16,046 bases of DNA, taken from the NCBI GenBank assembly GCA_013140465.1, contig JABFST010000016.1, positions 1 to 16,046 on the forward strand. The letters run 5' to 3'. This DNA is from Methylococcaceae bacterium (lineage in GTDB: Bacteria; Pseudomonadota; Gammaproteobacteria; Methylococcales; Methylomonadaceae). A model generated the notes under the pieces. It saw only the letters and a list, made by a program, of their open reading frames with translations, did no database searches and was not told the origin of the DNA. The translations under genes were made by a program, and so were the position numbers. Shown here piece by piece: positions 1 to 16,046 of the stretch (position 1 is the stretch's first letter; the number at the start of each line of letters is the position of its first letter).

Positions 1-212
1 ACAAGGCTGAGCAAAGCCAGTATAATAGGTTTACTTACGATATGTTGAAACGCACGCAAGGCAATAAAGCCCATAATGCCATACGCGATGGCATGGTGCA
101 GTTTGTCTTGGTTTTCAAACCACATAGGCGCAGGTAAGCTGGCTTGGTCAGATAGCCAGTAAATCAACAGGCAATAGGCCGTCAAGGCACTGAAATCGAG
201 TGTTTTATTCAT
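1..212 (-). CDS. VanZ-like family membrane protein, N-terminal part (truncated by window edge)
   Basis: Reading the minus strand from the ATG at 212 gives about 70 codons, open to the window edge, so the C-terminus is missing. The visible protein begins MNKTLDFSALTAYCLLIYWL, continues with SDQASLPAP, then the polar stretch QDKLHHAIAYGIMGFIALRA. This pattern (a hydrophobic N-terminal helix, a short external loop, then D-K-x-x-H-A-x-A-Y leading into the next helix) is that of the small VanZ-like membrane proteins common in Gammaproteobacteria. Their biochemical role is unknown; the name comes from the teicoplanin-resistance protein VanZ and does not by itself imply resistance. Two membrane helices are visible, near residues 8-20 and 43-58. 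The start codon lies only 20 bp from the divergent DUF455 start at 233, and no good Shine-Dalgarno is visible, so a nearby alternative start (for example an in-frame TTG just upstream) cannot be excluded. Confidence 0.7.
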   Translation of the reverse strand, partial: MNKTLDFSALTAYCLLIYWLSDQASLPAPMWFENQDKLHHAIAYGIMGFIALRAFQHIVSKPIILALLSL

Positions 213-232
213 CTTTACCGACAAAATTTGTA

Positions 233-1036
233 ATGGAAAATGTTTTTGAATGGGCCAGGGCCTGTTTGCATCAAGCAGATATAGACGAAAAGTTGGCATT
301 GACCCATCAGGCTAAACTGGCTTTAGACCAAGGTGGCTTGGACTATACGGAGTTGTGCGCCGCCACGCCTATCTCTTTAGTGCGGTTTCCCGAGCGTCCC
401 GTGTTGATGTCGCCGCGTGCGATGCCCAAGCGCAAGCTAGGCAGTGCAGAAGGTGTTGCGGCGTTTTTTCATGCTATTGCCCATGTCGAGTTTATGGCTA
501 TTTATTTGGCTTGGGACATGGTTTATCGGTATCGGGGAATGCCTGTGCAATTTTATCAGGATTGGCTGACCGTTGCCGATGAAGAAGCGCAACATTTTGA
601 GCTTATCCGTAGCCATTTGCAGGGCATGGGGCTGGCCTATGGCGATTTGCCCGCGCATGGTGGCTTATGGGACCATGCCCAAGACACCGAGGCCAATCTG
701 TTGGCGCGTTTGGCAATGGTGCCGCGCTGCATGGAGGCGCGGGGCTTGGATGTGACCCCAGCTATTATCGCCAAATTTTCACATGTCGGCGATAGCGCAA
801 GCGTGGCGCTGCTGGCGCGTATCCTGCATGACGAAGTGGGGCATGTGGAACGCGGCTCGTATTGGTTTAAATGGTTATGCGCCCAACAAGGGCTAGAGCC
901 GGAACACCAATACCGTTTATTAATCCAGCAATATTATCTGGGCGGCAAGCCCAAAGGCCCCTTTAACCGAGAAATGCGTATAATTGCAGGTTTCTCGAAT
1001 GCTGAGTTGGACTGGTTGGAAGATACAAGCACATGA
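233..1036 (+). CDS. DUF455 family ferritin-like protein
   Basis: The 267-aa product matches my memory of the DUF455 (PF04305) ferritin-like family, including the signature YGDLPAHGGLW followed by LLARLAMVPRCMEARGLDVT. Candidate metal ligands fall in helical motifs as in other ferritin-like four-helix bundles: FFHAIAHVEF at residues 78-87, ADEEAQHF at 115-122 and HDEVGHV at 199-205. A di-metal site is therefore likely, but no substrate or reaction is established for this family, and the tRNA hydroxylase MiaE is only a fold-level relative. The frame opens with a GTG at 200, but I choose the ATG at 233. It gives the family-like N-terminus MENVFEWARACLHQ and avoids overlap with the divergent VanZ-like start at 212. 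The stop overlaps the ATG of the NnrS gene (ATGA), so the two are probably translationally coupled. Function is unknown; the fold assignment is fairly secure. Confidence 0.85.
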   Translation: MENVFEWARACLHQADIDEKLALTHQAKLALDQGGLDYTELCAATPISLVRFPERPVLMSPRAMPKRKLGSAEGVAAFFHAIAHVEFMAIYLAWDMVYRYRGMPVQFYQDWLTVADEEAQHFELIRSHLQGMGLAYGDLPAHGGLWDHAQDTEANLLARLAMVPRCMEARGLDVTPAIIAKFSHVGDSASVALLARILHDEVGHVERGSYWFKWLCAQQGLEPEHQYRLLIQQYYLGGKPKGPFNREMRIIAGFSNAELDWLEDTST

Positions 1037-2208
1037 ATACACAAAAAATATTTGACTCGCCTTTGTTTGGCTTAGGTTTTAGGGTTTTTTTTGCACTGGC
1101 TGGTTTGTCGGCGTTGGTTCTAATAGTGTTATGGAATGCCATTTTTAAAGGTAGTTTCAGTGTCGGCTATTATTTTCTGCCTAATGACTGGCATGCACAT
1201 GAAATGCTGTTGGGTTATGCCGTCGCCGTGATAACAGGCTTTTTGTTGACGGCGGTCAAAAACTGGACTAACCAGCCTACCCTGACTGGCGATAAACTGG
1301 CGGGTTTGGCTTTGTTATGGCTTTATGGGCGCATTTTGCCGTTTTATGCGGGCTTATTGCCCGAGGTCATCATCGCGGCAGTTGATTTTGCTTTTTTGCC
1401 CGTGCTGGCCTATTTTATCAGCAAGCCTATTTTACAAGCCCAACAATGGGTTAATTTGTCTTTTGTCGGGTTTTTATTGTTGCTGGCTGTGGGCAATGGC
1501 TTCGTCCATGCGGAATGTTTGGGTTGGGCGCAAAATACCGCTGGCACGGGCATTAGCCTGATTGTCGCTACTATCATTGTGTTGATATTAGTGCTGGCTG
1601 GACGGGTTTTTCCGTTTTTTACCGAACGTGGGTTGCCAGGTACGTTAATCCCCAGAAATGCTGTTTTGGATGCGTTGTCGGTCGCGACGGCGGTGTTGGC
1701 GTTTGCTATGTACTTGTCCGGCGCAACGGGCGGCTTGTTGGCCTTTACTGCCGTGATTGCCGCAGCCGTCAATTTTGCCCGCCTGTGGGCGTGGTATTTG
1801 CCCAGAATATGGTATGTGCCGTTGTTGTGGATACTGTATGTGGGCTATGGCTGGATTATTTTGGGGTTTGTCCTGACTGCCGCGTCTGGGTATGGACTGA
1901 TCCCGTCAGGTTTAGTCTTACATGCGTTTACTGTGGGTGGCATCGGCATCTTGACGTTGGGCATGATGGCACGCGTGGCATTAGGGCATACCGGACGGGC
2001 TTTGGTCATTTCTAATGCGATGGTGCTTGCGTTTGTGCTGATTAATATGGCCGCCTTGTTGCGGGTGTTAGTGCCTGTCGCCTTTCCTGCGCTTTACAAT
2101 AGCTTGGTGTATGCCGCCACTTTAGCTTGGCTGGCAGCTTTTGCGCTATTTGTGTTTGTGTATTTGCCCTTGTTGGCTCGCCCGCGTATCGATGGGCAGG
2201 AGGGCTGA
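1033..2208 (+). CDS. NnrS family multi-pass membrane protein
   Basis: This 391-aa, strongly hydrophobic protein with about 10-12 predicted membrane helices carries the NnrS (PF05940) hallmarks: HAHEM at residues 54-58 followed by GYAVAVITGFLLTAV, GRVFPFFTERG at 190-200, HAFTVGGIG at 297-305 and GMMARVALGHTGR at 310-322. NnrS proteins are heme- and copper-containing inner-membrane proteins described in denitrifiers and Vibrio, where they are linked to protection of metabolism against nitric oxide. The conserved histidines are candidate heme/metal ligands. The ATG overlaps the stop of the DUF455 gene, and the TGA overlaps the next ATG, so all three are expected on one message. No denitrification gene or NO-responsive regulator is visible nearby, so a role in nitrosative stress is inferred from the family only. 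The length is typical of the family. Confidence 0.9.
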   Translation: MNTQKIFDSPLFGLGFRVFFALAGLSALVLIVLWNAIFKGSFSVGYYFLPNDWHAHEMLLGYAVAVITGFLLTAVKNWTNQPTLTGDKLAGLALLWLYGRILPFYAGLLPEVIIAAVDFAFLPVLAYFISKPILQAQQWVNLSFVGFLLLLAVGNGFVHAECLGWAQNTAGTGISLIVATIIVLILVLAGRVFPFFTERGLPGTLIPRNAVLDALSVATAVLAFAMYLSGATGGLLAFTAVIAAAVNFARLWAWYLPRIWYVPLLWILYVGYGWIILGFVLTAASGYGLIPSGLVLHAFTVGGIGILTLGMMARVALGHTGRALVISNAMVLAFVLINMAALLRVLVPVAFPALYNSLVYAATLAWLAAFALFVFVYLPLLARPRIDGQEG

Positions 2209-2630
2209 TGTCCAGCCATCTTGATGCCGTCTTAAACCTAGTCACGGGGTCATTGGTGTTGTTTTCCAGCATCGGTATTTTTGTGCTGACCTTAAACGCC
2301 CGCTATACCCATGTTATCGGCAGGGTGCGGGAGCTTTACGATGATTTGCAACAGTCGCATGAAGCGGACACCTTGGGCAAAGAGCTTAATATGATGGTGT
2401 CACGCTGCCATTTGCTGAAATGGAGCTTTGGTTTGCTGTTATGCAGCGCCCTGAGTAGCGGCGTGTTTTTGTTGGGTGCGATCTCTTCCCGATTTCTGGG
2501 CTCGCTCAATGATGGGGTGTTGGTGGTATTTGTGGTGCTTAGCGTGCTGTTTATTTTTAGCTCTATGGTTTTTCTGTTTCTGGATGTGTTGGCGTCGTTA
2601 AGGGCTACCTTAATCCACATAGGTAAGTAG
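2208..2630 (+). CDS. DUF2721-like small membrane protein
   Basis: The 140-aa product starts MSSHLDAVLNLVTGS and has hydrophobic segments near residues 10-28, 72-92 and 103-127. A polar stretch (LNARYTHVIGRVRELYDDL, then an acidic-basic region) lies between the first two. The layout, and the pattern of a first helix followed by an N-A-R-Y-x-x-V-I-x-R-x-R-E-L stretch, resembles DUF2721 proteins, which have no known function. The ATG overlaps the NnrS stop codon (TGATG) and is preceded by a strong Shine-Dalgarno, AGGAGGG at 2198-2204, inside the NnrS reading frame. An in-frame opening further upstream at 2127 lies wholly inside nnrS and is rejected. It is the last gene of the three-gene unit; a hairpin with a T-run begins five bases after its stop. 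Confidence 0.65.
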   Translation: MSSHLDAVLNLVTGSLVLFSSIGIFVLTLNARYTHVIGRVRELYDDLQQSHEADTLGKELNMMVSRCHLLKWSFGLLLCSALSSGVFLLGAISSRFLGSLNDGVLVVFVVLSVLFIFSSMVFLFLDVLASLRATLIHIGK

Positions 2631-2634
2631 CAAT

Positions 2635-2658
2635 AACTGACTCGTGTCAGTTTTTTTT
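2635..2658 (+). terminator. Short intrinsic terminator after the DUF455-NnrS-DUF2721 unit
   Basis: A perfect 7-bp stem (AACTGAC at 2635-2641, GTCAGTT at 2646-2652) closes a TCGT tetraloop and runs directly into eight T residues (2651-2658). It begins five bases after the DUF2721-like stop codon. The stem is short and only moderately GC-rich, so termination may be partial. Its right arm and T-run are also part of upstream motif copy A. Confidence 0.6.
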
Positions 2659-2671
2659 ACATTAGTGTTCT
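2642..2671 (+). promoter_or_regulatory. Upstream motif copy A (candidate activator site, overlaps terminator)
   Basis: TCGTGTCAGTTTTTTTTACA at 2642-2661 is repeated base for base at 2761-2780. The site continues TTTACA (2656-2661), four bases, then TGTTCT, an imperfect match to a TTTACA-N4-TGTAAA palindrome. Unlike the other copies, it has a complementary left arm and so also works as a hairpin/T-run terminator. A regulatory role is inferred from the repetition and from copies C and D next to sigma-54 promoters. Confidence 0.45.
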
Positions 2672-2760
2672 AGGGTTTGGGGCTTACGCAGGTGCGTTTG
2701 GTCATTGATTTTAAATGATGTTTGGCTAGTGACAGGCGTATTAGGGGCATAACGCGATAG

Positions 2761-2790
2761 TCGTGTCAGTTTTTTTTACAGCAATGTTAG
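2761..2790 (+). promoter_or_regulatory. Upstream motif copy B (candidate activator site)
   Basis: This is an exact 20-base repeat of copy A, 119 bp downstream (TCGTGTCAGTTTTTTTTACA, 2761-2780). Four bases follow, then TGTTAG. It has no complementary left arm, so it cannot form the terminator hairpin of copy A. Its conservation therefore suggests a DNA-binding site rather than termination. It lies about 340 bp upstream of the predicted transcription start of the first PEP-CTERM gene. Confidence 0.5.
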
Positions 2791-3007
2791 GTGAGTCGCG
2801 TAAAGGCTGCCTATGGTGGCAATTGCTTAAGCCCATAAGGTATGATTTGTGTTACAACCCTACCTGATCCCAGTGTGTGTTGCTGTTAAAGTCGCTTAAA
2901 TTTTGGCGTTAGGCCGCAGCGTTAGAAAATAAGTTGAAAAGCCTTATACAATTCTAGGATAGTTGCGTAACGGCTGGGGCTTGGGTAATTGTAGGCGCAC
3001 TTAAGCC

Positions 3008-3035
3008 GTCAGCTTTTTTTACACAAATGTTTAGG
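3008..3035 (+). promoter_or_regulatory. Upstream motif copy C (candidate activator site, proximal to first PEP-CTERM promoter)
   Basis: GTCAGCTTTTTTTACA (3008-3023) is followed by CAAA and TGTTTA, so 3018-3033 forms an imperfect TTTACA-N4-TGTAAA palindrome. Its centre lies about 74 bp upstream of the -24 GG, near position -98. Copy D sits at the same distance from the second PEP-CTERM promoter. The fixed spacing and a partly palindromic site fit an enhancer for an NtrC-type activator. Confidence 0.6.
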
Positions 3036-3096
3036 CTTAAATTCTAGGTCCGATTTCGTTTTTGTAAGTGATTGCTAGATAAAGTGAATCTATTTT

Positions 3097-3112
3097 TGGC
3101 ATAACCATTGCT
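3097..3112 (+). promoter_or_regulatory. Sigma-54 (-24/-12) promoter of the first PEP-CTERM gene
   Basis: TGGCATAACCATTGCT has GG at 3098-3099 and GC at 3110-3111, separated by exactly ten bases, and closely fits the RpoN consensus TGGCAC-N5-TTGCW. Transcription would start near 3123, leaving a leader of about 47 nt. The same element, with the same spacing to the start codon within a base, precedes the second PEP-CTERM gene. Confidence 0.8.
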
Positions 3113-3169
3113 TGCTAATTTTAGTAGTTTTGCGGGTTAATTTTATTTTTCAATTTGAGGTAAAAGATT

Positions 3170-3829
3170 ATGAAAAAAGTTTTTAAATATTTGGCAGTGA
3201 TTGCACTGCTTACAGGCGCATCAGTTGCAAATGCTGGTGCTGTTTTGGCAAGCAGTGCTGGTGCTTCAGGTACTGTTGCCGTAACTGGGTTTAACGATGT
3301 CACACCAAACATTATCAGCATCGTGCTTGATTACAACACAGGCAGCACAATTGCTATAAATAGTGATCTATATGCTGGTCAAGAATACAAATTTAGCAGC
3401 ACATATAGCGTTAATGCACCTGGCTTGGGTGCGCTCGCCCTTGCCCCAACCTTCAATGTAATTGCCCAAACCAGCGTCGGCCCTAATCCTGCGCTTGCTT
3501 TAGAGACATTCTTTGCAAACATTTTCCCTGCCACAGTTTCAGGCAGCCCATTAGGGATTTTTACTCTAGGCAACAGCACATTGAGCTTGTCTAGCGTTAC
3601 TAGAGGCACTGCGGGTGCTCACACAACCTTAACCTTAGATGCAACAGTGCTTAGCGGTAACATTTCTACTGTACTGACCAATGTTGCGCTTTTACAAGGC
3701 ACTCCAGGTTCTGCTAATGCAACGTTTAGCAATGGCACCATCGCTGTTACGCCTGAACCTGCTACATTCTTGTTAATGGGTGCTGGCCTGGTAGGTTTGG
3801 CTGCATCTAAAAAAAGAAAAGCCGCTTAA
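3170..3829 (+). CDS. PEP-CTERM sorting domain protein, paralog 1
   Basis: The 219-aa protein has a Sec signal peptide (MKKVFKYLAVIALLTGASVANA, likely cleaved near residue 22) and a C-terminal PEP-CTERM tripartite signal. That signal is TPEP at residues 194-197, the helix ATFLLMGAGLVGLAA, and the basic tail SKKRKAA. Such proteins are exported by Sec and recognised at the Pro-Glu-Pro site by an exosortase, in organisms that make extracellular polysaccharide. The core of about 170 residues has no cysteine or tryptophan, is rich in Ser, Thr, Asn, Gly and Ala and poor in charge, and looks beta-rich; I recognise no domain in it. The GAGG at 3157-3160, nine bases before the ATG, supports the start. 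It is monocistronic by layout, with its own sigma-54 promoter and a strong terminator just after the stop. Paralog 2 at 5350 is clearly homologous along its length. A role in the cell-surface or floc matrix is inference. Confidence 0.92.
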   Translation: MKKVFKYLAVIALLTGASVANAGAVLASSAGASGTVAVTGFNDVTPNIISIVLDYNTGSTIAINSDLYAGQEYKFSSTYSVNAPGLGALALAPTFNVIAQTSVGPNPALALETFFANIFPATVSGSPLGIFTLGNSTLSLSSVTRGTAGAHTTLTLDATVLSGNISTVLTNVALLQGTPGSANATFSNGTIAVTPEPATFLLMGAGLVGLAASKKRKAA

Positions 3830-3846
3830 AACTAACTAAGAAGAAT

Positions 3847-3881
3847 AAAAGCCCCCTCAAGCTATTGAGGGGGCTTTTTTT
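3847..3881 (+). terminator. Strong intrinsic terminator after PEP-CTERM paralog 1
   Basis: GCCCCCTCAA (3851-3860) pairs perfectly with TTGAGGGGGC (3865-3874) around a GCTA loop, flanked by AAAA and seven T residues (3875-3881). Stem and sequence closely resemble the terminator after paralog 2, consistent with duplication of the whole transcription unit. Confidence 0.92.
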
Positions 3882-3912
3882 ATGCCATTGATAAAGTTAC
3901 AGGGGGATTTAC

Positions 3913-5022
3913 ATGGATGCCCATGTGCATAAAACAAAAAAAAAAGTAAAAGTCCGTGTGCAAACCAAGAAAGCCTTTAAAATTAAGGCAATGCCCATCA
4001 TTGCAGGGATAGTGGCGTTGTTGTTTTTTGGGGGGGTAGTCTTTTTTGCCAAGGCGGTACTGACCATTAAACCTGCTGCTGATTGGCAGGAAGCCAAGGC
4101 AAACACCGAGGCGAAAATCCAACTTCCTAAAGATGACGCAGCCCACCATACGCCTATGGAGTGGTGGTACTATAACGGACACCTTAAAACCGCATCAGGT
4201 AAGCGCTACAGCTTCCACTATACGGTTTTTTTGGTCAGCGGGCTAAGCAACCACACGGTGAGCCATTTGTCGCTTGCCGACCATCAATTACAAAAAAACT
4301 ATACCGCCGAAAAACGGACGGCGGGTGGCAGTTCAGATGCTGCCAATCCTAACGGATTTGAGTTTAACCAATCAGATTGGCTGATGTCTGGGGCAAATGG
4401 CTTAGACCACTTAAAAGCAAACGCCGAACCCTTTGCCTTTGATTTAAAACTGGCGGCTAGCCGCGCACCTATCCTGCATGGCGACAAAGGCATCATCAGT
4501 ATGAAAAATGCCGGCGACAGCTATTATTACTCGCGCTCGCGCCTAGATGTTGTGGGTACGCTTAATATCCATAACAGCACTGAAGCCGTTACCGGAATTG
4601 CTTGGTTTGACCACCAGTGGGGCGACTTGAGGACGACAGCAATCACATGGAATTGGTTTAGCCTGATGCTAGATGATGGCTCGGACATCATGATTTACCA
4701 GTTTTACGATAATGCTGGCAACCAACTGATGAATATTGGGACGCTGACCAAAGACAGTGGCTCGGTAGCATTAAGCGATAGCGATATCCATTTAAGCCCT
4801 TTGGAAAATTGGGTCAGCAAAAGATCAGGCGTGACTTATCCAGTGCAATGGCAATTGGATTTGCCCACACAACATGTTTCGGTGACAACCAAGGCAGTGG
4901 TGAATGATAGCGAACAGGATGCCAGGCTAACAACCTACAATGTCTATTGGGAAGGCGCGGTCAATGTGGCGGGTAGCCACACGGGGCAGGGGTTTGTGGA
5001 AATGAATAAGTTTAAGCATTAG
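3913..5022 (+). CDS. Membrane-anchored CrtC/AttH-type lipocalin-like protein
   Basis: The 369-aa protein begins with a very basic segment (about 26 residues, many Lys), then a single hydrophobic helix at about 28-46, and so should be an inner-membrane protein with its bulk in the periplasm. The rest carries the hallmarks of the CrtC/AttH lipocalin-like superfamily: WWYYNGHL at 84-91 followed by FHYTVFL, WFDHQWGD at 231-238 followed by WNWFSLMLDDG, and a C-terminal YWEGAV at 345-350. Relatives are often annotated as carotenoid 1,2-hydratase, but most have no shown hydratase activity, and no carotenoid gene is nearby, so I do not assign that reaction. Binding of a hydrophobic ligand is plausible from the fold. 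AGGGGG at 3901-3906 supports the ATG. The gene begins only about 30 bp after the terminator of PEP-CTERM paralog 1 and has no visible promoter, so it may depend on read-through. An A10 run and a G7 run lie in its first 125 bp. Confidence 0.8.
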   Translation: MDAHVHKTKKKVKVRVQTKKAFKIKAMPIIAGIVALLFFGGVVFFAKAVLTIKPAADWQEAKANTEAKIQLPKDDAAHHTPMEWWYYNGHLKTASGKRYSFHYTVFLVSGLSNHTVSHLSLADHQLQKNYTAEKRTAGGSSDAANPNGFEFNQSDWLMSGANGLDHLKANAEPFAFDLKLAASRAPILHGDKGIISMKNAGDSYYYSRSRLDVVGTLNIHNSTEAVTGIAWFDHQWGDLRTTAITWNWFSLMLDDGSDIMIYQFYDNAGNQLMNIGTLTKDSGSVALSDSDIHLSPLENWVSKRSGVTYPVQWQLDLPTQHVSVTTKAVVNDSEQDARLTTYNVYWEGAVNVAGSHTGQGFVEMNKFKH

Positions 5023-5030
5023 CAAAGGCG

Positions 5031-5060
5031 GTGTTTGCGGCAACGCAAACACGTTTAAGC
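5031..5060 (+). terminator. Hairpin after the CrtC/AttH-like gene, possible weak terminator
   Basis: GTGTTTGCG (5031-5039) and CGCAAACAC (5044-5052) form a perfect 9-bp stem around the stable tetraloop GCAA, eight bases after the stop codon. The following GTTTAAGCCCCTTTT has only a broken T-tract, so it may act as a 3' stabilising stem or a weak terminator. Confidence 0.5.
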
Positions 5061-5131
5061 CCCTTTTCGTGAAGCGTAGCTGAATCAGCCCCATTATTGG
5101 ATTGGCAAATCACTAAATAAGAGCAAAAAAC

Positions 5132-5147
5132 TTTACATTCGTGTAAA
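5132..5147. promoter_or_regulatory. Perfect palindrome TTTACATTCGTGTAAA (candidate activator site E)
   Basis: The two 6-bp arms are exactly complementary around TTCG. This is the symmetrical form of the half-symmetrical sites A-D, and it lies 66 bp (about six helical turns) upstream of copy D. It lacks the GTCAG lead. A dimer-binding site for the same regulator is the simplest reading. Confidence 0.5.
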
Positions 5148-5187
5148 ATAAAGCCGCCACTTGTGTAGTAGGGTTGGTCAATGATAC

Positions 5188-5213
5188 GTCAGGTTTTTTT
5201 ACACAAATGGGTA
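5188..5213 (+). promoter_or_regulatory. Upstream motif copy D (candidate activator site, proximal to second PEP-CTERM promoter)
   Basis: GTCAGGTTTTTTTACA (5188-5203) is followed by CAAA and TGGGTA. The palindrome centre lies about 75 bp before the -24 GG, near -98, matching copy C within one base. Copies C and D also share ACACAAATG after the T-run. Confidence 0.6.
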
Positions 5214-5277
5214 AGCTTTAAGCTTAAAAACGATTTATTTTTTTGTAAGTGATTGCCAGCAAATGTAAATATTTTTT

Positions 5278-5293
5278 TGGTATAACATTTGCT
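5278..5293 (+). promoter_or_regulatory. Sigma-54 (-24/-12) promoter of the second PEP-CTERM gene
   Basis: TGGTATAACATTTGCT has GG at 5279-5280 and GC at 5291-5292 with exactly ten bases between. Predicted transcription start is near 5304, giving a 46-nt leader. It differs from the first promoter at few positions and keeps all four invariant bases. Confidence 0.77.
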
Positions 5294-5349
5294 AAATAAA
5301 TTTTTGTAGTTTTGCGGGTTTATTTTGTTTTTAATTGAGGTAAAAGATT

Positions 5350-5988
5350 ATGAAAAAAGTTTTTAAATATGCGGCGGTTATGCTGCTGCTAACAGGTGCA
5401 TCAGCTGCAAATGCTGGCGCGATATTGGCGAGTAGTACAGGCGCAACAGGCAACGTGAGCGTAACTGGATTTGCTGACGGCACTCCAAGCACGATTGATA
5501 TTTTGTTGACTTACACCAACAACCCCAACATCGACGTGACTAGCCAGCTTTATGTTGGACAACAATATAATTTCAACAGCACTTTCAATATTGTTGGCTT
5601 TAACAACGCCAATCCTAAATTTACTGTGACTGCACAAACTTCAGTCGGAATCGGTTCTACAGGCCTAAACCCATTCTTTAGCTCGATTTTCCCAGCTTCT
5701 GGTTCGCCACTGGGTCAATTTCAATTGGGTTCTAGCTTATTGAATTTGTTGTCTGTAACTAGCGGCGTTAGCGGCGGCAATGCCACTTTGTTATTGAGCA
5801 CCCAAGTTGTTAGCGGCAATATTTCTAACAATTTAACTAATATTGCGATTGGTCAAGGCCACCCCGGCACTGCAAATGCAACCTTTGACAACGGCACTAT
5901 TACCGTTACTCCAGAACCTGCTACCTTCTTGTTGATGGGTGCAGGCTTGGTGGGCTTGGCAGCAGCTAAAAAAAGAAAAGCTGCTTAA
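5350..5988 (+). CDS. PEP-CTERM sorting domain protein, paralog 2
   Basis: The 212-aa protein starts with almost the same signal peptide as paralog 1 (MKKVFKYAAVMLLLTGASAANA, cleavage likely near residue 22). It ends in TPEP at residues 187-190, the same ATFLLMGAGLVGLAA helix and a KKRKAA tail. Shared core blocks include VTGF, QTSVG, GSPLG, SGNIS, LTN and ANATF, so the two are full-length paralogs rather than proteins that merely share sorting signals. It too has no cysteine or tryptophan, few charges, and is rich in Ser, Thr, Asn and Gly. Start support is the GAGG ten bases upstream, inside a 36-base stretch identical in both genes (5335-5370 here). It has its own sigma-54 promoter and terminator. 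The exosortase and the polysaccharide genes it would depend on are not in the window. Specific function is unknown. Confidence 0.92.
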   Translation: MKKVFKYAAVMLLLTGASAANAGAILASSTGATGNVSVTGFADGTPSTIDILLTYTNNPNIDVTSQLYVGQQYNFNSTFNIVGFNNANPKFTVTAQTSVGIGSTGLNPFFSSIFPASGSPLGQFQLGSSLLNLLSVTSGVSGGNATLLLSTQVVSGNISNNLTNIAIGQGHPGTANATFDNGTITVTPEPATFLLMGAGLVGLAAAKKRKAA

Positions 5989-6005
5989 GACTAAACGGCT
6001 AGTAT

Positions 6006-6045
6006 AAAAAAGCCCTCCTCAAGCAATTGAGGGGGGCTTTTTTTT
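6006..6045. terminator. Bidirectional intrinsic terminator between PEP-CTERM paralog 2 and the sugar kinase
   Basis: GCCCTCCTCAA (6012-6022) pairs with TTGAGGGGGGC (6027-6037) around a GCAA loop, with one G-T wobble. Eight T residues follow on the plus strand (6038-6045), and six A residues before the stem (6006-6011) give a U-tract on the minus strand. It can therefore serve both convergent units; it is about 50 bp beyond the kinase stop codon. Confidence 0.88.
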
Positions 6046-6094
6046 GCCGCAATTTTAACGGCGGTGTTGGCTTGATAAGATATACGCCGATCAA

Positions 6095-6994
6095 TCAGGT
6101 GGCTGCGTTTTGGCTAGCCAAAAACGCACGATGCGCTGCTAAGCTAGGCAATCCAGGTCGCGCACCTGTTTGGGTGCAACATAAACTACCCGCCGCACTG
6201 GCATAACGCAAAATATCGGGCCAATCCATCCCTAATGCAACGGCGGCGGCAAACGCCCCATGAAAAGCATCGCCTGCCCCTGTCGTGTCGATGGCCTGTA
6301 CTGCAAATGCGGGTAATGCGCCATGTTCTTGCCCTCGTTGCCAAATCAACCCGTGTTCGCCTAAGGTGATGACGACTGTGGGCGCAACGCTGGCTAAACG
6401 GCTGAGTGCTGTTGCGGTATCTCCCGCCCATTGCCGGGCGAATTTTTCTGAGCAGACCAAATACTCAACCTGAGTCATTAAAGCTACGGTGCCGTCATGC
6501 ACTGAACCCGCATCCAAAACGCTAGGGATATGCTGGGGGCGGACATGAGCCAGCAGGGCTTTTGAGATTGAGGGTTCATGACCATCAAGCAACACGGTTT
6601 TTGCAGATACGCCGCTATAATCAACCGCTGTGTCGGGTAAGGCACGCGTTTGTCCTTTGTAATTGATTAATGCGCGTTTCCCGTTGGGTTTGACTAAAAC
6701 CGTAGCGAGTGGGGTAGGCGAGTCGCCGCGTACCAATAGCGTGGTGTCTACGCCGCAATCAAGAAATTCTTGCTGGTGTTTGTCGCCATACAAATCATTG
6801 CCCAAATACCCTGAAAAAGCGGCCTTAGCCCCTAGTTTGGCAATCGTAACGGCAGCGTTGGCAGCTGGGCCACCGCCACAGGCCAGCATATTTGTAGCGA
6901 CCATTTTTTCGTCGGCATCGGGGTGATGGCTGACATCAAAGACCAGATCATAACAGGCCAGCCCTACGCAAAGTACGTCGATACGCATGGTCAT
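6095..6994 (-). CDS. PfkB-family sugar kinase, sulfofructose kinase (YihV)-like subgroup
   Basis: This 299-aa protein is a ribokinase/PfkB-fold kinase. It has the N-terminal glycine-rich motif GGGPAANAA at residues 40-48 and the C-terminal signature DTTGAGDAFHG at 236-246, whose Asp242 is the expected catalytic base and whose GAGD forms the anion hole. The GGGPAA form, the INY segment (110-112) and the ending with C-T-x-x-G-x-R-x-G-x-P resemble, from memory, the E. coli sulfofructose kinase YihV more than classical ribokinases. Residue identity with YihV looks modest and no other sulfoquinovose gene is near, so the substrate is open. It starts nine bases after the metZ stop, last in the minus-strand series, and a perfect hairpin (6995-7014) abuts its start codon. 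A second ATG at 6988 is an equally possible start. A terminator lies downstream. Confidence 0.83.
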   Translation of the reverse strand: MTMRIDVLCVGLACYDLVFDVSHHPDADEKMVATNMLACGGGPAANAAVTIAKLGAKAAFSGYLGNDLYGDKHQQEFLDCGVDTTLLVRGDSPTPLATVLVKPNGKRALINYKGQTRALPDTAVDYSGVSAKTVLLDGHEPSISKALLAHVRPQHIPSVLDAGSVHDGTVALMTQVEYLVCSEKFARQWAGDTATALSRLASVAPTVVITLGEHGLIWQRGQEHGALPAFAVQAIDTTGAGDAFHGAFAAAVALGMDWPDILRYASAAGSLCCTQTGARPGLPSLAAHRAFLASQNAAT

Positions 6995-7014
6995 GGCTGG
7001 CGTTTACGCCAGCC
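6995..7014 (-). promoter_or_regulatory. Perfect hairpin spanning the metZ stop and abutting the kinase start codon
   Basis: GGCTGGCG (6995-7002) and CGCCAGCC (7007-7014) form an 8-bp GC-rich stem around a four-base loop. On the minus strand the loop contains the metZ stop TAA, and the stem ends one base before the kinase ATG at 6994. The nearest purine-rich Shine-Dalgarno-like stretch (AGAGGG) lies at its upstream side. There is no T-run, so it is not an intrinsic terminator. An effect on translation of the kinase is likely but unproven. Confidence 0.5.
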
Positions 7015-8188
7015 CTCTGAGCAAATCGGCTTTGATGTCAGCGATAGCTTCTAGCCCCACTGACACGCGCACTAAGCCGTCTTCAATACCCGCAGCGGCA
7101 CGCGCTTCGGGTGTCAAACGCCCATGCGTGGTGCTGGCAGGATGGGTGATCGTGGTTTTGACATCGCCTAAGTTGGCGGTGATGGATACCATGCGCGTGG
7201 CATCGATGAGTTGCCACGCCGCCGCTTTGCCACCCGCCAGTTCAAAACTGACAATACCGCCAAAGTGGCTTTGTTGGCGTTGTGCCAGTGCGTGTTGGGC
7301 ATGGGAGGCCAAGCCTGGGTAATGTACTTTGGCAACGCCCGGTTGTTGTTCCAGCCAACGCGCCAATGCAAAGGCATTATCACAATGCGCTTTCATGCGC
7401 ACCGCTAAGGTTTCTAGCCCCGACAAAAACACCCACGCATTAAACGGACTCATGCTGGCGCCGCCTGTGCGCAGATAAGGGTAGATGGCTTTTTCGATGA
7501 TGTCCTCGCTGGCAACGACCGCACCGCCTACGCAACGGCCTTGTCCGTCGATGTATTTGGTGGCGGAATGGACAATAATGTCAGCGCCCAGTTCCAGTGG
7601 TTTTTGCAGTGCGGGCGTACAAAAACAATTGTCAACAATCAACAAACAGCCGTGGGCATGGGCGATGTCGGCCAAGGCGGCTATATCGGCAATTTCGGTC
7701 AGCGGGTTGGACGGGGTTTCCAGAAACAAAAACCGCGTGTTCGGTTTTATCGCGGCGGCCCAGGCGGCGGTATCGGTTAAACCGACAAAATCGGTGCTCA
7801 CACCAAATTTGCCAAAGTAGTTTTGGAACAATAACACCGTGTTGCCAAATACCCCGCGCGAACACACGACATGATCGCCCGCTTTCAACAAGCCCATGCC
7901 GACCGCCATGATGGCTGCCATACCCGACGCAAAGCCCAAACAGCGCTCGCCTTTTTCCATAAGGGCTAAGCGTTCTTGAAAGGCATTGACGGTTGGGTTG
8001 GTAAAACGCGAGTAGATATTGCCCGGCACTTGTCCGGTAAAACGCAAAGCCGCGTCTTCGGCACTTTTAAACACATAACTGGAGGTCGTAAAAATGGGCA
8101 TACTATGCTCATCTTCATGGCTGCGCTTGTGTCCAGCACGAATGGCTTGTGTTTCTAAGGCGTAATCGTTCCAGTCTATGTCTTGCAT
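7004..8188 (-). CDS. metZ: O-succinylhomoserine sulfhydrylase
   Basis: MetZ is a PLP enzyme that joins O-succinylhomoserine and sulfide to give homocysteine, bypassing cystathionine. The 394-aa protein is a full-length Cys/Met-metabolism PLP enzyme (PF01053). It has YSRFTNPT at residues 59-66, the PLP-ring-contacting Asp186 in VDNCFCTP, and the Schiff-base lysine K211 in SATKYIDGQGR. That last form, with Asp-Gly-Gln-Gly-Arg, is typical of MetZ rather than MetB or MetC. Position directly downstream of purF is the arrangement known from Pseudomonas, which supports the assignment. The gap to purF is 33 bp, so co-transcription is likely. Function within the sulfhydrylase group is assigned by sequence pattern and context; an O-acetylhomoserine preference cannot be ruled out. 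Confidence 0.92.
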   Translation of the reverse strand: MQDIDWNDYALETQAIRAGHKRSHEDEHSMPIFTTSSYVFKSAEDAALRFTGQVPGNIYSRFTNPTVNAFQERLALMEKGERCLGFASGMAAIMAVGMGLLKAGDHVVCSRGVFGNTVLLFQNYFGKFGVSTDFVGLTDTAAWAAAIKPNTRFLFLETPSNPLTEIADIAALADIAHAHGCLLIVDNCFCTPALQKPLELGADIIVHSATKYIDGQGRCVGGAVVASEDIIEKAIYPYLRTGGASMSPFNAWVFLSGLETLAVRMKAHCDNAFALARWLEQQPGVAKVHYPGLASHAQHALAQRQQSHFGGIVSFELAGGKAAAWQLIDATRMVSITANLGDVKTTITHPASTTHGRLTPEARAAAGIEDGLVRVSVGLEAIADIKADLLRGLA

Positions 8189-8221
8189 GGGCTTATCGGT
8201 AAGGGTTAAACAAAAAGATGT

Positions 8222-9721
8222 TTATAACATTTCAATGATGGATTTTTCGCTGTTGCGTTCTGCTTGTGCGTTATCGTTGCGCAAGGTTTCTATACGGTTA
8301 AGATAGGCATCGTCTATATCGCCGGTAATATATTCTTGGCTAAAGCACGAGGTGTCAAAATGCTGGATGCTGTTATTGCCTTTACGCACGGCATCGATTA
8401 AATCATCTAAATCTTGATAGATTAATCGGTCTGCGCCTATCGCAACGCGCACTTCATCTTCGGTGCGGTCATGGGCAATGAGTTCATGGGCGGCGGGCAT
8501 GTCGATACCATAGACGTTCGGGTAGCGCACAGGCGGTGCGGCAGAAGCAAAATACACTTTTTTGGCTCCAGCATCGCGGGCCATTTGGATGATTTGCGCC
8601 GAGGTCGTACCCCGAACCACAGAGTCGTCAACAAGCAGGACATTTTTGCCGTCAAACTCCAAACCAATCGCATTCAGTTTTTGGCGGACGGATTTTTCGC
8701 GCATTTTTTGCCCGGGCATGATGAAAGTACGCCCGATATAGCGGTTTTTCATAAAGCCTTCGCGGTATTTCACGCCTAGCTTGTTAGCCATTTGCAAAGC
8801 CGCCGTGCGGCTGGTGTCAGGTATCGGGATGACCACGTCGATGTCGTAATCAGGCCAAACCCGCAGTACTTTTTCGGCGAGTTTGTCGCCCATGCGCATT
8901 CTGGCTTTATAAACAGAGATATTGTCGATAATCGAATCCGGGCGCGCAAAATAAACGTATTCAAAAATACAAGGGCAATGGTCGATGGTGTCGGCGCATT
9001 GTTGGCTGTGCAGTATGCCGGATTCTTCTATAAACACCGCCTCACCCGGGGCGATGTCGCGGATCACGTCAAAGCCCAGCACATCCAAGGCGACGCTTTC
9101 CGAGGCGATCATATAATCGGGGCCTGACTCGGTATCTCTGACACCATAGACAGCAGGGCGTATGCCATGCGGATCGCGAAACCCTAAAATGCCATAACCA
9201 GCAATCATGATGACGACGGCATAAGCGCCACGGCAGCGTTTATGCACGCCTTTAACGGCCTCAAAGACATCCGCAACGGTCAAGTCCAGCTTGCCCAAAG
9301 TTTGCAGCTCGTGGGCAAACACGTTTAACAACACTTCGGAATCGGAATCGGTGTTGATATGGCGTTGGTCTTCTACAAACAACGCCCGTTTCAGCTCTTC
9401 GGTGTTGGTCAAGTTACCGTTATGGGCCAAAGTGAGGCCAAACGGCGAGTTGACATAAAACGGTTGCGCCTCTGCCGAACTGGTGCAGCCAGCCGTAGGG
9501 TAACGCACATGCGCTATGCCCATATTGCCCTTAAGCTTAAGCATTTGCGCATTGTTAAAAACATCGCGGGTCAGGCCATTGTCTTTGCGCAAATGCAGCC
9601 GTCCACGCTCACAGGTGACGATGCCCGCAGCATCTTGACCACGGTGTTGCAAGACTGTCAGGGCATCATAGAGTTCCTGATTAACAGCTTGATGGGAAAC
9701 GATACCAGCAATACCACACAT
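8222..9721 (-). CDS. purF: Amidophosphoribosyltransferase
   Basis: PurF makes 5-phosphoribosylamine from PRPP and glutamine, the first committed step of purine synthesis. The 499-aa product starts MCGIAGI, so that removal of Met exposes the catalytic Cys2 of the class II glutaminase domain. This is the E. coli-type enzyme without a cleaved propeptide. The glutaminase domain continues with [11 protein letters not shown] and LAHNGNLTN (about 98-106). The phosphoribosyltransferase domain carries the PRPP motif [14 protein letters not shown] at 361-374. The reading frame stays open 43 codons upstream of this ATG, but that extension has no family resemblance and runs into cvpA, so I place the start at 9721. 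No good Shine-Dalgarno is visible. The 67-bp gap to cvpA holds a TATAAT-like hexamer (9734-9739, minus strand) without a convincing -35 box. It follows cvpA, as in E. coli. Confidence 0.96.
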
Positions 9722-9788
9722 TATTTGTACCCGATTATAAGAGTTATTGTAACGGTTTGCCCTACAGGCAGACGGAGAGGCTGCTGGT

Positions 9789-10283
9789 CTAGCGATAATG
9801 GATCTGGTCAGTGAAAGCTGACGGGATATGATCGCGCAACCAAACGGCACTGTGTTGGAAAGGGGGGAGAAATCTAGATTCTTGCCACCATTTGTCTTTA
9901 GGTAAGGACGTAAGCCCCGCCAAAGTAATCAATATCATTATCGTCAACAAACCATGTACTGCACCCATGATGAGTCCGCCTAGCCGCTCGAAAACCGATA
10001 ATTTAGGTTTTTGCAGCGTTTCGCCTAATAGCAAACGGATGATTTGCCCTATAGATAAAGTTATCACAAATAATAAGGCAAACGCGGCGGTGAGTTTGGT
10101 CAGTTTATGGCTGATGTAAGGTGTCAGGTATAGTGAAAATTCACCGCTGAAACTTAGGCTCACAATCATCGCGACTATCCAAAAAAACAACGAATAGGTC
10201 TCTAGGCGATAACCCCGCGCCAAGCCTACAACCAGGCTCATCGCCAGCAAGCCTAGCATGGCGTAGTCTATCCAGATCATCAT
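9789..10283 (-). CDS. cvpA: CvpA family inner-membrane protein
   Basis: The 164-aa protein begins [20 protein letters not shown] and has four predicted helices, near residues 8-26, 32-52, 67-88 and 105-127. Between helices it keeps the family pattern GLARGYRLE and [18 protein letters not shown] (PF02674). CvpA was named for its need in colicin V production in E. coli. Its cellular role is still unclear, though later work in enteric bacteria links it to envelope stress tolerance. It sits directly before purF, the classic linkage. The ATG is 21 bp after the SPOR gene stop; the second ATG at 10280 is an equally possible start. Confidence 0.9.
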
Positions 10284-10304
10284 CAGTAATGGTTTAATGA
10301 TCCG

Positions 10305-11114
10305 TTATTCGGCAATGAGTAAGGAAGAGACATTTTGGCTATCAACTTTTGCCTTCATTTCCAAGGCGCGCTTTTTGTCTAAGATCGGCCCTACTTTTAG
10401 GCGGAACATGCCTTTAGACGAATCCAAACGCACAGGCAAACCTTGTTTGCGTAAGGTTTCCATCAGTGCCAAAGCGTTTTCTTTTTTACTGAAGGTACCC
10501 GCTTGTATTGACCAACGGCTAAATTCTGGCGTAGGCTTGGCGGTTTTGTCACTTACTTTAGTACTGGGTTTGGCGCTAGTGTCTGTTGTGGGTTTAGGTT
10601 TTTTAGGGGCAACCGCTGTGCTGCCGTTGTCTATCGCGGTCACTTGGGGTTTAACTTTGGGTTTTTTCGTGACGGCGGGTTTGCTTGGGGCTGGGTCTTC
10701 ATCGACTATGCCTGTGTCCAGTGTCTCATTGTCGTCAACGGGTTCTTCGCTAGGCGGCACAAACTCGGTTTCTTGTGCAGGGTCTTTAGGTTCTTCATCA
10801 ATCACCGCCACCTCAGCTTGAGGTTCAGTGGCAGGGGGCAGAGTGTTGGCGGCAGACAACTCAGCTTCTTCTTTAGTCTCAATGACTGTTTCAGAGCCTG
10901 AATCGGGTGCGTTTAACACAGGATTGGCGTTGGTGGGTAATTTGTTGGCCGAGGTTTCGCCTGTGTTGAGCGGTGTTGTAGGAATAGCCAAGTTATTGCT
11001 AACGGTTTGTCCGTTATTTTCAACGGGGTCATCAAATAGCATAGGAATAAAAATGGCAGCCAGGGCTGTAACTACGACTGCGCCAATTAAGCGTTGTTTT
11101 AATTCGGGATTCAT
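10305..11114 (-). CDS. SPOR domain protein, DedD-like
   Basis: The 269-aa protein has a short cytoplasmic N-terminus, one membrane helix at about residues 10-27 (LIGAVVVTALAAIFIPMLFDD) and a long low-complexity periplasmic linker rich in Pro, Thr, Glu, Asp and Lys. It ends in a SPOR domain at about 198-269, starting FSRWSIQAGTFSKKENALAL. SPOR domains bind glycan strands lacking stem peptides at the division septum, and DedD supports septal peptidoglycan synthesis. The position between folC and cvpA is that of dedD in E. coli and of its counterpart in Pseudomonas, so orthology is likely even though the linker is not conserved. The start lies nine bases after the folC stop, with AGGTGA over that stop as ribosome-binding site. 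Confidence 0.9.
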   Translation of the reverse strand: MNPELKQRLIGAVVVTALAAIFIPMLFDDPVENNGQTVSNNLAIPTTPLNTGETSANKLPTNANPVLNAPDSGSETVIETKEEAELSAANTLPPATEPQAEVAVIDEEPKDPAQETEFVPPSEEPVDDNETLDTGIVDEDPAPSKPAVTKKPKVKPQVTAIDNGSTAVAPKKPKPTTDTSAKPSTKVSDKTAKPTPEFSRWSIQAGTFSKKENALALMETLRKQGLPVRLDSSKGMFRLKVGPILDKKRALEMKAKVDSQNVSSLLIAE

Positions 11115-11123
11115 TTTATCAAC

Positions 11124-12395
11124 TCACCTGTTCTCAAATTCATTCAAACAATCAGACACTAAAAAGAAAGAGCCAAAAACCAACAGCAAATCATCCGATT
11201 GTGCTTGGCTAGTTGCGGCTTCGTAGGCACTTTTAAAACCAGAAAACCCAAAATGGCTGCGCCGGATACCACATTCGGCAAACAGTTTCTGCATCATAGT
11301 CTCGGTGGCGGCACGCGGATTGCCCAAAGGGGCGAAAAACCAGTCATAAACGACAGGGTTCATTAGCTGGAGTACGGTGCTTATGTCTTTGTCTTTCATC
11401 ATCGAAAAGATCGCATGGATCTTTTTGTCAGGAAAGTGCGCCGCAAGATAGTCCACCAAGGTTTTAACTGCCTCGGGATTATGGCCGACATCAAGTAAGA
11501 GTGGGATTTTATCACTAATTAGCTGAAAACGACCGAGTAACTGGGTATTTTTAAGGCCATTGCGGATAGAGCTGTCAGCAACAGGTAGGCTAGGTTCCAG
11601 TAACTTGACCGCCAAAATGGCTGCCGAAGCATTGCGGTATTGGTGTTCGCCTTTTAAGCTGGGTTCGGGCAAGTTGCTAATGCTGTGCTTACCGGCCCAC
11701 CATTCCCAGCCATCAGCTTGTTTGTTATAGCCAAAATCTTGGTTGATGCAGTACAGTGTGGCGTTTTTATCATGCGCCGTTTGTACTACAGATGCGGGCG
11801 GTTGCAAATCGCCAATAATCGCGGGGGTTGTGGCGCGGAAAATGCCGGCTTTTTCGCGGCCTATGGCTTCGCGGGTTGCGCCTAGCCAATCGACGTGGTC
11901 TATGCCTATGCTGCTAATCAGGGCAATATCAGGATCGACAATGTTGACGGCATCCAGTCTGCCGCCTAAGCCGACCTCCAATAATTGGATGTCCACGTCG
12001 GCGCGGCGGAAGATGTCCAGTGCCGTTAAAGTGCCAAATTCAAAATAACTTAGAGAGGTGTCGCCGCGTACATTTTCTATGCGGGCAAAGGTTGCGCAGA
12101 TGCACTCGTCAGAGACTGGCGTGCCGTCTATTTTTATGCGCTCGTTATATTTTAAGATATGCGGTGATGAATACGCGCCGACACGGTAGCCTTCGGCCCT
12201 GTATATCGCCTCTAGGTAAGCGATACAAGAGCCTTTGCCATTAGTGCCGGCAACCGTAATTGTCGTAGGTTTGCTGCGTTTGGGATTAAGGGCGTGGTAA
12301 ACCCGCGCCACCCGTTCCAAGCCTAAATCGATGGCTAAAGGATGTAGGCTTTCTTGCCAATCCAGCCATGCCCTTAGCGTGTTAAAGCGCGTCAT
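11124..12395 (-). CDS. folC: Bifunctional dihydrofolate synthase / folylpolyglutamate synthase
   Basis: FolC adds L-glutamate to dihydropteroate and to tetrahydrofolates, an ATP-dependent Mur-ligase-type reaction in the cytoplasm. The 423-aa protein has the P-loop GTNGKGS near residues 50-56, the following SSPHILKYNERIKIDG segment, LLEVGLGGRLDAVN, the Mg-site region GIDHVDWLG, and the C-terminal LLDVGHNPEA motif. Length is normal for the family. It lies between accD and the SPOR gene, with a 24-bp gap to accD; the start region RFNTLRAWLDWQESLHP is that of gammaproteobacterial FolC. Both activities are expected from the family but cannot be told apart here. Confidence 0.95.
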   Translation of the reverse strand: MTRFNTLRAWLDWQESLHPLAIDLGLERVARVYHALNPKRSKPTTITVAGTNGKGSCIAYLEAIYRAEGYRVGAYSSPHILKYNERIKIDGTPVSDECICATFARIENVRGDTSLSYFEFGTLTALDIFRRADVDIQLLEVGLGGRLDAVNIVDPDIALISSIGIDHVDWLGATREAIGREKAGIFRATTPAIIGDLQPPASVVQTAHDKNATLYCINQDFGYNKQADGWEWWAGKHSISNLPEPSLKGEHQYRNASAAILAVKLLEPSLPVADSSIRNGLKNTQLLGRFQLISDKIPLLLDVGHNPEAVKTLVDYLAAHFPDKKIHAIFSMMKDKDISTVLQLMNPVVYDWFFAPLGNPRAATETMMQKLFAECGIRRSHFGFSGFKSAYEAATSQAQSDDLLLVFGSFFLVSDCLNEFENR

Positions 12396-12419
12396 TGGCC
12401 GAATGCTTGCAAGGCCGGA

Positions 12420-13352
12420 TTAGTCTTGTTCGGGCTGGCGTTCAACAGCAGGTTCAACGTCAGTGCTGGTGGCAATCAGGTGCGGTGTGGGCTTGGCTTT
12501 TCCCGCCGTTAAGATGGACAAGACGCTGAACACTTTGTCACGGATTTCACGCCTGTCAACAATCATATCAATAGCACCATGCTCTTGTAAAAACTCGCTA
12601 CGTTGGAAACCTTCGGGCAGTTTTTCGCGTACTGTTTGCTCGATGACCCTAGGGCCGGCAAAGCCGATTAAGGCGTTGGGTTCGGCAATATTGATGTCAC
12701 CCAACATGGCTAGGCTGGCAGAAACGCCGCCCATAGTAGGGTCGGTCATAAAAGAGATATAAGGCAAGCCCGCGACTGAAAGCTTGGTTAATGCCGCACT
12801 GGTTTTTGCCATTTGGAACAAAGAAAACAACGACTCCTGCATTCTCGCCCCGCCACTGGCGGTAAAGACAATAAAGGGAATGCCCAGCTCAACGCTTTTG
12901 TTGACCCCACGCACAAAGCGTTCGCCTACGACAGAACCCATAGAGCCGCCCATAAAGCTAAAGTCAAATGCGGCAGCGACGATGTCGTTACCTTTGAGTT
13001 TGCCTTTCATGACCACGAGCGCATCGGTTTCTTTAGTTTGTTTTTGCGCTTGCAACACGCGGTCTTTGTATTTTTTGGTGTCCTTAAATTTTAACGGATC
13101 CATAGGCTTAATATTTTTGCCGATTTCTTCACGCCCCGCCTCATCCAAAAACATATCCAGGCGCACGCGTGCAGAAATGCGCATGTGATGGTCGCATTTA
13201 GGGCATACGCTGAGGTTTCTTTCCAGCTCAGTGTTATACAAGATGGCGTTACAACTAGGGCATTTGGTCCACAAACCTTCCGGCACTGTGCCGCGTTTGC
13301 TGGAACGTTCAGTCCTAATGGTTTTGGGCAGTAAAATCTCAAACCAGCTCAT
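12420..13352 (-). CDS. accD: Acetyl-CoA carboxylase carboxyltransferase subunit beta
   Basis: AccD pairs with AccA to move the carboxyl group from biotin to acetyl-CoA, giving malonyl-CoA for fatty acid synthesis. The 310-aa protein has the N-terminal zinc ribbon with Cys31, Cys34, Cys50 and Cys53 (CPSC and CPKC). A crotonase-type carboxyltransferase core follows, with [22 protein letters not shown] and [10 protein letters not shown]. The C-terminal tail after about residue 285 is Pro/Glu-rich and probably disordered. The ATG is two bases after the trpA stop, with GGAG inside the end of trpA as ribosome-binding site, which suggests coupling to trpA. accA is not in the window. Confidence 0.97.
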
Positions 13353-13354
13353 GG

Positions 13355-14182
13355 TTATAATTCTCCAACAGTCTGTTGCGTGCTATCTAAGGTTTGGCGT
13401 ATGGATGTCAGCAAGGCAATGATTTCGTTTTGGGCTAGTTCGGGGTCATCCAAATGCGCTTCAATTTTGCTGATGAGCGCACTGCCAATTACCACGCCGT
13501 CGCCTAAATGGGCTATAGCATTGGCGGTGTCAGCATCTTTGACACCAAAACCGATGGCAATAGGTAGTTGGGTGTTGGCCCGGATTTGTTGCAGTTTGTG
13601 TTCAACATCGGCAATGTTTAAATGCCCTGCACCCGTAACCCCTTTTAACGACACATAATAAATGTAGCCGCTGCCCGCCGCATCCATTTTTTGTACACGT
13701 TCGCTGCTGCTGTTAGGGGCCAACAGAAAAATAGGGTCTATGCCCCGCGCTTTTAATAAGGCAGTGCATTCTGCACCTTCTTCAGGCGGCAAATCGACCG
13801 TGAGTACACCGTCTATGTCGGCGCGTTGGGCGGCATTGGCAAAACCTTCGTAAGTCATGGCTTCAATGGGGTTGAGATAACCCATCAGCACCAGCGGTGT
13901 GGTTTGGTTGGTTTTGCGGAACTCCGCAGCCACTTCCAAAGTGCGGCGTAGGCTCATTTTATGGGCCAAGGCGCGTTCGCTGGCGCGTTGGATCACCGGG
14001 CCGTCTGCCATAGGGTCAGAGAACGGTACGCCCAGTTCGATCACGTCCACACCCGCAGCGACCATCGCGTGCATAAGTGGCACGGTGAAGTGCGGGTTAG
14101 GGTCGCCCGCCGTGACAAACGGGATTAACGCCTTGCGTCCGTTTTGGGCCAGTTCGGCAAAAGTGGCGGCTAATCGGCTCAT
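13355..14182 (-). CDS. trpA: Tryptophan synthase alpha chain
   Basis: TrpA cleaves indole-3-glycerol phosphate to indole and glyceraldehyde 3-phosphate within the TrpA2B2 complex. The 275-aa TIM-barrel protein carries the catalytic residues Glu49 ([10 protein letters not shown]) and Asp60 (MADGP) at the same numbers as E. coli TrpA when the start is placed at the ATG at 14182. AGAGG eight bases before that ATG supports this choice. The frame stays open 34 codons further up, into the end of trpB, but that part is unlike TrpA and is rejected. Phosphate-binding glycines are seen in GFGVKD and GVVIGSAL. It follows trpB after 31 bp and precedes accD by two bases. Confidence 0.97.
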
Positions 14183-14213
14183 ATCAGTACCTCTATTGGT
14201 AGTCCTTGGATGC

Positions 14214-15416
14214 TCACAACTCAATTCCTTCACGTTTGGCCATGGTTTGCATATCTTTATCGCCACGACCGGATAAGTTGACAATAATGATTTCGTCTTT
14301 GCCCATCGTCGGTGCCAGCTTCATGGTATAAGCCATTGCATGGCTGGATTCTAGGGCAGGAATGATGCCTTCGCTGCGGGTGAGGGCATAAAAGCCTTCT
14401 AACGCTTCGGTGTCGGTGATATTGGCGTATTGTGCGCGTCCAGTATCTTTTAACCACGCATGTTCAGGGCCTACGCCCGGATAATCCAAACCTGCCGAGA
14501 TAGAATGGGTTTCGATGATTTCGCCATCGTCGTCCGCCATTAAATAAGTTCGATTGCCGTGCAATACGCCAGGACGGCCCGCGCATAAAGGCGCGGAATG
14601 GCGGCCTGTGGCAACACCGTCGCCAGCGGCTTCAACGCCATACAGTTTGACGCTGCTGTCTTCAATAAACGGATGGAACAAGCCGATGGCGTTAGAGCCT
14701 CCGCCGACACAGGCGACCAGCGCATCAGGCAAGCGTCCGGTAGCTTCTAGGCATTGTTGTTTGGCTTCACGGCCTATAATCGCCTGAAAATCGCGTACCA
14801 TAGCCGGATAAGGGTGTGGGCCAGCGACCGTGCCGATAATATAGAAGGTGTTATCGACATTGGTGACCCAATCCCGCAAAGCTTCGTTGAGGGCATCTTT
14901 TAAGGTTTTGGAGCCGGATTCCACTGCGACCACGGTTGCGCCCAGTAATTTCATCCGGTAGACGTTCAAGGATTGTCTGGCGACATCGACCGCACCCATG
15001 TACACCACGCATTCCAAACCTAAGCGTGCCGCGACGGTAGCCGTCGCCACGCCATGCTGACCCGCGCCAGTTTCGGCGATAATCCGGGTTTTGCCCATGC
15101 GTTTGGCTAATAAGGCTTGACCGACGGTGTTGTTGATTTTGTGTGAACCCGTGTGGTTTAAGTCTTCGCGCTTTAAGTAAATTTGCGCACCGCCCAGTTC
15201 ACGGCTCCAGCGTTCGGCGTGGTACAAAGGCGAAGGACGGCCTACATAATATTTTAAGTCGGCATCCAGTTCCGCGATAAAATCGGGGTCTTTAAGATAT
15301 TGCTGATAGGCTGCATTTAATTCCTGGATAGGCGGAATCAGCGTTTCAGCGACAAAAATTCCACCATAAGGGCCAAAATGTCCCCGTTCATCGGGCATAT
15401 TATATTTTTCGGTCAT
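14214..15416 (-). CDS. trpB: Tryptophan synthase beta chain
   Basis: TrpB condenses indole with L-serine to tryptophan, using PLP. The 400-aa protein has [14 protein letters not shown] near the N-terminus, the PLP lysine K93 in [11 protein letters not shown], the catalytic Glu115 in AETGAGQHG, and the phosphate-binding GGGSNA loop. It is the TrpB1 type that works with TrpA. The start overlaps the trpF stop (ATGA), so translation is coupled. The trpF-trpB-trpA order linked to accD and folC is known in several gammaproteobacterial lineages; no TrpI-type regulator is next to it here. Confidence 0.98.
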
Positions 15417-16045
15417 CTTGTTACTCTATCACCTTCATGTACTTGTTTGATAAATGCCGCCATTTTTTGCGCGTCTTTAACACCTTTTGTTGCTTCTACA
15501 CCGCTACTGACATCCAGTGCGTAGGGTTGGGCCGTTGTTACCGCCAGTTTGGCATTGTCTACGCTTAACCCACCCGCCAAAATAATCGGCAATCGGCAGT
15601 GTTGGGGGATCAGTGCCCAATCAAAACCGAGTCCTGTCCCGCCTTTGGCATCGGCATGGTAGGCATCCAGCAACAGCCCTGCCGCATCATGGTAATGTTC
15701 AGCCAACGCGGCAATATCGGTATCAGGCCGCACCCGGATGGCCTTGATATAGGGTTTGCCATACTGCCTACAGGCGGCGGCGGGTTCGTCACCATGAAAT
15801 TGTAGGCAGCCTATCGCCACTTTTGCCAACACCTCGCGTATCCGGGCTTCGTGTTCGTCTACAAACAACGCCACTGTCGTGGTAAAAGCGGGTAAGGCAT
15901 TCACAATCGTTGCTGCCAAGGCGATGTCCACGTTACGCGGGCTGGCGGGATAAAACACCAAGCCTATGGCATCTGCCCCCAAGTGCGCGGCAAACACGGC
16001 CTCGTCAACGTTGGTAAAGCCACAAATCTTAACGCGGGTTCGCAT
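15413..16045 (-). CDS. trpF: Phosphoribosylanthranilate isomerase
   Basis: TrpF converts N-(5-phosphoribosyl)anthranilate to the carboxyphenylamino-deoxyribulose phosphate of the tryptophan pathway. The 210-aa TIM-barrel protein begins [11 protein letters not shown], with the catalytic Cys8, and has the catalytic Asp127 in LLLDAY. The product phosphate site is seen in ILAGGLS and in DVSSGVE. It appears complete: the ATG is at 16045, one base from the window edge, and this is the usual family N-terminus. Its promoter and ribosome-binding site lie outside the window. It is the first visible gene of the ten-gene minus-strand series and overlaps trpB by four bases. Confidence 0.96.
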
Positions 16046-16046
16046 A

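Follow-up and report, generated by a model that had tools for sequence, protein, structure and literature searches.

Haft et al. (2006; PMC1569441) described a 17-nt sequence ending in TTTACA, termed motif 1, that precedes the sigma-54 boxes of proteobacterial PEP-CTERM genes. They predicted motif 1 to be the site of PrsR, which a phylogenetic profile over 13 genomes had picked out (PMC1569441). In the motif 1/motif 2 and PrsK-PrsR system, as the text of that paper presents it, the motif is sometimes repeated and is then followed by a sigma-54 box upstream of a PEP-CTERM gene, and the spacer, with a mean of 62.8 (32-92), is given there as a mean and S.D. only (PMC1569441). The text of PMC1569441 contains none of the terms 'phasing', 'host factor', 'palindrom' or 'inverted repeat', and 'helical' occurs in one reference title only. 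A second related system is the PEP-CTERM gene pepA from Aquincola tertiaricarbonis, whose transcription depends on RpoN1; it has a mapped -24/-12 start and a predicted upstream enhancer, for which the accessible portion of the report includes no enhancer or PrsR-binding test and does not mention IHF (PMC9850573). The third comprises the IHF-assisted NtrC/NifA sigma-54 promoters, in which IHF lies between the activator site and the promoter and bends the DNA (PMC7962754). The literature searched yielded no paper joining PEP-CTERM proteins with IHF, no description of helix phasing or of an IHF site for PEP-CTERM promoters, and no experiment on PrsR binding to the motif.

The window analysed here, a 16,046-nt stretch of DNA from a Methylococcaceae bacterium (contig JABFST010000016.1), carries an arrangement like that of Haft et al. 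Exact matches to GTCAGNTTTTTTTACA begin at 2646, 2765, 3008 and 5188 on the forward strand (copies A to D), bearing out the four copies reported by a sequence-only reading, and all four are intergenic and upstream of the two PEP-CTERM genes, the control regions to which that reading had confined them. Allowing up to 3 mismatches, the window holds five matches, the fifth at 13529 with 3 mismatches, against 0.79 expected, a number reached in none of 200 shuffles. The four copies are real and non-random. The motif unit, an imperfect dyad of 17 bp (TGTCAG-N5-TTTACA), is one base longer than first reported. A T precedes GTCAG at 102 of 119 sites among the matches listed from other genomes; in the window copies A and B have this T, and copies C and D carry a cytosine instead. 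The 6+5+6 layout is also that of the NtrC box, TGCACC-N5-GGTGCA. NtrC/NifA-type promoters differ from those with PrsR-type boxes in recognition sequence and regulon.

Two details of the sequence-only reading had to be revised. Every copy was said to run on into a degraded TTTACA-N4-TGTNNA inverted repeat; within the window the full match occurs only in copy C, with TGT alone retained in copies A and B and TGG present in copy D. Nor is the extension a general feature, as TGT occupies this position in 2 of the 119 sites listed elsewhere, not above neighbouring offsets, and in 5 of 63 sites of the Methylococcales set, three of those five being the window's own; on the count of 2 in 119 the extended dyad was rejected. 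Copies C and D had been centred near -98. When the GG of the sigma-54 boxes at 3097 and 5278 is taken as -25/-24, placing the predicted starts at 3123 and 5304, the dyad centres fall at -108 and -109, one helical turn beyond -98 and in the 74-bp spacer class.

The distal candidate boxes upstream of gene 1, assigned by sequence, are A (2645..2661, + strand), a perfect 17-mer TGTCAGTTTTTTTTACA centred near -470 relative to the predicted gene 1 start, and B (2764..2780, +), also a perfect 17-mer, centred at about -351. Proximal box C, CGTCAGCTTTTTTTACA (3007..3023, +), is separated by a spacer of 73 from the -24/-12 element TGGCATAACCATTGC (3097..3111, +; score 18.7), which is followed by PEP-CTERM gene 1 (3170..3829, +; 219 aa; TIGR02595 22.2 bits, cut-off 16; PF07589 over cut-off). 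A CrtC/lipocalin-like protein gene (3913..5022, +; PF07143 and PF17186 over cut-off) separates gene 1 from its paralogue. Proximal box D, CGTCAGGTTTTTTTACA (5187..5203, +), lies at a spacer of 74 from the element TGGTATAACATTTGC (5278..5292, +; score 18.2), upstream of PEP-CTERM gene 2 (5350..5988, +; 212 aa; TIGR02595 22.1 bits, cut-off 16). For comparison, the 119 listed reference boxes have a median score of 17.5 and a weakest score of 6.1. Beyond the 3097 element, no sigma-54 box above 3.0 was found in the intergenic region before gene 1, and a promoter of its own for copy A, TGGCTAGTGACAGGC at 2723, was rejected: its spacer of 61 is in phase, but its score is -1.3 against the 6.1 of the weakest reference box. 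The locus thus shows the features of the motif 1/motif 2 class: TTTACA at the 3' end of a 17-nt motif, as compared with the published text description rather than the logo, a sigma-54 GG/GC motif 32-92 nt downstream, intergenic regions of more than 200 nt before both PEP-CTERM genes (539 and 327 nt by ORF coordinates), and PrsR in the genome. The spacers of 73 and 74 fall inside the range of Haft et al. (PMC1569441), whereas the spacer classes described below come from the present analysis.

The two promoters are identical at 130 of 163 positions and the two proteins, of 219 and 212 residues, share 135, so the genes are tandem paralogues and copies C and D are not independent. This duplication, together with the 17-mer shared by copies A and B, is what would be expected if duplication and T-rich low complexity had produced the four copies without any function, an explanation to which we give very little credence. 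A genome-wide motif search, which the sequence-only reading had called for, gave 64 exact matches in 61 genomes (the host and 60 relatives, the latter taken as Methylococcales by inference), whereas the reversed pattern gave 0; 58 of these matches lie in relatives, spread over 24 of the 60. Moreover, the site, its spacer classes and its gene type recur in the 119 listed sites, with spacer similarity below 62% for 117 of them, and the by-product explanation is contradicted as a general account. These 119 motif-plus-promoter sites, defined by an exact motif and TGGN9TGC, are a lower bound (at least 119).

Downstream of motif and sigma-54 sites, 62 of 106 ORFs match the PEP-CTERM family (E 0.01) among the matches listed, an enrichment of the kind that the sequence-only reading had proposed to test; among control ORFs the count is at most 4 of 95, the family being absent from the 25 families listed. 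PrsR (TIGR02915 over cut-off) was detected in 22 of the 25 genomes that bear the motif and in 7 of the 36 that do not. This co-occurrence, the PEP-CTERM enrichment and the 2006 prediction (PMC1569441) support the proposal of the sequence-only reading that the motif is a PrsR-type recognition site, here still a predicted one. The idea is right and is not new, and motif 1 supplies the published sequence that the reading could not recall (PMC1569441).

The same data bear on whether the box belongs to another sigma-54 activator, with PrsR co-occurring through shared exopolysaccharide-producing hosts. About a dozen further NtrC-like proteins of the host fall under the PrsR cut-off, and PrsR went undetected in three of the 25 motif-positive genomes, G002 (93% complete), G005 (99%) and G049 (87%). 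A single host protein, however, exceeds the PrsR cut-off (G000:C36, 708 bits against 502.6), and its gene adjoins one over the exosortase cut-off; with the 22/25 versus 7/36 contrast and the selection of PrsR by the published profile over 13 genomes (PMC1569441), this makes another activator improbable. Among the three scanned neighbours of the host PrsR gene, none was named PrsK. The only motif site of G005 has no box scoring at least 8 within 20-130 bp, the best lying 640 bp away. Such boxes are likewise lacking at 28 of 63 Methylococcales sites; some of these sites, though not all, are distal copies or lie at contig ends.

The spacers between motif and promoter are quantised. In the 119 listed sites they measure 60-66 (84 sites), 71-76 (27) or 83-85 bp (8), with none elsewhere in the range 55-85. 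The peaks lie near 63, 74 and 84 bp and are separated by gaps; further searches added 53 and 95. Across 50 whole genomes, 94 of 99 spacers (24-116) fall within 2.5 bp of a peak, the outliers being 50, 60, 60, 70 and 92, in a sample that overlaps the 119-site set and with peak positions fixed after the data were seen. These genomes were drawn from the holders of L118-L189, some left out, and each was known beforehand to have one forward site; they contain 90 forward and 3 inverted sites, and 40 of the 90 exceed the one per genome used in choosing the genomes. Methylococcales promoters gathered by motif alone (n=32, the window's own paralogue pair and close relatives among them) show a period of 10.65 bp, or one DNA turn, with R=0.88 against a maximum of 0.64 in 5000 jitter nulls. 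Box-to-start-codon distances, in contrast, show no periodicity (n=61, R at most 0.11). A class-wide search of 369 genomes for spacers of 86-116 gave two matches (105 and 97), too few to extend the series. Phasing and polarity, like the motif and the genes, were computed directly. PrsR-type promoters keep a fixed geometry in many genera, and their box almost always points the same way. A short and stiff loop would confine the box to one face of the helix, and the distance would then be quantised in turns (about 53, 63, 74, 84 and 95 bp).

The IHF consensus is found between the predicted activator site and the promoter at both genes, as TAAGTGATTGCTA read on the + strand, with 1 mismatch to YAANNNNTTGATW, at 3065..3077 (- strand), and weakly, as TAAGTGATTGCCA with 2 mismatches, at 5246..5258 (-). 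Each lies 32 bp before the TGG, and the element is conserved between the two promoters. The host encodes an IHF-alpha (160.1 bits, cut-off 120.25), as expected for the IHF-dependent class, and its RpoN is over cut-off. With at most 1 mismatch, an IHF-like site at -34..-30 occurs in 46 of the 119 listed sites against 1.35 expected and a maximum of 6 in 200 shuffles; in the other 73 it is absent at 1 mismatch. It occurs at 6 of 32 strong Methylococcales boxes (score at least 12 within 700 bp, a set partly different from the 32 phased promoters) against 0.3 expected. The 63, 74 and 84 classes all have it at the same distance from the promoter, about 32 bp upstream of the -24 element, and among five spacers of 50-54 bp it occurs once, at -22 (at most 1 mismatch).

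Alternatively, HU may act at this element, or it may be a promoter element that is A/T-rich or intrinsically bent, with phasing then arising from intrinsic bending. Such a reading, which we regard as possible although doubtful, draws on the A/T-rich flanks of the -24 element, on the many -32 sites with a weak match alone, and on Geobacter ihf data that, in the accessible text, show no lost activation for an exosortase substrate gene (PMC7962754). Yet the conserved columns match the spacing of the IHF consensus on a single strand and at a fixed place, with 24 listed sites exactly at -32, the 1.35 expected was obtained in shuffles of the same bases, and RpoN promoters commonly have IHF placed between them and the enhancer (PMC7962754). 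We infer that IHF probably occupies the -32 site. In Geobacter sulfurreducens ihf mutants, the exosortase substrate gene GSU1943 is up about 3-fold (PMC7962754), which is the wrong direction for IHF-assisted activation if its promoter is of the PrsR type.

Distal copies accompany proximal ones. Among promoters with exact distal copies, all 8 examined also have a proximal copy, with 1-2 mismatches and a spacer of 62-86, and copies A and B with C in the window form the same directly observed pairing. Mutual phasing of tandem copies was considered and rejected, since a 10.5-bp phase is not clear in the same-strand distances of 110, 111, 114, 114, 143, 143, 146, 181, 181, 182 and 230 (n=10 for distances up to 200). 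Copy A, and less clearly copy B, could alternatively represent the intrinsic-terminator T-run of the upstream gene, instead of or besides an activator site. Copy A starts 14 bases past the upstream stop codon; a terminator-like hairpin (2635-2652; 7 base pairs including 3 G-C, with a 4-base loop) overlaps box A and leads into its T-run, a weaker one (2752-2766) precedes copy B, and a scan of the region gave 9 such sites against 4.1 in shuffles. A terminator would not need TGT and ACA, however, and copies A and B retain these among 16 of 16 specified box bases; in relatives, distal copies recur upstream of strong sigma-54 promoters. We consider the terminator reading unlikely, and take A and B as candidate distal activator sites.

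The host genome has five PEP-CTERM promoters of this type, with spacers of 73, 74, 74, 61 and 96; boxes are imperfect at the three that lie elsewhere in the genome, with 4, 3 and 1 mismatches. Of the 13 host PEP-CTERM genes that score over cut-off and have sequence upstream, 3 have such a promoter, so most of the 13 lie outside the regulon. At up to 2 mismatches the motif barely exceeds its control in the host (26 versus 19). C401:1333 was rejected as an activator site, the best box before its candidate target gene scoring only 2.9.

On sequence evidence, the motif is very probably the switch site by which PrsR activates the genes of sorted surface proteins. Once phosphorylated, PrsR, an NtrC-type two-component activator that serves the PEP-CTERM/exosortase system, would bind the proximal box. 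A bend made by IHF some 32 bp upstream of the -24 element would bring PrsR into contact with sigma-54 RNA polymerase, and this contact would open each PEP-CTERM promoter. Distal boxes, A and B among them, may raise the local concentration of PrsR or help its assembly. We judge it likely that the motif is a PrsR site acting through IHF-assisted, face-of-helix-dependent looping onto sigma-54 polymerase at PEP-CTERM promoters. Somewhat less firmly, these promoters appear to share one stereospecific machine, with an oriented PrsR box, spacing quantised in single turns (five or more classes between about 53 and 95 bp), an IHF bend about 32 bp before -24, and optional distal boxes accompanied by an in-phase proximal box. 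No earlier description of the helix-spaced layout, with its probable DNA-bending site between switch and promoter, was found in the literature searched.

Box, IHF site and in-phase spacing together provide a precise, searchable definition of the PrsR promoter, by which the PrsR regulon of floc- and biofilm-matrix-linked surface proteins becomes predictable in many genomes. A 20-year-old bioinformatic prediction is thereby made directly testable: if it holds, a 5-bp insertion would disable the promoter and one of 10 or 11 bp would not. For sigma-54 biology, these promoters supply naturally occurring enhancer loops that are short and phased and carry an IHF-like bend at a fixed place; if the proposed mechanism is true, nature would have run the helix-phasing experiment on sigma-54 enhancers across an entire regulon.

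A 17-nt motif ending in TTTACA and sometimes repeated was described upstream of PEP-CTERM genes by Haft et al. in 2006, with PrsR as its predicted binder; a σ54 motif follows after 62.8 nt (S.D. 10.6, range 32-92), and this arrangement preceded 99 of 167 proteobacterial PEP-CTERM genes (PMC1569441). RpoN dependence has since been demonstrated for one PEP-CTERM gene (PMC9850573). Motif and regulator are therefore already known, as a prediction, and the window is a new instance. Among open-licence PubMed Central papers, we found none beyond PMC1569441 in which 'PEP-CTERM' and 'TTTACA' occur together.

The 16-mer copies reported from the sequence alone at 2646, 2765, 3008 and 5188 of the forward strand are all the exact ones in the window, the next best having three mismatches. 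At three mismatches there are five matches versus 0.79 expected, a number attained in none of 200 shuffles. Copies A (2645-2661), B (2764-2780) and C (3007-3023) of the 17-mer box lie upstream of PEP-CTERM gene 1 (3170-3829) and copy D (5187-5203) upstream of PEP-CTERM gene 2 (5350-5988), both products scoring above the TIGR02595 cut-off; a CrtC/lipocalin-like gene (3913-5022; PF07143, PF17186) lies between these tandem paralogues. Copy C is followed by the -24/-12 element TGGCATAACCATTGC at 3097 (spacer from TTTACA to TGG of 73 bp, score 18.7) and copy D by TGGTATAACATTTGC at 5278 (spacer 74, score 18.2); both scores exceed the median of 17.5 for 119 reference boxes. The two promoters are identical at 130 of 163 positions and the proteins have 135 residues in common; C and D therefore cannot be counted as separate observations. 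Neither A nor B has a scoring promoter to itself, and we infer that both are auxiliary sites. A terminator-like hairpin (2635-2652) overlaps copy A, which may instead, or also, belong to a terminator of the upstream gene; the T-run is common to both, a possible double use of one sequence.

The host genome holds six exact copies: the four in the window and two where contig C246 ends (2812-2976), separated by 149 bp and with no later gene on that contig. Five further copies have one mismatch. Those on C22 and C253 lie upstream of PEP-CTERM genes and have good σ54 boxes. The PEP-CTERM gene whose box has a spacer of 96 is split, starting on C253 and ending on C460, two contigs that share about 180 bp of almost identical sequence. 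The C329 copy, located within an ORF, is probably a chance match. At C139 (2537-2552) a one-mismatch 16-mer lies about 270 bp upstream of a gene that by eye resembles csrA, ahead of which the best σ54 box scores 7.1; the 16-mer also adjoins a divergent gene of PEP-CTERM-like type that scores below cut-off. The box at C401 (1333-1348) is just 3' of a PEP-CTERM gene, faces away from the nearest gene that it could serve, and has no scoring σ54 box. Five host PEP-CTERM promoters are of the box and σ54 type, with spacers of 73, 74, 74, 61 and 96 and proximal boxes differing from the 17-mer by 1, 1, 4, 3 and 1 mismatches, respectively. Only 3 of the 13 host PEP-CTERM genes that score above cut-off and have upstream sequence carry such a promoter; other regulation therefore exists.

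In the genome-wide search proposed in the sequence-only reading, the motif with up to two mismatches occurs 26 times in the host and its reverse 19 times; relaxed in this way, it does not discriminate by itself. The exact motif occurs 64 times in 61 genomes, comprising the host and 60 relatives inferred to be Methylococcales; 58 of these occurrences are in the relatives, and the reverse occurs not once. PrsR exceeds its family cut-off in 29 of these genomes, that is, in 22 of 25 that bear the motif versus 7 of 36 that do not, which supports the earlier prediction (PMC1569441) that the motif is a PrsR site. The motif-bearing G002, G005 and G049 have no PrsR above cut-off, and the G005 site has no good σ54 box within 130 bp. 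Of 63 Methylococcales sites, 28 lack such a box at that distance, in some cases because they are distal copies or lie at contig ends. The host encodes RpoN and a PrsR (708 bits; cut-off 502.6) whose gene adjoins an exosortase gene.

Scanning a wider set of genome contigs for the motif, 55-85 bases and TGGN9TGC retrieved at least 118 stretches with at least 119 sites. The 80 record titles among the matches listed were mostly gammaproteobacterial (Colwellia, Alteromonas, Hahella, Methylococcaceae and others), with a few from Burkholderiales and Alphaproteobacteria. One was a Pedobacter; no ORF follows its site, which may be a chance match. The sole strongly conserved column adjoining the pattern is a preceding T (102 of 119 sites), giving TGTCAG-N5-TTTACA, an imperfect dyad with four of six position pairs complementary and the predicted binding site of PrsR. 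There was no strong conservation just 3' of TTTACA in the 119 sites, and the second arm proposed earlier, a TGT four bases on, was present at two of them and is abandoned. In 50 whole genomes chosen from this set, the TTTACA end faces the promoter at 90 sites and the TGTCAG end at three; since each genome was chosen for one forward site, the numbers properly compared are 40 and 3. At two of the inverted sites the box is common to a divergent forward promoter: single boxes lie between divergent σ54-like boxes at G468:C11:845861-845876 (spacers 53 and 61) and G461:C1:239091-239106 (spacers 62 and 70), possible shared enhancers. Extra copies with up to two mismatches, within 600 bp upstream, accompany 15 of the 119 sites. 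Eleven such copies are on the same strand and six on the opposite one, whereas a control stretch gave three and one, respectively. Triple tandem boxes occur at G001:C31:14837-14936, in exact 42-bp steps, and at G055:C1:1871525-1871590, in steps of exactly 25 bp.

The spacers suggest that PrsR would activate these promoters by helix-face-dependent looping. Those of the at least 119 sites fall at 60-66 (84 sites), 71-76 (27) and 83-85 (8), leaving 55-59, 67-70 and 77-82 empty in the 55-85 range searched; 117 of 119 are non-redundant at 62% identity. Beyond this range, the 50 genomes gave only 50, 53, 53, 53 and 54 between 24 and 54, and 86, 92, 97 and 106 between 86 and 116. Within 2.5 bp of a peak lie 94 of 99 spacers versus about 47% by chance, the peaks having been fixed after the data were seen. 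In a Methylococcales set collected by motif alone (32 promoters, or 35 rows minus three farther tandem copies), the best period is 10.65 bp with R=0.88, the top of 5000 jitter nulls being 0.64; three promoters lie at 94-95 and three at 116-117. Box-to-start-codon distances showed no periodicity (n=61, R at most 0.11). All eight promoters with the exact motif only far off, a count that leaves out three more distant boxes, have a proximal copy at one or two mismatches, with spacers of 62, 62, 73, 74, 84, 84, 84 and 86; in one, L060, the distal copy is in opposite orientation. Of 110 random windows of equal size, 109 had a best match with at least five mismatches.

Conserved columns between box and promoter match the IHF consensus WATCAANNNNTTR, a string found in papers mentioning IHF. 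With one mismatch on either strand, an IHF-like site occurs in 66 of 119 spacers versus 21.0 (S.D. 3.9, maximum 33) in 60 dinucleotide shuffles, and at -34 to -30 ahead of TGG, on one strand, in 46 of 119 versus 1.35 expected. The same position is occupied in 6 of 32 strong Methylococcales boxes, including that of window gene 1, versus 0.3 expected. Across the 63, 74 and 84 spacer classes the site is constant at about -32 from the promoter, and its distance to the box therefore steps by one turn. In the window it stands at exactly -32 in both promoters, as TAAGTGATTGCTA at 3065 for gene 1 (one mismatch) and TAAGTGATTGCCA at 5246 for gene 2 (two). The five spacers of 50-54 contain it at up to one mismatch just once, at -22. 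IHF-alpha is encoded by the host, and IHF commonly lies between enhancer and RpoN promoter (PMC7962754). An exosortase substrate rises about 3-fold in Geobacter ihf mutants (PMC7962754), which would count against IHF-assisted activation if its promoter is of this type. Helical phasing, IHF and dyad symmetry terms are absent from the text of PMC1569441, one reference title excepted. No open-licence PubMed Central paper was found that pairs PEP-CTERM with the abbreviation IHF; the spelled-out 'integration host factor' does co-occur with it in three.

Complete downstream ORFs of 60-1200 aa were present at 106 of the 119 sites and lacking at 13. The anticipated enrichment before PEP-CTERM genes was borne out, with 62 of the 106 matching at E 0.01 versus at most 4 among 95 control ORFs taken from these stretches, an upper bound because the family is outside the 25 commonest among them; some further downstream ORFs have PEP-like tails by eye. 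Other genes behind a box and σ54 element encode a subtilase, a PilZ protein and RTX-repeat proteins (L138, L140 and L230 among these loci); L147, L187, L212 and L234 each encode a protein that has a twin-arginine-like N-terminus and matches no Pfam family. The PrsR regulon may be wider than the sorted proteins.
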